A stretch of DNA of 64,000 nt from Vicingaceae bacterium (lineage in GTDB: Bacteria; Bacteroidota; Bacteroidia; Flavobacteriales_E; Vicingaceae), in contig JAGYIE010000002.1 of the NCBI GenBank assembly GCA_018402765.1, positions 1 to 64,000 of the forward strand, given 5' to 3'. The position numbers were made by a program, and so were the translations under genes. Positions 1 through 64,000 of the stretch are shown in pieces. The notes beneath the pieces were generated by a model. That model saw nothing but the letters and a program-made list of their open reading frames with translations. It was not told where the DNA came from and made no database searches. The stretch's first letter is position 1; each line of letters starts with the position of its first letter.

Positions 1-2496
1 GGCCTGACCCATAACCTCCAACGGCACCACCTAAACCACCTGCAATAGTCCAAGCTGTTACAGTACCACTAAGTCCAAATTGTCCTGCTAATGCTGGAGC
101 CATAAACGAACCTAATGCCCCTGCACCCAAGCCTGCTGCTCCTCCAATTACAAGACCTGATCCTATTCCTCCCCAAGTATTTCCCGACTGCCAATTCCAT
201 TGTGTCGGATCTAAATCTCCTCCGTTGGCTGAAGCACCACCAATATAACCACTGATAGCTGCACCAATAATAATTGCAGCTAAAACAATTTCTTCTCCAT
301 TAGGATCAGTATATTTCATTGGATTATTTAGGGCATAACTGTACCTATTATAGTTTTGTGTAGAAGTAGCATCTTGCACATAATTATCAGGGCTAAGCAT
401 ACGGCCTAAATAGGGGTCATAAAGTCTACCATTCATATTAATGAGTTGAAATTCTTCTATGTGCTCATGACCTGTGTAACCTCTCCATAGCCAATCTGGT
501 AAAGCTGGTAAGGTTGCAGAAGAAGTCCATGTATTAGCATCTCGGTACCTACCCCAAGGATCAAACTCTTGCTCGGCGGCAACAATTCCATTTTCATCAA
601 CCAATACATTAATAGATCCTAAATAATCTTTATAAACTGTAAATACTTGTGGTTCGCTTGTAACAGCATCTGGCGTATAATCTCTAACAACTAAAGCGCA
701 TAGACCATCACCTCCGGCTACATAATCTACGCTGTATAATAAATCCCCATTTTGGTCATATTGATATTCTGAATTCCCAACGTAAACTCTGGTTTCAGTT
801 AATCCTCCACTTGAAATAATTTGAGCTCTATTTCTGTGGTGATTTACATCGTATTCAAAATGCCATTCATTGCCATTTTCTACTATAGATTTAGGATTAT
901 GCAGCTCGTCATATTCTATATCCTGAGTAGTAGAATGAATTAAGTTTTGATTGTTATCGACCATCACTACCGCATTTTTCTTGGTTGGGTGGTAGGTATA
1001 ATCTCCAATATCTGATTTATTGTCAATGTTGCCATTATCATCATATTGCATACCAAGATACAGATTTCCATTTAATCGAGCTTCCACTAAACGATCTAAA
1101 CCATCATAGGTAAATGTTTCGGTATTATTCCTTAGTAGATCTTTTCGCATATTTAGATTAGACGTTTTCAGGTCAAACTCATACTCTCGTTCGTAAATGC
1201 CACTTGCAACTACTGTTTTAGGTCTTCCTAATTCATCGTAGGTTTTTGTGGTGGTGTTTCCATCGTACATTTGGTAAGAAGTCCAATTTCCAAAATCGTC
1301 TACGCTTTCACCATCAAAAAAAGCTTGGCCCGTTTCAGAATTATAAACTAGTTCTAAATAACCATCAGCGTTGTATTGATAAGCTACTTCTGTACCTGTT
1401 GCGTATCGCTCTAAGTTTACCCTTCCTTCGTTGTCATATTCAAACTCTTTGGTATATGAAATGCCCGCAATAATATCTGTCTGTTCTGAGACTTGACCAT
1501 TTACATTGTATTGATAGGTTACCTCAGTGCCATTAGGTGCAACTATCCGTGCTATTTGCCCTATGCCATTGCCCGAATTAAAATATGAGTAGGTATAAGT
1601 TCCTTGGCCACTAACTTCTTTTTGAAGCATTCGGCCAAAACGGTCATAAATGAAATCACTTGACGTATTATTGTTTGCATCTGTTTGGCTAGTAAGTTCT
1701 CCTACTTGATTATAATCGTAAGTAGTTGTCCCTGAATTAATCTCATTTAAATTAATTTGCTGTCCAAGATGATTGTATTCAGAACTAGAAACAGCACTCC
1801 CTTGAACCTTAGTTTCTGTCAGGTTCCCAAAGCTGTTGTAATGATGTTCAACCGGGATACCTGAATTATCCGAAGATTGTATCATCATTCCAGTAGGATC
1901 AGCTTTAGTAGAGCTAAATAGGTTGCCATCTCTAAATATCTCATTTTCATAATTCTCGTTCCAATAACTAAAAGGATTAACTTGTTGAAAGGGAGTATAG
2001 TCCGAAAGTACAGTAGAAAGAGGTTGATTGGATAAAATATTTTTATTTTTTGTTGATGTTTGTCTACCTAGAAAATCATAAGAATACGTTGTATAATTGC
2101 TGTGTATAGCGTTAAAGGGAGTTGTTGTCGTCTTAACTCTTCCTTCTTCATCATAATTAATAACTTGTTTTGTTATATCCCCATTAAAGTCGGTCGTTTC
2201 TATTAGGCGTTCTTTTCCGTTATGATCTAAATAAACTTTAGAAGAACCTAGGTTTGGCGTTGAGGTGGTAATGGAGTACAAATGAGCATCAGGAATGAAC
2301 GCATCAGCAGATGAATTCAAAAAAACATCAAACTCCCGACTAATTGTAGTTAAGTTTCCTAACTAGATGCCGAATGTAAATCATCATATATTGTTGTATT
2401 TGATCCTGAATATTGTGGACTTTCTGCTATTTCTGTTTGACTAAAAATAGAAAGAAAATAAACCAGTGCAATTTTAGTGAGTATGACCTTTTCCAT
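1..2496 (-). pseudogene. Rhs/YD-repeat secreted protein, frameshifted near its start and cut by the left edge
   Basis: The start codon at 2496 opens a 45-residue frame beginning MEKVILTKIALVYFLSIFSQ, a secretion signal, which ends at a TAG (2359-2361). The Rhs body lies in another frame, open without interruption from 2362 to position 2 (about 787 codons), with a TAG just before it at 2363-2365 and no ATG near its beginning. Restoring one T in the TAGTTAGG stretch (about 2361-2364) would join both frames as ...SASS-LGNLTTISREF. The body has many YD repeats (EYDNEGR, TYDELGRP, FTYDGLDR) and the conserved Rhs core with GRLYDPYLGRMLSP around 402-437, followed by a small hydrophobic Gly/Ala-rich stretch. 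In Rhs proteins the variable C-terminal tip, often a toxin, follows the core; here it lies beyond the window. The loss may be a real mutation or a sequencing error. Confidence 0.82.
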
Positions 2497-2500
2497 TTTC

Positions 2501-2947
2501 TTACTTTTTTACAATGATGTAACTGGATACTTTTTTCTCATTAATCAACCTCAAAACGAAATTTCCTGATGGTTGATGAGTTAAATCAAATTCATTTAAC
2601 TTGGATAAATTAGTTGATTGTTGAATTATGTTCCCCTTTATATCAATTAAAATAATTTCCGCATTCACTGAAATATTTTGATCAATTTCTACGATGACTC
2701 TTTCAGCAGTCGGGTTGGGATATATTTTTACCTGAATTCCATTCAAACTATCTAAAAACTGTTGACTTTTTCTGGCTTCAAAATCTCCAGGCTCTTCATC
2801 ACCTGGACCGTTAAGAATTAACTTTTTCTGAATTCGATTGCCAGCAGAGTCATATGTATATTCAATAGTTTGTCCATTAAGGTAATTGATGGAAAAGAAA
2901 AAAATAAAAAGAAATAAAATTCCTTTGGAAGTGGATGTATTGGTCAT
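2501..2947 (-). CDS. Small secreted protein with one YD motif and a T9SS sorting domain
   Basis: The 148-residue product starts with a signal peptide ending near LNGQ (about residue 26). It is followed at once by a single YD-repeat-like motif, YTYDSAGNRIQKK, then an acidic linker (GDEEPGDFE), then a type A T9SS C-terminal sorting domain from about residue 70, starting VKIYPNPTAERV and ending SSYIIVKK. It should be exported by the Sec system and then by T9SS to the cell surface. It lies four bases upstream of the Rhs gene on the same strand, so the two are probably co-transcribed. The YD motif suggests it is a detached tail or shortened relative of an Rhs protein. No catalytic domain is visible; its role is unknown. 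Confidence 0.8.
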   Translation of the reverse strand: MTNTSTSKGILFLFIFFFSINYLNGQTIEYTYDSAGNRIQKKLILNGPGDEEPGDFEARKSQQFLDSLNGIQVKIYPNPTAERVIVEIDQNISVNAEIILIDIKGNIIQQSTNLSKLNEFDLTHQPSGNFVLRLINEKKVSSYIIVKK

Positions 2948-3047
2948 TGATATAGAGCTATTTGGTAATTATTGAAACAAATAAACGAATAAAATCTTAT
3001 TATTACTTGTTTTTAATAAAAAAATGTTACCATTTGATTTATAACAC

Positions 3048-3055
3048 TATATTTG
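3048..3055 (+). promoter_or_regulatory. Candidate -7 element TATATTTG
   Basis: TATATTTG matches the Bacteroidota sigma factor -7 consensus TAnnTTTG and ends four bases before the ATG at 3060. No clear TTG -33 element is found at the usual distance. If used, the transcript would have almost no leader. Confidence 0.45.
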
Positions 3056-3059
3056 TTTT

Positions 3060-5114
3060 ATGAAAAACCTAATAACGACCCTAACTTTTAGCCTAATTTT
3101 ATTAAACTCATCATTCGCACAAACATTCGATTGGGTAAATACAGCAAAAATTTTTCAAAGCAATAGTTTTTCTGATACCAAAGTTGATATCATAGGAAAT
3201 GCTTATTCTGCAGGTATTATTAAAGATTCAATTAGTTTCGATTCCGTGCCTGCAGGAATAACAAGTAAACTCTATGGTAATTATGATTCATATATCACTA
3301 AAGTAGATACATTAGGAGAAATTAAATGGATTGGCCAACTTAATGGTAGCATAGAATCATTTGACATAGATAATGCAGGGAACATGTATTTGTTTTTCTT
3401 CTACCTTGATACAATAGATGCCGATCCAGGTCCTGGCGTTTTTTTATTACCAAAGAATAATTCTCCTGGCTACCCGGTTTCTATGGGTGTAGCAAAAATA
3501 GATACCCAAGGAAATTTAGTTTGGGCAACAAGTATAACTGCCCAAGGAATATCGGATGCAATCATTTCTGTTAGTAATGATGGTGATTTATTCTTGGTTA
3601 TTACACAATCAGGCAAAGTAGACTTAGACCCATCGCCGACATCCGTTTACAGCCCTTCACTTTTAAGTAAAAACTCAATATTTAAATGGAATACAGATGG
3701 AAATTTCATGTGGGGTGGTGGACTTGGAGGGTTTAATACAACGAATATTATTTTCAACTCTTTGGAAGTAAAATTGAATAGAATAATTTTAACAGGTATT
3801 TTCCAAGGCACTTTAGATTTTAATATTGACACTAACGTAACAAACAACAGAACCTCTGCTAATTTTTCTAATCTATTCATTTTGGCATATGATACTTCTG
3901 GTATCTTCCAGTGGGTACATGACTTCCCCAAACAAAACAATTCTGAAATAATTGGCTCTTATTTAGACAATGAATCAAATATTTATTTGTCAGGTCGGTT
4001 TCGTGATCCGATGGACTTTAATTTTGGAGCAGGACAGGCAATCTTGACACCTGTAAATGGTGACAACATTTTCATTTTAAAAATGGATTCAGCAGGAAGT
4101 TTTACTTGGGTTAAACAGATAACGGGTATTTCTCCTTTTCCGCAAATTTTTAGTGTTAACATCCATGGTGGTAATACAGATAGCTTCTATATTACATTAA
4201 TCTTAAATGGAGCTTTGGATTTAACTCCCTCTAACCCGGCCACTAACATAATTAATTCTAATGGTATTTTTCAAAACTATACCTTGAGATACAAATTGAA
4301 CGGAACATATAATGATTCTTGGTCTATAGGCCTTGGTGGTAGTATTCTTGTTGAGAAGCTATTTGTCAGTAGACGCAACGATTTAACATACACTGGCAAA
4401 TTTATTGATTCAGTTGATTTCGACCCGACGCAATTAAATCAATTTAGGTTTGGTACAGTGCGTTCGTTATATATCCTTCGCCTCAACCAATGTTTTGAAA
4501 CCAACAGTCAAATTTTAGCTCAGTCTTGTGGTAATTTTCTTTCTCCATCAGGTAATTTTATTTGGAATACAAGTGGCGCCTTTGTAGATACCATCACGAA
4601 TCACATGGGTTGTGATAGTGTAATTGATGTTAATCTATCTGTAATAAATACGGATACTACGTTATTCTTATTGGGAACTTCGCTGGCGAGTAATGAATTT
4701 TCTGCTACCTACCAGTGGTTAGATTGCAATTCCAATTTTGCTGCAATTCCAAATCAAACGGCACAGTTATTTACGCCTATCCAAAATGGTAATTATGCGT
4801 TAGAAATAACTAAAAATAGCTGTGTAGACACTACTGCCTGTTTTGCATACAACTTGGTTGGTAATCAAGAGTTTTCTTTAGAAAATTCGATTCAGATCTT
4901 TCCAAATCCATCCGATGGCCAATTTACTCTATTGATGAGTTCATCGTATGAACGTTTAACGATTACAGACATTTCTGGTAGAATTGTTTGGAGTCAAAAT
5001 GAATCTTCTCATTTGAACACAAGCATCGACCTTAGTTTTTGTAAAAATGGTATCTATTTCATGGAAATAATCAGTGAGGGAGAACGTGTTGTGAAGAAGC
5101 TGTTGAAAATATAA
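3060..5114 (+). CDS. T9SS-exported propeller-like surface protein
   Basis: A 684-residue secreted protein. The signal peptide is residues 1-20 (cleavage after SSFA). Residues about 22-480 contain recurring blocks with segments such as WVNTAKIF, GNAYSAG, DSYITKVDTLGEIKW and FDPTQLN, plus Asp-rich turns (DADPGP, DLDPSP), the pattern of SBBP-like beta-propeller proteins common in Bacteroidota. A Cys-containing stretch follows (about 480-590). The type A T9SS sorting domain occupies about 612-684, starting QIFPNPSDGQF and ending ERVVKKLLKI. It is transcribed divergently from the Rhs operon. No enzyme motif is seen; adhesion or surface display is plausible but inferred. Confidence 0.82.
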   Translation: MKNLITTLTFSLILLNSSFAQTFDWVNTAKIFQSNSFSDTKVDIIGNAYSAGIIKDSISFDSVPAGITSKLYGNYDSYITKVDTLGEIKWIGQLNGSIESFDIDNAGNMYLFFFYLDTIDADPGPGVFLLPKNNSPGYPVSMGVAKIDTQGNLVWATSITAQGISDAIISVSNDGDLFLVITQSGKVDLDPSPTSVYSPSLLSKNSIFKWNTDGNFMWGGGLGGFNTTNIIFNSLEVKLNRIILTGIFQGTLDFNIDTNVTNNRTSANFSNLFILAYDTSGIFQWVHDFPKQNNSEIIGSYLDNESNIYLSGRFRDPMDFNFGAGQAILTPVNGDNIFILKMDSAGSFTWVKQITGISPFPQIFSVNIHGGNTDSFYITLILNGALDLTPSNPATNIINSNGIFQNYTLRYKLNGTYNDSWSIGLGGSILVEKLFVSRRNDLTYTGKFIDSVDFDPTQLNQFRFGTVRSLYILRLNQCFETNSQILAQSCGNFLSPSGNFIWNTSGAFVDTITNHMGCDSVIDVNLSVINTDTTLFLLGTSLASNEFSATYQWLDCNSNFAAIPNQTAQLFTPIQNGNYALEITKNSCVDTTACFAYNLVGNQEFSLENSIQIFPNPSDGQFTLLMSSSYERLTITDISGRIVWSQNESSHLNTSIDLSFCKNGIYFMEIISEGERVVKKLLKI

Positions 5115-5496
5115 ATGTAATTCAGAACAAAAATACTTGGTGTTTATTTAAAAAACTATCTGGTTTTAACGATTATCCTAAGAAACAAGGGAACAATACA
5201 ATTTCTCCATTTTATGAATTCTTATCTCATCTCCTCGTTTATCAACTATTTTCGTCTTACTAACTGATTTATTTAGTTTAAAATTATAACTTTTTAACCT
5301 GTTGAGTTTTTTGGGGGACTTGCAATACATATAATTTATAATCGAACTTTTATAAAATAATTAATCCACTATACAGGGTAACATCTTCTATAATTTTGTA
5401 GATAAATTGACAAAAAAATCTAAAACTGAATATACCGTAACTTTAAATTCGTCTACCTAGACTTTACAATCTCGCTAATATAAACCTTAAAAACAT
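5115..5496. other. 382-bp AT-rich gap without a gene
   Basis: No ORF above about 17 codons and no RNA gene was recognised. TAATTTTG at 5391-5398 matches TAnnTTTG on the plus strand and could be the -7 element for the gene at 5497, giving a leader of about 93 bases; its -33 element is not convincing. No strong hairpin terminator for the preceding gene was found. Confidence 0.5.
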
Positions 5497-6105
5497 ATGA
5501 TGCTAAGAACAATTATCCTTTATTTAGTTACGCTAACATTTTTATTTGAAGCCAAAGCTCAAAATAAAAATTCAGATCTACCAATATATAATCGACCAAA
5601 TCAATTGGTAGCGCAGTTAGCCAATGGCACTATTCTGGTACGATTAAATACGGGTGAAAAGCAATTGGAATTATTAGAAAAAATGAAACTCTCAAAAAAG
5701 CATACTGCATTACAAAAAGAAATTGAAGAAGAAAACAACGAAATAATTGATGCATTTTCAAATAAACTAACCTACGCATCAAGAGTTTATTTCTTTAAAA
5801 GTAGCGATAGCCCAAAAATTAAATCAAAAGCGTTTTCGGGTAATCTATTTGATAAAAATGGGAAGAGAATTAATGAGGAGGAGAAAACTATTGGAACTTA
5901 TGTAATTGCTGAGTTTGCAAAAACCGAAGAAATGGGGATTCCTGCTCTCGTTATCTCAGATGATCAATTTAATCAGCTTGAACCTCCTTTTCCTTATTTT
6001 ATAAGGACGTTTGAATCATTACCAGTATTCAATCGCTCATATGAAAGAACAGTAGAACTATTTGATGAAAGATTAAGAACCTATCACAAATTCCATTCAG
6101 AATAA
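5497..6105 (+). CDS. Secreted protein of unknown function
   Basis: A 202-residue protein with a signal peptide (MMLRTIILYLVTLTFLFEAKAQ, cleavage after residue 21-22). The mature part is charged and probably helical in the middle (Lys/Glu-rich, about 60-90). The rest has no motif I recognise; it contains no Cys, no sorting domain and no transmembrane segment after the signal, so a periplasmic protein is the simplest reading. It stands alone, with a 382-bp gap upstream and a strong shared terminator downstream. Two consecutive ATG codons begin the frame; the first is used here. Confidence 0.75.
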   Translation: MMLRTIILYLVTLTFLFEAKAQNKNSDLPIYNRPNQLVAQLANGTILVRLNTGEKQLELLEKMKLSKKHTALQKEIEEENNEIIDAFSNKLTYASRVYFFKSSDSPKIKSKAFSGNLFDKNGKRINEEEKTIGTYVIAEFAKTEEMGIPALVISDDQFNQLEPPFPYFIRTFESLPVFNRSYERTVELFDERLRTYHKFHSE

Positions 6106-6114
6106 ACATAAAAA

Positions 6115-6141
6115 AATAGGCATCTAAAAAAGATGCCTATT
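6115..6141. terminator. Bidirectional terminator hairpin
   Basis: An 11-bp perfect stem (AATAGGCATCT with AGATGCCTATT) and an AAAAA loop, with A-rich sequence on the left and a T-rich stretch on the right. It lies between convergent genes ending at 6105 and 6165 and can serve both. Confidence 0.85.
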
Positions 6142-6164
6142 ATAATTTTATTTCGTCAGTTGAG

Positions 6165-6611
6165 TTAACTCAACATACCTTTTACAATTCTTGAGATATC
6201 CTTACCGTCAGCTTTTCCTGAAAGCTGTTTAGTAGCTGCACCCATCACTTTACCCATATCAGCAGGACTAGTTGCACCGGTTTCTCCAATGATCGCTGTA
6301 ATAGCTTTAACCAACTCCTCCTCGCTCATTTGCTGCGGCAAATATTGTTGAATAATGATTGCTTGATCGATTTCGTCATTAGCTAAATCATCTCTTCCTT
6401 GAGTTTTGTATATTTCAGCTGCTTCCCGTCGCTGCTTTACTTGCTTTTGAAGCATGCGCACTTCTTCGGCCTCAGCATCTACATTTCCACCTTTTTCGGT
6501 CGCAGCTAACAATAGAGCAGACTTTATTGCTCTTAAGGCAGCCAACTTAGGTTGATTGCGCTCTTTCATTGCTGTTTTAATATCGTTGTTAATCTGTTCT
6601 GTTAATGTCAT
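6165..6611 (-). CDS. GatB/YqeY domain-containing protein
   Basis: A 148-residue protein matching the full-length YqeY family: an N-terminal helical stretch (MTLTEQINNDIKTAMKERNQ...LAALRAIKSALL) followed by the helical tail shared with GatB (QYLPQQMSEEELVKAI, ATSPADMGKVMGAA). The tail in GatB contacts tRNA; the function of stand-alone YqeY proteins is not settled. It lies downstream of ftsZ but is separated by about 100 bp and a hairpin terminator, so it may be transcribed partly on its own. The start is well supported by family length. Confidence 0.92.
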   Translation of the reverse strand: MTLTEQINNDIKTAMKERNQPKLAALRAIKSALLLAATEKGGNVDAEAEEVRMLQKQVKQRREAAEIYKTQGRDDLANDEIDQAIIIQQYLPQQMSEEELVKAITAIIGETGATSPADMGKVMGAATKQLSGKADGKDISRIVKGMLS

Positions 6612-6640
6612 AGCGTTTTCATTTTAGAAAATACAAAGAT

Positions 6641-6684
6641 AAAAAAAAGCCACTCTCTCCCGACGGTACTCAGAAAGAATGGCT
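6641..6684 (-). terminator. Terminator after ftsZ
   Basis: Read on the minus strand, AGCCATTCT pairs with AGAGTGGCT (one G-U pair), the inner stem continues with wobble pairs, and eight T residues follow directly (6641-6648). It lies between ftsZ and the YqeY-like gene. Confidence 0.7.
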
Positions 6685-6712
6685 TCTAAATCTAAAAAGT
6701 AATAAAAGTTAA

Positions 6713-8248
6713 TTAATCTACATTGTCATGTAAGAATGAATTATTTTGACGTAAAGTTGTCTTTTTTTCATCATCCTCAGAAAGCGTATATCGAGAAACG
6801 TTAGACTCTGACGAATGAGGTGTTGCATCTAAACGGATATTTCTTCTTTTATATGCAGGCTCATTTTCTAAATCATTAATTCCTCCTGGAGTCTTCATCT
6901 TAAGGTTCATGCTCTTCAATTTTAAAACACGCTCCTGAGCTCTTCTCATTTGCTCTTCGTCGCTCATTGTTTTACGTTGAAACTGATCCATAGAATCGTC
7001 CTTAGCTTCCTCAATATCTTCCTTTAAAGTATGGCGAATAACCTCATGCTCTGGCTTTTTCATCTCAGGCTCTGGTTTAGGCTCAGGCTTTTTGATTTCG
7101 AATTCAAAACTTACTTGATTCTCTGACGCCTTTAAATAAGGCTCATTTTCTAAAGGTTTCTCTTCTTCTTTAGTAATTGACTCACCGGCAACTTGCTGAG
7201 TTATATTCGTATTTACTTCTTCTTCTAGTTTTCTAACTATCTTTTTGGGCTCTTGATTTCCAGCAGATAAATCTATCGCACTTTTTGACCCAAAACCAGT
7301 TGCTACTATCGTAACACTAACTTTGTTTCCAAGTGACTCATCTATACCGTTACCCCAAATAATATCAGCACTATTACCCGCTTCTTCTTGAATATAATCA
7401 GTAATTGCGTCAATCTCGTCCATAGAGATCTCATCCTCGCCTGAAGTAATATTTAGCAGAATATACTTCGCACCTTTGATTTCATTATCGTTTAATAGCG
7501 GGGATGCCATAGCTTTGGTTACAGCGGTTATAGCTCTATCGTTTCCTTCAGCACTAGCAGAACCCATAATTGCAGTTCCACCATCTTTCATTACTGTTTT
7601 CACATCTTCAAAATCCACGTTGATGTATCCTGCTACTGTTATGATTTCCGCAATACCTTTAGCAGCAACAGTTAAAATATCGTCAGCTTTAGAAAATGCT
7701 TCAGACATTTTTAAGTTACCGTACATCTCTCGAAGCTTATCATTACAAATAATAAGCATGGTATCAACATTTTCACGCAGAGCCTCTAAACCTTCGTCTG
7801 CCTGCATTTTACGTCTTCTACCTTCAAATGAAAATGGAATTGTAACAATACCTACAGTAAGAATTCCCATCTCCCGGGCTGTTTGCGCGATGATTGGAGC
7901 AGCTCCAGTCCCTGTTCCGCCACCCATTCCTGCAGTAATAAAAACCATTTGGGTATTATTTGCAAACAACTCTTTTAAGTCATCTACATTTTCAATCGCT
8001 GAGTTTTTCCCAACTTCCGGATTAGAACCTGCACCCCTACCTTCAGTAAGTGTAGCTCCAAGCTGTATTTTGTTTGGAATTGGACTTAAATCAAGCGCCT
8101 GCTGATCTGTATTGCAGATAACAAAATCCACTCCTGTAATTCCTTGATTATACATGTGATTTACAGCGTTACTGCCGCCGCCGCCAACACCTATCACTTT
8201 TATGATAGACGATTGCTCTTTTTGTAAATTAAAATTCACCATACTCAT
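6713..8248 (-). CDS. ftsZ: Cell division protein FtsZ
   Basis: The tubulin-like GTPase that assembles the Z ring at midcell. The 511-residue protein has GVGGGGSNAVNHM (about 20-32), the tubulin signature GGGTGTG (109-115) and the synergy-loop region NVDFEDV. The GTPase core ends near residue 335; a long Glu/Lys/Pro-rich linker follows, and the chain ends in SFLHDNVD, which fits the Bacteroidota C-terminal tail that binds FtsA and other partners. It is the last division gene of the dcw cluster, 48 bp after ftsA, and a terminator follows. The first methionine is used; a second lies two residues later. Confidence 0.98.
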   Translation of the reverse strand: MSMVNFNLQKEQSSIIKVIGVGGGGSNAVNHMYNQGITGVDFVICNTDQQALDLSPIPNKIQLGATLTEGRGAGSNPEVGKNSAIENVDDLKELFANNTQMVFITAGMGGGTGTGAAPIIAQTAREMGILTVGIVTIPFSFEGRRRKMQADEGLEALRENVDTMLIICNDKLREMYGNLKMSEAFSKADDILTVAAKGIAEIITVAGYINVDFEDVKTVMKDGGTAIMGSASAEGNDRAITAVTKAMASPLLNDNEIKGAKYILLNITSGEDEISMDEIDAITDYIQEEAGNSADIIWGNGIDESLGNKVSVTIVATGFGSKSAIDLSAGNQEPKKIVRKLEEEVNTNITQQVAGESITKEEEKPLENEPYLKASENQVSFEFEIKKPEPKPEPEMKKPEHEVIRHTLKEDIEEAKDDSMDQFQRKTMSDEEQMRRAQERVLKLKSMNLKMKTPGGINDLENEPAYKRRNIRLDATPHSSESNVSRYTLSEDDEKKTTLRQNNSFLHDNVD

Positions 8249-8296
8249 ACAACTGATTTTATATTTCTATTCTGCTAAATTTCTATTGTCTATTTC

Positions 8297-9589
8297 TTAA
8301 TCTTCTTCTTCAAAAAACTGTTTTCCTTTGCTCAATATATTTTGGAAAAACCCACCTTTGGTCCTCTCCCCTTGTCTAACTGATCCATTATCAAGAACAT
8401 TATCATCTTGCTTATTAATTCTATTCTTCTGTTTATCCAGTTTTTGAAATCCTTTTAGAACGAGGCCAACACTAGTCGCAAACATTGGACTAGTTAATTC
8501 ATCAGCATTTCCTTTTGCTAAATACTCATTTGGATAACCTATTCGAGTATCCATCCCTGTAACATATTCAAATAATTGTCCTACATGCTTCAACTGAGCA
8601 CCTCCACCTGTAATAACCATTCCGGCAATCAATTTATTTTCATAACCAGAGTTTTTAATTTCATAATAGATACTTTCTATTATTTCCTCTAATCGGGATT
8701 GAATAATATTTGCTAAATTCTTTATCGATATCTCTTTTGGCTCTCTTCCTCTTAATCCGGGAATTGAGACTATTTCATTTTCCTGACTCTCATTTGCCAG
8801 TGCTGAACCAAACTTAATTTTTAGTAATTCAGCTTGATTTTTAATAATTGAGCATCCCCCTTTGATATCTTCTGTAATCACATTACCTCCGAAAGGAATA
8901 ACAGCAGTGTGACGAATTATACCATCTTGAAATATTGCTACATCAGTAGTTCCACCGCCAATATCTACCAAAACTACTCCAGCCTCTTTCTCTTCTTGAC
9001 TCAAAACAGCCTCGGAAGATGCTAGTGGTTCTAAAATTAAGTCCTGCAATTCTAATCCTGCTTTATGAATACACTTTGAAATATTTTTTGCAGCTGCTAC
9101 CTGTCCTGTGATAATATGAAAATTGGCCTCTAATCGAATACCAGCCATTCCGACAGGATCTTTTATTCCTTGCTCATTATCGACAATAAACTCTTGAGGT
9201 AGTACGTCAATAATTTCCTCACCAGGAAGCATTACTAATTTATGCATATCATTGATTAATAAATCAATATCCTCTTGACCTATTTCATCATCTAATGAAT
9301 TTCTTACCCGAATACCTCTGTGCTGCAAACTCTTAATGTGCTGACCTGCAATTCCTACATTCACCACCTTTATGTCAACACCGCTCTTCTGCTCTGCCTC
9401 ATCTACGGCATCACGGATCGACTGAACTGTTTTTTCGATATTGGCAACTACGCCACGAGTAACACCCAATGACTCCGATTTCCCCATACCCAAAACCTCT
9501 AGTTTTCCGTGCTCATTCTTGCGACCAACCATGACCACAATCTTGGTAGTTCCAATATCCAACCCTACAACTATGTCAGAAGAATCCAT
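8297..9589 (-). CDS. ftsA: Cell division protein FtsA
   Basis: An actin-like ATPase that tethers FtsZ to the membrane. The phosphate-1 motif VGLDIGTTK follows the start directly, the SHS2 insertion and the phosphate-2 motif (VLVDIGGGTTDVA) come next, and the C-terminus ends in an amphipathic stretch (GGFFQNILSKGKQFFEEED) that fits the membrane-targeting helix. I take the Met at 9589 (MDSSDIVVGLDIGTTK), giving 430 residues: it starts five bases after the ftsQ stop and matches the family's N-terminus. An in-frame ATG at 9625 would add 12 residues and overlap ftsQ; it cannot be excluded. Confidence 0.95.
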   Translation of the reverse strand: MDSSDIVVGLDIGTTKIVVMVGRKNEHGKLEVLGMGKSESLGVTRGVVANIEKTVQSIRDAVDEAEQKSGVDIKVVNVGIAGQHIKSLQHRGIRVRNSLDDEIGQEDIDLLINDMHKLVMLPGEEIIDVLPQEFIVDNEQGIKDPVGMAGIRLEANFHIITGQVAAAKNISKCIHKAGLELQDLILEPLASSEAVLSQEEKEAGVVLVDIGGGTTDVAIFQDGIIRHTAVIPFGGNVITEDIKGGCSIIKNQAELLKIKFGSALANESQENEIVSIPGLRGREPKEISIKNLANIIQSRLEEIIESIYYEIKNSGYENKLIAGMVITGGGAQLKHVGQLFEYVTGMDTRIGYPNEYLAKGNADELTSPMFATSVGLVLKGFQKLDKQKNRINKQDDNVLDNGSVRQGERTKGGFFQNILSKGKQFFEEED

Positions 9590-9593
9590 ACTC

Positions 9594-10388
9594 TTATCGT
9601 TTTGTGCAGACCACTTGGCCTTCATATTTTAAATTAATGACGCTATACTCATTCCATCCAGTATTGCTTAATCCCTTATTGTAGAATACAATAAGCTTCT
9701 CAAACTTACTTTCAATTTGGTTCGCGTCCCCAAATACAATTCTATGATTTCCAACACGTGGAATCAACTCTATATCCATATCTTTATTAACATGTAACTG
9801 TTCAATCTGCGCTTTCCAAAATGGATCTTTAGAAATAAAATCAGCATATTTGAATAATTCGTCCAACTGAGTCCTTTTAGTAATCGAATCAGGTAACTCT
9901 GTAGCAAAACTATAGCCAACAAACTTATTATAGGGACTGTAAATAAAGCCATTTGCAACCATTACACGAGAGGTAAATTTGTTTGACAAAGGCATCAACT
10001 GACCCTCTTTATCCAGGTAATAGCTATCCCCATTACTAGAATAAACTCTCATAATCGGCTCTCTTTGCTGAATTTTCACACTCAACTTTCCATTAATAGT
10101 TTTATATACTTCAGCATTTTTTATTGATGGATGTCCATTTAGTTGGATTTCCATATCATGACTATTAAGCTCCGATAGTGGTCGGTTGACAACAGATGAA
10201 ATCTCATCATGAATCAAAGCGCTAATGTCTTCTTCATCAATAAAAAAGTTTTGTTCACTTCTATCAATCTCTATTGAAATTTCAGTGCACAACTGCTTCT
10301 TTCTTGAACTTTCTACAAAGCCCAACAGAACGGTTACTGCTGTTAACAACAAACTCCAGATTACTATTATTGCCGTTTTATTTCCCAC
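9594..10388 (-). CDS. ftsQ: Cell division protein FtsQ/DivIB
   Basis: A 264-residue bitopic membrane protein of the divisome. A short cytoplasmic start is followed by one membrane helix (about 5-24, AIIVIWSLLLTAVTVLLGF), then a POTRA-like domain (RSEQNFFIDEEDISALIH, NAEVYKTINGKLSVKIQQREP) and the FtsQ-type beta domain with YYLDKEGQLMPLS. The start overlaps the end of murC by 11 bases, which shows tight coupling. Sequence conservation in FtsQ is low; the assignment rests on topology, the QREP-type motif and the position between murC and ftsA. Confidence 0.93.
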   Translation of the reverse strand: MGNKTAIIVIWSLLLTAVTVLLGFVESSRKKQLCTEISIEIDRSEQNFFIDEEDISALIHDEISSVVNRPLSELNSHDMEIQLNGHPSIKNAEVYKTINGKLSVKIQQREPIMRVYSSNGDSYYLDKEGQLMPLSNKFTSRVMVANGFIYSPYNKFVGYSFATELPDSITKRTQLDELFKYADFISKDPFWKAQIEQLHVNKDMDIELIPRVGNHRIVFGDANQIESKFEKLIVFYNKGLSNTGWNEYSVINLKYEGQVVCTKR

Positions 10389-11748
10389 TTATCCAGTTTT
10401 TAATCGGTTCTACAAAGCGATCAATATCTCCTGCCCCGATGGTTAATAAAACCTCTATTTCTTTGCTTTTAAGTTCATCTAATAATTCTTGTTTGTTGAC
10501 TACTTGTTTATTTTCCAAGTTGATTAATTTAAGCAGTGTTGTAGCATCAACACCTTCAATAGGCTCTTCTCTAGCAGGATAAATTTCTAATAAAATCAAC
10601 TCATCTACTTTGGATAGGCTTTCAGCGAAATCATCCATAAAATCTCGTGTACGCGAAAACAAATGCGGTTGAAATACTGCTGTTAACTTTCTATTTGGAT
10701 ACAACTCTCTAACCGATGCTACACATGCGTTTATCTCACTTGGGTGATGGGCATAGTCATCTATATAGACAGTTGTTGAAGTAGAAAAGTGAACATCAAA
10801 TCGCCTTTGAACTCCTCTAAAAGAAGTCAACCCTTCTTTAATTTCACTTTCAGTTAAACCAAGTAAGTTAGCAATGGCTATAACCGAAATAGCATTATCA
10901 ACATTGTGTCTACCAGGCAAACCAAGCGATAAGTTTGCGTAGCTTCCTTCTGCTGCTAAAACATCAAATTGGTATTTCCCGTATGCTACTTTTACTTCTA
11001 TTGCTGTGTAGTCTTCATCGCCATCTATGCCATAAGTCAGCACTTGAACATCTTCTCTGATTGATAAAATGGGCACAAAAGCTACTTTAGTAATTAATGT
11101 ACCTCCCGGTTTGATTTTTCGCACAAAATCCTGATAGTTTTTCACCATCTCGTCAGGAGTTCCATAAATATCTAAATGATCAGCATCAAGCGAGGTAATT
11201 ATAGCTATATCTGGAGATAGTTGTAAAAAAGAACGGTCATATTCATCGGCCTCGGTAACAAAGTATGAAGCATTTTCATTAAGCACCAGATTACTATCAA
11301 AATCTCTAGAAATACCTCCTAAAAAAGCATTGATTTGAAGACTTGACTGATTTAGTACATGAGCCAACAAGCAAGATGTCGTTGTCTTTCCATGAGTACC
11401 AGCAACTGCTAATGTTTTATATTGACTGGAAATCAATCCTAGAACCTGAGAACGTTTTAACAAGTCAAATCCATTTGCTTTAAAATAGTCCAATTGTGCA
11501 TTTCCAACCTTTACAGCAGGCGTATACACGACTAATGTATCTAAAGGAGACAATAATTCAAGGCCTTTTAAGTCTGCATTAAATGAAATATTTACCCCTT
11601 CTGCTATCAACCGATCAGTAAGTGACGAAGGAGTTTTATCGTAACCCATTACTAATTTACCTTGCGACAAATAATATCGAGCAAGCGCACTCATTCCAAT
11701 GCCACCGACACCGATAAAATAAATGGTATGAACTTGATTGATTTCCAT
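10378..11748 (-). CDS. murC: UDP-N-acetylmuramate--L-alanine ligase MurC
   Basis: A cytoplasmic ATP-dependent ligase that adds L-Ala to UDP-MurNAc. The 456-residue protein has the N-terminal UDP-binding motif GVGGIGMSALA, the ATP loop AVAGTHGKTTTSCLL (about 115-130), DEYDRSFL and the C-terminal domain with DDYAHHPSEI and HLFSRTRDF. Length is normal for the family. Its start shares one base with the murG stop (TAATG), so translation is probably coupled. Confidence 0.98.
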   Translation of the reverse strand: MEINQVHTIYFIGVGGIGMSALARYYLSQGKLVMGYDKTPSSLTDRLIAEGVNISFNADLKGLELLSPLDTLVVYTPAVKVGNAQLDYFKANGFDLLKRSQVLGLISSQYKTLAVAGTHGKTTTSCLLAHVLNQSSLQINAFLGGISRDFDSNLVLNENASYFVTEADEYDRSFLQLSPDIAIITSLDADHLDIYGTPDEMVKNYQDFVRKIKPGGTLITKVAFVPILSIREDVQVLTYGIDGDEDYTAIEVKVAYGKYQFDVLAAEGSYANLSLGLPGRHNVDNAISVIAIANLLGLTESEIKEGLTSFRGVQRRFDVHFSTSTTVYIDDYAHHPSEINACVASVRELYPNRKLTAVFQPHLFSRTRDFMDDFAESLSKVDELILLEIYPAREEPIEGVDATTLLKLINLENKQVVNKQELLDELKSKEIEVLLTIGAGDIDRFVEPIKNWISGK

Positions 11749-12851
11749 TATCGCTTTACCAATTTTAAAACTTCATTGGCTATAATATCAGCAGAATCGT
11801 TCATTCCTAATACAGCAATATTAATACTAAGTTGATCTAACTTATCTGTATTTTTTATCAATTCAAAAACAGTTTTTTCTAATTGATCTTGAATCTCATC
11901 ATCTTTTACTAATACAGCAGCTTTATGGCTTACTAAAGACATTGCATTCATCGTTTGATGATCTTCAGCAGCTGATGGCAGCGGAACTAAAATGACAGGC
12001 TTCTTCACCAAACAAAGTTCAGAAACTGCAATCGCTCCGGCTCTAGAGATTACTAAATCAGCAGCAGCGTAACCCAAATCCATTTTAGTGATAAACCCCA
12101 TGGCTTTAATTCCTTTCTCCTCTTTTCCTTTTATAGCCTTTTCAGCCTGACTAGAAAATAGTTTACCTGTTTGCCAAATGAGCTGAACACCTTCTTGTTC
12201 AAACCGGTGAATTATTTTTTCTATTCCGTGATTAATACTTCTTGCACCTAAACTTCCTCCAACTACGAGAACTGTTTTCTTTTCAGGATCTAATCCAAAA
12301 AACTCCATAGCTCGTTGTCGTTTACCTTCTAACTTTACCACTTCTTGCCTTACAGGGTTTCCTGTTAGAATAATCTTCTCCTTCGGGAAGAAACGGTCCA
12401 TTTTATCATAAGCCACACAGATTGTGCTGGCACTTTTTCCTAATAATTTATTCGTCACACCTGCAAACGAATTTTGCTCTTGAATTAAACAGGGTACTTT
12501 TCTGTTTAATGCTGCTTTAAGAGTCGGACCACTCGCATAACCGCCAACGCCAACAGCAACATCGGGTTTGAAATTTTTAATAATCTTTCTTGCTTTTAGC
12601 ATACTTGCTACCAGCTTAAAAGGAAACTTCAAATTTTGAGCAGTCAGTCTTCTGTGCAGACCCATAATTGGCAAGCCAATAATATCAAAACCTGCTTGAG
12701 GCACTTTCTCCATTTCCATTTTACCTTCTGCCCCTACAAATAGGATTTCGGTATTTGGATTTATCTTTTTTAAAGCATTAGCGATTGCAATTGCAGGAAA
12801 TACATGACCACCCGTTCCACCTCCGCTGATTATAATTTTAGGACTATGCAT
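11748..12851 (-). CDS. murG: UDP-N-acetylglucosamine transferase MurG
   Basis: The family 28 glycosyltransferase that turns lipid I into lipid II at the inner face of the membrane. The 367-residue chain starts with the Gly-rich loop IISGGGTGGHVFPAIAIA, has the second Gly-rich region GVGGYASGP, and in the C-domain VVGGSLGARSIN and the nucleotide-sugar site ISRAGAIAVSEL followed by PLPSAAEDHQTMNA. It overlaps ftsW upstream by eight bases and murC downstream by one. Confidence 0.98.
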   Translation of the reverse strand: MHSPKIIISGGGTGGHVFPAIAIANALKKINPNTEILFVGAEGKMEMEKVPQAGFDIIGLPIMGLHRRLTAQNLKFPFKLVASMLKARKIIKNFKPDVAVGVGGYASGPTLKAALNRKVPCLIQEQNSFAGVTNKLLGKSASTICVAYDKMDRFFPKEKIILTGNPVRQEVVKLEGKRQRAMEFFGLDPEKKTVLVVGGSLGARSINHGIEKIIHRFEQEGVQLIWQTGKLFSSQAEKAIKGKEEKGIKAMGFITKMDLGYAAADLVISRAGAIAVSELCLVKKPVILVPLPSAAEDHQTMNAMSLVSHKAAVLVKDDEIQDQLEKTVFELIKNTDKLDQLSINIAVLGMNDSADIIANEVLKLVKR

Positions 12852-13992
12852 TTGCTACCTCCTCTTTATCTTCTTCGTAGACACTGCGGCTTACACTAAG
12901 AATAATACCAACAGCTAAGCAAGTAAACCAAATTGAAGTTCCTCCCATACTTACCATTGGGAGCGGCTGACCTGTAACAGGAAATAAATTTACTGCTACA
13001 GCCATATTGATCATGGCCTGAAAAACGAGACTAAAACTCAACCCAACTGCTAATAAAGCACCAAATGTTCGAGGAGCTTTTAAGGAAATCATTATACCTC
13101 TATAGAGTAAAATTAAATACAATAAGAGAAGCACAAATCCTCCAACAATTCCATACTCTTCAATTACAATAGCATAAATAAAATCTGAATATGGATGAGG
13201 CAAAAAGTTACGCTGCGTACTTCCTCCAGGACCTTTACCTAGCGGACCGCCCGTAGCAATTGCTATTTTCGATTGCTCCGCTTGATAGTTATTCTGAGAA
13301 TCACCATTGGTAAAATTTTCAATTCGATTTTTCCATGTTTCTACCCGACCAGTGTAATTCGTATTAATAACAATGGCAACAAAAAGAGACACAAAAACAA
13401 TCCCTACTGCTGCCATGGAAATGATGTACTTCAAATTAATCCGACCGATGAACATAATAACAATCGAAGTAGTAAACAGCATTGCAGCTGTAGAGAAGTT
13501 TGCAGGCAAAATAAGTCCGCATATAATTAAGATAGGAAACATTATTGGTAAAAATGCAGACCCAAAATCCTTTATTACATCTTGTTTTTTAGATAAAATC
13601 CGTGCTAAAAACATGATTAAAGCAAGCTTAGCTAAATCGGAAGTTTGAAATGTCTGGTTGATTACAGGAATAACCAACCAACGGCTAGCGTCATTGATAC
13701 TAGCCCCAGTAAGTAATGTGAACAGCAGCAAGGGGGCTGCTATAAAGATTGCTATCTGAGATATTCGAGAATAGTATTTGTAGTTTAATTTATGAGCAGC
13801 ATACATCAATCCGAAACCCACAATCAGAATAAAGCCATGCTTAAATAAGAAATACTCCGTATTTCCGTCCTGATACTTATAGGCCAGAGAAACGATAGAG
13901 CTGTAAACAGCCAAAATTGACAGTATGCCTAAAAACAGCACAACCGCCCATATAACTTTATCGCCTTTCAGATTTTTGAATAATGCTTGCAT
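12844..13992 (-). CDS. ftsW: SEDS glycosyltransferase FtsW
   Basis: A polytopic membrane protein of the SEDS family that polymerises septal glycan with its partner FtsI. The 382-residue chain shows about ten hydrophobic helices; the conserved region before the last helices includes GPGGSTQRNFLPHPYSDFIYAIVIEEYG and near the C-terminus LPVTGQPLPMVSMGGTS-type sequence (FPVTGQPLPMVSMGGT). Its position between murD and murG supports FtsW rather than RodA. Confidence 0.95.
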   Translation of the reverse strand: MQALFKNLKGDKVIWAVVLFLGILSILAVYSSIVSLAYKYQDGNTEYFLFKHGFILIVGFGLMYAAHKLNYKYYSRISQIAIFIAAPLLLFTLLTGASINDASRWLVIPVINQTFQTSDLAKLALIMFLARILSKKQDVIKDFGSAFLPIMFPILIICGLILPANFSTAAMLFTTSIVIMFIGRINLKYIISMAAVGIVFVSLFVAIVINTNYTGRVETWKNRIENFTNGDSQNNYQAEQSKIAIATGGPLGKGPGGSTQRNFLPHPYSDFIYAIVIEEYGIVGGFVLLLLYLILLYRGIMISLKAPRTFGALLAVGLSFSLVFQAMINMAVAVNLFPVTGQPLPMVSMGGTSIWFTCLAVGIILSVSRSVYEEDKEEVANA

Positions 13993-13996
13993 CGTA

Positions 13997-15340
13997 TTAT
14001 AAACTTCTTACTGCAGATTTATATTGATGACCTCTATCTTCATAATTGTCAAACAAATCGAAACTAGCACATGCAGGCGATAATAAAACAACATCACCTT
14101 TGGTACCGAATTCATACGCTTTTCTCACTGCATCTCTAGCATTACCTGCCTCCGCAATATGATCTACTTTATCAGCAAATGCATCAATTATTTTTTGATT
14201 TTCAGACCCTAAACAGATAATGGCTTTTACCTTATCTTTAACCAAATCAAAAAGCATTGAGTAATCATTTCCTTTATCGACACCACCAACGATCCACACG
14301 GTTGGCTTATTCATACTTTCTAACGCATACCATGTTGAGTTTACATTAGTGGCTTTTGAGTCGTTCACAAATTCAATTCCATGCACATTTGTAACATGCT
14401 CTAAGCGATGCTCAATGTTTTGAAAATCGGATAATGATTCGCGTATCAATTCTTTTCTTAGGTCAAGGATTCTTCCTGAAATCCCTGAAGCCATTGAATT
14501 GTACAAATTGTGTCTCCCTTGTAGTGCTAAATCGTGTATTGACATCTCGAATAATTGATTATTTATAGTTATTAATAGTTGGTTATTGTTTTTATCGACG
14601 CAAGCGCCTTCTTGTATTGTATCTATATCACTAAATGGATAGCATTTAGCCTTTATTTTATATTCTCTCATTACTGATGGCACAAACGCATCGTTTGACC
14701 AGTAAATAAATGCTCCATTTTTATTCATATTTTGCAGTATGCGCATTTTGGAGGCCACATAGTTTTCCATTTTGTATTCGTAGCGATCCAAATGGTCAGG
14801 CGTTATATTTAGTAAAATGGCGATATCTGCTTTAAAGGCATACATTCCATCTAACTGAAAACTACTGAGCTCAAGCACATAATAATCATGATCCCCTTCT
14901 GCAACTTGTTTTGCAAAACTTTGACCCACATTCCCTGCCAGACCGACATCTAGTCCTGCTTTTTTATACAAATGATGAATGAGTAAAGTGGTGGTAGTTT
15001 TACCATTACTTCCGGTTATACACGTAAAGTGAGCTCTCGAATATCTGCCTGCAAACTCAATTTCTGAAATCACAGGAATGCCCTTTTCATGTGCCTTTTT
15101 AATTAAGGGTACTTTGTCAGGAATCCCAGGACTTTTGATAATTTCATCTGCTGATAAAATTCTATCCTCTGAATGGTTTTCCTCTTCCCATTCTATTTTC
15201 AACTCATTAAGAACGCGCTTATACTTTTCTTTTATCTTTCCTTTGTCAGAAATGAATACTTCATACCCTTCCTTGAGTGCAAGCTGCGCTGCACCTACTC
15301 CGCTTTCACCGGCTCCTAATATGGCTAATCGCTTTTTCAT
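13997..15340 (-). CDS. murD: UDP-N-acetylmuramoylalanine--D-glutamate ligase MurD
   Basis: The cytoplasmic ligase that adds D-Glu to UDP-MurNAc-L-Ala. The 447-residue protein has the N-terminal motif LGAGESGVGAAQLA, the segment KSPGIPD, the ATP loop CITGSNGKTTTTLL (about 107-120), the Mg/substrate region NITPDHLDRY and the C-domain with NDSKATNVNST and LLSPACASFD. It starts one base after the mraY stop and ends four bases before ftsW. Confidence 0.97.
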   Translation of the reverse strand: MKKRLAILGAGESGVGAAQLALKEGYEVFISDKGKIKEKYKRVLNELKIEWEEENHSEDRILSADEIIKSPGIPDKVPLIKKAHEKGIPVISEIEFAGRYSRAHFTCITGSNGKTTTTLLIHHLYKKAGLDVGLAGNVGQSFAKQVAEGDHDYYVLELSSFQLDGMYAFKADIAILLNITPDHLDRYEYKMENYVASKMRILQNMNKNGAFIYWSNDAFVPSVMREYKIKAKCYPFSDIDTIQEGACVDKNNNQLLITINNQLFEMSIHDLALQGRHNLYNSMASGISGRILDLRKELIRESLSDFQNIEHRLEHVTNVHGIEFVNDSKATNVNSTWYALESMNKPTVWIVGGVDKGNDYSMLFDLVKDKVKAIICLGSENQKIIDAFADKVDHIAEAGNARDAVRKAYEFGTKGDVVLLSPACASFDLFDNYEDRGHQYKSAVRSL

Positions 15341-15341
15341 T

Positions 15342-16595
15342 TTACCTTAACTTCAGTGTAACGATTGATAAAATGGCTAGCATAATCCCAACAATCCAAA
15401 AGCGTGATACAATCTTTGCTTCATGGTAACCTTTTTTCTGATAGTGGTGATGTAATGGAGCCATCAAAAACACTCGCTTACCTTCACCAAATTTCTTTTT
15501 GGTGTATTTAAAATAGGCCACCTGAATCATTACCGATAAGTTCTCCACTAAGAAAATTCCACAGAAAACAGGAATCAATAACTCTTTGCGGATAGCCAGA
15601 GCAAATACAGCGATAATTCCGCCCAATGCAAGACTCCCTGTATCTCCCATAAAAACCTGAGCAGGATAAGAGTTATACCATAAAAATCCGATACATGCCC
15701 CTACAAATGCACCAATAAATATTACGAGTTCCCCAGAATCTGGGATATACATAATATTCAGATAATCAGCAAAGATGGTATTACCTGAAACGTAAGCGAA
15801 AATCGCAAGCACCACACCAATAATAGCCGAAGTACCTGTAGCTAGACCGTCCAATCCGTCGGTCATATTAGCTCCATTAGAAACTGCAGTAACGATGACA
15901 ATTACAATGGGAATAAAAACCAACCAGGCATAATCCAATGCGTTATCTCCCATCCAATCTACCAACCAGGCATAATCGAATTCATTATCTTTCACGAATG
16001 GTATGGTGGTTACAAATGATTTATTCTCTTGCCAATAATAATTTTCAGTAGTTGTTTTATTAACATCATTATGAATTAGCTCTTGAACATGCGCAGGAGC
16101 ATTATCATCAAACACTTTCTCTTTAACAACGACATCGTTATGGAAGTATAAAATACAACCTACAATTAGACCAACGAAAACCTGACCTACAATTTTAAAC
16201 TTACCCGCCAGACCTTGCTTGTTCTTTTTGAATACTTTAATATAATCGTCTGCGAATCCAATTGCTCCTAACAAAACAGTGGAAACAAGCATCAAAATCA
16301 CATAAATATTGTGCAGCTTAGCGAATAATAAAGTTGGAACTAAAATAGAAGCTAAAATTATAAGACCACCCATCGTTGGTGTTCCCGCTTTCTGATTTTG
16401 ACCCTCCAATCCTAAATCTCTTATCGTTTCCCCTACTTGCTTGCGCTTAATGTAGTCGATAATTCGCTTACCAAAAACCATTGAAATAAGCAATGAAACG
16501 ATAACCGAAGCCGCTGCTCTGAATGTAATGTATTGGAAAACCCCTGCACCAGGCACATCTAATTCATTTAAATATTGGAATAAATAGTACAACAT
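15342..16595 (-). CDS. mraY: Phospho-N-acetylmuramoyl-pentapeptide transferase MraY
   Basis: A polytopic enzyme that transfers phospho-MurNAc-pentapeptide to undecaprenyl phosphate, forming lipid I. Family motifs are GTPTMGGL, the catalytic-site residues in [35 protein letters not shown] and [12 protein letters not shown]. At 417 residues it is longer than the roughly 360-residue proteobacterial enzyme, because a segment of about 65 residues (near residues 155-220) sits before the TDGLDGLA motif; such insertions are usual in Bacteroidota. Within it the DNA contains a tandem 42-bp duplication listed separately. It lies between murE and murD. Confidence 0.97.
15919..15977 (-). repeat. Tandem 42-bp duplication inside mraY
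   Basis: The 17-base string ACCAACCAGGCATAATC occurs at 15919-15935 and again at 15961-15977, an offset of exactly 42 bp (14 codons). The flanks also match partly. In the protein it gives [10 protein letters not shown], four residues, then [10 protein letters not shown]. Confidence 0.85.
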
Positions 16596-16598
16596 ATT

Positions 16599-18059
16599 TT
16601 AAGCGTTTAATTCGTTTAGCGTCTCCTGTAAAATCTCCATATCATCGAAATGATTTCTCACCCCATTGATTTCCTGATAACTCTCATGCCCTTTCCCTGC
16701 AACCAAAACAATATCTCTTGCATTCGCCATTGCACACGCCATTCTAATTGCTTCTCTTCTATCAGTAATTGCATTCACTTTTCTTTTAAAGGTAGGGTCA
16801 ACTCCTGCCTTCATTTCTTCAATAATTGTATTGGGGTCTTCTGTTCGAGGGTTGTCAGATGTAAGAATTACTCGATCGGAGTACTTAGCTGCAATACTTG
16901 CCATTAGAGGACGCTTCGTTTTATCTCTGTCTCCACCGCATCCCACAACTGTAATTACCTGCTCATTTCCTGTCCGGATTTCTTTGATTGTTTTCAATAC
17001 ATTCTCTAATGCGTCAGGTGTATGCGCATAATCTACAATTCCTGAAATTTCGTTAACTAATGTGTATTCAAAACGCCCCTCAACAGGCTTTAAACTGCTT
17101 AATGCTGTCAAAACCTCTAACTTTTCTTGTCCTAAAAGGATAGCAGCAGCATAAACAGCTGTCAAGTTATATGCGTTAAACCTGCCTAAAATTGGGCACC
17201 ACACTTCTTGATCGTCTATTTTTAAAAGCAAACCCGTAAAGTTGCTTTCCATGATTCTGCATTTAAAATCTGCAGAAGCCTTTACTGCATAGTAATACTT
17301 TTTGGCTCGTGATTCTTGTAACATTATTTCTGCGCGCTGATCATCCTTGTTTGAAATAGCAAAAGATTCTTTACTCAATTTGGTAAAAAACCCTCTTTTG
17401 GCGGCTATATATTCATCAAACGTTTTGTGGTAATCTAAATGATCATGACTAATATTGGTAAATACACCTCCTGCAAAATCTAACCCCGTTACACGGTGCT
17501 GAACAACTGCATGCGAGCTTACTTCCATAAAGCAATATTCACAACCTGCCCCTAACATATCTCTTAGCAGGCTATTTGTGCTTAATGCATCAGGCGTAGT
17601 GTGGGTTGCTTTTACCTCAACTTCATCAATTAAATTAACAACTGTAGAAATTAAGCCCACTTTATATCCTAACTTTTTGAATAGGTGATACAATAAAGTA
17701 ACAGTAGTCGTTTTTCCATTTGTTCCGGTTACCCCAACTAACTTTAGCTGTTTTGATGGGTTATCATAAAAGTTAGCGGCTAAAAATCCCAACGCCTCAT
17801 GGGTATCTTTCACCTTTACAAAGGTTATATTCTCAGGCATGTCAGAAGGTAAATCTTCACAAACGACAACTGACGCCCCGTTCTCAATAGCTGAATTAAT
17901 GTAGGAATGGCCGTCTGCCAGAACCCCTCTCAAAGCAACGTAAACAAAACTTGCATCAACTTTTCTAGAGTCGAAAGTAATGTTCTCCACCTCTAGATCA
18001 TTGATACCATGAATCTCAACAATGGCAACCTTATATAATATGTCTTTTAGTAATTTCAT
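16599..18059 (-). CDS. murE: UDP-MurNAc-tripeptide ligase MurE, predicted meso-DAP specific
   Basis: The ligase that adds the third stem-peptide residue. The 486-residue chain has SRKV in the UDP-sugar site, the ATP loop GVTGTNGKTTTV (109-120), SSHAV, HDHLDYHKT and the C-domain motif SDNPRTEDP (about 400). The DNPR motif is the known mark of meso-diaminopimelate specificity, so the wall is predicted to be of the A1-gamma type. The start overlaps the ftsI stop by one base (TAATG). The usual next gene murF is absent here; mraY follows directly. Confidence 0.97.
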   Translation of the reverse strand: MKLLKDILYKVAIVEIHGINDLEVENITFDSRKVDASFVYVALRGVLADGHSYINSAIENGASVVVCEDLPSDMPENITFVKVKDTHEALGFLAANFYDNPSKQLKLVGVTGTNGKTTTVTLLYHLFKKLGYKVGLISTVVNLIDEVEVKATHTTPDALSTNSLLRDMLGAGCEYCFMEVSSHAVVQHRVTGLDFAGGVFTNISHDHLDYHKTFDEYIAAKRGFFTKLSKESFAISNKDDQRAEIMLQESRAKKYYYAVKASADFKCRIMESNFTGLLLKIDDQEVWCPILGRFNAYNLTAVYAAAILLGQEKLEVLTALSSLKPVEGRFEYTLVNEISGIVDYAHTPDALENVLKTIKEIRTGNEQVITVVGCGGDRDKTKRPLMASIAAKYSDRVILTSDNPRTEDPNTIIEEMKAGVDPTFKRKVNAITDRREAIRMACAMANARDIVLVAGKGHESYQEINGVRNHFDDMEILQETLNELNA

Positions 18060-20188
18060 TACGTTAATTCTAAAACGATTTCACTTCCTTTATATACTCT
18101 TGACCCTGCTCTAATTGACTGATTTTTAACAGAACCTCTTCCAACGAACCTTACTTTTAGTCCTGCATTCTCTAATAAATAAACCGCATCCATCACACCC
18201 ATACCCTTTACATTAGGCACCAAGTTTTCAATAAGTTTTCGATTAGTTAACTCCACTGCATCTTCTTGTGTAGCAGTAGAAATCCATTCATCCATTTCTT
18301 TTTTGGATTTCACTTCCACACCTATACTTTCAAACACCCTCTTTACGTCTTCGTGATATCCACTTTTTGAATAGGGTATTCTTGAACTTGCATAAAATTT
18401 CTGAGGAGAAAGCGGCTTGTGAATTTCTAGACTATTCGCATACACTTTATCAGCAACCTCTTTAAATATTGGTCCTGCTACCAAGTTTCCATAATAGACA
18501 TTTCTCGAAGGTGCATTTACAACTACAATACAGCTGTATTTAGGATCCTCAGCAGGAAAATAACCAACAAAAGAAGCCTGGTGACTCACTTTTGAATCAT
18601 ACTTATACCCATAAGATTCATTCGCGATTTGCGCTGTACCGGTTTTCCCTGCGATTTTAAAGTTAGAATTTTTTAGATTTGTTGCTGTGCCATTTTCTAT
18701 AACCCCTTCTAATGCAAGCTTCACCTTATCAATAGTTTTTCTTGAACAAATAGCAGGGTTAATTACCTGAGTCTTTATTTCTTCTACTACAGATCTACCT
18801 TTTGTAATCTTATCTACAAACTTTGGACGCACCATTTTCCCATTGTTTGCAATTGCATTATAATAAGTTAGAATCTGAAGGGGGGTTTGTAGAACCTCAT
18901 AGCCATGCGCCATCCACTCAAGGGTAATTCCTGACCAAGAATTATTATCCGTATTTTTAATAGCAGGCTTGCCTTCTCCCGCTATTGAAATTCCTAATGG
19001 CTCGGATAGGCTCATTGCCTTAAGATGATCAATAAATTTTTGTGGATTCTTAGCATAAGCTCCACGAATAATTTTAGCCATACCAATGTTAGATGAAACC
19101 TCAAAAACTCGCTTAACGGAAATTTTTCCCCAACCCCCGTCATCAAAATTGGAATCATACATTGTGCGGTCATAGAGGTTTAACTTACCATTTCCACAAT
19201 CAACAATATCCTCTAAATCAATATATCCATCTTCAATAGCTGCTACTAAAGCCGGCAACTTAAATGTAGAACCTGGCTCAGTACTTTCTCCAATTGCGTA
19301 ATTATATCCTTCGTAATAGTTTCCATTTGCGTTACGCTTTAGATTAGCAATGGCTTTTACATTTCCGGTAGAAACCTCCATTAAAACAACACATCCATGG
19401 TCTGCCTGTTGACGCTCTAATTGTTTAAGCAAAGCATTCTCTGCAACATCTTGAATATTAATATCTATAGTTGAATAAACATCATAACCATCTTGTGGCT
19501 CCACTTCATTTTCGTCACCTACTGGCATCCAAACCCCACCAGCAATTTTCTGCATAAGTCGTTGTCCATTCACGCCTGATAGCTGCTTTGAATAGGCTCC
19601 TTCAAGACCTACAGGACTAACATCTTCTCTCTCGTAACCAATTGTTCTTGCTGCTAACACTTGAAATGGCATTTCGCGCTTATTTTTTTGAATAAACAAA
19701 AAACCACCTTTATACCGACCTCTGCGCATTATTGCAAATTGCTTCATCTGCTTCAACTCGGTATAACGAACATTCCTTTTGATCAAATGATAACGAGCAC
19801 CCTTAGCTCTTGCTCTTACTAACTCTTGCTTCCACGATGCAGGACTCTTATCTTTAAAAAGACTACTCAACTGATAAGCCAAAGAATCAATACCAGCAGT
19901 GAAGATTTCATTCGTTAATGCGTCTGTATTCAAATCCATTCGCACTTCATAAATTGGAATTGAGGTTGCTAATAAACTACCATCTTCAGAATAAATATTC
20001 CCTCTAACAGCCTCAATACTCTTATCGACAAGCGTTAAACTTTCTACCTTTCTTTTTAATTCAGCTCCTTCAACTATCTGAATAGTAAGCGCCTTACCAA
20101 TAATAACTACGCCAAATAAGCACACAGCTATGTAGACAAGGTATACTCGCCATTTCATTTCTTTTTGTATGTCTTGTTCCTTAGTCAA
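18059..20188 (-). CDS. ftsI: Penicillin-binding protein, FtsI/PBP3 type, with PASTA domain
   Basis: The septal transpeptidase that cross-links glycan made by FtsW. Residues about 14-37 form the membrane anchor; the dimerisation domain is about 60-240; the transpeptidase domain has the acyl-serine motif STFK (Ser307, Lys310), SSN (365-367) and KTGT (515-518). A C-terminal PASTA domain (about 643-709, starting NLVPNVKGMGVMDAV) is present; E. coli FtsI lacks one but Bacteroidota and Firmicutes enzymes often carry it. The start overlaps ftsL by eight bases. Confidence 0.96.
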   Translation of the reverse strand: MTKEQDIQKEMKWRVYLVYIAVCLFGVVIIGKALTIQIVEGAELKRKVESLTLVDKSIEAVRGNIYSEDGSLLATSIPIYEVRMDLNTDALTNEIFTAGIDSLAYQLSSLFKDKSPASWKQELVRARAKGARYHLIKRNVRYTELKQMKQFAIMRRGRYKGGFLFIQKNKREMPFQVLAARTIGYEREDVSPVGLEGAYSKQLSGVNGQRLMQKIAGGVWMPVGDENEVEPQDGYDVYSTIDINIQDVAENALLKQLERQQADHGCVVLMEVSTGNVKAIANLKRNANGNYYEGYNYAIGESTEPGSTFKLPALVAAIEDGYIDLEDIVDCGNGKLNLYDRTMYDSNFDDGGWGKISVKRVFEVSSNIGMAKIIRGAYAKNPQKFIDHLKAMSLSEPLGISIAGEGKPAIKNTDNNSWSGITLEWMAHGYEVLQTPLQILTYYNAIANNGKMVRPKFVDKITKGRSVVEEIKTQVINPAICSRKTIDKVKLALEGVIENGTATNLKNSNFKIAGKTGTAQIANESYGYKYDSKVSHQASFVGYFPAEDPKYSCIVVVNAPSRNVYYGNLVAGPIFKEVADKVYANSLEIHKPLSPQKFYASSRIPYSKSGYHEDVKRVFESIGVEVKSKKEMDEWISTATQEDAVELTNRKLIENLVPNVKGMGVMDAVYLLENAGLKVRFVGRGSVKNQSIRAGSRVYKGSEIVLELT

Positions 20189-20582
20189 TTTCTTTTATCT
20201 CTTTATCTTCGTCCGCTACTAGTATTTTCTTCGGTGGCTCAGTTAATTCTTGCAAACCAATATTCTCTGTCGCTTTGGCCACCTGAGATTGCTTACTTAT
20301 ATACATCAACTCCGACTTAGTCGTTATGTATTCAGAGCGCAACTCCTTAATTTCATTCCCTGTTCTATACAGCTCCCTAATCGTTTTTTCAGCGTTATAT
20401 CCATTTCCGATGTAGCAAATACCCAAAAAGGTGAGAAAAAAGATAAAAGGCAGCGAAGACACCACATTTGAACCCGAAAGAAAACTCCCAGACAACACAC
20501 CTTTTACACTCTTCACACCTTCCGAAGTAGGCGCTTTAGGCATAGGCTTTTCATCTTCTTCTTTTTTCTTAAACCGATTCAT
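20181..20582 (-). CDS. FtsL-like small divisome protein
   Basis: A 133-residue bitopic protein: a charged cytoplasmic tail (MNRFKKKEEDEKPMPK), one membrane helix (about 42-62, SLPFIFFLTFLGICYIGNGY) and a periplasmic segment with heptad-like spacing (about 68-105) suited to a coiled coil. These traits and its place between rsmH and ftsI fit FtsL, which links FtsQ to FtsW/FtsI. Primary sequence similarity to FtsL is always weak, so the call rests on topology and gene order. It overlaps both neighbours (14 bases with rsmH, 8 with ftsI). Confidence 0.85.
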   Translation of the reverse strand: MNRFKKKEEDEKPMPKAPTSEGVKSVKGVLSGSFLSGSNVVSSLPFIFFLTFLGICYIGNGYNAEKTIRELYRTGNEIKELRSEYITTKSELMYISKQSQVAKATENIGLQELTEPPKKILVADEDKEIKEID

Positions 20583-21486
20583 TTTGTATTCTTTTCGCTA
20601 CGCGCAATTTTGCACTTCTAGCTCTATTATTATCATTTAGCTCTTCATCTGTTGAAACGATTGGCTTTCTATTTATCTGCTCGAATGGCGTTAATTTATT
20701 CCCAAAGAAATCTTTTTCAACCTCTCCGCTAAACTTCCCTTTTTGCATAAAATTTTTCACCAACCGGTCTTCCAGGGAGTGGTATGTAATTACTGAGAGA
20801 CGACCATCAGGCTTTAGCAATTCTGCCGACTGCTCCAACAATCCTTTCAACGAATCCAACTCCCCATTAACCTCGATTCTCAACGCTTGAAAAACCTGAG
20901 CTAAAAAGCGATTCTCCTTTCCCCAAGGAGTTAAAGGCAATAACACCTTTTTTAAATCTGCAATAGTTGAAATTGCTTGCTCATCTCTGCTCTTTGTAAT
21001 CAACTGTGCAATTTTTCTTGAATTCCGTAACTCTCCATATTGAAAAAGCAGATTAGACAATGTCTCTTCCTCATATTCATTAATTATTCTAGCAGCTGTC
21101 AGTGGAGATTTTTGATCCATCCGCATATCAAGAGGTCCATCAAAACGAATAGAAAATCCTCGTTCTCCTTTATCGAATTGGTGAGAAGAAACTCCCAAGT
21201 CAGCTAAAATTCCATCTACTTCGCTAACTCTGTAAAAGCGTAAATAATTTTTAAGAAACTTAAAATCTTGCGCGACAAGCACAAAACGATCATCATCAAT
21301 AGCGTTAGCGGCAGCGTCAGGATCTCGATCAAATGCAAACAATCTTCCCTCAGGACCTAGCTTGCTTAAAATAGATTTTGAATGACCTCCTCCTCCGAAA
21401 GTAACGTCGATATAAATTCCGTCAGGCTTGATAACTAAACCACCAACACTTTCAGAAAGCATTACAGGTTTATGATAATCCACCAT
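20569..21486 (-). CDS. rsmH: 16S rRNA (cytosine-1402 N4)-methyltransferase RsmH
   Basis: Methylates N4 of C1402 in the decoding centre. The 305-residue protein has HKPVMLSESV at the start, the SAM-binding motif VTFGGGGHSKSIL, ADLGVSSHQFD, DMRMDQ, the KENRFLAQVFQALRIEVN region and SYHSLEDRLVKNFM near the end, all diagnostic. Interestingly rsmI, which makes the 2'-O-methyl group on the same nucleotide, is also in this window. It overlaps mraZ by 17 bases. Confidence 0.98.
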   Translation of the reverse strand: MVDYHKPVMLSESVGGLVIKPDGIYIDVTFGGGGHSKSILSKLGPEGRLFAFDRDPDAAANAIDDDRFVLVAQDFKFLKNYLRFYRVSEVDGILADLGVSSHQFDKGERGFSIRFDGPLDMRMDQKSPLTAARIINEYEEETLSNLLFQYGELRNSRKIAQLITKSRDEQAISTIADLKKVLLPLTPWGKENRFLAQVFQALRIEVNGELDSLKGLLEQSAELLKPDGRLSVITYHSLEDRLVKNFMQKGKFSGEVEKDFFGNKLTPFEQINRKPIVSTDEELNDNNRARSAKLRVAKRIQNESV

Positions 21487-21946
21487 CGCTACCTCCTGTA
21501 TTTTTACTGCCCATTACCTCTTCAGCTAATAGTGCAAAATCTTCAGGCTCATCAGTAAGCAAGCCATCATACACCTCTTTATTCCAAACCTCAATTCTAT
21601 TTGAATATGCAAACAGAACTACTTCTTTCTCTACTGCAGCATATTCAAGCAAGCGCTTTGGAAACAAAACTCGCCCCGTATTATCTAACCCTAATTCTGT
21701 AGCTCCACGATAGAAATAGCGGATAAAATCTCGGTTTTTCTTCACATATTGGTTCAGTTGATTAATTTCTGTACTGATTATCTCCCATTCATTTTTAGGA
21801 TAAAGTACAAGGCATTTTTCAAAGCCTCTATTCAAGACAAACTTCTCCTGGGCCACAGGATCCAACTGTTTACGAAGGCCTGCAGGCATCATTAAGCGCC
21901 CTTTCGGGTCGAGCTTACACTCAAATTCGCCTATGAAGTTTGCCAT
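21470..21946 (-). CDS. mraZ: Transcriptional regulator MraZ
   Basis: The first gene of the dcw operon and its autoregulator in other bacteria. The 158-residue protein has two SpoVT-AbrB-type halves, each with the motif seen as FECKLDPKGRLMMPAGLRK (about 8-26) and LGLDNTGRVLFPKRLLEYA (about 85-103). MraZ forms rings that bind direct repeats upstream of its own gene; matching repeats are visible 55-84 bp upstream. The frame ends with a short Gly/Ser-rich tail that overlaps rsmH. Confidence 0.96.
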   Translation of the reverse strand: MANFIGEFECKLDPKGRLMMPAGLRKQLDPVAQEKFVLNRGFEKCLVLYPKNEWEIISTEINQLNQYVKKNRDFIRYFYRGATELGLDNTGRVLFPKRLLEYAAVEKEVVLFAYSNRIEVWNKEVYDGLLTDEPEDFALLAEEVMGSKNTGGSDGGLS

Positions 21947-22000
21947 AAATACTATTAATTAAAGCGTTTGCGATATAAGATGTAAAAATAAAAAAGATTT

Positions 22001-22030
22001 TACCACTTTCTACCACTTCTTACCACTTTG
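22001..22030 (-). promoter_or_regulatory. MraZ operator: three direct repeats at 10-bp spacing
   Basis: On the plus strand TACCACTTTC, TACCACTTCT and TACCACTTTG follow one another exactly (starts 22001, 22011, 22021); on the coding strand these read AAGTGGTA-type repeats. MraZ of other bacteria binds three or four TGGG/GTGG-type repeats spaced about one helical turn apart upstream of mraZ. Spacing, number and site all fit. Confidence 0.85.
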
Positions 22031-22106
22031 TTAATAACTTTCGCCGCTTTTGAGAACCAAAATGCGAAAGAACCCTTGTATTTACTAGCATAACAAAGAT
22101 TAAGCT

Positions 22107-22115
22107 AAAGTGGTA
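22107..22115 (+). promoter_or_regulatory. Fourth AAAGTGGTA copy, opposite orientation
   Basis: AAAGTGGTA occurs once more, 77 bp beyond the triple repeat and inverted relative to it, about 90 bp before the TATATTTG element of the divergent hydrolase gene. It may be an extra MraZ half-site or chance. Confidence 0.4.
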
Positions 22116-22203
22116 AGCCGCTGTAAAAGGCCTGATTTATTTTTAACAGAGCAGTGTTAAAACAGCATGTCTTGAAATTGGGATAATTGCAGTATTTTTG
22201 TAC

Positions 22204-22211
22204 TATATTTG
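22204..22211 (+). promoter_or_regulatory. Promoter -7 element TATATTTG with upstream TTG
   Basis: TATATTTG matches TAnnTTTG; a TTG lies at 22178-22180, 23 bp upstream. The ATG of the hydrolase gene follows 16 bases later. Confidence 0.6.
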
Positions 22212-22227
22212 AAAAAAGCAGAGATTA

Positions 22228-22992
22228 ATGAGCTACGATAACGCAATAATTACGGAAGGGGAATTTCAATTTTTAGAAAAGGGAGAAGGTCATACCATTA
22301 TTATTTTACATGGTTTATTTGGTGCACTTAGTAACTTTAATGAGGTAATTGATCAATTTTCGAAGAATTACAGAATTGTCGTACCATTAATGCCTTTATA
22401 TGACTCACCACTTTTAAAAACTAGTGTTGGCGCAATGGCTGAATTCATTAATGACTTTATTGAATTCAAAAACTACGATAACGTTACGCTTTTAGGTAAC
22501 TCTTTGGGAGGACACATTGCACTAGTTTATGCCTTAAAATATCCAAAGCGAGTTCACTCAATGGTGTTAACAGGCAGTTCAGGTTTATATGAAAATGCTT
22601 TTGGTGGTTCTTTCCCAAGAAGGGAGGACAAAGAATATTTACGTCAGAAAATTGCTGTTACTTTTTATGATCCTGCAGTTGCAACTGACGATTTAGTTGA
22701 TGAAGTACATAAAATAGTTAATGACAGAAATAAACTAGTAAGAATATTAGCATTAGCCAAATCAGCGATTCGTCATAACATGGAGAAGGATCTCGCTAAG
22801 TTCACTATGCCTTCGTGCCTAATTTGGGGTAAAGACGATACCATTACTCCTCCAAAAGTAGCTGAAGAATTTCATGATAAATTACCAGATTCTGAACTAT
22901 TTTGGATTGATCAATGCGGCCATGCCGCGATGATGGAACACCCAAAAGAATTTAACGACCTACTCGACGGATGGCTAAGTAGAAAAGTATAA
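22228..22992 (+). CDS. Alpha/beta hydrolase
   Basis: A 254-residue cytosolic alpha/beta-hydrolase fold protein. The oxyanion-hole motif LHGLFG (about 28-33), the nucleophile elbow GNSLGG (Ser92), the acid in WGKDDTITPP (about residue 203) and the His in DQCGHAAMMEHP (about 232) give a complete catalytic triad. The substrate cannot be inferred; the family includes esterases, C-C hydrolases and haloperoxidase-like enzymes. It stands alone, divergent from the dcw operon, with its own promoter. Confidence 0.93.
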   Translation: MSYDNAIITEGEFQFLEKGEGHTIIILHGLFGALSNFNEVIDQFSKNYRIVVPLMPLYDSPLLKTSVGAMAEFINDFIEFKNYDNVTLLGNSLGGHIALVYALKYPKRVHSMVLTGSSGLYENAFGGSFPRREDKEYLRQKIAVTFYDPAVATDDLVDEVHKIVNDRNKLVRILALAKSAIRHNMEKDLAKFTMPSCLIWGKDDTITPPKVAEEFHDKLPDSELFWIDQCGHAAMMEHPKEFNDLLDGWLSRKV

Positions 22993-23221
22993 CTCAATTT
23001 ACTTTATTTACTCATTCAACTAATTATTAGACTACAACCTACAACATAAAAAGCTTCTAAACTTCGATAAATTTTACGTCGTCTCTTTACAGAAATAAAT
23101 AAGTTGAATCTTGTCAATAAATCGGAGCATAGCGTAAGAAAATCTGGAGTAATCCTTAATCCCAAATACTATTTATTACACTAGTATTTAAACTTTGGTT
23201 AAGAAAGGACTTTTAAAGCGG

Positions 23222-23229
23222 TAACTTTG
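23222..23229 (+). promoter_or_regulatory. Promoter -7 element TAACTTTG
   Basis: TAACTTTG matches TAnnTTTG, with TTTG at 23194-23197, slightly further upstream than usual (24 bp). It lies 37 bp before the engB start. The rest of the 274-bp gap from 22993 holds nothing I recognise. Confidence 0.55.
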
Positions 23230-23266
23230 CCTCAAAATGCTACATCAATAGCAAAAAAAAGAATCC

Positions 23267-23872
23267 ATGCAGATAAAAACAGCCGAATTTGTAATGAGCA
23301 ACACCCGTGTTGACTTATGTCCTGAACCTACGAAACCCGAATATGCATTCATAGGTCGATCTAACGTGGGCAAGTCTTCATTAATCAACATGTTGACTGA
23401 TCACAAGAATTTAGCTAAAACATCGGGGAAACCCGGAAAAACCCAGCTCATTAATCATTTTATTGTTAATGAAGAGTGGTATTTAGTGGATTTGCCGGGG
23501 TATGGGTATGCAAAGGCGTCTAAAAAATCAAGAGAACAATGGAGTAGCTTTATTACTCGATATATGTTAGAAAGAGAAAACTTATTATATGTTTTCTTAT
23601 TAATTGATTGCAGAATTCCGGCACAAAAAATTGACTTGGAATTTATGGAATTTTTGGGAACAAAGGGCGTTCCCTTCATTATTGTTTTTACAAAAATGGA
23701 CAAACTATCCAGCTCTGCTTACAGTAAAAACATTGCAGCATATAAAAGGGAACTATTAAAATCTTGGGAGGAGCTACCTATAATGATTGGCTCTTCTGCC
23801 ACAGCGAAAAATGGAAAGGTGGATATTCTAAACATTATAGAGCAAACCAACAAGGATTTTACAATGAAATAA
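23267..23872 (+). CDS. engB: Ribosome biogenesis GTPase YihA/YsxC (EngB)
   Basis: An essential small GTPase involved in assembly of the large ribosomal subunit. The 201-residue chain is normal length and has G1 GRSNVGKSS (30-38), G3 [11 protein letters not shown]4 FTKMDK and the G5-like SSATAKNG. The start [21 protein letters not shown] is typical of Bacteroidota homologues. It is convergent with the DUF2807 lipoprotein gene; only three bases separate the stops and no clear terminator is seen there. Confidence 0.97.
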
Positions 23873-23875
23873 AAA

Positions 23876-24589
23876 TTAATCTCGATTAATTAACCTACCT
23901 GAAGAAGACGATAGTTCAATTTCATTAATCTCGACAGGGCTTCCTGACAAATATATATTACCTTTATTTTGAATACTATAATCTAATTTATCATTCACTC
24001 GAACGGCTATATTTCCTTTAGATTTGTTGATAACATTTCCATAGCTCGCCTCAAGATTTTTGGCATCAACGGCAAACAATGCAACCGGCCATAATTTTAC
24101 TTCTCGGGTTTGTCCGCTTAACTCCAATGTTCCACCACAAGGAAAATTATTCCAAAAATAAAATTCATCGCAGTTTAATTCCAGCCTAGCCTCATTTAAC
24201 TTTCCTCCAACTACTAAACCAAACTCTTGAGAAGTTATTGGATTGTTTGTGGTAATAAAACAAGACTCGCTAGCCACAACTTTTGATAAAGGGAAAGAAT
24301 GAATAACAATCCTCGTTTTGTTTTTAGTAGGTTGTATCCATTTAAAGCGCTTAGCGTTTGATAAAATTAATTTCTGGTTATCAACAGCATATTCAACGTA
24401 ATCGATTAACTTCTCGTCTCCGATTACCTCTATATAAAAGATAGAATCTTCTTGTAATTCCACTTCAAAAGTATCGTTAATTTCTACCTCTACAAATGGC
24501 GAAAGTTGAAAAACCTTGGTGCCTAACTTCTCCTTATTGCAAGAAACCAAAAAAAGAAAAAAGAAAATTACAGCTAGTCTATTTTTCAT
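23876..24589 (-). CDS. Lipoprotein with head-GIN (DUF2807) domain
   Basis: A 237-residue lipoprotein: signal sequence with lipobox FLVSC (Cys17), then a beta-helix-like domain of short alternating strands (VEVEINDTFEVELQEDS, KLILSNAKRF, VVGGKLNEARLELNCDEF, NIYLSGSP), the pattern of DUF2807. Such proteins are widespread, abundant and uncharacterised in Bacteroidota; adhesion has been suggested. It shares one base with the upstream PagL-like gene (TAATG), so the two are probably made together and both belong to the cell envelope. Confidence 0.87.
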   Translation of the reverse strand: MKNRLAVIFFFLFLVSCNKEKLGTKVFQLSPFVEVEINDTFEVELQEDSIFYIEVIGDEKLIDYVEYAVDNQKLILSNAKRFKWIQPTKNKTRIVIHSFPLSKVVASESCFITTNNPITSQEFGLVVGGKLNEARLELNCDEFYFWNNFPCGGTLELSGQTREVKLWPVALFAVDAKNLEASYGNVINKSKGNIAVRVNDKLDYSIQNKGNIYLSGSPVEINEIELSSSSGRLINRD

Positions 24590-25686
24590 TATTTCAATTT
24601 AATTCCAATTCCAATTTCAGGATAATCTAAAATGTGTAAGTGAGATTTCATGGCTAAGCGAACACTTATTAAATCTGACAAACAGTATTCTATTATTCCT
24701 CTATTGTACATCACTTTATCCTCAACCTTGTTGATTAAACCAACATAAACCCCTTGTTGTAAACTCAAGCTAAACCTATTATAACGTAGGGTTTGAGAAA
24801 GATGAACACCAGTTTGAAAATAATCTTGCGTCTTAAACGATGTCCGGTCTTGCTCTAAAAATGAAGGGACTGAAGAATCATAAAACACATCAACACCTGC
24901 TCCAAAATAAAAAATATGGCGAAATTCTCGTTCATATTCCAATGAAAATGAGTTAGTTAAGAAATATTCGTCTGATAGAGAACGTAAATGTTTTCCTCCA
25001 ATGCTACCAAATACATACAAGCTATTTTTAGGTTGATGCTTCGGCAATTCCATCACTTTTCTTTCTGTTTTCTTTCCCAAATAATAAGACAGCCCTGCAA
25101 AAGCAGTGAGTGAATTCATTCCAATATTTGGCTCTGAAGTATTCGCATTCGACAAGTGATCAAAAGAAAGTCCTGCATTTAGATTTACCTTCTCTGATAA
25201 TTTATAAGCACCTCCAAATTGTGCATTAAAGTGAATATTTAAATGGGAACCAACAGCTATATTACTCGGATTAGTCTCCAGATCAAATCGCTTGCTAACG
25301 TAGCTTAAACCAATACCAATTCGATTATACAGTTTAAATTTATCCCTTTCAAACAAGCATATTTTAAAGAAGTATGTGAGCGCTAACTCCTTTCCAAAAA
25401 CTTTAGAATTACCAAGGGATGAATAAAACAACGACAATCCATATTCTGGGTAATTAAATAATTGCTCCCAAGCTGTATTCCCTGTTGTTTCTTTTGAGAT
25501 CGTTAGATCTAACGATTGAATTGGACTATTTATCTTTAGCAAAAAGCTAGAATATTCAGGTAAATTATACCCTCTGTGATAATTCAGACCTAACTTTAAA
25601 TTATCTGAAAACTTTTGCTGAGACATCGCCCTATTCAGGCTAATACTAGCACACAAAAAAAATAGAAGAAGGTATTTAATATTCAA
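24589..25686 (-). CDS. PagL-like outer-membrane acyloxyacyl hydrolase
   Basis: A 365-residue secreted protein with a signal peptide (cleavage near MSQ, residue 22) and an N-terminal beta-barrel domain of the lipid A 3-O-deacylase (PagL) type. The active-site motif is FDHLSNANTSEPNIGMN, with His177, Ser179 and Asn180 matching the PagL His/Ser pair. The PagL glutamate 12 residues after the Ser corresponds to Asn191 here; I recall this being common in Bacteroidota homologues but could not check. The second half (about 210-365) looks like a further barrel region and makes it longer than PagL. Removal of a lipid A acyl chain is possible but unproven. Confidence 0.78.
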   Translation of the reverse strand: MNIKYLLLFFLCASISLNRAMSQQKFSDNLKLGLNYHRGYNLPEYSSFLLKINSPIQSLDLTISKETTGNTAWEQLFNYPEYGLSLFYSSLGNSKVFGKELALTYFFKICLFERDKFKLYNRIGIGLSYVSKRFDLETNPSNIAVGSHLNIHFNAQFGGAYKLSEKVNLNAGLSFDHLSNANTSEPNIGMNSLTAFAGLSYYLGKKTERKVMELPKHQPKNSLYVFGSIGGKHLRSLSDEYFLTNSFSLEYEREFRHIFYFGAGVDVFYDSSVPSFLEQDRTSFKTQDYFQTGVHLSQTLRYNRFSLSLQQGVYVGLINKVEDKVMYNRGIIEYCLSDLISVRLAMKSHLHILDYPEIGIGIKLK

Positions 25687-25780
25687 TGTGGTTAGTGCTT
25701 AAATTTTAGAATAGTAAAGATAGCAGTATTTTCTCTGCTTAAAATTATAACCGTTGTAGGAATTAAGAAAGGTCAAGTCA

Positions 25781-25808
25781 TTGACTTTAGACAATAGCAC
25801 TAATTTTC
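25781..25808 (+). promoter_or_regulatory. Candidate promoter for the DsbA-family gene
   Basis: TTG at 25781-25783, 17 bp spacer, then TAATTTTC at 25801-25808, one mismatch from TAnnTTTG; 36 bp before the start codon. Confidence 0.35.
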
Positions 25809-25844
25809 GGCTTAATTTTACAAAGCATTTAGAACAGAAAAATT

Positions 25845-26546
25845 ATGGAAATTAATATATGGTCAGACATACGATGCCCTTTTTGCTACATAGGAAAAAG
25901 AAAATTTGAAGCAGCTTTAAAGCAATTTTCGAATTCAGAAGGCATAAAAGTGACATGGAAAAGCTTTCAGCTGGATCCAAATATAGAAACTCAACCAAAC
26001 ATTAATGCAATTGAGCACTTGGCTAAAGCAAAGCATATGCCTTTAGAACAAGCTGAAGATATGGTGCAGCATGTTATACATATGGCGAATGAAGAAGGGT
26101 TGAATTTTAATTTCAGCCATGCAGTGGTTGCAAATTCGTTTAACGCGCACCGTTTATTACACTTTGCTAAAAGCTTAAATAAAGGAGATGAATTAAAAGA
26201 GGCTCTTTTAAAAGCACACTTAGTTGATGGGAAAAATATAGACGACAATAAAACGCTTATTTCAATTGCGACTGAAAACGGATTAGACGGAAATGCTGTT
26301 GAAACAATGCTTCACTCAGATGAATTTGCCTATGACGTAAAGCAAGATGAAATGGAAGCTCAAAACATTGGTGTAAGAGGTGTTCCATTTTTTGTGTTTG
26401 ATAACAAATACGCCATTTCAGGAGCTCAGCCAACGGCTGCATTTCTAGAGACACTAAATAAAGCTTGGAGTGAATATGAAACCGAAAAACCAGCGTTAAT
26501 TATTTCTAAAGGTAATAGCTGCGATGTAGACGGTAATTGTGCCTAA
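25845..26546 (+). CDS. DsbA-family oxidoreductase, FrnE-like
   Basis: A 233-residue cytosolic thioredoxin-fold protein without a signal peptide. The active-site motif RCPFCYIGK has the pair Cys11 and Cys14; the helical insertion (about 60-170) and the cis-Pro region GVRGVPFFVFDNKYAISGAQP (about 173-193) are those of the FrnE/2-hydroxychromene-2-carboxylate isomerase-like DsbA subfamily. The C-terminus has two further Cys (NSCDVDGNCA), an uncommon tail that could form a second redox or metal site. Role is likely disulfide handling or oxidative-stress defence. It is a single gene, convergent with the Arc-type gene. Confidence 0.92.
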   Translation: MEINIWSDIRCPFCYIGKRKFEAALKQFSNSEGIKVTWKSFQLDPNIETQPNINAIEHLAKAKHMPLEQAEDMVQHVIHMANEEGLNFNFSHAVVANSFNAHRLLHFAKSLNKGDELKEALLKAHLVDGKNIDDNKTLISIATENGLDGNAVETMLHSDEFAYDVKQDEMEAQNIGVRGVPFFVFDNKYAISGAQPTAAFLETLNKAWSEYETEKPALIISKGNSCDVDGNCA

Positions 26547-26568
26547 ATAAAAAGCGAAAGATAAAAAA

Positions 26569-26590
26569 AGCGCAGAGGCTACTCTTCGCT
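26569..26590. terminator. Terminator hairpin between convergent genes
   Basis: AGCG-c-AGAG pairs with CTCT-t-CGCT around a GCTA loop, followed on the plus strand by T-rich sequence (TTTCATTTTGCTTTTT). It overlaps the last codons of the Arc-type gene. A wider pairing AAAGCGAA/TTCGCTTT encloses it. Confidence 0.5.
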
Positions 26591-26755
26591 TTCATTTTGC
26601 TTTTTAGTTTTTAATCGCTTAGCATCTTTCAGGCTTTTACTAATCATCCATTCTATCTGTCCATTCACACTACGAAACTCATCATCGGCCAATTTTTCAA
26701 TCTGTTTGAAAAGCTCAGGATCTATTCGCAGTGCAAAAGTTTTCTTCTTACTCAT
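26579..26755 (-). CDS. Small Arc-type ribbon-helix-helix protein
   Basis: A 58-residue frame too short for common length cut-offs: MSKKKTFALRIDPELFKQ..., then helices with VNGQIEWMISKSLK and a Lys-rich tail. The KKTFALRIDPELF strand followed by two helices is the ribbon-helix-helix pattern of Arc family proteins. The ATG lies six bases after the stop of the SPFH gene, so the two form an operon. I recall this pairing in other Bacteroidota, where the small protein is annotated as Arc family DNA-binding. Whether it binds DNA and regulates this operon is not known. Confidence 0.85.
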   Translation of the reverse strand: MSKKKTFALRIDPELFKQIEKLADDEFRSVNGQIEWMISKSLKDAKRLKTKKQNESEE

Positions 26756-26761
26756 TCAATT

Positions 26762-27613
26762 CTAGTTTAAACTACCTGCATTTATGACAGGGATTACTTC
26801 CTTATCTCCACACAAAACTACCATCAAATTACTAACCATAGAAGCTTTTTTATCTTCATCAAACTCGACAATATTATCTCTTGACAACTGATGAAGGGCA
26901 GCCTCAACCATACCCACTGCACCTTCAACTATCTTCTTTCTTGCAGCAACAATTGCTACTGCTTGTTGACGTTTTAACATGGCACTTGCAATTTCTGGAG
27001 CATAAGCTAGATAGCCAATCCGAGCTTCCATTACCTCAATTCCTGCCATTGCCAATCGTTCTGTAATTTCATTTTCTAATGCATCATTTACTTCATCCAT
27101 ACCAGAACGCAAAGTCAATTCTGCTTGTTCATCATCAAAATTATCATAAGGATAAGAGCCTGCCAGCTTTCTTACTGCAGCATCGGTTTGAACACGCACA
27201 AACTCTTCGTATTTATCTACCTCAAATGCAGCCTTAAAGGTATCTCTTACCCTCCAAACAGCAATCACATTAATTAAAATTGGATTTCCTACTTTGTCAT
27301 TTACTTTTACACGCTCACTATCAAAATTTCGAGCTCTCAAAGAGATCCGTTCTTTAGTAAAGAAAGGATTTGCCCAATGAAAACCATTCTCTCTTACCGT
27401 CCCTTTGTAAGCACCAAAGAGAACTAAAACTTTTGAACCATTCGGATTCACGGTAAAGAATCCGGGAGCGATAAATAAAATCACCACCAACAACCCTAGG
27501 AATATTGGATCTTTTGTCATTGCAATACCCACAATCATTGCTAATAAGAAAAAACCCAAAATGGATAATGCTACATATCCATTCGTCACTTTTACATTAT
27601 TTTCATTTGTCAT
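26762..27613 (-). CDS. SPFH (band 7/stomatin-like) membrane protein
   Basis: A 283-residue protein with two close hydrophobic segments at the N-terminus (about 12-29 and 32-50) and an SPFH domain from about 55 (VNPNGSKVLVLFGAYKGTVRENGFHW...RARNFDSERVKVNDKVGNPI) followed by an Ala/Glu-rich helical stretch (MARIGYLAYAPEIASAMLKRQQA) and a short C-terminal region. SPFH proteins oligomerise on membranes and organise microdomains or regulate proteases. Its operon partner is the small Arc-type protein. Function in this organism cannot be told further. Confidence 0.9.
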   Translation of the reverse strand: MTNENNVKVTNGYVALSILGFFLLAMIVGIAMTKDPIFLGLLVVILFIAPGFFTVNPNGSKVLVLFGAYKGTVRENGFHWANPFFTKERISLRARNFDSERVKVNDKVGNPILINVIAVWRVRDTFKAAFEVDKYEEFVRVQTDAAVRKLAGSYPYDNFDDEQAELTLRSGMDEVNDALENEITERLAMAGIEVMEARIGYLAYAPEIASAMLKRQQAVAIVAARKKIVEGAVGMVEAALHQLSRDNIVEFDEDKKASMVSNLMVVLCGDKEVIPVINAGSLN

Positions 27614-27691
27614 AATAATATCATTTTGATATTACAATGATAATTAAAATTTATAGATTAAAAAACTTTACTTCTTGCCATTACCTTAATA

Positions 27692-28318
27692 TCATGGAGA
27701 TATAATTCCATTTTCTATGGCATATCGCACTAAACCGACGCTATTTTTACATCCTGTTTTACTTAAAATATTTTTTCTGTGCGTTTCTGCGGTGTGTGGA
27801 GAAATAAAAAGTTTTTCTGCAATTTCAGCTGAACTTAACTCTTCGCATACTAACTTTAATATCTCTATTTCTCTCGGGGTTAGTACTACCCTTAGACTAG
27901 CATTCTTAAAACTAGCTATCAACTCTTTAGTCACCTCCTCACTGTAGTAATCCTTTCCTTCTACCACAGTTTCTATTGCTTTCACCAATTGATCCTCATT
28001 ACTTGTTTTTAGCAAATACCCTTTAGCGCCTAATGCAATTACTTCCTGTATTTTAGTATGACTAAGATGCATGGTTAGCATGATAATTTTTAGTGACGCA
28101 TTTATAGCTAAAATGGCAGGGATAGCGTCGATTCCGCTAATTCCCGGCATATCAATATCCAGGAGCAACACATCTAAATCTAACCCAGCTAACGCAACAA
28201 CAAACTCCTCTGCAGAAGCGAAATCTCCTGAAACATACAACTCCTCATTAGCTCTAAGTATAGAGCAAAGCCCTTGACGAAAGAGAAGATGATCGTCTAC
28301 AATAGCTACCTTAATCAT
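27692..28318 (-). CDS. Response regulator, NarL/FixJ (LuxR-HTH) type
   Basis: A 208-residue two-component regulator. The receiver domain (1-120) has the acidic pocket VDDH (Asp8, Asp9), the phosphoacceptor Asp54 in LLLDIDMPG, and the conserved Lys in GYLLKTS. The LuxR-type HTH (about 143-205) has LTPREIEILKLV and AEKLFISPHTAETHRKNIL. It overlaps the sensor kinase gene by four bases (ATGA), so this is its cognate pair. Targets are unknown; the two genes upstream in the same operon are natural candidates for shared function. Confidence 0.96.
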   Translation of the reverse strand: MIKVAIVDDHLLFRQGLCSILRANEELYVSGDFASAEEFVVALAGLDLDVLLLDIDMPGISGIDAIPAILAINASLKIIMLTMHLSHTKIQEVIALGAKGYLLKTSNEDQLVKAIETVVEGKDYYSEEVTKELIASFKNASLRVVLTPREIEILKLVCEELSSAEIAEKLFISPHTAETHRKNILSKTGCKNSVGLVRYAIENGIISP

Positions 28319-30147
28319 TTGTTCAATTTTAATTCTATAATAACAATCACACCTCGTCCAACCTCAGCATCAATTGTAATTTCCCCTCCTATTTTCCTAA
28401 CCCGTTCCTCTATATTATACAAACCAATACCTCTTTTTACTTTTCTGATGTCAAACCCACGTCCATTGTCCTCAAAAATAAAATTAAAAGTATCATTGAC
28501 TAGATTGACTTGAAAAATCCATGTCGTTGCCTCCGAATGCTTTAATGCATTATTAATTAACTCTTGAGTAATGCGATATAATTCTAGAGAAGTTGACTGA
28601 CCAAGCAAATTAATGTCAGGATGCAAATACAATTGAAAATCAACTTGATTTGATTTTACTATCCTTCTTCTTAGCTGATCAATTGCTTCATTAAATCCAT
28701 GCTTTTTCAGTACTCCGCTAGATAAGTTATGCGCTATACCTCTTGCCTCCTCTACAGCTGTATCAACGATGGAAAGATCAGCTTCATCAATTGTATTCTT
28801 AGCACTTCTCAAAGCTAACCTCAATGCAGCTAATGTCCCTCCTAGCCGATCATGCAACTCTTGGGCAATTCGCTCTCTCTCTTTCTCTTGCCCTTCTAGC
28901 ATAGCTGCTAAAGATTCGGACTCTTGATTCGAAAGCAGTTCTTGCATTTTTCGCTTTCGCAACTCCAATTGTATGGAATTTATAAATTCACGTTGTTTGA
29001 ACCATCTCCTAATAAGCAAAATAGCAATCAATAAAAGAATAATTGCCACTCCTGAAATCAATAAGTACATATTACTCCTCGAATTTTCTAAATCTAGTCG
29101 TGTGGCTTTCTCATTACTTAATTCTAACGCTGATTGTTTAGAGGCCAACTGATATTTTGCCTCCATTTCTTGTATATTCTTGCTCGTTTTGAGATTAATT
29201 ATAGAATCGTTGAGAAGCACATATTTTGAAATGTAATGCCTTGAGCTATCCATCTCATTAATTGACATATAGCACTCAAACATTGAATAATAAATATCCT
29301 TTCTCAATTCAATGGTAGCAGAACGATTAGCTATAGAATCGGCATACATTAGCCAATTATAAGCCTTTCTATTTTCTTTATTCTTTAAAAAAACATTCCC
29401 TAATTTCAGTGCGGTCCATGCTATTCCAATATTATCCTGCAACTCTTGATGGATTGTAAGAGCCTTTGACAAATGAAAAATTGTAGAATCCAAAGATCCG
29501 TTCAACTCAAACACTGTAGCTATGTTATCATGTAAATCAGCAAGCTGAGAATTCGCCTCTCTACCATTTAACTTACAAACTTTAAACCCCTTATTAAAAT
29601 AAGATAATGCAGAATCTAGTTCTTGCTTTGCAGTAAAAACTAATCCAATAGTGTTATAATTTGAAGATATTAGACTTGCATCAAAATTTAATCCCAATTG
29701 GGCTGCTTTTGCATGATAGGATATGGCCTGGTCAAATGCATTGGTGTAATAATAGACATTACCAATATTTCCCAAAGCTGAAATTATTTTAGCTGTATCA
29801 TTTATGGCTTCTCTAAGTTTTAAAGACTTAAAGTAGTCAACTAATGCCTCTTCATAAGCTCCAAGATTAAAATCTAAAATTCCAGAAACACTATATACAT
29901 CAGATAAGATTAGCGAATCAACGGGCGGATCAACCATATTTAACACTTTTGCATTTAAAATCAAAGCACTATCCATTTGAGAATTAGATAGGTGATATGA
30001 TTTTAAATTAAGCACTTTAATACTGCCCCACTTCGCTTCATTAATTATTTGTGAATTAGCAAAATACGAAAGAAAGAGTAGTATGCACAATAGCACACTA
30101 CTCTTCGATAAGGGAAAATAAACTGTATGCGAAAATCTGAGTCCCAA
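28315..30147 (-). CDS. Sensor histidine kinase with periplasmic TPR domain
   Basis: A 610-residue membrane kinase. An N-terminal signal or anchor (about 15-31) precedes tetratricopeptide repeats (about 60-310, with segments such as ALGNIGNVYYYTNAFDQAISYHAKA and LADLHDNIATVFELNGSLD, helical and TPR-spaced), a coiled coil, a membrane helix (about 359-380), then a HisKA_3 dimerisation domain with RIAQELHDRLGG (phospho-His near 430) and a HATPase domain with ELINNALKHSEA and EDNGRGFDI. This is the usual Bacteroidota NarX-like design in which the sensing part lacks a known ligand fold. It is followed by its regulator with a four-base overlap and preceded by two unknown genes. Confidence 0.95.
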   Translation of the reverse strand: MGLRFSHTVYFPLSKSSVLLCILLFLSYFANSQIINEAKWGSIKVLNLKSYHLSNSQMDSALILNAKVLNMVDPPVDSLILSDVYSVSGILDFNLGAYEEALVDYFKSLKLREAINDTAKIISALGNIGNVYYYTNAFDQAISYHAKAAQLGLNFDASLISSNYNTIGLVFTAKQELDSALSYFNKGFKVCKLNGREANSQLADLHDNIATVFELNGSLDSTIFHLSKALTIHQELQDNIGIAWTALKLGNVFLKNKENRKAYNWLMYADSIANRSATIELRKDIYYSMFECYMSINEMDSSRHYISKYVLLNDSIINLKTSKNIQEMEAKYQLASKQSALELSNEKATRLDLENSRSNMYLLISGVAIILLLIAILLIRRWFKQREFINSIQLELRKRKMQELLSNQESESLAAMLEGQEKERERIAQELHDRLGGTLAALRLALRSAKNTIDEADLSIVDTAVEEARGIAHNLSSGVLKKHGFNEAIDQLRRRIVKSNQVDFQLYLHPDINLLGQSTSLELYRITQELINNALKHSEATTWIFQVNLVNDTFNFIFEDNGRGFDIRKVKRGIGLYNIEERVRKIGGEITIDAEVGRGVIVIIELKLNK

Positions 30148-30155
30148 CTATTATC

Positions 30156-30530
30156 TTATTTAAGTTGATTGGTAACTTTTCCCTTTATCGGCTCCTTCTT
30201 TACAGGTTCATTTGTCTGAACATCTACCAAGAGAATCAATGCATTTGGCTGAATGACCTCTGTATTATCTGAAGAATATAAGTCATCTACATCTGAAATC
30301 TGAATACTATTATATTGATGATTTTCAGAGTCAATATACACTGTAATCAAATAGTCCAATTCATACAAATCTCCATTTGTGTCTGCAACGTGCACTCCAA
30401 AACCTGTAACATTAATAGCTTTGCAGCTGAGTAGCTTAAACTTCTCTGAGGGGTTTATAACAATAATCTCTAACGGTTCGTCATTCCCATTTTCAATGAT
30501 CTCTAAAATGTAATTGGTATTTAATTCCAT
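30156..30530 (-). CDS. Small cytosolic protein of unknown function
   Basis: A 124-residue protein without signal peptide or membrane helix, acidic, and apparently rich in beta strands (EPLEIIVINPSEKFKLL, GFGVHVADTNGDLYELDYLI). One Cys, no metal-binding pattern, no motif I recognise. The tail is Lys/Pro-rich. It begins 28 bp after the gene for the secreted protein and ends eight bp before the kinase start, so it belongs to the same transcription unit. It could modulate the kinase or regulator, but nothing in the sequence proves this. Confidence 0.75.
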   Translation of the reverse strand: MELNTNYILEIIENGNDEPLEIIVINPSEKFKLLSCKAINVTGFGVHVADTNGDLYELDYLITVYIDSENHQYNSIQISDVDDLYSSDNTEVIQPNALILLVDVQTNEPVKKEPIKGKVTNQLK

Positions 30531-30558
30531 AACTATATAATTTACTGTTTACTAATAT

Positions 30559-32031
30559 CTAAAAATTATAACTTAATCCCAAAAAGGAGCCAATCATATT
30601 TACTTCTCTAAATGCAGTACTTGCATCACCGGTAAAAATTTGACCCTCTTCCAACCCGGTAGCAAGCCGCTTTACCTTGCCAAGAGCTACACCTCCTGAA
30701 AAACTTACACGCTGTTTACGACCAACAAACAAACTAGCTCCAAATAGATACCTCAATGTTTGTTGAGTATTAATAGTAGCCCCAAGACTTAAACCAACAT
30801 TAAAAGTGCGGCTGTTTCTAATGTAGAAATGAATTAAAGCACCTGCTGATAAATCAAATTCCCCATTATCTTCTCGCTCAATTCTGTTACGTGATGCTTC
30901 TGTGATAGCCGTTATACTATCAGTAGTTTGAAAATCTACCGTTTTAAAAAATGAAGTATCTTGATAAGTCTCCGCCACATTCTTAAAGTTATGATCGATT
31001 AATGAAGTAATAAAAAGTCCTCCGCTTCCATCTATTTTTAGGCCGCCCGCTACGTTAACCTTTATTGGAGACTTGCCACCATCTCTTATTTTAGAATACT
31101 TGTCAGGAGTTACATTTGGATTAATTTCATTTATAGAAATATCAACAAGAAGTTTATCATTTTCTCCTGGAGAAACTGCATCAAAAAATTGATAAGGTCG
31201 TATCAGTTTAAGATTAGTGTAAGCAACTAAACCCTTATTTGCTAAAGTTGCCACATACTCACTATCAGGATACTGCTTAGCCAAATTTTTAGAAATTTCA
31301 TAAATTGTAGTGCCTGAAGTAAACTGGCTCTGAATTGAGTAATCCAACTCTAAAAGTAGGTCAGTATATTTCTCTGCATTTATAACATCTAACTTATTTA
31401 CCGTCAAGTAAAGCAACTCCATTTCAGTTGTTAACTGCTCATAAAGTAAAAGCGAAACTATATCCTTCTCTTCTATACCCTCAACTTGTTTTTCAGGATC
31501 GGTATTATTGTCTAGGATTTTATCAACTTGACTTGCAGTGGTTGTCTGAGGAGTAATAATATTGATCAACTCCGTATTGATTTCTCGATTAAAATTCTCT
31601 TTGCTCATCTTTACCTCTGCTGCATACTTAAGCGAATTCATATTCAACACTAAAACTCCTAAGGCTTGATTCTTACCAATTTTAAGTAGGTTACCCTGAT
31701 TTAATAAGCAAGCAGGCTCTTTCCCATTTTTATTAGAGAAAGACAATAGAGAATAGTTTTTCTTTTCAAAATCATAAACAAGGTACTTGGTAAGGTTCTC
31801 TTGTCTTAACTTCTCTTTTAAGTCATCATCAAATAAGAAATCAACAGAGGTATTTGAAGTAGATGACATTAATTGATAAAGTAGATCTTGATTTACAAAT
31901 TGATGTACCTTATCTACTTGTGCAAATAAAGAAGTAGGCAAGAACAGCATTATTAGATATCTCCAGTAAAACTGTTTACACTTGATAATAATCAGATGAC
32001 ATTTAATTGAAAGAGATTTAAAAATGGTCAT
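30559..32031 (-). CDS. Secreted, probably outer-membrane protein of unknown function
   Basis: A 490-residue protein. The N-terminus has a hydrophobic stretch ending LPTSLFAQ (about residue 38), which reads as a signal peptide with a long positive n-region, so the exact start is uncertain. The middle (about 40-300) is mixed and partly helical, with no recognised domain. The last 180 residues alternate hydrophobic and polar residues (DLSAGALIHFYIRN, FNVGLSLGATINTQQTLRYLFGASLFVG) and the chain ends in SYNF, the terminal aromatic typical of outer-membrane beta barrels. It is the first gene of the unit that includes the small protein, the kinase and the regulator. It might be the sensed component or an output protein. 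Confidence 0.72.
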   Translation of the reverse strand: MTIFKSLSIKCHLIIIKCKQFYWRYLIMLFLPTSLFAQVDKVHQFVNQDLLYQLMSSTSNTSVDFLFDDDLKEKLRQENLTKYLVYDFEKKNYSLLSFSNKNGKEPACLLNQGNLLKIGKNQALGVLVLNMNSLKYAAEVKMSKENFNREINTELINIITPQTTTASQVDKILDNNTDPEKQVEGIEEKDIVSLLLYEQLTTEMELLYLTVNKLDVINAEKYTDLLLELDYSIQSQFTSGTTIYEISKNLAKQYPDSEYVATLANKGLVAYTNLKLIRPYQFFDAVSPGENDKLLVDISINEINPNVTPDKYSKIRDGGKSPIKVNVAGGLKIDGSGGLFITSLIDHNFKNVAETYQDTSFFKTVDFQTTDSITAITEASRNRIEREDNGEFDLSAGALIHFYIRNSRTFNVGLSLGATINTQQTLRYLFGASLFVGRKQRVSFSGGVALGKVKRLATGLEEGQIFTGDASTAFREVNMIGSFLGLSYNF

Positions 32032-32121
32032 TTTTTGGGCTTTGGTTAGTATTAGCTTTCAACACTCCAAAGTTGTTACTTTACAAAGCCAATTCATTCA
32101 TTGAAAATGAGTAAATCCATC

Positions 32122-32137
32122 TACCTGAAATCAGGTA
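32122..32137. repeat. Short inverted repeat before leuS
   Basis: TACCTGAAATCAGGTA is a 6-bp stem with a four-base loop, followed by TTTTT. It lies about 30 bp upstream of the leuS -7 element. It may be a terminator-like hairpin or an operator for one of the divergent genes. Confidence 0.35.
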
Positions 32138-32167
32138 TTTTTAATTTCTAGTTCAGGGCATTATTAA

Positions 32168-32175
32168 TACTTTTG
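32168..32175 (+). promoter_or_regulatory. leuS promoter -7 element TACTTTTG
   Basis: TACTTTTG matches TAnnTTTG and lies 24 bp before the ATG at 32200. It overlaps an in-frame TTG at 32173, which argues against that codon being the start. Confidence 0.6.
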
Positions 32176-32199
32176 CAGCTTCAAAAAGCACAAATAGAG

Positions 32200-35175
32200 A
32201 TGGATTATAATTTTAGAGCGATAGAAGCCAAATGGAGAAAATTTTGGCAAGAAAACAAGACCTATAAAACAGAAATAGACAATACGAAGGAGAAATTTTA
32301 TGTGTTAGACATGTTCCCTTATCCATCAGGTGCAGGACTTCACGTAGGTCATCCTCTGGGTTATATCGCCTCTGATATTTATGCTCGATATAAAAAGCAC
32401 AAAGGATTTAATGTGTTACACCCAATGGGTTATGATGCATTCGGGTTGCCTGCTGAGCAATATGCTATTCAAACTGGACAACATCCAGCAATAACTACTG
32501 CGGCTAACTTAAAAAGATACCGTGAGCAGTTGGATCAGATCGGGTTTTCGTATGATTGGGACAGAGAAGTGAGAACTTCGGACCCGAATTACTATAAATG
32601 GACTCAGTGGATTTTCTTGCAGTTATTTCATTCGTATTACAATATCGAATTAGATAAAGCTGATGATATTAAAAACTTAGTTGCTTTATTTGAGCAAGAA
32701 GGAAACGCATCTGCCCAAGCTCATGGGGACCAAGAAACCCTTTTTACAGCGGCGGAATGGAATGCGATGAGCGAAAAAGAGCAACAGTCCATTTTGATGA
32801 ATTACCGCTTAACCTATCTTTCTGACTCCTTCGTGAACTGGTGCCCAGCTTTGGGAACTGTATTGGCCAATGATGAAATAAAAGATGGTGTTTCAGAACG
32901 TGGTGGTCATCCGGTAGAGCGCAAAAAAATGCAACAGTGGAGCATGCGAATTACGGCTTATGCGGAGCGTTTACTATCTGGTTTAGATAAAATAGATTGG
33001 ACGGATGCGATTAAAGAAATTCAGCGTAACTGGATTGGAAAATCAGTTGGAGCTTTGGTTTCATTTGAAATTGACCAGCACGCTGAAAAGATAGACGTTT
33101 TTACCACTCGCCCTGACACCATTTTTGGTGTGAGTTTTATGGTCATTGCGCCAGAGCATGAATTGGTCAATCACATTACTACAGCTGAGCAAAAAGACGC
33201 AATAAAAGCGTACCAAGTTAAAGCAGCAGCGCGCTCAGAACGAGAGCGAATGGCTGATGTAAAACAAGTAAGTGGAGCATTTACTGGCGCTTATGCCAAA
33301 CACCCTTTTTCAGGAGAATTAATTCCAATCTGGATTGGGGATTATGTACTAGCAAGCTACGGAACAGGAGCTGTAATGGCTGTTCCAAGTGGTGATCAGC
33401 GCGATTGGGACTTTGCTACCAAGTTTGAGATGCCAATTCCTGCAGTTATTGAAGGACAAGACGTTTCAGAAGGAGCTGATGCTAACAAAGAAGGTATTAT
33501 TTGCAATTCTGATTTCTTAAATGGGTTGAAAGTGAAGGATGCCATTGTAAAAGCAATTGAAGCGATGGAAGAAAAGGGAATTGGGAAAGGAAAGACCAAT
33601 TACCGTTTGAGAGATGCAGTATTTAGCAGACAACGTTATTGGGGTGAACCAATTCCAATTTATTATAAAGATGGCATGCCAATGGCGATGGACGAAAGTC
33701 AATTGCCTTTAGAATTACCCGATGTAGATAAATACTTACCAACCGAAGATGGGGAGCCACCATTAGCAAGAGCTGAAAATTGGAAAACGGCAGAAGGCCA
33801 TCCGATTGAAACGAATACCATGCCAGGTTGGGCAGGCTCTTCTTGGTATTTCGCACGCTATTTAGATCCAAATAATACTGGTGAGTTTGCCAGCCAAGAC
33901 GCTCTGAATTATTGGCAAAATGTGGATTTATACATGGGTGGAGCGGAACATGCTACTGGCCACTTATTGTATGCACGCTTTTGGACTAAATTCTTAAGCG
34001 ATAAAGGATTTTTACCGTTTGATGAGCCGTTTAAGAAAATGATTAATCAGGGGATGATTACCGGTAACAGTAAGTTTGTTTATTCCTTGGTTAAATCTGT
34101 AAAGAGTTCTTCAACTCTAAACATCCCAGACAACAAAAATATCCCATCAATATATATACCCTTCAAGGCTATCCAGTTACGGAATAAAAAAAACCAATCA
34201 TTTATAGATGATAAAATAACATTATCAGAAAATGAAACAACCTACCTAAACGATTTAAATCTAAAAATCAAAGTACTAGAAAAAGTAATCAATGAAGGAC
34301 TATCTAATAAGTTTGGTAAAGATTTATTTGAAGTAAAATATAGTGAGTTTGCAATTAAATCTAATGTAGATGTGAGTATTGTAACCAATGATTCATTAGA
34401 TATTGAAGCATTTAAATCTTCAAGAGAAGAATATGCAAATGCTGAGTTCATTTTAGAAGATGGCAAATACATCTGTGGAAGCGAGATTGAAAAGATGTCT
34501 AAATCCAAATTCAATGTGGTTAACCCTGACATTATTATTGAAAGTTACGGAGCAGACACGTTGCGTTTATTTGAAATGTTTTTAGGGCCATTGGAGCAAT
34601 CCAAGCCTTGGGATACCGATAGTATTGAGGGCGTTCACCGTTTCTTGCGCAAATTCTGGCGAATGTTCCATGATGGAGAGAATAACTTCAGTTTAACGGA
34701 TGCAGAACCAACCAAAGACGAGCAAAAAATATTGCACAAAACCATTAAGAAAGTAGAAGATGACATCGAGCGCTTTTCTTTCAATACAGTCGTAAGTGCA
34801 CTGATGATTTGTGTAAATGAATTGAACGATTTAAAATCGAACAACAAAACCATATTAGAGCAATTAGTGATTTTAATTACGCCTTATGCTCCGCACATTG
34901 CAGAAGAGTTGTGGGAAAAGTTAGGAAATCAAGAAAGTGTTACGCTTCAAGCTTTCCCGACATTTGAACCTAAATATTTGGTGGAGTCGTCGCACAAATA
35001 CCCAGTTTCATTTAATGGAAAAATGCGATTCATGTTAGAGTTGCCATTAGATTTATCGAAAGAGGAAATTGAGAAAACAGTTATGGAACACGAAGAGTCT
35101 CAAAAATGGTTGGATGGGAAAACACCGAAGAAGGTGATTATTGTACCGAAGAAGATTGTGAATATTGTTGTTTAA
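32200..35175 (+). CDS. leuS: Leucyl-tRNA synthetase LeuRS
   Basis: Charges tRNA-Leu. The product from the ATG at 32200 is 991 residues: [17 protein letters not shown] at the start, the HIGH motif in [10 protein letters not shown] (about 47), the editing domain ([26 protein letters not shown]), the zinc-independent core WAGSSWYF and [10 protein letters not shown], and KMSKS (about 763). Between [10 protein letters not shown] (about 620) and the KMSKS region there is a long segment of low complexity, roughly residues 630-720, more than most relatives carry; it is in frame and the active-site motifs are intact. The upstream TTG frame extension (32173) is rejected because the promoter overlaps it. 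A strong terminator follows. Confidence 0.97.
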
Positions 35176-35277
35176 TTGTCAATGGTTAATTATTAATTGC
35201 TCCGAAATTTATTAGCACTTAATTAGCTTGGCTTCGGCTCCGCTAAAACAACGCTAATTAGCGATATATAAATAACT

Positions 35278-35314
35278 AAAAAGGGCTTTTCCAGATTTTG
35301 CAAAAGCCCTTTTT
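35278..35314. terminator. Bidirectional terminator between leuS and the lipoprotein gene
   Basis: A perfect 13-bp stem (AAAAAGGGCTTTT with AAAAGCCCTTTTT) and an 11-base loop; A and T runs on the two sides serve both strands. Confidence 0.9.
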
Positions 35315-35336
35315 ACCTTTTAGTTTAACCAATCAA

Positions 35337-35828
35337 CTAGAAGTAAGATCCATTCGTAAATACTCCATTTTTAACAATTAATGTTTCTCCATTTGGTTGA
35401 CCGCTTCCTAACTTTTGAAGACGACCATTGAAGGTTGCTGATACTATTCTTCCTTCATGTTTAGTGATTACAACTTCGCAACTATCACTCATCCATTGCA
35501 CATTATTACCCGGAAACCAATGAATACGAGACTTACCACTAACCTTAACATTACCTGAAGGAAATGAGCCAGTGGTTGGCGATTGTTTAATCCAAGCGAT
35601 AGATAACTGCTGTCCATTGCTTTCAAATTTTACAAAGTAAGTAGAGTCATCTAGTTTATACATTCCTACATTACTGGAATAGCTAGTTTCTGCTATATCA
35701 AAACATATTTTACGTTCTCCACAACCCGCTACCGGATTCGTAGACTTAGATGGTGGCGTTTCCTCTTCCTTTTCACAAGCCATAAACGCAACACAAACAA
35801 ATACACTCAACAAAAACATTTTCATCAT
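35337..35828 (-). CDS. Lipoprotein of unknown function
   Basis: A 163-residue protein with a lipoprotein signal (MMKMFLLSVFVCVAFMAC, lipidated Cys18) followed by an acidic stretch (EKEEETPPSK) that resembles the Bacteroidota surface-export signal for lipoproteins. The rest is probably an all-beta domain with three further Cys (CGERKIC, SDSCEV), perhaps disulfide-linked. No family was recognised. It stands alone, convergent with leuS and sharing its terminator. Confidence 0.78.
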   Translation of the reverse strand: MMKMFLLSVFVCVAFMACEKEEETPPSKSTNPVAGCGERKICFDIAETSYSSNVGMYKLDDSTYFVKFESNGQQLSIAWIKQSPTTGSFPSGNVKVSGKSRIHWFPGNNVQWMSDSCEVVITKHEGRIVSATFNGRLQKLGSGQPNGETLIVKNGVFTNGSYF

Positions 35829-36037
35829 CTTTTTTTTACAAATCTGGCATGCACCTCAGCAGTTTGAAATACGTTGTTTAGCGTAGATTATATTTATAAC
35901 AAATCAAAATACTTTCGAAAACATTCCGTTACCTTTATATCGCTGTAAGCTAAGTAAAAAATCGCCTTAACAATCTATCAATGAAACCTATTATCAATTG
36001 GCATACAATTTGGTTATTTATAACAAAACAGATAACT

Positions 36038-36859
36038 ATGAAAAAGCTAATTGGATTTACAGCAATTTACATCTTGGGAAGCCTAGTAGGTTTTACCACA
36101 GATTACCAACCAGGCATTTTTCAAGAAAACTTGGACAGTGCTCAATTTAGAACAATTAAACACCAGACCTATCAGCCTGGAGAAAAATTGAAGTACTCAG
36201 TGAAATACGGATGGATGACAGCCGGAGAAGCCACACTAGAAGTAAAAAAAGCTCCTCAAAAAATTAATGGTAGAGAAATCTATCGAATGGTTGGCACGGG
36301 AGAAAGTGTGAATACCTTCGACTGGTTCTTTAAGGTAAGAGATCGATACGAGACTTACATGGATGCTGAATCAGTTTTTCCTTGGATATTTGTAAGACGA
36401 ATAAATGAAGGCGGTTACAGCAAGGCACAAGATTATCAGTTTTACCAGCATAAGCAAATCGTAAAAAATGAGAAAGACGAAACATACCAAGTTCCACTTG
36501 GAGTTCAGGATATGTTAAGTGCTTTTTACTATGCTAGAACCATCGATTTTAGTAAAGCTAAAAAAGGCGATATTTTTACGATTCCTGCATTTGTAGACGA
36601 AGAATACTACGATCTAAAAATCAAGTTTGCAGGGATTGAGAAAGTAAAAGTCGATAAGGGTAAATTTAACTGCATGGTGTTTCACCCGGTTGTACAAACA
36701 GGAAGAATCTTTAAACACGAAGCAGATTTGACAGTGTATATCACAAATGACAAAAACAAAATACCAGTATTAGCAAAAGCCAAGATACTAGTAGGTTCTA
36801 TTCGAATGGAACTAGAAGAATACAAAGGATTAGCTCACCCAATTGCTAAAGTTAATTAA
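36038..36859 (+). CDS. DUF3108 domain-containing envelope protein
   Basis: From the ATG at 36038 the product is 273 residues with an N-terminal signal sequence (MKKLIGFTAIYILGSLVGFTT). The mature part has the DUF3108 pattern: YQPGEKLKYSVKYGWMTAGEA at about 38-58, VGTGESVNTFDWFFKVRDRYETY, and the conserved VPLGVQDMLSAFYYAR. The fold is probably a periplasmic beta sheet; function is unknown. An upstream in-frame ATG at 35981 would add 19 residues that spoil the signal peptide, so it is not used. A near-perfect terminator follows. Confidence 0.88.
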   Translation: MKKLIGFTAIYILGSLVGFTTDYQPGIFQENLDSAQFRTIKHQTYQPGEKLKYSVKYGWMTAGEATLEVKKAPQKINGREIYRMVGTGESVNTFDWFFKVRDRYETYMDAESVFPWIFVRRINEGGYSKAQDYQFYQHKQIVKNEKDETYQVPLGVQDMLSAFYYARTIDFSKAKKGDIFTIPAFVDEEYYDLKIKFAGIEKVKVDKGKFNCMVFHPVVQTGRIFKHEADLTVYITNDKNKIPVLAKAKILVGSIRMELEEYKGLAHPIAKVN

Positions 36860-36865
36860 GACAGT

Positions 36866-36899
36866 GAAGCTTCAACAATATGTTGAAGCTTCTTTTTTT
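36866..36899 (+). terminator. Rho-independent terminator
   Basis: GAAGCTTCAACA pairs perfectly with TGTTGAAGCTTC around an ATA loop and is followed by seven T residues. Confidence 0.93.
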
Positions 36900-36960
36900 G
36901 CTACACATCATATTGTTTATAATTGAACAAAACTCTTCAGATAGATTAAAAGAAAGCGAG

Positions 36961-36987
36961 TATTTTTGTTAAAATTCTAGGAGCATT
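36961..36987 (+). promoter_or_regulatory. -7 element TATTTTTG and a strong ribosome binding site
   Basis: TATTTTTG at 36961-36968 matches TAnnTTTG. TAGGAG at 36979-36984 sits five bases before the ATG; such a clear Shine-Dalgarno sequence is rare in this window and supports the start at 36988. Confidence 0.6.
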
Positions 36988-37995
36988 ATGAAGAAAGAAA
37001 ATCAGGAGAAAGCGACGGAGATATTTGGAGAAGATATAGTGGATAAAGTACAACAGCTAAAAGAAAAATTTGCTGTTATGGGCCAAGATCTAGGAGCTTA
37101 CTTAGATGGTTTAATCTATGCTGATTATCTAACTTATTGGGATTATATCCACTTAGATACCTTATTAAGTTTGCAATCTCCAAAGACGGCCTTTCCAGAT
37201 GAAGAAATATTCATCATGTATCACCAAATAACAGAGTTGTATTTTAAATTAACGCTACACGAGTTTAAGCAGTTGGCAGTGAAAGAAAACTTGAATGCAG
37301 CATTCTTAACAGCCCGAATTAAACGAATAAATAACTATTTTAAAGCGTTAACCGCTTCTTTTGAAATCATGATTGATGGAATGGAAAAAGAGCAATTTTT
37401 AAAGTTTAGAATGTCGCTTTTACCTGCAAGTGGATTTCAATCAGGACAATACAGAATGATAGAAATTTGCTCCACGGATTTTAGAAATTTGGTAGACAAA
37501 GATTTCAGAGATCAGTTCACCGATACTAAACTAACTGATGAGAGCATCGATAAAATGTACGAGTTTATTTACTGGAAAAAAGGAGCTACAGAATTGGCAT
37601 CGGGTAAAAAGACGTTAACTCTTTTGCAGTTTGAGAAAAAGTACAATAAACAATTTAAAGAATTAGCTACAGAATTTAAATACACCAATGCTTGGCATTT
37701 ATTTAAAGGACTAACTGCTGAAGAAAAAGAAAATCAAGATTTACGCAATCAGTTGCGTTTTTTAGATGTGAATGTAAATATCAACTGGCCACTAATGCAT
37801 TATAAATCAGCGGTTCGATATTTACACAAAGCACCTGAAGATATTGCTGCTACTGGCGGAACTAATTGGCAAAAATATCTTCCTCCGCGTTTTCAAAAAC
37901 GAATTTTCTATCCTGAATTATGGTCAGAGGAAGAACATGAGGAATGGGGAAAAGCTTGGGTAGAAGAAAACGTATTTTTTAAAAAAGGCAAGTAA
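36988..37995 (+). CDS. Tryptophan 2,3-dioxygenase
   Basis: Heme enzyme that opens the indole ring of L-tryptophan to N-formylkynurenine, the first step of the kynurenine pathway. The 335-residue protein has the family pattern LTYWDYIHLDTLLSLQ (48-63), IMYHQITELYFKLTLHE (76-92; His79 equals the active-site distal His), SGFQSGQYRMIE (148-159), the proximal heme ligand His271 in LMHYKSAVRYL, and ATGGTNWQKYLPP (288-300) in place of the usual GTGGTSG loop. No other kynurenine gene is in the window. An M23 peptidase gene follows after three bases, so they may share a transcript although their functions seem unrelated. Confidence 0.9.
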   Translation: MKKENQEKATEIFGEDIVDKVQQLKEKFAVMGQDLGAYLDGLIYADYLTYWDYIHLDTLLSLQSPKTAFPDEEIFIMYHQITELYFKLTLHEFKQLAVKENLNAAFLTARIKRINNYFKALTASFEIMIDGMEKEQFLKFRMSLLPASGFQSGQYRMIEICSTDFRNLVDKDFRDQFTDTKLTDESIDKMYEFIYWKKGATELASGKKTLTLLQFEKKYNKQFKELATEFKYTNAWHLFKGLTAEEKENQDLRNQLRFLDVNVNINWPLMHYKSAVRYLHKAPEDIAATGGTNWQKYLPPRFQKRIFYPELWSEEEHEEWGKAWVEENVFFKKGK

Positions 37996-37998
37996 TCA

Positions 37999-39285
37999 AT
38001 GAAGAAAAAATTCAAAATGATTACTAGAATATTAACAATTCTATTAGCCATAACTGTTGGACTATTTATCTACCAAAGTCGATCTATTGATTTTGAAGAA
38101 ACTGATATAGAAATAGCTCCCTTAGACACCATGCAACCTGAACCGATTATTGAGTTTGGTGTATTAGCTGATTCGTTTGATATTGTGAGAGGAGAAATTG
38201 GCAAAAACGAATTTCTTTCTAACATATTATTGGGTCACAATGTACCTTACATTGAGATTGACCAATTGGCTAAGGCCTCAAGAGACATTTTTGATGTAAG
38301 AAGAATAGCTGCAGGAAAACCGTATACCATTTTAAAAACAAGAGATAGTATTGCGAGAGCTCGATACTTCATTTATCAGCCTAATGCAATCGATTACGTG
38401 GTTTACCACTTGGGAGATTCTATCACTATAAAAAGAGAGCAAAAACCGGTTGATATTGTAGAACGATCAATAGGTGGAATTATCACCTCTTCACTTTATG
38501 AAAGTTTGCAAGAAAACGGCGGAAGCCCTGCTTTGGCTGTAGAATTAGCGGAAGTCTATGCTTGGTCAATTGACTTTTACAGGATACAAAAAGGAGATTT
38601 TTTCAAAGTTGTTTATGAAGAAAAGTTAGTAGATGGAGAGTCGATAGGTGTAGGACAGATAAAAGCTGCACAATTTCATCATTTTGACGACGATTTTTAT
38701 GGGTATTATTTTGAAACAGCAGATGCAGCAGATTACTATGATCAAGATGCAAAGAGCTTAAGAAAAGCCTTTTTAAAATCGCCACTTAAATTTAGCCGCC
38801 TAAGTTCCAGATATACACAGCGAAGGTTTCACCCTGTGCAGAAACGATGGAAAGCGCATTTAGGGACCGATTATGCAGCACCGACAGGAACCCCAATTAT
38901 GAGTACAGGAACAGGAACAGTTATCGCTTCCGGTTATTCTCGATTCAATGGTAATTATGTAAAAATTAAGCATAACAGTGTCTACACCACGCAATATTTA
39001 CACATGAGCAAGCGAGCAGTAAGTAATGGTCAGCGAGTGAGACAAGGTGAAGTAATAGGCTATGTAGGAAGTACCGGATTAGCAACAGGTCCGCATGTAT
39101 GCTATCGTTTTTGGAAAAATGGCAGCCAAGTAGACCATTTGAAAGAAAAATTTCCACCGGCCAAACCAATCGATGAGGCTAGCAAAGCTGCTTTCTTAGC
39201 TTTTCAAAAAGAGATGAACGCGAAGTTGGATTTAGTAGAACTAAAAAAGAAGCCAAAACAGGGACAACTTTCAGTTAAGAAATAA
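37999..39285 (+). CDS. M23-family peptidoglycan endopeptidase
   Basis: A 428-residue membrane-anchored or secreted protein with an N-terminal hydrophobic helix (about 8-25), a long mixed region that includes a LysM/OapA-like segment (about 60-250), and a LytM domain. Zinc-site residues are His287 and Asp291 (HLGTDYAAP) and the third ligand position in GPHVCYRFW is Cys368 instead of the usual second His of HxH; His335 (YLHMS) and His366 are present. I recall HVCYRF as common in Bacteroidota homologues. Likely cuts peptide cross-links during wall growth. It forms a tight run with tryptophan dioxygenase before it and GSCFA after it (two-base gap). Confidence 0.92.
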   Translation: MKKKFKMITRILTILLAITVGLFIYQSRSIDFEETDIEIAPLDTMQPEPIIEFGVLADSFDIVRGEIGKNEFLSNILLGHNVPYIEIDQLAKASRDIFDVRRIAAGKPYTILKTRDSIARARYFIYQPNAIDYVVYHLGDSITIKREQKPVDIVERSIGGIITSSLYESLQENGGSPALAVELAEVYAWSIDFYRIQKGDFFKVVYEEKLVDGESIGVGQIKAAQFHHFDDDFYGYYFETADAADYYDQDAKSLRKAFLKSPLKFSRLSSRYTQRRFHPVQKRWKAHLGTDYAAPTGTPIMSTGTGTVIASGYSRFNGNYVKIKHNSVYTTQYLHMSKRAVSNGQRVRQGEVIGYVGSTGLATGPHVCYRFWKNGSQVDHLKEKFPPAKPIDEASKAAFLAFQKEMNAKLDLVELKKKPKQGQLSVKK

Positions 39286-39287
39286 TT

Positions 39288-40280
39288 ATGGAGCAACCAA
39301 CCTTCAGAACGTTAGTTCCTATTTCACCATCAAAAGTTTCGATAAAACAAGAAGATGGAATAGTTCTGATTGGTTCATGTTTCTCTGAAAATATAGCCGC
39401 AAAATTAATCGCACATAAATTTTTGGTAACCAAAAATCCATATGGAATATTGTATCATCCATTAGCAATTAGTAACGCGCTGATGGAAATTATGAGCAAT
39501 AAAACGTATCAAAAAGAAGACCTAATTTATCACAATGAATTGTGGCAAAGTTGGAATCACCACAGTGATTTTTCTGGTTTAAATGAAGCTGAAGTTTTAA
39601 GTGGAGTTAATTCAAGTATTAAAGCTGCTCACAACAACTTAAAAACTGCTAAACACCTTATTATTACCTTCGGGACTTCTTGGGGATATCGACTTAAGTC
39701 AACGGGCAGTTTAGTAGCTAATTGCCATAAATTTTCAAATAACGAGTTTGAAAAATCATTAATACTGGCAGATGAGATTATAACTGAATATACTCAACTA
39801 ATTAAGCAACTATTAGAATTTAATCCTTCGATTAACATTCACTTTACGATTAGCCCTGTTCGTCATTTAAGAGATGGTTTTCGAGAAAATCAGTGGAGCA
39901 AAAGTACGTTGCAACTCGCTGTTCATCAGCTAGAACAAGTATATAATCAACTCCTATACTTGCCGGCTTATGAATTGATAGTTGATGACTTAAGAGACTA
40001 CCGATTTTATAAGGAGGACATGGTACATCCGAATAATGTTGCAATTAATTATGTTTGGGATAAATTTTCTGAAGTCTATTTCAATACAGCGACAAAAACG
40101 TTGAATAAACAAATTAACAAACTAGTTGAAAGCAGTTTACATCGCGCTTTTCAACCAACATCTGAAGCACATCAGCAGTTTATCAAGAATACGCTATTGT
40201 CTATTCAAGAACTCACTAAAAAGTATCCTTATTTAGATTTTAAGAAGGAAGTCGAATTGCTCGAAAATCAAATCACTTAA
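39288..40280 (+). CDS. GSCFA domain-containing protein
   Basis: A 330-residue cytosolic protein named for its motif, seen here as IGSCFSENIAAKL (about 27-39), with further conserved segments TKNPYGILYHPLAI, LIITFGTSWGY, TISPVRHLRDG and DDLRDYRFYKEDMVHPN. The GSCFA family is related to SGNH/GDSL hydrolases, with Ser in GSC, and Asp/His near the end (DMVHPN). The substrate is unknown. It ends convergently with the SDR gene, the stops overlapping by four bases. Confidence 0.93.
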   Translation: MEQPTFRTLVPISPSKVSIKQEDGIVLIGSCFSENIAAKLIAHKFLVTKNPYGILYHPLAISNALMEIMSNKTYQKEDLIYHNELWQSWNHHSDFSGLNEAEVLSGVNSSIKAAHNNLKTAKHLIITFGTSWGYRLKSTGSLVANCHKFSNNEFEKSLILADEIITEYTQLIKQLLEFNPSINIHFTISPVRHLRDGFRENQWSKSTLQLAVHQLEQVYNQLLYLPAYELIVDDLRDYRFYKEDMVHPNNVAINYVWDKFSEVYFNTATKTLNKQINKLVESSLHRAFQPTSEAHQQFIKNTLLSIQELTKKYPYLDFKKEVELLENQIT

Positions 40281-41035
40281 TCCTTATTCACGTAAACAGC
40301 CGATGCTTGAACTGTAGGCATAATCAGCACATCATTGATATTTACATGAGCAGGTCGTGAAGCGATAAACCAAATGGTCTCTGCAATATCTACTGCATGT
40401 AATGGTTCAAACCCTTTGTAAACGTCTTCTGCACGCTTGGCATCTCCATGAAAACGAACTTGAGAAAATTCGGTATCCACCATACCCGGGCTCACAGAAG
40501 AAACTTTAATTCCTTCTTTTAACAAATCAATGCGCATCGACTTGGTTAATGCTTCAACTGCATGCTTGGTAGCGCAATATACATTTCCGTTAGCATAAGC
40601 TTCCTTTCCCGCAATAGAACTTATGTTTACGATATGTCCTTTTTTATTGGCAATCATCAATGGAATGACACTCTTTGAGACGTACAACAATCCTTTTACA
40701 TTGGTATCAATCATTTTCTCCCAATCTGCAACATCTCCGTTCTGGATAGGATCTAGACCGCTTGCAAGACCAGCATTATTAACCAGAACGTCTATTTTGT
40801 TCCAACGTGCTTCTAAGGAATCCATGGCTTCATCAACAGATGTCTTAATTCGAACGTCGAAAACAAGCGTTTTTACCTTTACATCATATTCTTCGGTGAT
40901 ATTTTTAGCTAACTCAATTAACCTACCAGATCTTCGTCCTGTAATAATCAAGTTATAATTGTGTTTTGCAAATTCGATGGCTGTAGCTTCTCCAATACCT
41001 GAAGTAGCTCCTGTAATAAGGGCAATCTTTGTCAT
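40277..41035 (-). CDS. Short-chain dehydrogenase/reductase, YdfG-like
   Basis: A 252-residue classical SDR enzyme. The cofactor motif is TGATSGIGEA (8-17); ITGRRSGR following strand 2 favours NADP(H); NNAG is at 86-89; the catalytic residues are Ser139/140, Tyr153 and Lys157 (YCATK). The overall pattern (SSIAGKEAYANGNVYCATKHAVEALTK in part) resembles YdfG-type serine/3-hydroxy acid dehydrogenases, but the substrate is not certain. It is convergent with GSCFA and is followed upstream by a decayed small gene. Confidence 0.92.
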   Translation of the reverse strand: MTKIALITGATSGIGEATAIEFAKHNYNLIITGRRSGRLIELAKNITEEYDVKVKTLVFDVRIKTSVDEAMDSLEARWNKIDVLVNNAGLASGLDPIQNGDVADWEKMIDTNVKGLLYVSKSVIPLMIANKKGHIVNISSIAGKEAYANGNVYCATKHAVEALTKSMRIDLLKEGIKVSSVSPGMVDTEFSQVRFHGDAKRAEDVYKGFEPLHAVDIAETIWFIASRPAHVNINDVLIMPTVQASAVYVNKD

Positions 41036-41041
41036 GTAATT

Positions 41042-41233
41042 TTATTTATTTGTTCGTTTTCTTGCTAAATAATAAATTGCAGCTCCGCCTAGAAACAACA
41101 CAATCTTAAAGGTGTATCCACTTTCGACACTTCATTGTTCGTTTTCTGCCTATATTTTTACATACAGTCCACTTATAAAAGCTAATACCATCATTACAAT
41201 TCCTAATACACGAAGCAGTTTATCAAGTTGCAT
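41042..41233 (-). pseudogene. Decayed two-helix small membrane protein
   Basis: One reading frame from the ATG at 41233 gives MQLDKLLRVLGIVMMVLAFI..., a membrane helix, then TAG after 27 residues, five codons, TGA, then in the same frame SVESGYTFKIVLFLGGAAIY..., a second helix, and a basic end LARKRTNK before TAA. Together this reads as a 63-codon small protein with two membrane helices and a short charged loop, interrupted by two in-frame stops. The frame ends six bases before the SDR start. The remainder of the 373-bp gap (41234-41408) holds only the terminator of the next gene. Confidence 0.55.
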
Positions 41234-41303
41234 AGGCTAATTGGTTAGGTAGATTAGATTCAAATTTAGGAGAAAGTTTTTTATCCCAGTTTTTAAGGCA
41301 TAC

Positions 41304-41334
41304 AAAAAACCACCCTTACTAGAAAAGTGGTTTT
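41304..41334 (-). terminator. Terminator after the dnaE-like gene
   Basis: AAAACCAC pairs with GTGGTTTT (8 bp) around a 13-base loop; on the minus strand a T run follows. It lies about 75 bp downstream of the polymerase stop. Confidence 0.7.
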
Positions 41335-41408
41335 GGGTGTTTGATTATTTTATCCCTATTTTTTTATCAGCTTACCTGTTTTAATTGCTCCGCTAGAATT
41401 TACCTACC

Positions 41409-44372
41409 TCACACATCCTCCACTTGCAAATCATCTAACTTTTGTAAATAAGCAACTTCTACGGTAACGTAACCAAATTCTTCTACCGCCTTTCCTTCTA
41501 TTACATAACAGCCTTTACCCCGAAAAGGATACCGTAAAGCCACAGGTGGAAAATGAACAGTATCAATCCAATCGCCGTTGACATCTATGAAAGTTCCAAA
41601 CTGCATCGTTTTCCGGTTTGATGTACGGGTATTTTTGATGGTAACCAAATAGCCCACCATTTTTACTTTCTTTCCAATTAGACTATTCAACTGATTCACG
41701 AAAGTTAATCCGTCAGGCATTTTCTTCACCAATTCAAAAGGGGAACAGAGTGGAAATCCTAAAATTAATCGCTGATCAAGAATTTCTAATAAGGGATTTT
41801 GATCCAGTTTAGGCAATTTAAATTCTTTCACTGTTGCACCAAATAAGTCAGTAGTTGGTTGTGATTTTTTAGCAGTTCCTAACAATTGATGAACTTCCCA
41901 CAGCAATGCTTGCCGGGTTTTACCCGAAAAGCGAAAAGCTCCAATCCGAATAAGAATCCGCAGCTGCTCCACTGAAATACTTAATCGGTTGACGAAATCT
42001 TTTAAATCTAAATAATCTCCATTTGCATTTCGCTCATTAACAATTCGATTAGCAACACGCTCTTCAAAATCCGTCATATGAATAAACCCAATATAAATGT
42101 CCTTTTCTGCATGAAGTGTGGTCAAGTAATCACTCTTATTAACACAAGGGGCATACACATTGGCTCCTTGCCGACGAGCTTCTTGAAAATAAGCTTCTCG
42201 AGAATAGAATCCACCAAAATTATTGATCACACCTACTATAAATTCATGCGGATAATGCGCCTTCAAATACAAACTCTGATAACTCTCCACGGCATAAGAG
42301 GCGGAGTGTCCTTTTGAAAAGGCATAACCAGCAAAACTTTCTATCTGCAGCCATACCTCATTGGTTGTAGCTTGAGGATATCCTTTTTCTGCACAATTCG
42401 CATAAAACTGATCCTTTACTTTTTGAAATTCCTCCCTCGAGCGAAACTTTCCCGACATTCCTCTTCGGAGCATATCGGCTTCGCCTAGAGTTAAACCAGC
42501 AAATTGGTGGGCAACTTTGATCACATCCTCTTGGTACACCATTACCCCAAAAGTCTCTTTCATTAACTCTTCCAAAGCAGGATGCGTTGGTTTTTCTCGT
42601 GGCATATTATTAAACCGCAAAATATATTCCCGCATCATACCTGACTTTGCTACACCTGGTCGAATAATAGAACTGGCCGCTACCAAACCCAAATAGTGAT
42701 CTACCCGCAACTTCCGAAGTAGCATTCTCATAGCAGGTGATTCCACATAAAAGCAGCCCATTGTTTGCCCTTCTCGTAAAAGTTCCTTTACTTTTTCATC
42801 TTGTTTGAAATGCTTTACATCATGAATATCCAATGATGCTCTGTGTCGCCTTTTGATCATTTCTGCTGCATCTCGAATATGACCTAGCCCACGCTGACTG
42901 AGCACATCAAATTTATACAAACCTGCATCCTCAGCCTCTAGCATGGAGTAATGTGTAATTGGAAATCCCTTTGGTGGCAATGAAGTAGCTGAAAAATAAT
43001 GTATTGGTCGCTCAGCAATTAAAATACCTCCAGCATGTACACTAAGGTGAGATGGGAAACCATGTAAATACGCCGCATACCGATAAATTAGTCGCTGAAT
43101 ATCATCCAACTGACTCGAGTTCGCGGGTTCTTCCGCAAATCGATCAATTTCAATTTTGGGCAATCCAAAGACTTTTCCCAATTCTCGAATAACTGCTCGC
43201 TGCTGAAAAGTAGAATAAGTAGCCACTAAAGCGGTATGCTCCAATCCATATTTTTCAAACAAATACCGTGTCACGTCATTCCGGTCTTTCCATGAAAAGT
43301 CGATATCAAAATCGGGCGGATTTTCTCGATATGGGTTAATAAATCGCTCAAAATACAAATCCAATTCTACAGGATCTACGTCAGTAATCAACAAACAATA
43401 GGCTACAATACTGTTGGCTCCACTCCCTCTTCCTACATAAAAATATCCTTTCTCTCGAGCATAACGAAGCATATCCCAATTAATCAGAAAATAAGTCGCA
43501 AACCGCTGTTCACAAATTACTTTCAGCTCTTTTTCTATTCGATCGTATACTTCTTGGGAGGGATTTTCGTAGCGTAATGATAAATTTTCATAGCACAACT
43601 CCCTTAGCATTAATGCATCCTCTTCCGCAGAATTGCCAAACAACTGCTTATTTTCATGAATAGTATTGCTCCTATTTGCTCCTTTATAATTAAAATGAAT
43701 ACGGCAAGCATCCACTACTTTTTGGGTGTTTTCTACAATCTGAGGAAAGTCCTCAAATGCTTTCAATAGCTCCTCTTTAGGTCGTATAATCTGATCTATA
43801 CTTCCTTCTTCATTTTTTGGCAATTGACTTAATAACTTATTATTATCAATAGCTCTCAACAATCGATGAGCATTAAAATCTCGTTTACTTTGGAATGTGG
43901 TCGTTTGCAGAATCACCATCTTATGTATTCTACTTTTCCATTTAGAAAAGGGTAATCGTGTCAAGTCAGACACTTTCAAACCAATCCACTCATTATCAAA
44001 AAGTTTCCACTCAAAATTTACCACTGAAAATGGATAAACAATAATTACCTCTTCCATTTTTGGTGCACGCCGATTGAATGGTTGTTGTAAGTGAAGGTGC
44101 CGACTCAACAGTCGATTCAAAGCCAAAAAGCCATCATTATTTTGTGCTAATCCAACGAACTGTTGATCAACTCCATTTCTAAAATCAATTCCTATGATTG
44201 GTTTAATTCCAGCCTGGCTCGCTAATCGAACAACCTCCAAACAAGCCGAGGTATTATTAATGTCGGTCACCACTACTTGGTTGTAACCCATAGCAGCAGA
44301 AAACTGCACTAACTTTTTTGGTGAAAGTGTTCCGTATTTAAAACTGAAGTACGTATGGTTATTTAAAAGCAT
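41409..44372 (-). CDS. DnaE-type DNA polymerase of the error-prone (DnaE2/ImuC-like) class
   Basis: A C-family polymerase of 987 residues, clearly shorter than replicative alpha subunits (about 1160-1500). The PHP domain begins at the N-terminus (NNHTYFSFKYGTLSP; VVTDINNT) but lacks most metal-binding His residues. The palm has PDFDIDF (catalytic Asp354 and Asp356) and KFDVLS (Asp489), so the polymerase should be active. HhH and OB-fold regions follow (about 760-987; KKVKMVGYLVTIKNTRT). The C-terminal clamp/tau-binding tail of replicative alpha is missing. It starts two bases after the Y-family polymerase gene, and that pairing, with a LexA-like regulator opposite, marks a damage-induced translesion module. 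Confidence 0.88.
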   Translation of the reverse strand: MLLNNHTYFSFKYGTLSPKKLVQFSAAMGYNQVVVTDINNTSACLEVVRLASQAGIKPIIGIDFRNGVDQQFVGLAQNNDGFLALNRLLSRHLHLQQPFNRRAPKMEEVIIVYPFSVVNFEWKLFDNEWIGLKVSDLTRLPFSKWKSRIHKMVILQTTTFQSKRDFNAHRLLRAIDNNKLLSQLPKNEEGSIDQIIRPKEELLKAFEDFPQIVENTQKVVDACRIHFNYKGANRSNTIHENKQLFGNSAEEDALMLRELCYENLSLRYENPSQEVYDRIEKELKVICEQRFATYFLINWDMLRYAREKGYFYVGRGSGANSIVAYCLLITDVDPVELDLYFERFINPYRENPPDFDIDFSWKDRNDVTRYLFEKYGLEHTALVATYSTFQQRAVIRELGKVFGLPKIEIDRFAEEPANSSQLDDIQRLIYRYAAYLHGFPSHLSVHAGGILIAERPIHYFSATSLPPKGFPITHYSMLEAEDAGLYKFDVLSQRGLGHIRDAAEMIKRRHRASLDIHDVKHFKQDEKVKELLREGQTMGCFYVESPAMRMLLRKLRVDHYLGLVAASSIIRPGVAKSGMMREYILRFNNMPREKPTHPALEELMKETFGVMVYQEDVIKVAHQFAGLTLGEADMLRRGMSGKFRSREEFQKVKDQFYANCAEKGYPQATTNEVWLQIESFAGYAFSKGHSASYAVESYQSLYLKAHYPHEFIVGVINNFGGFYSREAYFQEARRQGANVYAPCVNKSDYLTTLHAEKDIYIGFIHMTDFEERVANRIVNERNANGDYLDLKDFVNRLSISVEQLRILIRIGAFRFSGKTRQALLWEVHQLLGTAKKSQPTTDLFGATVKEFKLPKLDQNPLLEILDQRLILGFPLCSPFELVKKMPDGLTFVNQLNSLIGKKVKMVGYLVTIKNTRTSNRKTMQFGTFIDVNGDWIDTVHFPPVALRYPFRGKGCYVIEGKAVEEFGYVTVEVAYLQKLDDLQVEDV

Positions 44373-44374
44373 TT

Positions 44375-45565
44375 TTACCCCTTAAAACTCGGTACATCAT
44401 ATTGCTTTACACCTAATGCGACAGCCCTTGTTAAGGAACCATCTCCGAAGCGCTTTTTCATCCGATCGATAGCTTGATACAAATTAATTTGCTCTGAAGT
44501 ATCTGAGAATAAATTAATTTGATACCCCCCATTCACTAAATGACTAAACCGAACACCCACCAATCGTAACAAAACTCTACGCTGATATAATTTCAAAAAC
44601 AACTCCTTAACTACTTTTATCAGCTCATCATCACTCGCGGTGTAAGGAATTGCTTTCTGTGTGGTTTGTGTATCAAAATCGGAATAACGTACTTTTACCA
44701 TAACGCAAGCCGTCAATTTCTCCTTAGTCCGTAATTTATAAGCTAGCTTTTCCGTCATAGCGATAAGGGTACTGTTTAACAAAGCCATATCTGTGGTATC
44801 AGTTGTAAATGTCCGCTCTGCAGAAATCGACTTACGTTCCGAATACGGAATTACGGGAGTATGATCTATTCCTTGTGCTTTCATCCATATAGAATGCCCG
44901 CTTTTTCCCAACACATTCTCTAATAACTCTACAGGCATTTGCTGCAAAGTCAATACTTTTTCTACGCCCATATTCCGCAATAAGTGATAGGTTTTAGCAC
45001 CTACTTGAGGTATTTTATTCACCGTAAGTGGTGATAAAAATCCTTTTTCTGTCCCTCTAAAAACTTGCAGTTGCCCATTAGGCTTTGATTCATTGGTCGC
45101 GACTTTGGATACTGTTTTATTAATAGAAAAACCAAAAGAAATTGGAAGACCAGTTTCTCGTGTAATTCGTTGTCGTAATTCTGTAGCCAATTGATACGCT
45201 CCAAAAAATCGATCCATTCCAGTAAGGTCTATATAAAACTCATCAATAGATGATTTTTCATACATCGGAACTGATTCGGCAACTACTTCTGTTACCATTT
45301 TAGAGAAATAGCTATATCTTTCAGAATCTCCTCCTAAGATAATCGCATGTGGACATAATCGTTTAGCCATTTTCATAGGCATAGCAGAATGAATTCCATA
45401 TTTACGTGCCTCGTAACTACAAGATGCTACCACTCCTCGATTTGAATTTCCACCAATAAGTAGCGGCTTTCCTTTTAGCTCGCTATTCTGCAATACTTCA
45501 ACCGACACGAAAAAAGAATCCAAATCTAGGTGTACAATGTTTCGATCTAAACTGCTTGCTTGCAT
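44375..45565 (-). CDS. dinB: Y-family DNA polymerase (DinB/Pol IV type)
   Basis: A translesion polymerase of 396 residues. The palm has IVHLDLDSFFVSVE (Asp14, metal ligand) and SSIDEFYIDLTG (Asp108, Glu109), so the catalytic site is complete, unlike ImuB proteins that have lost it. The fingers segment ASCSYEARKYGI, the thumb HhH region (NKIPQVGAKTYHLL) and the little-finger domain follow. QINLF at about 347-352 looks like a beta-clamp binding motif. It lies two bases upstream of the DnaE-like gene and divergent from the XRE/S24 regulator across 105 bp, so it is probably under that regulator's control. Confidence 0.94.
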   Translation of the reverse strand: MQASSLDRNIVHLDLDSFFVSVEVLQNSELKGKPLLIGGNSNRGVVASCSYEARKYGIHSAMPMKMAKRLCPHAIILGGDSERYSYFSKMVTEVVAESVPMYEKSSIDEFYIDLTGMDRFFGAYQLATELRQRITRETGLPISFGFSINKTVSKVATNESKPNGQLQVFRGTEKGFLSPLTVNKIPQVGAKTYHLLRNMGVEKVLTLQQMPVELLENVLGKSGHSIWMKAQGIDHTPVIPYSERKSISAERTFTTDTTDMALLNSTLIAMTEKLAYKLRTKEKLTACVMVKVRYSDFDTQTTQKAIPYTASDDELIKVVKELFLKLYQRRVLLRLVGVRFSHLVNGGYQINLFSDTSEQINLYQAIDRMKKRFGDGSLTRAVALGVKQYDVPSFKG

Positions 45566-45593
45566 TTTTACTTGTTGATTTAATTATTTTTAT

Positions 45594-45653
45594 TACTTTT
45601 GACAATATTAATGTCAATATTTCGTCAATAATTTAGTCAAAATAATTTAGTCA
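45594..45653. promoter_or_regulatory. Operator region: inverted repeat plus GTCA series over a promoter
   Basis: TTGACAATATTAATGTCAA (45599-45617) is an imperfect palindrome with TTGACA/TGTCAA arms. GTCA recurs at 45613, 45624, 45636 and 45650 (steps of 11, 12 and 14 bp), three of them as GTCAA. The -7 match TACTTTTG (45594-45601, plus strand) overlaps the left arm. The layout suggests that the adjacent regulator binds here and controls both directions. Confidence 0.6.
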
Positions 45654-45670
45654 CACTTAATTTTTAACAC

Positions 45671-46477
45671 ATGTATTTTGGTTCAAATATTAAATTGCTC
45701 AGAAAGAGAAGAAAACGATCACAAGAAGATATCGCTCAGGCATTAGACATCAAAAGATCATCATTAAGTGGTTATGAATTAGGGACTTCTGAACCAAATT
45801 TCGAAACACTCTTAGCTTTTTCAGAATACTTTAAAATCAGTACTGATAAGCTATTAAAGCTTGATTTAAATCGTGTTTCAGAAATGTACATGAGCCAGCT
45901 TGAAAAAGGATTTGACATTGACATTACAGGAAGTAAATTACGTGTATTGGCTACTACAGTAAATAGCGAAAATGAAGAAAACATTGAACTTGTTCCCGTA
46001 AAAGCAAAAGCTGGATACACAACAGGATTTTCTGATCCAGATTTCATTAAAGTCCTTCCAACCTTTCAATTGCCTTTTTTAACGAAAAATAAAAAGTATA
46101 GAACATTTCAGATAAGTGGAGACTCCATGCCTCCAGTTTCTGACAAATCTTGGGTTACCGGAGAATTCGTTCAAAATTGGGAGTTAATCAAAAATGGATA
46201 TCCATACATTGTAGTAACACAAGATGATGGAGTAGTTTTTAAAGTAGTCTACAATCAAATTCATAAAAACCAAACATTACTACTTTGCTCCACTAATCCT
46301 GAGTACAAGCCTTATGAAATTCATATAAATGAAATAGTTGAGATGTGGAAATTTGTAAATTACATCAGTTCAGAAATGCCAGAACCAAATCTTAGTAGAG
46401 ACCATTTAGGAAACAGTGTAATTGAATTACAGAAGGAATTAATTGAAATCAAAAACACCCTCAGAGAAAAGCAGTAA
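45671..46477 (+). CDS. XRE-family repressor with LexA-like self-cleavage (S24) domain
   Basis: A 268-residue regulator. Residues 4-60 are a helix-turn-helix of the XRE/Cro type (IKLLRKRRKRSQEDIAQALD...SSLSGYELGTSEP). The C-terminal half is an S24 peptidase-like domain: probable cleavage site Ala114-Gly115 in VKAKAGYTTGF, nucleophile Ser152 in SGDSMPP and general base Lys191 in VVFKVV. A Glu/Lys-rich helix ends the chain. This is the domain order of LexA and phage CI repressors but with a different DNA-binding domain. It faces dinB across 105 bp of repeat-rich DNA, so it is inferred to be the damage-responsive repressor of the dinB-dnaE operon and of itself. Confidence 0.9.
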   Translation: MYFGSNIKLLRKRRKRSQEDIAQALDIKRSSLSGYELGTSEPNFETLLAFSEYFKISTDKLLKLDLNRVSEMYMSQLEKGFDIDITGSKLRVLATTVNSENEENIELVPVKAKAGYTTGFSDPDFIKVLPTFQLPFLTKNKKYRTFQISGDSMPPVSDKSWVTGEFVQNWELIKNGYPYIVVTQDDGVVFKVVYNQIHKNQTLLLCSTNPEYKPYEIHINEIVEMWKFVNYISSEMPEPNLSRDHLGNSVIELQKELIEIKNTLREKQ

Positions 46478-46577
46478 ATAAATAGCTATTAAATTATAAT
46501 AATTCGGTAATTTGGAGCCCTTAAGGCAACTAAATCCAGATTTATAACGTCTGGAATACTTATAACCGAATGATATT

Positions 46578-49500
46578 ATGAAACGACTATTAGCGCTCTG
46601 CTTATCGCTAGTGATAAGCACAACATTGTTTGCACAACACCCACACAATCATTTTTCAGGACCTACTAATTGTATTTCGTCCCCTATTCCATTGGATGTG
46701 TTACAACCTGACGGAAAAACAGTAACTGTGGTCAGTAAAGGAAATATGAATCATTACTGGACAGAAACTACTGATGGTTACACAGTAATAACAGTAAATG
46801 ATGCATTTGAATATGCAACAAAAGTTGGCAACGATCTAGTTAGCACAGGGATACTGGCTCACAATCCACAAGATCGAATTCCCGGAGAAATGGCTTTAGT
46901 TAGCGCAATTTCAAAATCTTTACAACCTGCGGTCAGAAATTTAAAAAATACGCCTTTAAATTATGCGCCAAATGGTAGTAAAACGTATCCAACAACAGGA
47001 AATATTCGCGTATTAGCTCTGTTAATCGACTTTCCAGACTTACCAAGTATATATACCGTAGCAGACCTACAAAGCTTATTAACTAACCCCAATCATAGAA
47101 GTGGAGATGGTAGTTTTAAAAGTTTTTATACCGACGCTTCTTTCAACCAGTTAACGATTACTGTAGATGTAATGGGATGGTACCGAGCACAAAATAATTA
47201 TGCATATTATAGTGACAGTGCAGGAACAGCAAGAGCTGCCAAATTAGTAAGAGAAGCGGTAGATGCTGCAGAAACTGCAGGGGCAAATTTTGCTAACTAC
47301 GACAACGATAATGATGGAGATGTAGATGGTATATTAGTCGTTCACTCAGGACCAGGAGCTGAAACAGGAATTCCAAACAGGAATAGACACATTTGGTCAC
47401 ACAGATGGGTAATGAATGGAGGATCAAGTGTTCCAGGTGGAGGATCGGTTACCTATGACGGTAAATTTATCAATGATTACATGATTAATCCTGAGACAAG
47501 AGGAACACTAACTAACCCTCGACTCGTTGGTATAGGTGTATTCTGTCATGAGTTTGGTCATAATTTAGGCTTACCAGATTTATATGACACAGATGCAAGT
47601 AATGGTGATTCTGAAGGCATTGGAAACTGGGGAGTAATGGCAGGCGGAACTTGGCTAGGTGGAGAACACCGCCCAGGAGGATTCTGCGCTTGGTCCAAAG
47701 AAGATTTAGGGTGGATTACACCAACAGCACTAACAACAACATCAACAGGTACTTTTTCTCTAAAAGCAGCAAGTACAGTACAAAATGACATTATTAAAAT
47801 AACTACATCAGAACCAACAGAATACTTCCTACTAGAGAATAGACAAAAAATCGGACGAGATCTAGAACTACCAGGGCATGGTTTAGCCATTTGGCATATT
47901 AACACAACTAAAACAAACTCATTCGGTAACCGAGTAAATGGCGATGAAACTCTTAAAGGTGTTGACCTTGAAGAGGCCGATGGATTGGCAGATTTAGACA
48001 ATGAAGTGAATAGAGGTGACGGTGGAGATTTGTTTCCCGGAACTACTAACAAAACAGACTTCAACAATACATCTAACCCAAACTCTCAACTTTACAATAC
48101 AACCAATTCAGGATTAGCAGTTAGAAACATTACGGAGCGAGGAGACTCAATTGTTTTTACCTTAGGTGCTGCTGCAGCTACTTGCTCAGGATTAACAACT
48201 TTAACTACCCCATCAGGGGCTTTTGACGATGGAAGCGGCATGATGGCCAACTATGACAATAATCAAAATTGTACTTGGCTGATCCAGCCTACCGCAGCAA
48301 CTTCAATTACACTAAATTTTAACAATTTTTCTACTGAAACCTCAAATGATGAAGTAAAGGTTTACGATGGAAACTCTTCTTCGGCAACACTATTAGGTAC
48401 TTTCAGCGGTCTAAATCAAACTATCCCTGCAATTACCTCAACAGGTGGTGCTTTGTTTATTGAATTCACTACAAACAGCTCAATAACTGAAGCAGGGTGG
48501 GATGTAAGTTATACATCTGTAACTCCTCCAACAGCTACTTGCTCTGGGTTAACAACATTAACTGCTGCATCGGGCACTTTTGAAGATGGAAGCTCTATTA
48601 ATGATTACACCAATAATCTATCATGTACTTGGTTAATCCAACCTTCAGGAGCCACTTCGATTACATTAAATTTCTCTTCATTTAATACAGCACCAAATGA
48701 TGTTGTTAATGTATATGATGGCTCTTCAGCATCAGCGAATCTAATTGGAACTTATAGCGGACTAAACCAATTTCCAGCTCCAATAATATCGACAGGTGGA
48801 TCTTTATTTTTAGAATTTATTACCAATAGTTCTATTACTGAATCAGGATGGGATGCCAACTACACCTCAACTAGTCCTCCTACAGCTACATGCTCAGGAC
48901 TAACTACATTAACAGCAGCTACAGGATCTTTTGATGATGGAAGCGCAACTGCTAATTATACGGATAACTTGTCATGCAGATGGTTGATACAACCGACGGC
49001 GGCAACAACGGTAACATTAAATTTTTCTGCATTCAATACAGAAACCACAAATGACATTGTAAACATATATGACGGAAACACTACATCAGCAACATTATTA
49101 GGAACATTTAGCGGAACTGCAATCCCAAGTGCCATTACTTCTACTGGAGGTAGAATGCTAGTTGAATTTATAACAAATGGCAGCATAAATAACTCAGGAT
49201 GGGACGCAAGTTATACATCTACAGTAGCAAGTACTCCTCCAACATGTTCAGGATTAACGACATTTACTGCGGCCACAGGGTTTTTTGATGATGGAAGTGG
49301 CCCTTCTGCTAATTATGGCGATAACTCAAGTTGCACCTGGCTAATACAACCCACGGGGGCAACAAGTATATCACTTACTTTTCCATTATTTTTTACAGAA
49401 GCTACTAATGATGTAGTTAATGTATATGATGGAGCTTCTAATGCCGCTACACTTTTAGGAAGTTATAGTGGAACCACGGCACCACCAACTATTAACTCTA

Positions 49501-52500
49501 GCGGCGGTTCTTTATTTCTAGAATTTATTACCAACGGAAGTATTGTAAATGCAGGATGGGATGCATTTTATACTTCAACGGGAAGCACTCCTACTTGCAG
49601 CGGATTAACTACAATAACAACCCCGACAGGCTCATTCAATGATGGAAGTGGATTAAGCAACTACAGTAATAACCTAGCTTGCACATGGTTAATACAGCCT
49701 GCAGGTGCTACAAATATTAATGCAAACTTCACAACGCTACTTACAGAGCTTAATAATGACATCGTTAATGTATACGATGGAGCTTCGAATACTGCACCAC
49801 TAATTGGCAGTTACAGCGGATCAACTTTACCTCCTGCATTTAATGCGAATAGTGGTAGTATGTTTATTGAATTTATAACGAACGGATCGGTAGTTAACCA
49901 GGGTTGGGCAATAAATTACAGTGCAACAACTGCCCCACCCGTGCCATGCAATGGAACAACTACGCTGACAGCAAATTCAGGAACATTTTCAGATGGAAGC
50001 GGATCTGCAAACTATATAAATAATACCAACTGCTCTTGGTTAATACTGCCAACAAATGGACAAAATATAGTACTTAGCTTTACAAGCTTTGATACCGAAA
50101 ATAACTTTGACTTTGTGACAATTTTTGACGGACCAAACGTAACATCCCCAGTATTGGGAAATTATTCAGGAAGCGGTATTCCTGCTTCTGTAACGAGCAC
50201 AGGCCCTAGCATGTTCGTACAATTTACCTCTGATGCCACTATAGTCAGTCAAGGATGGGATGCCAGTTATACTACTACCACAACAGGTTCAACCGGATGT
50301 TCAGGACTAACGACACTAACTGCTCCAACAGGAACAGTTAGTGATGGAAGTGGAACAGCAAACTACTCTAATAATCTCTCATGCACTTGGTTAATTCAGC
50401 CAGCAGGTGCAACTAGTATAACAGCAAATTTTAACAGTCTATTAACTGAAGTAAATAACGATCAAGTAATTATTTACGACGGCCCTAATAACGCAAGTCC
50501 AGTCTTAGGAACTTACAGTGGCACAACTACTCCTGCAGGAACAATAATTAGCACTACAGGAGCAATGTTCATTGAATTTGTAACTAATGCTTCTGTAGTA
50601 GACCAAGGATGGGAAATAGCATGGACAGCTGCTACTCCTCCAGGTGGCCCTTGCAGTGGCATAACAAATCTTACTTCGAATAATGGTTCATTCTCTGACG
50701 GAAGTGGAACAAATAATTATGCTGATAATAGCAATTGTGAATGGTTAATACAGCCAGCAAATGGACAGCCGATTACCTTAAACTTTACTGCATTTGATAT
50801 AGAGATAGGATTTGATCTAGTAAGTGTATACGATGGAAATTCTACTGCATCCCCCCTTTTAGGAAGCTTCTCAGGAAATATTATCCCTTCTAGTCTTACC
50901 AGTACTGGAGGTAACATGTTTGTTCAATTTACTTCTGATGCATCAATAAATGGTCCAGGTTGGGATGCAAATTACACTACCCCAACAAGCTCTAATTTCT
51001 GCACAGGAACACAAACATTTACAGCCACATCAGGTACATTTTCTGATGGAAGTGGGTCAAACAATTATGGCCCTAATTCAGACTGTAACTGGTTAATTCA
51101 GCCTACAAGTGCAACTTCAATTACACTTACATTAAGCAACTTTGATACAGAAACAGGAAATGATGTTGTTACCGTTTATGATGGACCTACCAATACGTCT
51201 CCGATATTAGGAACATATTCAGGAGCAATTTCAAGTATCCCAATAGTAAGTTCGACAGGAGGAAGCATGCTTGTTAACTTTACTACTAATGGAACTGCCG
51301 AACAAAGTGGTTGGGATGCAGCATATACTACAACAACTTCAAACCCATCAATTACACTAAATCCTGATACCTTATTTTTGGCTGCTGCTGCTGGGTCAAA
51401 TGGTGCATTCAACATAAGTGCAACTACCTCGTGGACCATTTCTGATGATGCAAATTGGTTAGTAACAGCAATAGTAAATGGAACAGGAAGTTCTGCATCA
51501 GGAGCTTTAGCTATATCTGCAAATACAGGATCAACAAGAATTGCAAAAGTATTTTGTACAGCTCCAAGTGGAGCATATGATTCAATGATCGTTGTTCAAG
51601 CGGGTCAAAATCCAACTACCTTAAGTGTTAGTCCGCGAAATATCTCATTAGCAGCACCTGCAAATAGTAACGCTATTATTACAGTTGCTTCTAATGGATT
51701 TTGGTCAACTACACCTTCAGCAACATGGTTAACAGTAACTCCTTCCTCAGGAAATGGTAATGGTACTGCTACTATTGAAGCCAACACGGCAAACTCAGGT
51801 CCTACGAGAAATGCGATTGTCGTTTTTGAAGACTTTACCCAAACCATCAGAGATACTGCATTCGTAACACAAGATGCAGCCGGTCCGTTTATAGATTTAG
51901 ACAATGGCCCACTTACTTTAGCTTTTGCAAATGGTAGTACAGGAACAATTAATTTGTCATCATCAATTAATTGGACTGTAAACAACACTGCAACATGGCT
52001 ATCTATTACCCCTATAAGCGGAAATAATAATGGAACATTAACAGCAACAACTTTATCTGATAACACTACTGGGGTAAACAGGAGTACCTGGATTTATGCC
52101 GGAAATGGAACAATATCTGACTCTATTGAAGTAATTCAACAAAGTGGAACTTTCCCTAATTTGAGTTTATCAAAAACTGTGATTACATTATCTCCTGCAA
52201 CCGGTAGTAACGATAATTTTGATGTGCTATCTAATGTTGATTGGTCTTTTGTAGGAATCCCGACTTGGTTATCATTAAACCCTATTAGTGGGATTAATAA
52301 CTCTACCGCAATAGTAACAGCGAATTCAGCAAATAACTCTGGCAGTACTAGGTCAGCGACTATTACTGCATCGTCCACCAATTCCGGCATCACACCTAAA
52401 ACGATTATAATTAATCAACTAGATGGCTCTTCACCTTACTTAGGAACCTCAGTCGATACCATTGTGTTGTCTCAATTCCAAGGAAGTACTAACACTTTTG

Positions 52501-53258
52501 ATGTACTAGCTAATGTTACTTGGACTGCTCAGGAAGGTTTAAACTGGCTATTAATGGGCCCTACAAGTGGAATAAATGATGGTACAATAACGGTACAAGC
52601 AAGTAGTGCAAACTTATCTACTTCATCACGAAGTGGGGACATTACAATTAGCTCTGCAGGATTGCCTTCTAAAATTGTTCATGTTATTCAAGAGCCAACT
52701 ACACCTAATTTAAGTGTTAGCAGAACAGATCTATTTTTAGCCGGTGTAACAAATAGTACATCAAGCTTTAGTGTCCTAGGAAATACTCCGAATTGGACAA
52801 TTAGTAATAGCTCGTCGTGGTTAACGATAACTCCGAATACAGGATCATTTACTAAGCAGGTAGTTGTTACAGCTAATGCTGATAATACAGGAGCCCCAAG
52901 AAAAGATACACTATATATTAGTGCAAGTGGAGCAGCTACAAGAATAGTAATCGTGACACAAGATAGTATGAGCACTATAGGTGTAAATGAAGTTCTTTTA
53001 AGTAGCAATTTGAGTGTATACCCTAACCCAACCCTTGGAATGGTCAAACTAACGATTGATGAAAGCCTAAATATTAATGACTATACTATTGGAATTACGA
53101 ATATGCTTGGAGCGGGAGTAAATATTACCTCTACCAGCATCGCATCTAATATGGTGGTGCTAGACCTAAAAGGAAATGTCAGTGGCATTTACTTCCTAAC
53201 AATTGATAATGGAAAGGATCGAGTTGTTAAAAAGATTTCACTAATTGAATCATTTTAA
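46578..53258 (+). CDS. Giant T9SS-exported M6-family metalloprotease with CUB and BACON repeats
   Basis: A 2226-residue secreted multidomain protein. Signal peptide 1-19 (ending TTLFA); propeptide-like region to about 115; M6 (immune inhibitor A type) peptidase about 120-530 with the zinc motif HEFGHNLGLPDLYD (His324, Glu325, His328). Then nine CUB-like repeats of about 115 residues from Cys536 to about 1590, each with two Cys, DGSG, a C-x-WLIQP motif and a YDG motif. Six BACON-like repeats follow (about 1591-2130) with paired W and WL positions and ending VTQD. The T9SS type A sorting domain is 2143-2226 (LSVYPNPTLGMVKL, ending VVKKISLIESF). It is likely displayed or released at the surface to bind and degrade proteins or glycans. 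A single gene with its own terminator. Confidence 0.93.
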   Translation: MKRLLALCLSLVISTTLFAQHPHNHFSGPTNCISSPIPLDVLQPDGKTVTVVSKGNMNHYWTETTDGYTVITVNDAFEYATKVGNDLVSTGILAHNPQDRIPGEMALVSAISKSLQPAVRNLKNTPLNYAPNGSKTYPTTGNIRVLALLIDFPDLPSIYTVADLQSLLTNPNHRSGDGSFKSFYTDASFNQLTITVDVMGWYRAQNNYAYYSDSAGTARAAKLVREAVDAAETAGANFANYDNDNDGDVDGILVVHSGPGAETGIPNRNRHIWSHRWVMNGGSSVPGGGSVTYDGKFINDYMINPETRGTLTNPRLVGIGVFCHEFGHNLGLPDLYDTDASNGDSEGIGNWGVMAGGTWLGGEHRPGGFCAWSKEDLGWITPTALTTTSTGTFSLKAASTVQNDIIKITTSEPTEYFLLENRQKIGRDLELPGHGLAIWHINTTKTNSFGNRVNGDETLKGVDLEEADGLADLDNEVNRGDGGDLFPGTTNKTDFNNTSNPNSQLYNTTNSGLAVRNITERGDSIVFTLGAAAATCSGLTTLTTPSGAFDDGSGMMANYDNNQNCTWLIQPTAATSITLNFNNFSTETSNDEVKVYDGNSSSATLLGTFSGLNQTIPAITSTGGALFIEFTTNSSITEAGWDVSYTSVTPPTATCSGLTTLTAASGTFEDGSSINDYTNNLSCTWLIQPSGATSITLNFSSFNTAPNDVVNVYDGSSASANLIGTYSGLNQFPAPIISTGGSLFLEFITNSSITESGWDANYTSTSPPTATCSGLTTLTAATGSFDDGSATANYTDNLSCRWLIQPTAATTVTLNFSAFNTETTNDIVNIYDGNTTSATLLGTFSGTAIPSAITSTGGRMLVEFITNGSINNSGWDASYTSTVASTPPTCSGLTTFTAATGFFDDGSGPSANYGDNSSCTWLIQPTGATSISLTFPLFFTEATNDVVNVYDGASNAATLLGSYSGTTAPPTINSSGGSLFLEFITNGSIVNAGWDAFYTSTGSTPTCSGLTTITTPTGSFNDGSGLSNYSNNLACTWLIQPAGATNINANFTTLLTELNNDIVNVYDGASNTAPLIGSYSGSTLPPAFNANSGSMFIEFITNGSVVNQGWAINYSATTAPPVPCNGTTTLTANSGTFSDGSGSANYINNTNCSWLILPTNGQNIVLSFTSFDTENNFDFVTIFDGPNVTSPVLGNYSGSGIPASVTSTGPSMFVQFTSDATIVSQGWDASYTTTTTGSTGCSGLTTLTAPTGTVSDGSGTANYSNNLSCTWLIQPAGATSITANFNSLLTEVNNDQVIIYDGPNNASPVLGTYSGTTTPAGTIISTTGAMFIEFVTNASVVDQGWEIAWTAATPPGGPCSGITNLTSNNGSFSDGSGTNNYADNSNCEWLIQPANGQPITLNFTAFDIEIGFDLVSVYDGNSTASPLLGSFSGNIIPSSLTSTGGNMFVQFTSDASINGPGWDANYTTPTSSNFCTGTQTFTATSGTFSDGSGSNNYGPNSDCNWLIQPTSATSITLTLSNFDTETGNDVVTVYDGPTNTSPILGTYSGAISSIPIVSSTGGSMLVNFTTNGTAEQSGWDAAYTTTTSNPSITLNPDTLFLAAAAGSNGAFNISATTSWTISDDANWLVTAIVNGTGSSASGALAISANTGSTRIAKVFCTAPSGAYDSMIVVQAGQNPTTLSVSPRNISLAAPANSNAIITVASNGFWSTTPSATWLTVTPSSGNGNGTATIEANTANSGPTRNAIVVFEDFTQTIRDTAFVTQDAAGPFIDLDNGPLTLAFANGSTGTINLSSSINWTVNNTATWLSITPISGNNNGTLTATTLSDNTTGVNRSTWIYAGNGTISDSIEVIQQSGTFPNLSLSKTVITLSPATGSNDNFDVLSNVDWSFVGIPTWLSLNPISGINNSTAIVTANSANNSGSTRSATITASSTNSGITPKTIIINQLDGSSPYLGTSVDTIVLSQFQGSTNTFDVLANVTWTAQEGLNWLLMGPTSGINDGTITVQASSANLSTSSRSGDITISSAGLPSKIVHVIQEPTTPNLSVSRTDLFLAGVTNSTSSFSVLGNTPNWTISNSSSWLTITPNTGSFTKQVVVTANADNTGAPRKDTLYISASGAATRIVIVTQDSMSTIGVNEVLLSSNLSVYPNPTLGMVKLTIDESLNINDYTIGITNMLGAGVNITSTSIASNMVVLDLKGNVSGIYFLTIDNGKDRVVKKISLIESF
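48183..51345 (+). repeat. Nine tandem CUB-like repeats in the metalloprotease gene
   Basis: Nine units of about 350 bp each begin with a variant of CSGLTTLTA and contain C-x-WLIQP and YDG. The third position of codons varies widely between units, so the array is old, but short identical stretches remain that could recombine. Confidence 0.9.
51346..52968 (+). repeat. Six tandem BACON-like repeats in the metalloprotease gene
   Basis: Six units of about 270 bp, each with a starting strand (LSVS..., NLSLS..., NLSVS...), W-(x)n-WL-(x)-P-x-SG, a strand with a conserved Asn and Arg, and a final V-x-Q. BACON domains are carbohydrate- or mucin-associated in Bacteroidota; binding was not shown for all. 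Confidence 0.82.
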
Positions 53259-53276
53259 CATAAAGTTGATAAGAGT

Positions 53277-53312
53277 AAAAAGCCGTTTAGATAAATTTCT
53301 AAACGGCTTTTT
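53277..53312. terminator. Bidirectional terminator
   Basis: A perfect 15-bp stem (AAAAAGCCGTTTAGA with TCTAAACGGCTTTTT) and a six-base loop between convergent genes ending at 53258 and 53352. Confidence 0.93.
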
Positions 53313-53351
53313 CATTATATTAAGACTACTATCTAACCACGAATAGTTAGT

Positions 53352-54542
53352 TTATTTACCATCATTTCTAAATGAAGGGATACCTGTAATATCCATACCT
53401 GTGATTAATAAATGTATGTCATGCGTTCCTTCATAAGTTACTACAGACTCAAGATTCATCATATGTCTCATTATTGAATATTCTCCTGTAATACCCATTC
53501 CTCCATGAATCTGGCGAGCCTCTCTTGCAATCTTTAAAGCCATATCCACATTATTTCGTTTTGCCATAGAAATCTGAGCGGTAGTAGCCTTTCCTTCTTC
53601 GCGAAGTACCCCTAATCTCCAAGTCAATAATTGAGCTTTTGTAATCTCAGTAATCATTTCTGCTAACTTCTTTTGAATTAATTGAAAAGATGCAATAGGT
53701 CTATCAAACTGAATTCTTTCCTTAGAGTAACGCAATGCTGAGTCATAACAATCCATAGCTGCACCAATTGCACCCCATGCTATACCATATCTTGCAGAAT
53801 CTAGACAACTTAAAGGAGCTCCTAAACCAGATTTCCCAGGTAATAAATTATTTTTTGGGACTTTAACGTTGTCAAAAACTAATTCACCTGTAACTGATGC
53901 TCTCAATGACCACTTATCTTTCGTTTCAGGAGTGGTAAACCCTTCCATCCCTCTTTCAACAAGCAAACCATGAATTCTCCCTGATTCATCCTTTGCCCAT
54001 ACTACAGCAACATCAGCTATAGGAGAATTTGTAATCCACATTTTTGCACCATTCAATAAATAGTGATCCCCCTGATCCTTAAAATTGGTGATCATACCGC
54101 TTGGGTTAGAACCATAATCAGGTTCGGTCAAACCAAAACATCCAATCATTTCTCCTTTAGCCAATTTTGGAAGAAATTTCATTTTTTGCTCTTCAGAACC
54201 GTATTTCCAGATTGGATACATAACTAAAGAACTTTGAACTGATGCTGCTGAACGAATACCAGAATCCACTCTCTCCAATTCTTGCATTATCAAACCATAA
54301 GTAATCTGATCAAGACCAGCACCTCCGTATTCTACCGGAATGTATGGACCAAAAGCACCGACCTCAGCTAAACCGGGAACTAAATGCCTAGGATATTCAG
54401 CTCGTTGAGCATACTCCTCAATTATTGGACTGATGTTAGCTTTTGCATATTCGCGCACTGTGTCACGAATCAATTTTTGTTCATCTGTGTAAAGCTCATC
54501 TAATTGATAATAATCGGGAGCCTGAAATCTATCTGTAGACAT
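53352..54542 (-). CDS. Acyl-CoA dehydrogenase, glutaryl-CoA dehydrogenase-like
   Basis: A 396-residue FAD enzyme oxidising an acyl-CoA thioester. Motifs: GCFGLTEPDYGSNPSGM and MWITNSPIADVAVVWAK in the flavin and substrate region, RYGIAWGAIGAAMDCYD, and the catalytic base Glu in VVTYEGTHDIHLLI. Sequence style (YYQLDELYTDEQKLIRDTVR at the start; RIHGLLVERGMEGFTTPE) is closest to glutaryl-CoA dehydrogenase, which would serve lysine or tryptophan breakdown, but an Arg that binds glutarate cannot be confirmed by eye. The start at 54542 (MSTDRFQAPDYY) is chosen over the in-frame ATG at 54593 because a promoter element overlaps the longer version. Confidence 0.92.
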   Translation of the reverse strand: MSTDRFQAPDYYQLDELYTDEQKLIRDTVREYAKANISPIIEEYAQRAEYPRHLVPGLAEVGAFGPYIPVEYGGAGLDQITYGLIMQELERVDSGIRSAASVQSSLVMYPIWKYGSEEQKMKFLPKLAKGEMIGCFGLTEPDYGSNPSGMITNFKDQGDHYLLNGAKMWITNSPIADVAVVWAKDESGRIHGLLVERGMEGFTTPETKDKWSLRASVTGELVFDNVKVPKNNLLPGKSGLGAPLSCLDSARYGIAWGAIGAAMDCYDSALRYSKERIQFDRPIASFQLIQKKLAEMITEITKAQLLTWRLGVLREEGKATTAQISMAKRNNVDMALKIAREARQIHGGMGITGEYSIMRHMMNLESVVTYEGTHDIHLLITGMDITGIPSFRNDGK

Positions 54543-54565
54543 ATGTATTTTTATTAATGACAACA

Positions 54566-54598
54566 CAAAATTAACTAATCTAAATCGATTCAATTCAA
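54566..54598 (-). promoter_or_regulatory. Promoter of the acyl-CoA dehydrogenase gene
   Basis: On the minus strand TAATTTTG (54566-54573) matches TAnnTTTG and a TTG lies 22 bp upstream (54596-54598). It ends 23 bases before the ATG at 54542. Confidence 0.6.
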
Positions 54599-54650
54599 CT
54601 TTTGTTAATGAATAACACTTTAAGGTATTGAGCGGTTCAATTTATCCGCT

Positions 54651-54658
54651 TATTTTTG
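54651..54658 (+). promoter_or_regulatory. -7 element TATTTTTG for the DUF4271 gene
   Basis: TATTTTTG matches TAnnTTTG and overlaps an in-frame TTG at 54656; the first ATG after it is at 54674. Confidence 0.55.
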
Positions 54659-54673
54659 TTTATTCATTTATAT

Positions 54674-55663
54674 ATGCAAATTCAGCTCAATCAAGATAGC
54701 ACTAATTTTTCAGTGCCTTTTATACAAGACACACAATTGGTATCAATTGATAGCAGCGATTTTAAAGATCGTATTAGAGACACCTTAAAACAAAAAAAGA
54801 AGGAATTAGAGATTCCAAATAAAATTAGGCAAGAAGCAAAAATAGTAACTTCCGTCAAGGAAGTTGTTAGCGATACCATTGACATAGATTGCACAGCAAC
54901 TTCATTTTCCTGTCAGTTTAATGATGGCTCAATTGACTATATAAAAGTAGATAGTATTGAACGATTTCTCAACTTCTCTACAACCAAGATTAACTATTAC
55001 AACAATGGGATTCCAATAGAGAAATTAAACTATACGTCTTGGCAATGGATCATACTTTTGCTAACTATCGGATTAATAGGAGCTACTCGAGCATTTAATA
55101 GAAAACGATTTAGTGAATATATTCAGGCAATTTTTAGTAGAAATGCAAGTATTCAAATTATTAGAAATGAAAAAGTTTATGGACATAGGGCGAATATATT
55201 CTTCACTACTGCATACTTTTTAACTACTAGTTTACTAGGATTGCAAATAGCAGACCTAAATGGTTTATTACCCAAAGATAGTCACTTCACATCGTTTTGG
55301 TTGATACTCGCAATTTTAACAGTAGCTTATTTTTTCAAAGCAATAATTCACAAGTTACTTGCTATTATATTATCTTTTAGTGAGCTGGCGCAGGAATATA
55401 TATTCACCATCTCACTTTACAATATAGCAGCTTTATTTATGATTTTACCAAGCACTTTAATTGCTTCTTATGGCCCTTCAGCATATAAATCTCTTAGCTT
55501 AAGTATCGCAGTAATTTTAATGGGAATATCAATTTCTGCAAGAATAATTAGAGGTGTCCAAATAGGAATCAATGGACAAATTAATTTGATCTATTTATTT
55601 TTGTATCTTTGCACCCTTGAAATTTTACCGTTAATAATTGTTTTCAAAATACTATTTAATTAG
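54674..55663 (+). CDS. DUF4271 domain-containing membrane protein
   Basis: A 329-residue protein from the ATG at 54674. The first 110 residues are soluble and Lys-rich (DRIRDTLKQKKKELEIPNK), then six or seven hydrophobic helices follow (from WQWIILLLTIGLIGATRAF to EILPLIIVFKILF). The membrane part is the DUF4271 family, found in Bacteroidota next to hemD, as here. Function unknown. An in-frame TTG at 54656 is rejected because the promoter covers it. The hemD start follows after 47 bases. Confidence 0.88.
   Translation: MQIQLNQDSTNFSVPFIQDTQLVSIDSSDFKDRIRDTLKQKKKELEIPNKIRQEAKIVTSVKEVVSDTIDIDCTATSFSCQFNDGSIDYIKVDSIERFLNFSTTKINYYNNGIPIEKLNYTSWQWIILLLTIGLIGATRAFNRKRFSEYIQAIFSRNASIQIIRNEKVYGHRANIFFTTAYFLTTSLLGLQIADLNGLLPKDSHFTSFWLILAILTVAYFFKAIIHKLLAIILSFSELAQEYIFTISLYNIAALFMILPSTLIASYGPSAYKSLSLSIAVILMGISISARIIRGVQIGINGQINLIYLFLYLCTLEILPLIIVFKILFN
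55604..55611 (+). promoter_or_regulatory. Possible internal promoter TATCTTTG before hemD
   Basis: TATCTTTG followed by CACC lies inside the end of the DUF4271 gene, 99 bp before hemD. TTTG at 55585-55588 is only 15 bp upstream, so the -33 match is imperfect. Confidence 0.4.
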
Positions 55664-55710
55664 TCTACTTACTCATTAACAATACTATATTAACTCAAAC
55701 CCGAATCCCC

Positions 55711-56457
55711 TTGAAAGTAAAAACTATTTTAGTTTCTCAGCCGAAACCAGATACTGATAAATCGCCATATTTTGACCTTTCCGAAAAATGTAAGGTAAAA
55801 ATTGATTTCAGGCCATTTATTCACGTTGAAGGCATTGCATCAAAAGATTTTAGACAAGATAAAGTCAACATTCTAGATCATACTGCAATAATATTTACGA
55901 GTAGAAATGCAGTAGATCACTTTTTTAGAATCTCTGAGGAATTAAGAGTAACAATTCCTGATACGATGAAGTACTTTTGTATTTCTGAGTCAACAGCTTA
56001 CTATTTACAGAAGTATGTTGTTTACCGTAAAAGAAAAATCTTCCATGGTCGCCAGACATTTGGTGATTTAATGGAACTGATTAAAAAACACAAAACAGAG
56101 AAATATTTGTTGCCCTGTTCTGATATTCTAAAGCCAGAGATACCTGAACTTCTAGATAAAAGTAAAGTCGATTACACCTCTGCAACATTATATCAAACAG
56201 TTTGCAGTGACCTATCAGATTTAGCAGATGTTAATTATGATGTTTTAGTATTCTTTAGTCCTGCTGGGATAAAGTCTTTATTCCAAAACTTTCCTGAATT
56301 TAAGCAAAACGATACTCGTATTGCAGTATTTGGTCCAACTACAGCGAAAGCTGCAGAAAGTGCAGGTTTGACAATTAACATCGCGGCACCTCAGCCCGAG
56401 GCCCCTTCGATGACTATGGCACTAGAGCAATACATTAAAAAGATTAACAAAAAATAA
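55711..56457 (+). CDS. hemD: Uroporphyrinogen-III synthase HemD
   Basis: Closes hydroxymethylbilane to uroporphyrinogen III in heme synthesis. The 248-residue protein has the two-domain pattern with LVSQPKPD at the start, the segment AIIFTSRNAVDHFF (about 69-82), YLLPCSDILKPEIPELL and VLVFFSPAGIKSLFQNFPEF (about 180-199), then VFGPTTAKAAESAG near the end. The family is poorly conserved, but these segments and the DUF4271 neighbour support it. The start is a TTG (TTG AAA GTA AAA); no ATG or GTG lies nearby in frame. A terminator hairpin follows. Confidence 0.9.
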   Translation: MKVKTILVSQPKPDTDKSPYFDLSEKCKVKIDFRPFIHVEGIASKDFRQDKVNILDHTAIIFTSRNAVDHFFRISEELRVTIPDTMKYFCISESTAYYLQKYVVYRKRKIFHGRQTFGDLMELIKKHKTEKYLLPCSDILKPEIPELLDKSKVDYTSATLYQTVCSDLSDLADVNYDVLVFFSPAGIKSLFQNFPEFKQNDTRIAVFGPTTAKAAESAGLTINIAAPQPEAPSMTMALEQYIKKINKK

Positions 56458-56479
56458 TTTAGTCAATATTAAATTCAAA

Positions 56480-56511
56480 AGAGGCAGGTGCAACACTTGC
56501 CTCTTTTTTTG
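56480..56511 (+). terminator. Terminator between hemD and rnpA
   Basis: AGAGGCAGGTG pairs with CACTTGCCTCT (one G-U pair) around CAA, followed by seven T residues. It also covers the first in-frame codon of a longer rnpA frame. Confidence 0.82.
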
Positions 56512-56526
56512 TTTCTTTACAGTAAT

Positions 56527-56916
56527 ATGTCTAAAGTAAAATTTAAAAAAGAAGAGCGATTATGCACTAAAATTGCAATCGATAAACTATTTAAAAGTGG
56601 AGAGTCCTTTGTAGTTTATCCTTACAAAGTAATTTATAAAAAAACAGAAAAAAAAGTGCCTACTGATGAATTAGTTAAAATTCTAATTACAATTCCTAAG
56701 AGAAATTTCAAAAAAGCGGCTCACCGCAACCAATTGAAGCGCAGAACAAAGGAGGCATATCGATTGAACAAAGCGCATTTTTATAGCGCTCTAAATAAAA
56801 AGACCTATAGCCTGGATCTAGGACTTATTTATATCGGCAGTAAAGAGTTAAAATATGAAGAGCTTTCCTCTAAAATAATCTTAATTTTGAACCGTTTAAT
56901 TACTATAAATGAATAG
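56527..56916 (+). CDS. rnpA: Ribonuclease P protein component RnpA
   Basis: Protein subunit of RNase P, which trims the 5' end of tRNA precursors. From the ATG at 56527 it is 129 residues: [22 protein letters not shown], then [22 protein letters not shown]-type signature ([17 protein letters not shown], about 60-76), the RNR-like motif of the family. An upstream in-frame ATG at 56488 lies in the terminator stem and is not used. It overlaps yidD by eight bases, and the pair is a classic arrangement; rpmH is not adjacent here. Confidence 0.95.
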
Positions 56917-57145
56917 ATTTTTTAGTCAACTATTTATCGTTCTTATCCGAATTTATCAATACTCAATTTCTCCTGTATTAGGTGCCAATTGTCGCTACAC
57001 GCCAACTTGCTCTCAATACAGCATCGAGGCATTTAAGTTACATGGGGCATATAAAGGCTTCTACCTTTCAGCAAAACGAATTATTAGCTGTAATCCTTGG
57101 GGAGGACATGGACACCAGCCAGTTCCTAAAAAGTTTAAATTTTAA
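56909..57145 (+). CDS. yidD: Membrane protein insertion efficiency factor YidD
   Basis: A 78-residue protein of the YidD family: an N-terminal amphipathic helix ([22 protein letters not shown]), then [33 protein letters not shown] and [15 protein letters not shown] with three conserved Cys. It helps the YidC insertase. The start overlaps rnpA by eight bases, and the ctpA-like gene begins three bases after its stop. Confidence 0.96.
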
Positions 57146-57148
57146 TAC

Positions 57149-58813
57149 ATGAAAAAAGTAAAAATATTCATCATTGCAGCAGTTATCGGAGTGGCAGGTT
57201 TCTTAAGTACAGGATTTGCAGATAGCTATTTTGAATTATCAAAAAACTTAGACATTTTCTCTACACTGTATAAAGAAGTCAATACCTATTACGTAGATGA
57301 GACAAAACCGGGAGAGCTAATGAAAACAGGTATTGATGCAATGCTAAAGTCATTAGACCCTTACACGAACTTCATCCCTGAATCACAAATAGAAGACTTT
57401 AAATTTATGACAACGGGACAGTATGGAGGAATCGGTGCCCTAATTCACAAAGAAGGCGAAAATGTTGTTATCTCTGAACCATACGAAGGATTTCCGGCTC
57501 ATACAGCAGGCCTTTTAGCCGGCGACATATTGATTGAAGTAGAGGGAAAGAAAGTAAAAGGAAAGTCAACAAGTGAAATCAGTGAAGCATTGAAAGGTCA
57601 ACCTAATACTTCTTTAAAAGTGATTATTGAGCGTCCTGGCACAAAAGGAACAATTGAAAAAGAACTGATTAGAAAAGAAATAAAGATTGACGATGTTCCT
57701 TATGCAGGGATGTTAAATGAAACCATAGGCTATATAAGACTTACTAGCTTTACACAAACTGCAGGTCAGCAGTTTATTAGTGCGCTCGCAAAACTAAAAG
57801 AGGAAAATAATGCACAAGCCGTAATATTTGATCTTCGAGGAAATGGTGGAGGGTTATTAAACCAATCCATAAACATAGTAAATGCATTTGTACCTAAAGG
57901 GACTATGGTAGTGCAAACGAAAGGAAAAATTAGTGAATGGGATGCCACATATGCAACTTTAAATAGTCCCGTAGATACTGAAATACCTGTAGTCGTTCTA
58001 GTAGATGATCGATCAGCATCAGCTTCTGAGATCGTTTCAGGCTCCCTTCAAGATTTAGATAGAGCAGTTATAATTGGTGATCGAACATTCGGGAAAGGAC
58101 TAGTTCAACAAACTCGTCGACTAAGTTACAACGCACAACTGAAAGTTACAGTGGCGAAATATTATATACCAAGTGGTAGATGTATTCAAAAACTTGATTA
58201 TGCCCATAGGGATGAAGTTGGAGATGCCACTATTGTTGCCGATTCTTTAATCGTTCCCTTTAAAACGTTGGTAAACAAACGAACAGTTTTTGATGGAAAA
58301 GGCATAAATCCAGATATCAAAGTCGAACAAAAAGAGGTTAGTAACATTACTTCAGTATTGGTAAGAAATTTTTATATTTTCGATTACGCTACCCAATACA
58401 GACTGAAACATGACACTATTCTAAAAGCTAATAAATTTGCATTAACAGATGATGAGTATTCTGCATTTATAGACTATTTAGCTGACAAGGACATTAATTA
58501 TGAAACTGAAACTGAAAAGCAGCTAAGAAAACTAAAAGAAACCGCAACTAAAGAGAAATATTTTAAATATGCTGATAAAGAGTATGAAGAACTAGAAGCT
58601 AAATTAGTTTTAGATAAAAGTGACGATCTAATGAAGTTTAAGGATGAGATAAAAGAACTATTAGAGAACGAAATTATTTCAAGATATTATTATCAAAAAG
58701 GAAGAATAATTTCATCATTAAGTAAAGATCCTGCTGTAGGAAAAGCAATTGAAGTGCTTGAAAATAAAGAAACCTATTTGGGAATACTTAACGGGAGTAT
58801 AAGCAAAAATTAA
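57149..58813 (+). CDS. C-terminal processing peptidase, S41 family
   Basis: A 554-residue periplasmic protease with an N-terminal membrane anchor or signal (about 5-22), a helical region with YYVDETKPGELMKTGIDAML, a PDZ domain (about 85-165, GGIGALIHKEGENVVISEPYEG in part) and the S41 catalytic domain. The Ser/Lys dyad lies in DDRSASASEIVSGSLQD and GDRTFGKGLVQQ. A C-terminal extension of about 170 residues is helical and charged. Such proteases trim C-termini of periplasmic and lipoprotein substrates. It continues the rnpA-yidD run with a three-base gap. Confidence 0.95.
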   Translation: MKKVKIFIIAAVIGVAGFLSTGFADSYFELSKNLDIFSTLYKEVNTYYVDETKPGELMKTGIDAMLKSLDPYTNFIPESQIEDFKFMTTGQYGGIGALIHKEGENVVISEPYEGFPAHTAGLLAGDILIEVEGKKVKGKSTSEISEALKGQPNTSLKVIIERPGTKGTIEKELIRKEIKIDDVPYAGMLNETIGYIRLTSFTQTAGQQFISALAKLKEENNAQAVIFDLRGNGGGLLNQSINIVNAFVPKGTMVVQTKGKISEWDATYATLNSPVDTEIPVVVLVDDRSASASEIVSGSLQDLDRAVIIGDRTFGKGLVQQTRRLSYNAQLKVTVAKYYIPSGRCIQKLDYAHRDEVGDATIVADSLIVPFKTLVNKRTVFDGKGINPDIKVEQKEVSNITSVLVRNFYIFDYATQYRLKHDTILKANKFALTDDEYSAFIDYLADKDINYETETEKQLRKLKETATKEKYFKYADKEYEELEAKLVLDKSDDLMKFKDEIKELLENEIISRYYYQKGRIISSLSKDPAVGKAIEVLENKETYLGILNGSISKN

Positions 58814-58823
58814 TAGGCTGTAC

Positions 58824-60407
58824 GTGCAAAAAGGACTTTTTAGGTGGAAATACTGGAACCATGATTTGCTTTATATCTTTGGCTGTATGGTTATTATATC
58901 AGGGTTACCCTGGTCTAATTTCCTAATGAGCTTAGGCCAATTTATACTTTTAGGAAATTGGATTTTAGAATTTAATTTCATTGAAAAAACCAAGAGATTT
59001 TCAACAAATAAAGTAGCTATTTTAGTTACAATGTTGTTTGCATTACACGTCATCGGACTTATTTGGACTACTGATTTTGAGTATGCTGCTAAAGATTTGC
59101 GAATAAAGTTACCTTTACTCTTTTTACCAATTGTTTTTTCATCAGCAATACAATTTTCAAAAAAGACATTTCAGTTTCTTATTGATTTTTTTATTGCAGT
59201 AATCACAGTAACCACATTTGTAAGTTTAAACAAATACATCAATGTTGAAGAGATCGCTCTATTTGACAAAAGAGACTTAGCAATCAACATCAGTCATATT
59301 CGATTTAGCCTTTTAATTTGCATTGGCGCCTTCTTTTCGTTGTATCGATTCTATAAAAATAAAGGAGTTATAAAACTAGCCTTTCTGATTCTAGCTTTTT
59401 GGCTTATAGTATTCTTATTTATTTTAGAATCTTTCTCTGGGATTGTAATCATATCGCTATTACTGCCAATCATAACGACTTATTATGCACTAAACATTAA
59501 TAATAAAGTCAAACGTATAATTTCTTCTAGTTTTATATTACTTTTTACTGCCTCCGTATTGGCTGTAGTGGTTTGGAGAATTAACGATTATCATTTTGAC
59601 CCAATTCCAAATCAACAACTATTAGATGTAAGCTCTATAGGAAGTCCTTACTTTCAAGATACTACTACATGGGGCTATCAACAGATGGAAAATGGATACT
59701 ATATCTATCAAAATGTTGCGTATTGGGAACTTGAAGATGCATGGAATAAAGTTAGTGATGTAAAATACACAGGAAAAGATGCAAATGGAGATGATTTATA
59801 CATCACTTTAATTCGTTTTATTACCTCGAAAGGAGAACCAAAAGATCGAAATTCAATTGAACAATTGACTAAAGAAGAAGTAAAAGCAATAGAGTCAGGA
59901 ATTGCAAATGTTAACTACTTAAAACACCCACAAGTATCAAGAATTGACAAAATAATTTGGGAGTTTGATACCTACTCTAAAGGACTTGGAACTAATGGGC
60001 ATTCTGTAGCATCCCGAATTGTCTATTGGAAACAAGCATGGTTATTGATTCGGGAAAATATGTTAATTGGCGTAGGAACAGGTGATGTACAAAATGAATT
60101 TGAAGAAAGCTACAAACAATCCAACTCTTCGCTAAATGAATCATTCAGGTTACGAGCACACAATCAATACCTTACTCTTTGGGTTGCCTTTGGAATAGTA
60201 GGTCTACTAATTATTATGATTACCATTATATATCCAATAGCATTAAGTATAAAAATGAAAGACTATTACTACCTTCTATTCATCGCAGTAGCCTTACTTT
60301 CAATGATTAATGAAGATACATTAGAGACTCAAGCGGGCGTTACTTTCTTTGCATTTTTTAATTCATTCCTTTTGTTTGGAAGAAACTATCTCCCTAAAAC
60401 TTCCTGA
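58824..60407 (+). CDS. O-antigen ligase family (Wzy_C) membrane protein
   Basis: A 527-residue polytopic membrane protein. About ten to twelve hydrophobic helices flank a large outside loop (about 250-420) in which the conserved Wzy_C segment appears: SRIVYWKQAWLLIRENMLIGVGTGDVQNEF, followed by LRAHNQYLTLWVAFGIVGLLI. Family members join O-antigen to lipid A-core or polymerise it. It uses a GTG start at 58824; no in-frame ATG is near. The glycosyltransferase genes on the opposite strand converge on it, with stops overlapping by 22 bases. Confidence 0.88.
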   Translation: MQKGLFRWKYWNHDLLYIFGCMVIISGLPWSNFLMSLGQFILLGNWILEFNFIEKTKRFSTNKVAILVTMLFALHVIGLIWTTDFEYAAKDLRIKLPLLFLPIVFSSAIQFSKKTFQFLIDFFIAVITVTTFVSLNKYINVEEIALFDKRDLAINISHIRFSLLICIGAFFSLYRFYKNKGVIKLAFLILAFWLIVFLFILESFSGIVIISLLLPIITTYYALNINNKVKRIISSSFILLFTASVLAVVVWRINDYHFDPIPNQQLLDVSSIGSPYFQDTTTWGYQQMENGYYIYQNVAYWELEDAWNKVSDVKYTGKDANGDDLYITLIRFITSKGEPKDRNSIEQLTKEEVKAIESGIANVNYLKHPQVSRIDKIIWEFDTYSKGLGTNGHSVASRIVYWKQAWLLIRENMLIGVGTGDVQNEFEESYKQSNSSLNESFRLRAHNQYLTLWVAFGIVGLLIIMITIIYPIALSIKMKDYYYLLFIAVALLSMINEDTLETQAGVTFFAFFNSFLLFGRNYLPKTS

Positions 60408-61474
60408 TAGACCAAAAGTGTTTTTTCAGCAGTAATGGACTTTGCATGACTATTTAATACTTTCTTAGCTCCAGACAAAATATCCAATCGCAATTGATCC
60501 TCATTCAACAAACGCTTTACTTGATGAGCTAATAATTTTGGACTTTTAATGGGTGCAAGCAATCCGCTCTGCTCATCAATTACTATTTCAGGAATACCAC
60601 CTGCAGCCGTTGCTACAACAGGAACATTACATGCAAAAGCATCTAAAATAGAAGTGCCTAAACCTTCTGTCTTAGAAGTAATTAAGAACACATCTAAATC
60701 TTCTAAAATTTCGGGAATATCAGTCCTAAAACCCATAAATGAGATATTTTTAATCTTTAAACTCTTAGCATAGTTCCTAATTTTTGCTTCTAGAGGACCT
60801 ACTCCAATAATTACAAAATAACAATCCGAAATTGATTGGTTAATCAATTTGGCTGTATCTAAAAATGTAAAATAATCTTTATGGTCAGCTAATGCAGAAG
60901 TATTGCCAATTAAGGTTTGATGCGTTAAACCTAGTTCAACTCTGAGCTTATCTTTTCTATAGGTTCCTTCAAACTTGGATAAATCAATCCCAGAGTGAAT
61001 AGTTATTAGTTTACTTTTATCTTTAATATCTTTAGCTGTTATCTCATTTATCTTATCGGATACACAAACTATTTTTCTCACGCTTTTGTAATTATACTTA
61101 AATAATGATGATTTGCTTTTACTAATTGGGAAATCCACTCTCCTACTAACAACCAATGGAGTTTTGTTTCTGAATATTATAGCCGAAATAATAGCAAAAG
61201 TGTGGGAATGAGCGTCATGAGTATGAACCAGATTAATCTCCAATTTTTTGCATAATGACCTAATGCGATTTGAAAAATTAATAGCTACACCTGACTTCTT
61301 AGTTTCGGTATAATAATCCCATTGACGCTCGATACAATACTTTTCCATAGAAGAATTACTAGCACAGAGAATAATTTGCTGAATTCCTTTCTTTTCTAAT
61401 TCTTCATAGAGATAGGCTAACTGCTGCTCTCCTCCTCTCCATGATGGCTCGGAAGAGATATGTAATATCTTCAT
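60386..61474 (-). CDS. Glycosyltransferase family 4 protein
   Basis: A 362-residue GT-B enzyme from the ATG at 61474 (MKILHISSEPSWRGGEQQLAYL). N-terminal acceptor domain with VHTHDAHSHTFAI (about 83-95); C-terminal donor domain with GNTSALADHKDYFTFLDTAK, FMGFRTDIPEILEDLDVFLITSKTEGLGTSILDAFACNVPVVATAAGGIPE, in which the E-x7-E-like retaining signature appears. An upstream in-frame ATG at 61510 would overlap the GT2 gene and add 12 residues; the later start is preferred since it matches the family. Probably builds lipopolysaccharide or another surface glycan with the GT2 gene. Confidence 0.9.
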   Translation of the reverse strand: MKILHISSEPSWRGGEQQLAYLYEELEKKGIQQIILCASNSSMEKYCIERQWDYYTETKKSGVAINFSNRIRSLCKKLEINLVHTHDAHSHTFAIISAIIFRNKTPLVVSRRVDFPISKSKSSLFKYNYKSVRKIVCVSDKINEITAKDIKDKSKLITIHSGIDLSKFEGTYRKDKLRVELGLTHQTLIGNTSALADHKDYFTFLDTAKLINQSISDCYFVIIGVGPLEAKIRNYAKSLKIKNISFMGFRTDIPEILEDLDVFLITSKTEGLGTSILDAFACNVPVVATAAGGIPEIVIDEQSGLLAPIKSPKLLAHQVKRLLNEDQLRLDILSGAKKVLNSHAKSITAEKTLLVYQEVLGR

Positions 61475-61490
61475 AGGTTGAGTAGTAATC

Positions 61491-62249
61491 TTAAATTGAG
61501 TCACCGTCATCTAACATTTTCAATTTCGTGTATTTTAAATAGACTGCATATCCAGAAAAACGAGCAATATTAAACCCGGCCTTTCCATCTAGAAATCCTC
61601 TATGTATAAAATAGATTTTAACAAATCTAGCTAAAGCTTTATACCATCTCTTTTTAGCAGCTCCCTTCGTACCTTTCAGGTGCATTTCTCGGGCAGAAAT
61701 ACTAGAAAATTTTTCTATTTGCTTTATGTGATCTTGACGAGAGTAAAAAGAATGGTGTAACAAGTCCCCGAATAAATGATTTACTTTAGTATTATTTAAA
61801 GATAGTTTTTCGTGAATTTCTCCGACCCATTTTACCTCATCGGGCTTAAAAATTCTAATCTTCGTATCGGGATACCATGATGAATGTTTTACCCATGTGC
61901 CGCAATAATTGGTTAACCGATTAAAGCTATACACCCCATAAAATCCTTCAACTTTCTGTTTTAAAATTGAGTTCTCAAGTTCTTCTGTCAGAGATTCATC
62001 AGCATCTAGACTTAATATATACATATTCTTTGCAAGGCCGTTTGCTAAGTTCTTCTGCTGACTAAAACCAAGCCACTCTTGTTCTACAAAATTAACACCA
62101 TATGCAGTAGCAATCTCCTTTGTTCTATCTGTTGAAAAACTATCAACTACTATAATCTCATCAGCTATTTTTTTGACTGACTGCAAGCAGCGCTCAATAT
62201 TTTTTTCTTCATTGAACGTAATAATAACTACTGAAAGCTTATCAGCCAT
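61491..62249 (-). CDS. Glycosyltransferase family 2, WaaE/KdtX-like
   Basis: A 252-residue GT-A enzyme. It starts KLSVVIITFNEEKNIERCL and has DEIIVVDSFSTDRT (about 29-42), the metal site SLDADESLT (Asp-x-Asp, about 77-85) and the WLGFSQQKNLA segment. The C-terminal half has WKHSSWYPD-like (VKHSSWYPDTKIRIFKPDEVKWVGEIHE in part) and KWVGEIHEKL seen in lipopolysaccharide core glucosyltransferases of the WaaE/KdtX type. Sugar and acceptor are not certain. It lies 16 bases upstream of the GT4 start and is divergent from rsmI. Confidence 0.9.
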   Translation of the reverse strand: MADKLSVVIITFNEEKNIERCLQSVKKIADEIIVVDSFSTDRTKEIATAYGVNFVEQEWLGFSQQKNLANGLAKNMYILSLDADESLTEELENSILKQKVEGFYGVYSFNRLTNYCGTWVKHSSWYPDTKIRIFKPDEVKWVGEIHEKLSLNNTKVNHLFGDLLHHSFYSRQDHIKQIEKFSSISAREMHLKGTKGAAKKRWYKALARFVKIYFIHRGFLDGKAGFNIARFSGYAVYLKYTKLKMLDDGDSI

Positions 62250-62347
62250 ATAAATATAATTTCTGGCAAAGTAACTATTAATGGATGAAAGTAGAATCTT
62301 ACAGTAACAAAAAGCTTAAGAAAAAGGTTATTTCATAACTTCGTAAA

Positions 62348-63019
62348 ATGGGAAAATTATATTTGGTGCCTACTCCAATAGGTAATTTGGAAGACATGAC
62401 ATATCGAAGTATTCGTATTTTAAATGAAGTTGATGCAATACTTTGTGAAGATACTAGAACTTCTTCTCGTTTACTTCAGCATTATGGTATTCAAAAAAGA
62501 TTAATTGCACATCATCAACACAATGAGCATAAAGCCATAGAAAAAGTTATTGAACACCTACAAAATGGAGAAACACTTGCGCTTATTACAGATGCAGGAA
62601 CTCCGGGCATTTCAGACCCAGGATTTTTACTAACAAGGGCTTGTGCTGAGGCAGATATTGAAATAGAGACGCTTCCAGGTGCAACTGCATTTGTTCCTGC
62701 ATTAGTAAATTCAGGTTTACCATGCGACAAATTCTGCTTTGAGGGATTTTTACCTCACAAAAAAGGGAGACACACAAGGCTAACAGAACTTGCTATCGAA
62801 GAACGCACACTCGTATTTTATGAGTCAACCCACAGAATTGTAAAATCTTTGCTTCAAATGGCCGAATACTTTGGAGAAGATCGCAAGGCATCTATATCAA
62901 GAGAATTAACTAAACTCCATGAAGAAACCGTAAGAGGAACACTTAAAGACTTAGCTCAATACTACACTGATAATATTAGTAAGGGAGAGTTTGTAGTAAT
63001 CGTTTCAGGCCATAATTAA
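62348..63019 (+). CDS. rsmI: 16S rRNA (cytidine-1402 2'-O)-methyltransferase RsmI
   Basis: Methylates the 2'-O of C1402, the partner of RsmH. The 223-residue protein has LYLVPTPIGNLEDMTYRSIRIL (3-24), CEDTRTSSRLLQHY, LITDAGTPGISDPGF (about 79-93), LPGATAFVPALVNSGLP and the TETPGxxxF-type FEGFLPHKKGRHTRL. It is shorter than proteobacterial enzymes (about 280) because it lacks the C-terminal domain, as is common in Bacteroidota. The stop overlaps the convergent amidohydrolase stop by four bases. Confidence 0.95.
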   Translation: MGKLYLVPTPIGNLEDMTYRSIRILNEVDAILCEDTRTSSRLLQHYGIQKRLIAHHQHNEHKAIEKVIEHLQNGETLALITDAGTPGISDPGFLLTRACAEADIEIETLPGATAFVPALVNSGLPCDKFCFEGFLPHKKGRHTRLTELAIEERTLVFYESTHRIVKSLLQMAEYFGEDRKASISRELTKLHEETVRGTLKDLAQYYTDNISKGEFVVIVSGHN

Positions 63020-64000
63020 TTAATTTCTAGTCCATATTTATTCATATAGCGCTCATACAGCTCTTTCTGATGACTACTTAAGTCGATCATTTTACCATTA
63101 ATAAAGGCAACAGTTAATTTGTTGGTACGCATATCCAGTGCATCCCCTTCTGAGACAAACAATGTGGCGAACTTTCCAACTTCTAGTGAACCGACTTCTT
63201 TTTCAATACCAAGTATTTTAGCAGCATTTAAAGTAATACTCTTGAGTGCTTCCTCTCGATTCAGTCCATACGCAGCAGAAGTGCCTGCATAAAATGGTAA
63301 GTTTCGAGTTCCCATAGCCTGCATACTGCCATCATTTTGCAAACAAAAAATCACTCCTTTTTCAGCTAATAAAAAAGGCAGTCGATAAGGCAAATCAACA
63401 GCATCATCTTCTCTCAATGGCAACTCATGAACTCTTCTAAGCACAACAGGAATAGCATAGTCTACTAACAAATCAGCCACTAATAAGGCGTCATAAGCAC
63501 CCACTAAAACGGGAGACTTTATTCGTTGTTCTTTTATAAAATAGATAGCTGATGATAGTTCTCTAGCATTATTCGCATGAATAAATACCTTTTTATCTCC
63601 TGTAAATACTGAACGCATTGCTTCATATCTAAGATCTTTTTCTAAAACAAAATCTACTTTAGTGTATGCTAGAGCCTTTTTAAAGAAACTGTTTAGCTCA
63701 TAGACCTGTGATTCAAATTTTGTGTTTTCTTCGTAAGTAATCGTTCCATTCTGCCATTTTCTGTTATAAACAGAAGGCCAATTAATATGGATTGCATCAT
63801 CCATTTTCAAAACTGCATCTTCCCAGTTCCAGCCTTCCAAATTAAAGATAGAAGAAGTTCCAGAAATTCTACCACCCTGAGGAGTCGCCTGAACTATTAA
63901 AACACCATTTGACCGAACAGTTGGAATTATTTTAGAATCTGTATTGTAAGCAACCAAGCTTCTAACTTGGGGAGTAATATCTCCAACCTCATCAGCATCT
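63016..64000 (-). CDS. Amidohydrolase family protein, 5' end outside the window
   Basis: The frame is open to the right edge (DADEVGDITPQVRSLVAYNTDSK...), so the N-terminal part with the metal-binding HxH motif is missing. The 327 residues present have VRSNGVLIVQATPQGGRISG near the left of the visible part, a middle region with PVLVGAYDALLVADLL and the typical ending GLNREEALKSITLNAAKILGIEKEVGSLEVGKFATLFVSEGDALDM, seen in imidazolonepropionase-like amidohydrolases. Bacteroidota carry secreted forms of this family, often in tandem pairs. The substrate cannot be told from this fragment. Confidence 0.85.
   Translation of the reverse strand, partial: DADEVGDITPQVRSLVAYNTDSKIIPTVRSNGVLIVQATPQGGRISGTSSIFNLEGWNWEDAVLKMDDAIHINWPSVYNRKWQNGTITYEENTKFESQVYELNSFFKKALAYTKVDFVLEKDLRYEAMRSVFTGDKKVFIHANNARELSSAIYFIKEQRIKSPVLVGAYDALLVADLLVDYAIPVVLRRVHELPLREDDAVDLPYRLPFLLAEKGVIFCLQNDGSMQAMGTRNLPFYAGTSAAYGLNREEALKSITLNAAKILGIEKEVGSLEVGKFATLFVSEGDALDMRTNKLTVAFINGKMIDLSSHQKELYERYMNKYGLEIN

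Follow-up and report, generated by a model that had tools for sequence, protein, structure and literature searches.

The 105 bp separating dinB from a divergently oriented repressor gene in the window (by which we mean the whole 64-kb stretch of DNA analysed here) carry a series of short repeats, raising the question of which protein they might serve, and to what end. Reading the region alongside its counterparts in related bacteria, we consider it highly probable that it represents a self-regulated, SOS-type operator for a non-canonical LexA protein of phage-CI-like character. The elements referred to throughout are, in order of position:

41409–44372, minus strand: dnaE-like gene, DNA polymerase III alpha subunit, beginning 2 nt after the dinB stop codon
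44375–45565, minus strand: dinB, Y-family DNA polymerase of the pol IV type (open reading frame and Pfam)
45566–45670, no strand: intergenic region between dinB and the divergent repressor gene, 105 bp by the coordinates of the open reading frames
45572–45574, plus strand: TTG, which, on a consensus that we presume to apply, we take to be a possible -33 element of the repressor gene, 19 bp before its -7 box
45594–45601, plus strand: TACTTTTG, -7 box of the repressor gene (TAnnTTTG type), its TG forming the first two bases of O1
45600–45616, no strand: O1, candidate strong operator, a 17-bp dyad TGAC-N9-GTCA (14.3 bits, together with conservation of the arms)
45623–45639, no strand: O2, candidate weak operator, a degenerate dyad CGTC-N9-GTCA with its centre 23 bp from that of O1
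45637–45653, no strand: third weak site, overlapping O2 (5.1 bits; a half-site at most)
45638–45645, minus strand: TTATTTTG, possible but uncertain -7 box of dinB, with one mismatch to TAnnTTTG, fused mirror-wise to O2
45671–46477, plus strand: repressor gene, 268 amino acids, XRE/HTH_3 domain plus S24 peptidase (Pfam, residues and predicted fold)

Judging from its neighbourhood, the dnaE-like gene would have an error-prone role. Beyond the repressor gene, at 46578–53258 (plus strand), lies an open reading frame of 2226 amino acids whose translation, by eye, suggests a secreted metalloprotease bearing repeats of a CUB-like domain and, at its C-terminus, a sorting signal. A search of the window against Rfam returned 0 families.

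Repeats of the divergent promoter

Two features picked out by the first-pass annotation are present as it described them: a palindrome with 6-bp arms overlapping a -7 match (TTGACAATATTAATGTCAA at 45599–45617, both arms perfect, and TACTTTTG at 45594–45601), and four copies of GTCA (starting at 45613, 45624, 45636 and 45650) at steps of 11, 12 and 14 bp. Taken by itself the palindrome is weak evidence, since a 6-bp inverted repeat of any kind is found in 67% of 5000 dinucleotide shuffles of this AT-rich intergenic region; the figure is 6.8% for arms with at least two G/C. Frequent as such repeats are by chance, we regard it as extremely improbable that the palindrome is a mere accident of composition or has no role beyond that of the -7 box, for its arms stay constant as the spacer varies (8/8 and 6/9 bases identical, respectively, for O1 among three species of the genus), relatives show sharp peaks at the N9 spacer and at a 23-bp step, and the site recurs at recA, as set out below. 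A terminator or chance repeat was rejected as a candidate on these same grounds.

TTGACA-N5..9-TGTCAA occurs once in the window (0.04 expected) and the single exact match to TTGAC-N9-GTCAA in the 3.1-Mb Bacteroidota genome is the O1 site, which is also the top-scoring 17-mer of the window under a matrix that excludes sites of the window's own genus. Sixteen places in the window reach the score of O2 (5.9 bits) and 18 that of the third site, so that both sites rest on position and conservation rather than on score. O2 is identical at 17/17 bases in the three species of the genus. The third site is a near-repeat of AATAATTTAGTCA, 14 bp further on, and covers the GTCA at 45650, which reads ATCA in the two other species, with a shift of one base in one of them.

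Two of the four GTCA copies, those at 45613 and 45636, form the right arms of O1 and O2; the copy at 45624 falls at the left arm of O2, where the window has CGTC against mostly TGAY or CGAY in relatives, and neither it nor the copy at 45650 is an arm of a good dyad. The earlier proposal of dimers phased over all four copies thus finds partial support at most, the steps of 11, 12 and 14 bp being a mixture of the right arms of O1 and O2 with two GTCA outside good dyads.

A conserved dyad and its 23-bp pairing

TGAY-N9-RTCA is common to the DNA upstream of related regulators and to that preceding the dinB genes of relatives; conservation of the motif in related intergenic regions, on which the original proposal had been made to depend beforehand, is therefore seen in the form of this dyad. 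For the dyad counts and the scoring matrix we left out the whole of the window's genus, regulators of less than 44% and dinB of less than 50% identity, dinB genes on the same locus as a regulator, two partial loci (L074 and L075) and two duplicates (L003 and L004, of L033 and L032). The exact dyad is present in 29/56 regulator promoters outside the genus (mean 0.67 and maximum 4 over 200 shuffles) and in 9/16 dinB promoters outside the genus and unlinked to a regulator (shuffles: mean 0.21, maximum 3). When the spacer is varied from N3 to N19, N9 alone stands out, every other length being found in two promoters or fewer. Exact dyads are absent from the remaining 27/56 regulator and 7/16 unlinked dinB promoters, in part because the clade uses other arms.

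The dyads also come in pairs. In 38/72 non-redundant promoters two of them, each with at most one mismatch, lie at a distance of exactly 23 bp (shuffles: mean 0.06, maximum 1), the next commonest distances being found in 4/72 promoters each; a few promoters have pairs at 22, 24 or 40 bp. Before reduction of the set, 23-bp pairs number 30/60 for regulator and 9/17 for dinB promoters, and among the ten family-level regulators (L005–L014) a dyad with at most one mismatch precedes all ten and a 23-bp pair seven. We treat the spacer and distance peaks as internal controls, because it was in these same promoters that the arms had initially caught the eye; it is recA that provides an independent test.

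The conserved unit is, then, a 17-bp dyad repeated at a step of 23 bp, and the suggestion that GTCA itself is the repeat unit, at close to one helical turn, is not upheld. Were the four copies independent half-sites, arranged as direct repeats of about one turn and occupied by several dimers, this would sit well with their number (four in 105 bp being reached in 0/5000 dinucleotide shuffles, mean 0.29) and with the invariance within the genus of O2 and the GTCA that it carries. What relatives keep, however, is the inverted N9 pair and the 23-bp step rather than direct steps of 11, 12 and 14 bp; a dyad-to-dyad step of 11 bp is seen in 4/72 promoters, and neither of the other two species in the genus keeps the copy at 45650 as GTCA. 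We therefore think such an arrangement unlikely. The repeats of O1 and O2 look instead like two paired, conserved sites for repressor binding and, as the first-pass annotation had it, like an operator over the divergent promoter of a mutagenesis cassette; conservation of the dyad suggests one that is common to the regulator and the mutagenesis genes. By simple arithmetic 23 bp corresponds to roughly 2.2 turns of 10.5 bp, and it is possible that two dimers, one on O1 and one on O2, would occupy one face of the DNA.

The overlap between O1 and the -7 box of the repressor gene is likewise found in relatives, where 25/65 dyad-bearing promoters have a TAnnTTTG fused to a dyad. The fusion is seen for 26/110 dyads on the sense side versus 0/109 on the antisense side, all 26 being regulator promoters, against a background per TG of 47/723 (the 26 fused cases included); its restriction to the sense side of the regulator fits autorepression by occlusion. 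The TTATTTTG box fused to O2 may serve dinB, but no good -33 element was seen to accompany this mirror-image box, and the dinB promoter is not placed with confidence.

recA and the wider regulon

None of the recA loci had been used in deriving the motif. In the nine family genomes sampled (of 13 with a window-type regulator; two of the nine are of the window's genus) an exact dyad is found at seven (17.0–19.0 bits) and a one-mismatch dyad at two (11.5 bits), some 480–510 bp upstream of recA; here it immediately precedes a bcp-like peroxiredoxin gene, itself followed by recA, and is divergent from an nth-like gene. Ten more distant genomes, reached via their regulator loci (10 of 13 recA loci, three fragments of one genome being left out; one of 12 genomes gave no recA match), have an exact dyad within 900 bp upstream in six cases (L226, L227, L228, L229, L231 and L232), a one-mismatch dyad at L230 and two one-mismatch dyads 23 bp apart at L234; a convincing dyad upstream of recA is absent at L225 and L233. 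Partner sites are exact dyads at L226 (22 bp away) and L229 (23 bp away), and at L227, L228, L231 and L232 lie at 23–24 bp with two mismatches (2–5 bits). The gene between dyad and recA was not identified by motif search in L228 and L230–L232.

Because the same dyad precedes recA in related bacteria, O1 and O2 are most likely an SOS control switch, belonging to a type described only recently. A phage-derived S24 repressor acting as a local switch, controlling only itself and its neighbour and being no SOS regulator, would agree with a helix-turn-helix domain closest to those of phage repressors, and with a genome-wide excess of sites that is small. Against this stand the dyads before bcp-recA in 9/9 family genomes examined and in 6/10 others, as well as those at dinB promoters far from the regulator, and we hold a purely local role to be decidedly improbable. 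In four genomes (G004, G016, G036 and G010) the regulator and dinB are 6–10 kb apart, still divergent, with dyads at both genes.

In G004 and G036 alike, the two top hits of a genome-wide search for tandem pairs are the regulator and dinB promoters (0 and 1 mismatch each), whilst in G016 the dinB promoter came out best (1 mismatch) with the regulator among six places having two mismatches. Over 14 genomes, the places being listed for seven of them, the search gave 135 matches versus 78 for the reversed pattern, and these are therefore mostly background, though some further targets may exist. The window's own genome contains 25 sites that fit TGAYNNW5NNRTCA (control 18), all of which were examined; by crude calls of open reading frames six of the 25 are intergenic. 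Of these six, just O1 and the recA site have a second dyad, with at most two mismatches, 23 bp away (one coding site likewise does), and the other four have none within two mismatches at that distance. Relaxing TTGAC-N9-GTCAA to two mismatches yields 1465 matches versus 2432 for the control in this genome, and is useless for defining a regulon. One of the four other intergenic sites, a TGAY-N9-RTCA upstream of a 244-amino-acid gene, is identical in the sister species (L211 and L215) and marks a possible further target; for genome G001, 25 of 37 sites were looked at.

The regulator, its paralogue and related systems

The regulator matches PF01381 at its N-terminus (E 1.8e-14; helix-turn-helix of the CI/XRE type) and PF00717 (S24), and among named organisms the nearest by this protein are Acidiluteibacter ferrifornacis and a Vicingaceae bacterium, at 97% identity. 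It is probably self-cleaving, since the cleavage and catalytic residues (Ala114-Gly115, Ser152 and Lys191) are all present: in an alignment of 94 rows, which includes two duplicates, A114, S152 and K191 are kept in 94/94 and G115 in 93/94, the sole exception being a paralogue in the window's own genome to which we return below. An AlphaFold2 model (mean pLDDT 80.9, pTM 0.56) has an all-helical N-terminal domain that matches the P22 c2 repressor at 0.8–0.9 Å rmsd, with a further match to the DdrO fold, an S24 domain that matches LexA best and lambda CI less well, and, at the C-terminus, a helix spanning 243–267.

From this arrangement we infer that a dimer of the repressor would bind O1, sharing two bases with the -7 box of its own gene, and that a second dimer would bind the weaker O2, 23 bp away, probably aided by contact with the first; this cooperativity is the least supported step of our main reading. 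Bound repressor would block RNA polymerase at both divergent promoters, keeping expression of the repressor gene and of dinB-dnaE low. Upon DNA damage, RecA filaments would prompt the protein to cut itself between Ala114 and Gly115, with Ser152/Lys191 as the catalytic dyad; cleaved dimers would then leave the DNA, allowing induction of the translesion polymerases and of the recA operon with its dyad.

LexA motifs of other phyla differ from the CTG-N10-CAG form of Escherichia coli. The regulator shares with canonical LexA an S24 C-terminal domain, the residues for self-cleavage and a predicted functional role; unlike it, the protein has no Pfam match to the winged helix-turn-helix PF01726 (E threshold 0.001), and in place of the canonical CTGT-N8-ACAG box the intergenic region has a different putative operator. 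A canonical LexA box was rejected as a candidate, CTG-N10-CAG being missing from the intergenic region, which bears out the initial impression that the motif is unlike it.

Tandem operators of the lambda type recur at a step of about 23–24 bp, close to that seen here, and the HTH fold near that of P22 c2 is a further likeness; in contrast, there are two sites here rather than three, set before chromosomal SOS genes of the host rather than genes of a phage. Lambda-type operators are also 17 bp in length (PMC10742460). The exact 23-bp pairing suggests that, when a phage-like repressor was captured, pairwise cooperativity of the lambda type was retained. FddR of Francisella is an S24 phage-type repressor co-opted for DNA damage, with a 17-bp palindrome (GTG-N11-CAC), a divergent target and a small regulon (PMC13148647); repressor type, palindrome length and divergent target gene are thus shared with the window, whereas lineage and arms differ, the tree in that source placing FddR with repressors of lambdoid phages, apart from the Bacteroidetes regulators.

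The nearest precedent is the non-canonical LexA family established for Bacteroidetes (Sanchez-Osuna 2021; PMC8565304), members of which bind palindromes and answer to mitomycin C; binding is given for GGA-N5-TCC, CTAA-N5-TTAG and TTAC-AAATT-GTAA, with several motif instances per promoter. The window's regulator resembles them in its CI-type HTH and S24 domains with Ala-Gly, Ser and Lys, in the palindrome in its own promoter, in having an error-prone polymerase and recA as targets (here by motif only), and in the existence of paralogues with diverged motifs; in the Elizabethkingia anophelis case of the same source the error-prone polymerase gene is also divergent. It differs in its operator: TGAY-N9-RTCA, of 17 bp and in tandem 23 bp apart, as opposed to GGA-N5-TCC, CTAA-N5-TTAG and TTAC-N5-GTAA, the first two of which are absent from 45566–45670. 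Given that the same paper accepts diverged palindromes such as TTAC-N5-GTAA, the operator of the window counts as a variant and does not exclude its regulator from the family. The protein is hence best read as a Bacteroidetes non-canonical LexA with an operator unlike the published main motifs. We found no report of a TGAY-N9-RTCA operator in the open-licence PMC literature and no paper on cooperative LexA operators in Bacteroidetes, and the main text of PMC8565304 makes no mention of 'cooperativ', 'Fluviicola', 'Crocinitom' or 'Owenweeksia'. The published family would be extended by a TGAY-N9-RTCA type, giving a binding code that can be put to the test for the SOS repressors of the Crocinitomicaceae as well as of the window's family.

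Regulators at least 74% identical to that of the window were found in 12 of 60 relatives, making 13 genomes with its own; 12 of these 13 also hold a paralogue with an exact CTAA-N5-TTAG in its promoter. The copy in the window's genome (L002, G000:C9:340142-340921) is about 44% identical to the window's regulator and is preceded by two exact CTAA-N5-TTAG sites. Where cleavage would occur it has Ala-Ser rather than Ala-Gly, with Ser and Lys retained, and it may therefore no longer self-cleave; the copy in a sister species has Ala-Gly. That some other regulator, such as this paralogue, binds the intergenic region in place of the adjacent repressor gains a little from its presence in the genome, but we judge this very improbable. 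The intergenic region contains no CTAA-N5-TTAG; an exact TGAY-N9-RTCA occurs in 0 of 22 paralogue promoters, of which 14 have CTAA-N5-TTAG exactly and eight do not; in the regulator tree a branch with 100/99 support divides the two promoter types; and the recognition helices differ (KRSSLSGYE in the window protein versus NRPKIGSYE in its paralogue). Across the genome, CTAA-N5-TTAG is uninformative, with 119 sites versus 118 for the reversed control.

In the tree, built from 92 regulators without the reference proteins of PMC8565304, the window's regulator is sister to the CTAA-type paralogues. A single change, at the branch of 100/99 support, parts 14 CTAA rows from 50 TGAY rows (those with an exact dyad or a 23-bp pair); 49 of the 50 fall in one 64-row clade (100/99), the other 15 rows of which have neither label, with L030 outside. 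One scenario, which we put forward tentatively and as somewhat less than an even chance, is that a diverged paralogue with TGAY-N9-RTCA pairs took over the SOS core, recA included, the CTAA-N5-TTAG paralogue persisting, in this genome with Ala-Ser at its cleavage site, and that the pairs would confer a cooperative, switch-like SOS induction. If true, it would be a case caught in the act of the duplication and takeover model given in the legend to Figure 10 of PMC8565304. Genomes having two diverged paralogues with different operators would in any event permit a direct test of the idea that SOS regulons are taken over.

Several minor observations accompany the tree. L030, a distant regulator, has a 17-bp palindrome, TGATACAAATTGTATCA, directly upstream. 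Regulators from records titled Glaciecola, Kuenenia and Chryseobacterium gleum (L071, L047, L044 and L045) are nested among Fluviicola-like ones, and these records are probably mis-named bins or contamination, or else reflect transfer. A further clade of paralogues has CTAC-N5-GTAG (L158 and L162) or CTAT-N5-GTAG (L160 and L163) upstream, possibly a third operator code.
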